A DNA stretch of 5,921 bases, taken from positions 1 through 5,921 of the forward strand of contig JABHJJ010000123.1 of the NCBI GenBank assembly GCA_018691945.1. Reading direction: 5' to 3'. The DNA is from Candidatus Nitrosopelagicus sp. (GTDB lineage: Archaea > Thermoproteota > Nitrososphaeria > Nitrososphaerales > Nitrosopumilaceae). The position numbers and the translations under genes are program-made. The notes under the pieces are model-generated. The model was given only the letters and a program-made list of their open reading frames with translations, had not been told where the DNA came from and searched no databases. This document shows, in pieces, positions 1 to 5,921 of the stretch; within the stretch, counting starts at the first letter, position 1; the number at the start of each line of letters is the position of its first letter.

Positions 1-24
1 ATACTAAACATCATACTAAACATC
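1..24. repeat. 12-bp perfect tandem repeat (two visible copies)
   Basis: ATACTAAACATC occurs at 1-12 and again at 13-24. It is in frame with the minus-strand winged-helix gene and codes for the MMFS repeat unit. The array may continue beyond the window: the last two bases visible (AT on the minus strand) fit a further Met codon. A related but degenerate unit, with CAAACATCATCAT, follows at 41-53. It looks like an expanding coding microsatellite and not a CRISPR or regulatory repeat. Confidence 0.7.
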
Positions 25-389
25 ATCATATCTACTATTCCAAACATCATCATTGAAGGCAAAAATGATTTGTCTTCCTTTAATTTCTGTTCTAACTCTT
101 GTCTGTTTCCTGATTTATAGGAGTTCTCTAATCGATTCCATTTTTCTTGTAAAATTTTTAATTGACGTTCAAACTCTCTAATTCCATCTTCAGTTGGTTT
201 TATCTCGATTTTTACTCCTCGCCATCCTTTCTTCTCTGTTACTATAATCCATCCTGAATTCTCTAATCTTTGTAAAATTGATTCTAATTCTTTTGGTTCT
301 ACTCTAGCTTCTCGAGAAATTTTTTCAAAATTAAAAATTCTATGATTAATAATTCCTAAAACAACTGTTTCTTTATTCTCCTCATTCAT
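1..389 (-). CDS. Winged-helix DNA-binding protein with Met-rich tail (partial, runs off left edge)
   Basis: Reading the minus strand from the ATG at 389-387 gives 129 codons without a stop; the C-terminus lies outside the window. Residues about 7-75 have the helix-helix-helix-wing pattern of a winged helix: an opening helix (VVLGIINHRIF), a segment around EKISREARVEPKELESILQRLE as recognition helices, then a strand pair around GWIIVTEKKGW. Residues about 70-107 are charged and helical (FERQLKILQEKWNRLE), probably a coiled-coil dimerisation arm. The visible end, residues 113-129, is MMMFGIVDMMMFSMMFS, 8 Met in 17 residues. The likely role is a transcriptional regulator of unknown target. The tail could bind copper(I), contact membrane, or be plain low complexity; nothing here decides. 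It is divergent from the LON-domain gene with a 67-bp gap. No clear Shine-Dalgarno is present. The fold call is from pattern only, without a search. Confidence 0.75.
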   Translation of the reverse strand, partial: MNEENKETVVLGIINHRIFNFEKISREARVEPKELESILQRLENSGWIIVTEKKGWRGVKIEIKPTEDGIREFERQLKILQEKWNRLENSYKSGNRQELEQKLKEDKSFLPSMMMFGIVDMMMFSMMFS

Positions 390-427
390 GATATTTCATT
401 TCAAATTATTGCCTAAAAAGTAATTGA

Positions 428-438
428 ATTTTATATTA
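428..438. promoter_or_regulatory. TATA-like element between divergent winged-helix and LON genes
   Basis: The plus strand reads TTTTATATTA at 429-438, centred about 23 nt before the ATG at 457, slightly short of the 26-nt spacing seen for other genes here but compatible with a leaderless LON-domain mRNA. On the minus strand the same bases read TAATATAAAA, centred about 44 nt from the winged-helix ATG, which would leave a 5' leader of roughly 17 nt. A weaker minus-strand candidate, CTTTTTAGG at 412-420, has leaderless spacing. Which element serves the minus gene is unresolved. Confidence 0.5.
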
Positions 439-456
439 TGACGCTGTAGTTTGTTT

Positions 457-1179
457 ATGATTGAAACCAAGATTATTCCCATATTTCCATTAGATCTAGT
501 CTTGTTTCCTAATCAGGATCTGCCATTGCGAATCTTTGAGCCTCGATATAAGCAAATGGTTGATGATTGCATGCTAGGGGAAAAAGAATTTGGAATTTGT
601 CTTGGACATGATAGTGACACTTTATCAAATTGGCAGGCACCATATAATGTTGGCACAATTGCAAAAATCATTGACTGTAAAGATGTAGACTCCACAAGTG
701 GTCATCTATTTTTAAATGTTAGAGGTCATAGAAAATTTCGAATCATTCGTTTGATTTCACCATCACTTGAAAAAACCAAAGATTACGATCCATTCACAGT
801 ACAGGGAACAAGATCCATTGAACAACTTCATCATAATGATGGTATTGAAAAAAAAATGTACATACAAGCTGAAATTGAAATAATTTCTGACATTGATTCA
901 TCAATATCTCTAACTCAATGGGAAAATTTAGTAGAATTGTGGAAAAATAATATAAAAAAAAGTGTAGGCAATCCTGAATTAACATCTCATCAACTAGATC
1001 ATGTTTTGGAACAGTATTATCTAAAAACTGAAACTCCTACAATCGAGTATGTTTATTCACTATGTGCATTGGTCTCTCAGACCCCCTTTGATCTACAACC
1101 AATCTTGGAATGTACAAATATGGAAGAATTACTCCAAAAATCTACAAAACTACTGGAATCTGACATAAACTCTGAGTAA
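457..1179 (+). CDS. Stand-alone Lon N-terminal (substrate-binding) domain protein
   Basis: This 240-residue protein carries the LON domain (the substrate-recognition part of Lon protease, also present in cereblon) but has no AAA+ ATPase or protease domain. Residues 7-35 are the diagnostic start (IPIFPLDLVLFP, then LRIFEPRYKQMV). GTIAKI at 66-71 and LFLNVRGHRKFRI at 84-96 are the following conserved beta segments. Residues about 130-235 are mainly helical, matching the helical bundle that follows the beta domain in Lon. Family knowledge suggests protein or ligand binding, perhaps as an adaptor; a substrate cannot be read from sequence. I chose ATG 457 over the in-frame TTG at 451 because a TATA-like box at 429-438 would leave almost no leader for either, and MIETKIIPIFPLD is a normal LON start. 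The protein is cytoplasmic, with no signal peptide. The SNF2 gene follows after 59 bp. Confidence 0.9.
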   Translation: MIETKIIPIFPLDLVLFPNQDLPLRIFEPRYKQMVDDCMLGEKEFGICLGHDSDTLSNWQAPYNVGTIAKIIDCKDVDSTSGHLFLNVRGHRKFRIIRLISPSLEKTKDYDPFTVQGTRSIEQLHHNDGIEKKMYIQAEIEIISDIDSSISLTQWENLVELWKNNIKKSVGNPELTSHQLDHVLEQYYLKTETPTIEYVYSLCALVSQTPFDLQPILECTNMEELLQKSTKLLESDINSE

Positions 1180-1238
1180 ATTCAAACCTAAAGTTCATAA
1201 GCGATGAAAAACTATGAGCTAAAATTCGGAAACATAAC

Positions 1239-2951
1239 ATGGAAAAATTTGGAACATTAGAATTCGTATTGGATCGTTATTCTGGAACCTGGTGCTGGAA
1301 GATTTCTGGAAATCGTGCAGTGAACATGGTCTCAAAATTAATTCCGCGTGGATGGTATGGTGATAAACCTGATGAAGTCATTGTATCTGACAATGATGAA
1401 AATACCAAAAAATTAAAAATGATCGACGATCGCTATTCCTTTGAAATTTTATCAAACTCCGTTTGGAAACGAAAAATTGCCCCACTAACAATCAAAAAAA
1501 TACGTGTGCCAAAAATTGAAAAACTACAACAAGCTACACCTAGCAAACAATTCCGTGGAACTTTACTTGACTTTCAAAGAGAAGGTCTGGACTTTTTAAT
1601 CAAATCAAGTGGGAATGCATTGCTTGCAGATGAGATGGGTCTTGGAAAAACTGTCCAAACACTTGCATACATATCAAAAGAGAAAAACGCATTTCCTGCA
1701 CTAATTATTGCCCCACTTGTTACTTTGACAAACTGGCAAAGAGAGATTGAAAAATTCCTAAAGAAAAAAGGAAAAAATGGTAAAATAATTGAAAATGAGG
1801 TTCCATCTAGTACGATGATTAGAAATGGAAAACTTGCTGACATTGGGAAATATGATTTTTACATCATTAACTATGAACTATTACATAAACGACTTCCTGA
1901 TTTACTAAAACTTGGAATTCGTTCTGTTGTTTGTGACGAGGTACAACATCTCAGGTCTAAGACCACTCAAAAATATGCAGCAGTCAAAACATTGGCAGCA
2001 CTTGAAAGTATAAAGTATAGGGTTGGTTTATCTGGCACTCCAATCTACAATCGCGGTTCTGAGATATGGCCAATCGTCGATATTCTAAAACCTGGTTTAC
2101 TTGGAAGCTTTAAGGAATTTTGTGAATACTTTTGTTATGTAAATGAAAAAGGAAAAGCAATTGTACTTGAAAACAAACGTGATACACTACGCAATCAATT
2201 AACTAAACATGTAATGTTGAGAAGAAAAAAATCTGATGTCCTAAAAGAACTAAAAGATAAGGTTCGTTATCCTGAAATGATTCATGCTGATGAAAAATTC
2301 TACAAGGCTGAATTAAGTAAAATTTGGAAGAAGCTTGAAGAAGAACAAAAATATGCAGAATCTGCATTTGATAAATCTGCATCATATCATCGTGCAATAG
2401 AAAGTGAAAGACAGGCAGCAGGTCTTGCAAAACTTGCACATGTTACAAACTTTGTAACAAACATCATGGAGATCGAAGAAAGTGTGGTTGTGTTTTGTCA
2501 TCACAAGGCAATTCATAATTTACTCCATCATAGTTTGGCTAATTATGACCCTGCATCAATAATTGGAGGTCAAACCGATACAGTTAGACAACGTGAAATT
2601 GATAGATTTCAAAAAGGTCAGACAAAACTAATGGTTGCAGGACTGCGAGCCGGAAACGTTGGAATTAATCTTACAACTGCAAAATATGTTATTTTTGCTG
2701 AGCTTGACTGGAGTCCTGCAATTCACCGTCAAGCCGAAGATCGTTTACACAGAATTGGTCAGAAAAATACTGTCTTTGCATACTATCTGGTAGGAAAAGG
2801 AACTCTTGATGAACATGTTGCAGAGATTCTAGTTGATAAAAGCTATGAGATTGACACTATACTTGACAAGCAAGGTGAATCATTTGAAAACAAAGAAAAG
2901 GCAAAGATGATTCTTGCCCAAATTCATGACAAGATTGGAACCAAATTATAA
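1239..2951 (+). CDS. SNF2-family DNA-dependent ATPase (SMARCAL1/ZRANB3-like)
   Basis: This 570-residue superfamily 2 translocase has both RecA-like lobes. Motif I (Walker A) is DEMGLGKT at 131-138, preceded by the Q-motif-like LLDFQREGLDFL. Motif Ia is IIAPLVTLTNWQREI around 156-170, motif II is DEVQ at 233-236, and motif III is SGTP at 265-268. Lobe 2 has VVVFCHHK at 417-423, motif V AGNVGINLTTA at 471-481 and motif VI QAEDRLHRIGQ at 498-508. The motif VI form is typical of the SMARCAL1/ZRANB3 (annealing helicase, fork remodelling) branch. Residues 1 to about 105 form an N-terminal region with WCWKISG and a basic strand-rich stretch that I do not recognise. The family uses ATP to translocate on duplex DNA and remodel protein-DNA or branched DNA structures. 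Motif II ends in Q where many SNF2 proteins have H. No strong TATA is visible in the 59-bp gap, so cotranscription with the LON gene is possible. Confidence 0.93.
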   Translation: MEKFGTLEFVLDRYSGTWCWKISGNRAVNMVSKLIPRGWYGDKPDEVIVSDNDENTKKLKMIDDRYSFEILSNSVWKRKIAPLTIKKIRVPKIEKLQQATPSKQFRGTLLDFQREGLDFLIKSSGNALLADEMGLGKTVQTLAYISKEKNAFPALIIAPLVTLTNWQREIEKFLKKKGKNGKIIENEVPSSTMIRNGKLADIGKYDFYIINYELLHKRLPDLLKLGIRSVVCDEVQHLRSKTTQKYAAVKTLAALESIKYRVGLSGTPIYNRGSEIWPIVDILKPGLLGSFKEFCEYFCYVNEKGKAIVLENKRDTLRNQLTKHVMLRRKKSDVLKELKDKVRYPEMIHADEKFYKAELSKIWKKLEEEQKYAESAFDKSASYHRAIESERQAAGLAKLAHVTNFVTNIMEIEESVVVFCHHKAIHNLLHHSLANYDPASIIGGQTDTVRQREIDRFQKGQTKLMVAGLRAGNVGINLTTAKYVIFAELDWSPAIHRQAEDRLHRIGQKNTVFAYYLVGKGTLDEHVAEILVDKSYEIDTILDKQGESFENKEKAKMILAQIHDKIGTKL

Positions 2952-2957
2952 CCTCAA

Positions 2958-2965
2958 TATTTTTT
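2958..2965 (+). terminator. Oligo-T terminator after the SNF2 gene (candidate)
   Basis: TATTTTTT with six consecutive T residues lies 6-14 bases past the SNF2 stop. Archaeal RNA polymerase can terminate at short U-tracts without a hairpin. The same bases lie about 27 nt before the ATG at 2989, so they could instead be part of the next promoter. Confidence 0.35.
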
Positions 2966-2975
2966 AGTTTAAAAT
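2966..2975 (+). promoter_or_regulatory. TATA-like box for the 84-residue gene
   Basis: AGTTTAAAAT at 2966-2975 resembles an archaeal TATA box. The centre of TTTAAAAT (about 2971.5) is 26.5 nt before the in-frame ATG at 2998 but only 17.5 nt before the ATG at 2989. If this is the real box and the mRNA is leaderless, translation starts at 2998. Confidence 0.45.
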
Positions 2976-2988
2976 TTTTAGAAGAAAT

Positions 2989-3243
2989 ATGGACTTTATG
3001 TTAGAAGAAGAAATGATTGATCTTTTGACATTTTGTTTACAAAATCCTAATTCTGATGAAGTAGAATCCAAAAAATCTCGATTCATACAAGTTGGAAAAG
3101 AAATCTTTGATAATGGAGGAGTTGACGCAATGGAAAACTTCTTTTTTGCAGTAGAAAATAGAATTGAAGGTGAAATTGAAAAATCTCCAAAACCATTTCG
3201 TTCACTATGGAATGGTTTGTCTGATGAATGGAAATATCCATAG
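2989..3243 (+). CDS. Small acidic protein of unknown function
   Basis: This is an 84-residue protein that I do not recognise. It is acidic and mostly helical: residues 5-18 (LEEEMIDLLTFCLQ) form one amphipathic helix, 21-41 a second charged helix (DEVESKKSRFIQVGKEIF), and 44-65 a third (GVDAMENFFFAVENRIEGEI). It ends in a Trp- and Pro-containing tail (SLWNGLSDEWKYP). There is one Cys, no membrane segment and no metal-binding motif, so it is probably a small cytoplasmic helical bundle. A second in-frame ATG at 2998 fits the upstream TATA box better and would remove three residues. It follows the SNF2 gene by 37 bp on the same strand, and a minus-strand zinc-ribbon gene faces its 3' end 34 bp away. 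Amino-acid composition, an uninterrupted frame and a plausible promoter support it as a real gene; function is unknown. Confidence 0.75.
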   Translation: MDFMLEEEMIDLLTFCLQNPNSDEVESKKSRFIQVGKEIFDNGGVDAMENFFFAVENRIEGEIEKSPKPFRSLWNGLSDEWKYP

Positions 3244-3277
3244 GAAAATTTACTAAAAAAGATTATTTGATGTTCAG

Positions 3278-3421
3278 TTATGCTTTGCCTATTCTGAACA
3301 TCGAAATGCCGCATGTTGGGCATGTACCTTTTGTTGCTGGTTTACCATTTTTCATAGTTACAGCTTGGGTACTATTCATTTCTCTTTTGTCTCTGCATTT
3401 TACGCAGTAACCTATTACCAT
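3278..3421 (-). CDS. DUF5679-like zinc-ribbon protein, 47 residues
   Basis: The minus strand from ATG 3421-3419 to TAA 3280-3278 codes for 47 residues: MVIGYCVKCRDKREMNST, a middle AVTMKNGKPATKG, and an end CPTCGISMFRIGKA. Two CxxC pairs (C6/C9 and C34/C37) form a zinc ribbon. The order YCVKCR, then KNGKPATKG, then CPxCG and a final FRIGK is the signature I associate with the small archaeal DUF5679 family, whose members are close to this length. Function is not established; a zinc-stabilised nucleic-acid-binding or translation-linked role is only a guess. The opposite-strand frame over the same bases (3228-3410) gives a hydrophobic peptide without family features, so the minus-strand reading is the real one. 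The gene is convergent with the 84-residue gene (34-bp gap) and divergent from the J-domain gene (133 bp between start codons). Confidence 0.88.
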   Translation of the reverse strand: MVIGYCVKCRDKREMNSTQAVTMKNGKPATKGTCPTCGISMFRIGKA

Positions 3422-3440
3422 GTACTTTTAACTGATCTCT

Positions 3441-3450
3441 CTTATTAGCA
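3441..3450 (-). promoter_or_regulatory. TATA-like box for the zinc-ribbon gene (weak)
   Basis: On the minus strand the bases read TGCTAATAAG, centred about 24-25 nt upstream of the ATG at 3421. The spacing fits a leaderless archaeal transcript, but the match to a TATA consensus is only moderate. Confidence 0.35.
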
Positions 3451-3524
3451 AAAACCTGTTAATTTTTTTCAACACTTTTAGTTACTTTCTCCGCTAATTT
3501 TTAGGAATAAATCAAATAGTTTAC

Positions 3525-3533
3525 GTTATATCT
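3525..3533 (+). promoter_or_regulatory. TATA box for the membrane J-domain gene
   Basis: GTTATATCT at 3525-3533 is centred about 26.5 nt before the ATG at 3555. This places the expected transcription start at that ATG and argues against the in-frame GTG at 3543. The 133 bp between this start and the divergent zinc-ribbon start show no other gene; they hold AT-rich sequence including a T7 run near 3463-3469. Confidence 0.6.
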
Positions 3534-3554
3534 AATTCTCTAGTGAATTTTCTT

Positions 3555-4388
3555 ATGAAAAAGATTATTTTTGGAATTACCTTTTTTGTCTTACTTTTTC
3601 CTATTGCTCATGTATTCGCTGATGACTTGACACTTAACATTGATAAGACAATTTATGAAAAATCTGATTTTATTTCTGTATGGGGGTCCACCTCCCTTGA
3701 CTCTGTTTTTATCTCTGTAAAAGATCCTGATGGAAATAATGTCTGGAATGAAAGCCTAAACTCTGATAACGAAAATAAATTCTCCACTTTGATAATTGCA
3801 GGAATTGGCGGATGGACAAAAAGTGGAAATTATCTGGTAGTGGCTGAATCTGGTAATTATGTGGCTTCTACAAAATTTTTCTACGATTCAGGCGCACAAG
3901 TAAATCCTCCTTCTGCAGTATCTGATTATTATGTTAGTCAAGAAGATCTATATCTCACATTTACCATTGCAGTAATCATTGTTGCAGGAATTTTCATTTA
4001 TCTTGCAAGACATATCATACTACGAAAAAAAACAAGTTATGATGATGCTAAATTAGATTCTAAAAAGAATCGTGATTATGAAAAATATCACTCTGAATGG
4101 TCAGAAGAAGAAATTTTTGGTTCACACAAATCAACTACTGATGCAAAAGAATTTCGTGAAATGTATAATGATAATTCCTTACCAAACTATTATCTTGTAT
4201 TGGGGTTGACAAATGATTCATCTCAATTAGAAATTAAAAATCAATACAGAAAACTCGCAAAACAATATCATCCTGATAGAAACAAGGATTCTTCAGAAGA
4301 AAAAATGGCTCAAATTAATAAAGCATATGAAATTTTGTCTGACAAAAAACTTAGAGCAGAATATGACAAGTTTTGCAAATTATTGTGA
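3555..4388 (+). CDS. Membrane-anchored J-domain protein with extracytoplasmic beta-sandwich-like domain
   Basis: This 277-residue protein has four parts. Residues 1-22 are a Sec signal peptide (MKKIIFGITFFVLLFPIAHV, then FA before DD). Residues about 24-115 are a beta-rich outer domain. Residues about 131-152 are one membrane helix (LTFTIAVIIVAGIFIYL) followed by basic RHIILRKK, placing the C-terminus inside by the positive-inside rule. Residues 153-210 are a polar linker, and 211-272 a complete J-domain with HPD at 239-241, a basic helix II (YRKLAKQY) and helix III (QINKAYEILSD). J-domains stimulate DnaK ATPase through HPD, so this protein should recruit DnaK to the inner face of the membrane. 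The outer domain is homologous to that of the PEFG-CTERM protein at 5412-5891. The Gly/Phe-rich and zinc-finger parts of classical DnaJ are absent. Start 3555 is chosen over GTG 3543 from the signal-peptide form and TATA spacing. Its last 9 bases overlap the minus-strand gene. Confidence 0.9.
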   Translation: MKKIIFGITFFVLLFPIAHVFADDLTLNIDKTIYEKSDFISVWGSTSLDSVFISVKDPDGNNVWNESLNSDNENKFSTLIIAGIGGWTKSGNYLVVAESGNYVASTKFFYDSGAQVNPPSAVSDYYVSQEDLYLTFTIAVIIVAGIFIYLARHIILRKKTSYDDAKLDSKKNRDYEKYHSEWSEEEIFGSHKSTTDAKEFREMYNDNSLPNYYLVLGLTNDSSQLEIKNQYRKLAKQYHPDRNKDSSEEKMAQINKAYEILSDKKLRAEYDKFCKLL

Positions 4389-4766
4389 CTCTATAATCAC
4401 ATCTTTTAGTGTTAGATAAAGAACAACTTTAGATACATTTTGCATGCTGTTTGTAAGATTTGTTACAAGTGAAATTTTTTGTCCATCTTTATTATCTCCT
4501 TGTAACGTTATATCTAGAAAATCTTTGTTTGGTCCAAGCATGGCCTTTGAGAGATGCTTTGATACACTTGTATCTCGAATAGTTGCTTGTACCTTCAACT
4601 CTTTCAATTCTGCAAAATACACCCCTCCTCTTGTTGTAGGCTCTGTGATTGGGTTTTCTGTCTGAAAAACCTTAATTTCATTCACTGCAAAAGAATTTTC
4701 TCCAATTAGCATCCTAAAATTCGAGCTGTTTTTGTGTACTATTTCTTGCAATTCTTTTTCATTCAT
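4380..4766 (-). CDS. Conserved-looking hypothetical protein, 128 residues
   Basis: I do not recognise this protein. It begins with a helical stretch (MNEKELQEIVHKNSSNF), then alternates short strands: MLIGENSFAVNEIKVFQ at 19-35, GGVYFAELKELKVQATI at 47-63, FLDITLQG at 83-90, QKISLVTNL at 96-104 and KVVLYLTLKDVII at 113-125. This predicts a small beta-rich fold. There is no Cys, no membrane segment and no signal peptide, so it is likely cytoplasmic. The TEPTTRGGVYF loop at 41-51 and the HLSKAMLGPNKDF segment are the most distinctive parts. It is divergent from the rhodanese gene with 51 bp between starts and a TATA box exactly midway, so the two may be coordinately expressed. Its stop lies inside the 3' end of the J-domain gene (9-bp tail-to-tail overlap). 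The opposite strand at 4444-4665 is open but shows no domain and no promoter. Confidence 0.8.
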   Translation of the reverse strand: MNEKELQEIVHKNSSNFRMLIGENSFAVNEIKVFQTENPITEPTTRGGVYFAELKELKVQATIRDTSVSKHLSKAMLGPNKDFLDITLQGDNKDGQKISLVTNLTNSMQNVSKVVLYLTLKDVIIESQ

Positions 4767-4786
4767 TACCTATTTGAAAAAATTAA

Positions 4787-4797
4787 AAAATATATGT
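4787..4797. promoter_or_regulatory. Symmetric TATA box shared by two divergent leaderless genes
   Basis: ATATAT at 4790-4795 is self-complementary and centred at 4792.5. That is 25.5 nt from the rhodanese ATG at 4818 and 26.5 nt from the minus-strand ATG at 4766. Both distances match leaderless archaeal promoters, so one TBP site could serve both directions. Only 51 bp separate the two start codons, leaving no room for two independent complete promoters. Confidence 0.65.
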
Positions 4798-4817
4798 CAA
4801 TACAATTGTAGTTAGAT

Positions 4818-5111
4818 ATGGCAGAATCTATATCAAAAGACCAACTAAGACAAGAACAAGACCAATTTGTTATAATTGATGTCAGAGAACCAGATGAGAT
4901 TGCAAATGGGGCAATTGAAAACTCTCAGAATATGCCTTTAGGACTTGCTATAAGAAATGCAAAAAAAGGCCAAATCGATGACCTCAAAGATAAGAAAATC
5001 TGTGTTTATTGTGTATCTGGTTACCGTGGAAACATTGCAGCTGATGAATTAGTAAAGGCTGGATTTTCTGTAGTAAATCTCGAAGGCGGTTACATGGCAT
5101 GGGCTCAATAA
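4818..5111 (+). CDS. Single-domain rhodanese-like sulfurtransferase
   Basis: This 97-residue protein is one rhodanese domain, the usual length of GlpE/PspE-type members. Residues 17-27 hold the FVIIDVREPDE strand and CH2A-like motif; NMPLGLAI at 38-45 replaces the common H-x-P-x-A segment. The active-site loop is CVSGYR at 65-70, with Cys65 as the persulfide-carrying nucleophile in the standard C-x-x-G-x-R form. The domain closes with VVNLEGGYMAWAQ. The expected chemistry is transfer of sulfane sulfur from a donor such as thiosulfate or a persulfide to an acceptor thiol or carrier; substrate and partner are unknown. It is cytoplasmic. ATG 4818 has a TATA box 26 nt upstream. The stop TAA is followed at once by the SWIM-domain reading frame in the same phase, suggesting cotranscription and possibly linked function. 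Confidence 0.93.
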   Translation: MAESISKDQLRQEQDQFVIIDVREPDEIANGAIENSQNMPLGLAIRNAKKGQIDDLKDKKICVYCVSGYRGNIAADELVKAGFSVVNLEGGYMAWAQ

Positions 5112-5354
5112 TTGAGTTCTAATACAATTAGAAAGGCACAAAAACTTGTTGACAATGGGGGGGTTGTAAAAATTGAAGATGATCTTTTTCAAGTAAAATC
5201 TACAAGTGATCCTTCTAAATCTTATTTTGTAACTCATGATTCTTGTGAATGCCCTGGCTTCAAAAATTTCTATAAATTTCATCATGGAAAAGGTTTGAAA
5301 GCAAATTGCTCTCATTTGGAGGCAATTCGTATATTTCTAAAAGAAAATAAATAA
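5112..5354 (+). CDS. Small SWIM-type zinc-finger protein
   Basis: This 80-residue protein has the SWIM signature C-x-C-x(n)-C-x-H: C45 and C47 in DSCECPGF, then C66 and H68 in NCSHLEAI, with 18 residues between C47 and C66. Residues 1-40 form a helix (NTIRKAQKLVDNG) and strands (VVKIEDDLFQVKS, KSYFVTH), the usual lead-in to SWIM fingers. SWIM domains bind zinc and act in DNA or protein contacts; they occur with SNF2 ATPases, MuDR transposases and Rad51-paralogue partners. Here the domain is free-standing. The only usable start is TTG at 5112, directly after the rhodanese TAA; no in-frame ATG or GTG leads the domain and no Shine-Dalgarno is visible. Translation may rely on termination-reinitiation from the rhodanese, or on readthrough. 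A seven-G run at 5157-5163 near the start is unusual for this AT-rich sequence. Confidence 0.85.
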   Translation: MSSNTIRKAQKLVDNGGVVKIEDDLFQVKSTSDPSKSYFVTHDSCECPGFKNFYKFHHGKGLKANCSHLEAIRIFLKENK

Positions 5355-5360
5355 AAAATG

Positions 5361-5377
5361 CTGATTGATTGAATCAG
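5361..5377. promoter_or_regulatory. Short inverted repeat just upstream of the PEFG-gene TATA box
   Basis: CTGATT at 5361-5366 and AATCAG at 5372-5377 are perfect 6-bp arms around a GATTG spacer. The element ends 4 bases before the TATA box at 5382. It could be an operator or activator site near the BRE, or a weak hairpin ending the rhodanese-SWIM transcript. No T-run follows directly, which makes an operator slightly more likely, but a 6-bp repeat may occur by chance. Confidence 0.3.
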
Positions 5378-5380
5378 ATT

Positions 5381-5391
5381 GTTTATATATA
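5381..5391 (+). promoter_or_regulatory. Strong TATA box for the PEFG-CTERM gene
   Basis: TTTATATA at 5382-5389 is the clearest TATA box in the window. Its centre is 26.5 nt before the GTG at 5412, predicting a leaderless mRNA starting at that codon. It lies inside the longer reading frame that begins at 5379, which argues against an upstream start. Confidence 0.7.
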
Positions 5392-5411
5392 CATATTCGG
5401 TACTTCTACCA

Positions 5412-5891
5412 GTGATTAACTCAAAACACACACTGACAATTTTGGCAAGCATAATGCTAGTCGCAGGTATGCCTTTGGCATTTGCAGATATGCATGGTGA
5501 TGGCTTGACAATTGAAGCAGATGCAGTTGAGGGTTCAACAACAATCACCATCACAGGACACGCTACCTCAAGTAACGTTCCTGTAACAATCATGGTAATT
5601 GCTCCAAATGGAAACGTTGTTTCTATTGATCAAATCAACCCTGATTCTGATGGCTCATTCACTTCAACAATCGGTGTTGGTGGTCCAATGTGGAAACAAG
5701 ACGGCGAGTATTCAATTACCGCACAACAAGGTTCTAACAATATGAACAAATCAACCGTTGTAGTAGAAGTTGCTGATGGCGCAGTAGTTCCAGAATTTGG
5801 TACAATCGCATCTTTGGTACTTGTTGTTGCAATTTCTTCAATCGTAGTACTATCTGCAAAAGGCAGACTTAGCTTCACACCACGAATCTAA
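5412..5891 (+). CDS. PEFG-CTERM surface protein with beta-sandwich-like domain
   Basis: Counted from GTG 5412, this is a 159-residue exported protein. Residues 1-25 are a signal peptide (INSKHT basic start, hydrophobic TILASIMLVAG core, cleavage after LAFA). Residues about 31-120 are a beta-rich, Ser/Thr-rich outer domain. At 127-130 is PEFG, followed by a hydrophobic helix (about 131-149) and a short basic tail containing KGR and a final PRI. This tripartite end is the thaumarchaeal PEFG-CTERM signal, by family knowledge cut and re-attached by an archaeosortase-type membrane transpeptidase, so the mature protein is probably lipid-anchored on the outer face. No sortase gene is visible here. 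Outer-domain residues 58-107 align ungapped with 51-100 of the J-domain protein (17 identities by eye). The frame extends upstream to TTG 5379, but TATA spacing and signal-peptide form favour GTG 5412. It is probably an independent transcript, well expressed given its TATA box. Confidence 0.88.
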   Translation: MINSKHTLTILASIMLVAGMPLAFADMHGDGLTIEADAVEGSTTITITGHATSSNVPVTIMVIAPNGNVVSIDQINPDSDGSFTSTIGVGGPMWKQDGEYSITAQQGSNNMNKSTVVVEVADGAVVPEFGTIASLVLVVAISSIVVLSAKGRLSFTPRI

Positions 5892-5898
5892 CTGTCCA

Positions 5899-5921
5899 CT
5901 TTTCTTATTTTCTTATTTTTC
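5899..5921 (+). terminator. T-rich terminator after the PEFG gene
   Basis: Starting 8 bases past the stop, three T-runs separated by C or A (TTTTCTTATTTT, then CTTATTTTTC) reach the window edge. Successive U-tracts without a hairpin are the usual archaeal intrinsic terminator. Confidence 0.6.

Follow-up and report, generated by a model that had tools for sequence, protein, structure and literature searches.

The J-domain co-chaperone DjlA of E. coli has a short outer N-terminus, a single transmembrane helix and a cytoplasmic C-terminal J domain (excerpt of PMC11709261). Among archaea, the S-layer protein of Nitrosopumilus maritimus carries Ig-like arrays (excerpt of PMC11153153), and PEFG-CTERM proteins are described from ammonia-oxidising archaea (excerpt of PMC6593220). 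The locus analysed here brings a J protein of predicted DjlA-like layout, an Ig-fold outer domain and a PEFG-CTERM protein together on one 5,921-nucleotide stretch of DNA (the window) from Candidatus Nitrosopelagicus sp., of the family Nitrosopumilaceae; members of this genus are likely marine archaea. No account of this J protein was found among the open-access papers searched.

The J protein gene (3555..4388, forward strand) is an open reading frame of 277 codons that opens with ATG; an in-frame GTG at 3543 offers an alternative start. Its product scores 78.6 bits against the Pfam DnaJ model PF00226 (cut-off 27.8) and is thus a J-domain protein (Hsp40), with relatives throughout the family. 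A predicted signal peptide (residues 1–22, 3555..3620; by eye and from an AlphaFold2 helix at residues 2–14) is followed by an MG2-like Ig-fold domain (residues 25–111, 3627..3887; from AlphaFold2 and comparison of homologues), predicted to lie outside, and by a transmembrane helix predicted from the AlphaFold2 model and the sequence (residues 129–155, 3939..4019). The basic stretch RHIILRKK at the end of this helix predicts a cytoplasmic C-terminus. Beyond it lies the juxtamembrane motif SKKNRDYEKYHSEW (residues 169–182, 4059..4100); EKYHS.W is present at all 64 J loci examined (54 unique J cores were aligned from the 64 tried). The J domain itself (residues 211–271, 4185..4367; Pfam, alignment and AlphaFold2) contains the HPD tripeptide at H239, P240 and D241, invariant in 24/24 aligned rows, and an Hsp70 gene (PF00012) was found both in the window's own genome and in a complete congener (G019). 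As predicted from sequence, signal peptide, transmembrane helix, invariant EKYHS.W motif and J domain make up a core common to the family; the structural model predicts a single membrane crossing with the Ig domain outside and the J domain in the cytoplasm.

The short form of this protein that occurs across the family is predicted to have the layout given for DjlA in the excerpted account, which also places a TerB-like domain between the DjlA transmembrane helix and J domain, whereas the J protein here has the EKYHS.W segment in that position. No TerB match was found in the J protein, the region between membrane and J domain giving two sub-cut-off matches at chance level only, and the protein falls short of the DjlA model NF006948, at 31.6 bits where 162 is required. 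A further difference from DjlA as there described is the outer Ig domain added in the window's genus.

A gene on the reverse strand (4380..4766), convergent with the J gene, encodes a 128-aa protein without a family match. The PEFG-CTERM protein is encoded downstream (5412..5891, forward strand; 159 aa, GTG start); TIGR04296 gives it 43.5 bits (cut-off 25), identifying a PEFG-CTERM sorting signal at residues 125–153 (5784..5870). Ahead of this signal is a single MG2-like Ig-fold domain (residues 33–120, 5508..5771), whereas the PEFG proteins of loci L063 and L064 hold two Ig copies. With TIGR04296 above cut-off, it is an ordinary representative of the PEFG-CTERM proteins of ammonia-oxidising archaea. 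It has matches at E 1e-4 in at least 198 of 200 genomes of the family, and the best matches listed extend to its PEFG tail.

The first-pass annotation had claimed that residues 51–100 of the J protein (3705..3854) and 58–107 of the PEFG protein (5583..5732) align without a gap with 17 identities, and had proposed that one outer domain is used in both. With residues numbered from the ATG at 3555 and the GTG at 5412, exactly 17 of the 50 positions are identical, and no other ungapped 50-residue pair from the two N-terminal stretches compared does better. Smith-Waterman alignment of the two outer domains scores 94, whereas 2000 shuffles average 28.5 and never exceed 57 (z 11.9); in BLASTP between the full-length proteins 29/88 residues are identical, at E 9e-9 for the single comparison. 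The profile comparison that had been suggested as a check, made with hhalign between 11 clade-A J ectodomains (the window's clade, defined below) and 10 domains of neighbouring PEFG proteins, gives a significant match (probability 97.5%, E 8.8e-12, score 63.8; 50 column-shuffled controls at most 18.6). Fold prediction, a second suggested check, returned MG2-like Ig sandwiches for both: AlphaFold2 models J residues 25–111 as a beta-sandwich with pLDDT 82–92 per block of ten from 31 to 110, and PEFG residues 33–120 as another with pLDDT 65–88. One homologous outer module is thus anchored in two ways about 1 kb apart, by a PEFG-CTERM tail and by a predicted transmembrane helix. The homology holds, but the "sameness" does not, the two being distant members of one superfamily that belong to different subfamilies.

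Both AlphaFold2 models match one experimentally determined MG2 domain, from human alpha-2-macroglobulin, and by predicted fold both domains are MG2-like; the likeness to MG2 of alpha-2-macroglobulin and complement C3/C5 is one of fold only, the protease-trap parts being absent here. The Pfam MG2 model PF01835 (cut-off 32.8) finds a weak, sub-cut-off match in the window's PEFG protein (18.4 bits), a stronger one in the PEFG protein of L063 (30.9 bits) and none in the J ectodomain, and some longer relatives, for example P0176, carry a precomputed MG2 (PF01835) annotation. The repeat of a bacterial large adhesion protein (extending region, 6xi3) belongs to a long tandem array, whereas the window's protein has one copy; 6xi3 is not among the best 50 structure matches listed for the J model. 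The Ig arrays of the N. maritimus S-layer (as excerpted in PMC11153153) and the pentameric S-layer protein 7ptp are of the same broad fold class as the window's domains, and 7ptp_A appears in both lists of structure matches, at rank 1 with the PEFG model and at rank 50 with the J model; the window's are single domains, that of the J protein being membrane-proximal. A search of the PDB by sequence found no match for the PEFG protein and one chance-level match (E 0.17) for the J ectodomain.

Among the matches listed, the J ectodomain is confined to one genus, the window's own. Outside the genus, no listed match at E 1e-20 or better begins before query residue 96, and the open frames, at 167–243 aa and nearly all below 205, leave no room for an Ig domain; among these matches, orthologues from 16 other genera are without the ectodomain, and no J orthologue outside the family, long or short, was listed at E 1e-20. 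At the eight loci fetched from eight other genera the J protein has 171–196 aa, with signal peptide, short outer stretch, transmembrane helix, motif and J domain. A second insertion in longer J frames of other genera was considered and rejected: the longest fetched (L145–L148) hold no Ig domain, L145 and L146 having longer Ala-rich N-termini and L147 and L148 being ordinary. Within the genus, 31 genomes were divided by J protein identity into clade A (19 genomes at 52–100%, including the window's), its sister clade B (5 at 38–43%) and seven without a J match at E 1e-25. The clade-B ectodomain has diverged far (28–31% identity in local alignments), and descent of the A and B ectodomains from one origin has support of 93/63 only.

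Among the Ig domains compared, those closest to the J ectodomain belong to a subfamily here named D, after a separate membrane protein of about 225 aa in which an N-terminal part of about 100 aa and a transmembrane helix precede an outer Ig domain; Pfam gave nothing above cut-off on three D proteins. The J protein shares with D the Ig domain only, matches beginning at D residue 121 or later. Of 85 pairwise scores computed for the window's J ectodomain, the top 25 all fall to D-subfamily domains (highest 190; best PEFG-type score 102), and each of the 11 clade-A ectodomains scores best against a D domain. By hhalign, the J ectodomain matches D at 99.8% and E 6e-28, against 97.5% and E 8.8e-12 for the neighbour's domain, and the clade-A ectodomain is nearer to D than to clade B. 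A Trp-x-Glu motif is present in 11/11 clade-A J domains and 31/32 D domains, against 0/10 neighbouring PEFG and 5/39 other PEFG-type domains, and the FSTLxIA feature is kept in 10/11 clade-A J domains; such patterns were picked after the sequences had been viewed, and the D-type motifs were found in none of the five clade-B ectodomains. No D gene was found in any of the 19 clade-A genomes, among them a 99% complete single contig; D is present in four of the five clade-B genomes, which carry both D and the J ectodomain, and in four of the seven genus genomes without a J match. Since the absence of D and the presence of the J ectodomain come down to a single evolutionary event, 0/19 against 4/5 does not count as independent evidence. 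The D-type domain also has other hosts, such as a 155-aa protein of genome G009 with signal peptide, Ig domain and transmembrane helix, so the donor need not have been D itself.

A tree of the domains (101 of the 123 collected, 91 columns; those shorter than 78 residues, near-duplicate J and PEFG rows and an odd domain from L010 were dropped) has few supported deep forks. The neighbour's domain falls in a PEFG clade of 47 rows (support 100/98) without any J domain, which comprises 46 of the 49 PEFG-protein domains, including all 10 of the neighbour's, and one other domain; three PEFG-protein domains are placed elsewhere. Approximately unbiased (AU) tests reject a grouping of J with the neighbouring PEFG domains (p 0.0009), also for clade-A J alone (p 0.0096). 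Grouping J with D is not rejected (p 0.40), clade-A J with D lying 3.3 lnL above the free tree, but neither is grouping J with all PEFG-type domains (p 0.33), so that an origin from D rests mainly on similarity scores. The J ectodomain is probably a lineage-specific insertion, and its source probably the D subfamily.

The proximity and significant similarity of the two genes could also suggest a local origin, in which a duplicate of the adjacent PEFG gene was fused to the J gene and became its ectodomain. This is the least probable of the readings weighed: under the model used the AU tests rule it out, all 10 domains of the neighbour sit in a clade without J domains, and in the sister clade, where the J ectodomain occurs too, no PEFG gene was found next to J. 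Scarcely more probable is an ancestral ectodomain, with a long J protein in the family ancestor and the short form derived; the family tree, built on aEF-2, is unrooted, as this would allow, but short forms flank the genus on both sides in it and several losses would be needed, so that a gain in the stem of the genus is the simplest reading. A homotypic contact or shared ligand between the J ectodomain and the PEFG domain, through which the surface protein would signal to the co-chaperone, had been the attraction of the first-pass annotation, and the homology, the same predicted fold and the spacing of 1.0–1.4 kb between J and PEFG genes in 17/19 clade-A genomes speak for it, as does random placement of the eight other module proteins in G019, by which one would fall within 1.9 kb of J with p ~0.024 (computed post hoc). 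We nevertheless regard it as improbable. The module occurs in nine open frames of the window's own genome (G000, 64% complete; the census profile A3 included own-genome copies, which inflates E-values there, and one search seed contained J and PEFG sequences) and in nine of G019, the J and PEFG subfamilies differ, and PEFG matches are near-universal in the family while the J ectodomain, among the matches listed, has one genus; the two do not stand out as a special pair. The suggested survey of their linkage found it in close relatives, but not in the sister clade (0/5) or at loci of other genera (0/8, about 5 kb read on each side). A conserved pairing is rejected by this pattern, adjacency being kept in close relatives only; at three clade-A loci (L063–L065) the intervening 128-aa and rhodanese genes keep their order too, as expected of close genomes. 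A relative of the 128-aa protein adjoins J at all eight loci read from other genera, and none was detected at the three clade-B loci read.

The ectodomain might also be a passive spacer or protector in the gap between membrane and S-layer, its Ig domain ligand-free and the J domain acting as in the short form, an account with perhaps one chance in a few of being right as a whole. It fits the persistence of short J forms in 16 genera, among the matches listed, and the faster evolution of the ectodomain than of the cytoplasmic part (49% against 64% identity in L063, 56% against 63% in L064 and 28% against 46% in L060); the D-type Trp-x-Glu and FSTLxIA features retained in clade A are more than a spacer needs. 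With moderate confidence, the reading preferred here is that the Ig domain is a genus-specific insertion, most likely derived from the D subfamily, which gives a DjlA-like membrane co-chaperone an outer handle. By analogy with DjlA, the short core protein would serve as a membrane tether recruiting DnaK (Hsp70) to the envelope's inner side, and the invariant EKYHS.W segment may well be a docking site for a partner. The inserted Ig domain could contact an envelope component near the membrane, such as the S-layer stem, another Ig protein or a glycan; such contact would place or switch the co-chaperone, so that contacts outside would steer chaperone work inside, and the domain may take over the role that D has in relatives.

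Read as a Rosetta stone, the fusion would imply cooperation between D and the short membrane J protein in other genera of the family, a tentative idea that we think has a lesser chance of being true. Over 30 genomes, D and the J core agree in 24 (15 with both, 9 with neither; 5 with J only, 1 with D only), G009 being scored as D-absent despite the D-type Ig domain of its 155-aa protein. The aEF-2 tree, from which G020 was left out because it gave no full aEF-2 match, implies only four or five independent changes, and the sign test gives p 1; no functional link between D and the J core is therefore claimed from co-occurrence.

The PEFG neighbour would accordingly be one of several surface proteins sharing a common fold and need not be a partner of the J protein; neighbouring proteins of the same fold need not be partners in general. 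This membrane J protein, found throughout the family and invariant in its juxtamembrane motif, makes a concrete target, and its outer domain, being specific to one lineage, offers a natural before-and-after comparison of what an ectodomain adds.

Sequence comparison places the predicted ectodomain of the J-domain membrane protein (3555–4388; hereafter J) and the related Ig-fold domain of the PEFG-CTERM protein encoded beside it (5412–5891) in different subfamilies. A 101-domain tree, with clade-constraint trees compared by the AU test, groups 46 of the 49 PEFG-protein domains, including all 10 from genes neighboring J, with one other domain in a 47-row clade (100/98) that contains no J ectodomain; the remaining three PEFG-protein domains lie elsewhere. 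A single clade of J and neighbor domains was rejected (cost 78.8 lnL; AU p 0.0009), as was one of neighbor domains with the J ectodomains of clade A, the genus subgroup that includes the window (cost 70.4 lnL; p 0.0096). Neither J with all PEFG-type domains (p 0.33) nor J with D, a separate membrane protein with an outer Ig domain (p 0.40), was rejected. Similarity scores give a clearer answer than these tree tests and put the J ectodomain nearer to D than to the PEFG-type domains: the top 25 of 85 comparisons with the window ectodomain are all D domains (best score 190; D mean 154), the best PEFG-type domain scores 102, a D domain is the best-scoring partner of 11/11 clade-A ectodomains, and the J and D profiles match at 99.8% (E 6e-28; hhalign).

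The Ig module shared by these proteins is common. A profile of 12 domains gave 10 matches in the window's own genome (63.5% complete) and 12 in G019, a complete congener, spread over 9 open frames in each. Carriers in the own genome include three tandem PEFG-CTERM genes on contig C197 (L002:60–2676, minus strand), each with a single Ig domain close to the N-terminus, as well as a protein whose C-terminus bears a hydrophobic segment (C121) and a large protein (C75). The chance of two carriers lying this close is ~0.024 under random placement in G019, as computed after the fact; because the module is common, proximity of two carriers is weak evidence. The first-pass annotation had aligned the two outer parts and proposed a contact or shared ligand; the two genes lie together in clade A (17/19 genomes, with the PEFG gene 1.0–1.4 kb from J) but not in the sister clade B (0/5) or at the loci of other genera (0/8). 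In the two clade-A exceptions, the PEFG gene is on a different contig (G168) or has no match at E 1e-25 (G150). The adjoining PEFG gene encodes a single Ig copy in the window, whereas its counterparts in the more distant clade-A relatives L063 (6713–7585) and L064 (498–1376) encode two; the copy number changed within clade A.

The J core exists without the ectodomain. A class-wide search found the core in 88/200 genomes and 17/56 genera, exclusively in the window's family. Among the matches listed at E 1e-20 or better, those outside the genus come from 16 genera, begin no earlier than query residue 96, and lie in open frames that could not accommodate an Ig domain besides the TM helix, linker and J domain. 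At eight loci from eight other genera, J has 171–196 aa, comprising a signal peptide, short outer stretch, TM helix, conserved linker and J domain. Within the genus, every match (24/31 genomes) extends to residue 19 or earlier and therefore includes the Ig domain. Those relatives of the window that bear a name are Candidatus Nitrosopelagicus. Orthology by place is supported by the aEF-2 gene, which lies within 13 kb of J in 14 of the 20 J-bearing genomes of the aEF-2 tree, including G019; the genes are on different contigs in four genomes and far apart in G001 and G006. Short J forms stand on either side of the genus in that tree (30 genomes), and the simplest reading is that the ectodomain was inserted in the genus stem.

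In D proteins (~220–250 aa) a TM helix separates an N-terminal part of ~100 residues from a C-terminal Ig domain, a topology judged by eye with the N-terminus taken as cytoplasmic; no Pfam family scored above cut-off in the three examined. One D query matched 132/200 family genomes (E 1e-12), of which 112 remain after removal of 18 whose sole match is the J ectodomain and two matching another Ig protein. One of these two, G009, encodes a 155-aa protein (L200:1200–1667, minus strand) with a signal peptide, a D-type Ig domain and a C-terminal TM helix, the layout of the J ectodomain without the J part; this subfamily has therefore reached the membrane on more than one occasion. The match in the other, G026 (L201:343–1164, minus strand), is a 273-aa PEFG-type protein, and no D protein.

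Clade A (19 genomes; J 52–100% identical to the window) and clade B (five genomes; 38–43%) differ in D. It was found in 4/5 clade-B genomes and in none of the 19 clade-A genomes, even with the N-terminal 113 residues of D as query at E 0.1; the best clade-A matches were other proteins (E 9.5e-5 or worse), and the best in G019 (single contig, 99% complete) had E 0.039. The D-type Trp-x-Glu motif occurs in 11/11 and FSTLxIA in 10/11 clade-A ectodomains, and neither in any of the five of clade B. This pattern is as expected if the ectodomain had assumed the role of D in clade A, while clade B kept D and its ectodomain would have been free to drift; yet it amounts to a single event, and gene loss is in any case usual in small genomes.

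Beside J, a 128-aa protein with no family hit (4380–4766, minus strand) is a candidate functional partner from its gene order: relatives (33–43% identity) lie tail to tail with J at 8/8 loci of other genera, with overlapping gene ends in seven, and none was detected at three clade-B loci (L060–L062, two near a contig end). Upstream are a 242-aa protein (451–1179, plus strand), whose sole match above cut-off is a LON substrate-binding domain and in which the family search found no ATPase or protease parts, and a 570-aa SNF2-family helicase (1239–2951, plus strand), a relative of which lies within ~5 kb of J at loci of the genus and at L055 and L067 of other genera.

The J domain carries HPD, and the genome has an Hsp70 gene. 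Over 54 unique cores, conservation is 0.85 in the juxtamembrane segment SKKNRDYEKYHSEW (residues 169–182; 4059–4100, plus strand), above the 0.70 of the J domain, and EKYHS.W is present at 64/64 J loci. By analogy with E. coli DjlA, J would be tethered to the membrane and recruit DnaK; DjlA is reported to induce the Rcs envelope response only if its J domain is functional and the TM helix, DnaK and GrpE are present, although TM segments from another protein are also reported to substitute for the helix (PMC11709261). DjlA has a TerB-like domain, whereas J has none, so DjlA-like working is the most that can be proposed, not membership. The ectodomain would supply the tether with an outer handle, and the S-layer is a candidate ligand because that of N. 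maritimus is itself described as an array of Ig-like domains extending towards the membrane (PMC11153153).
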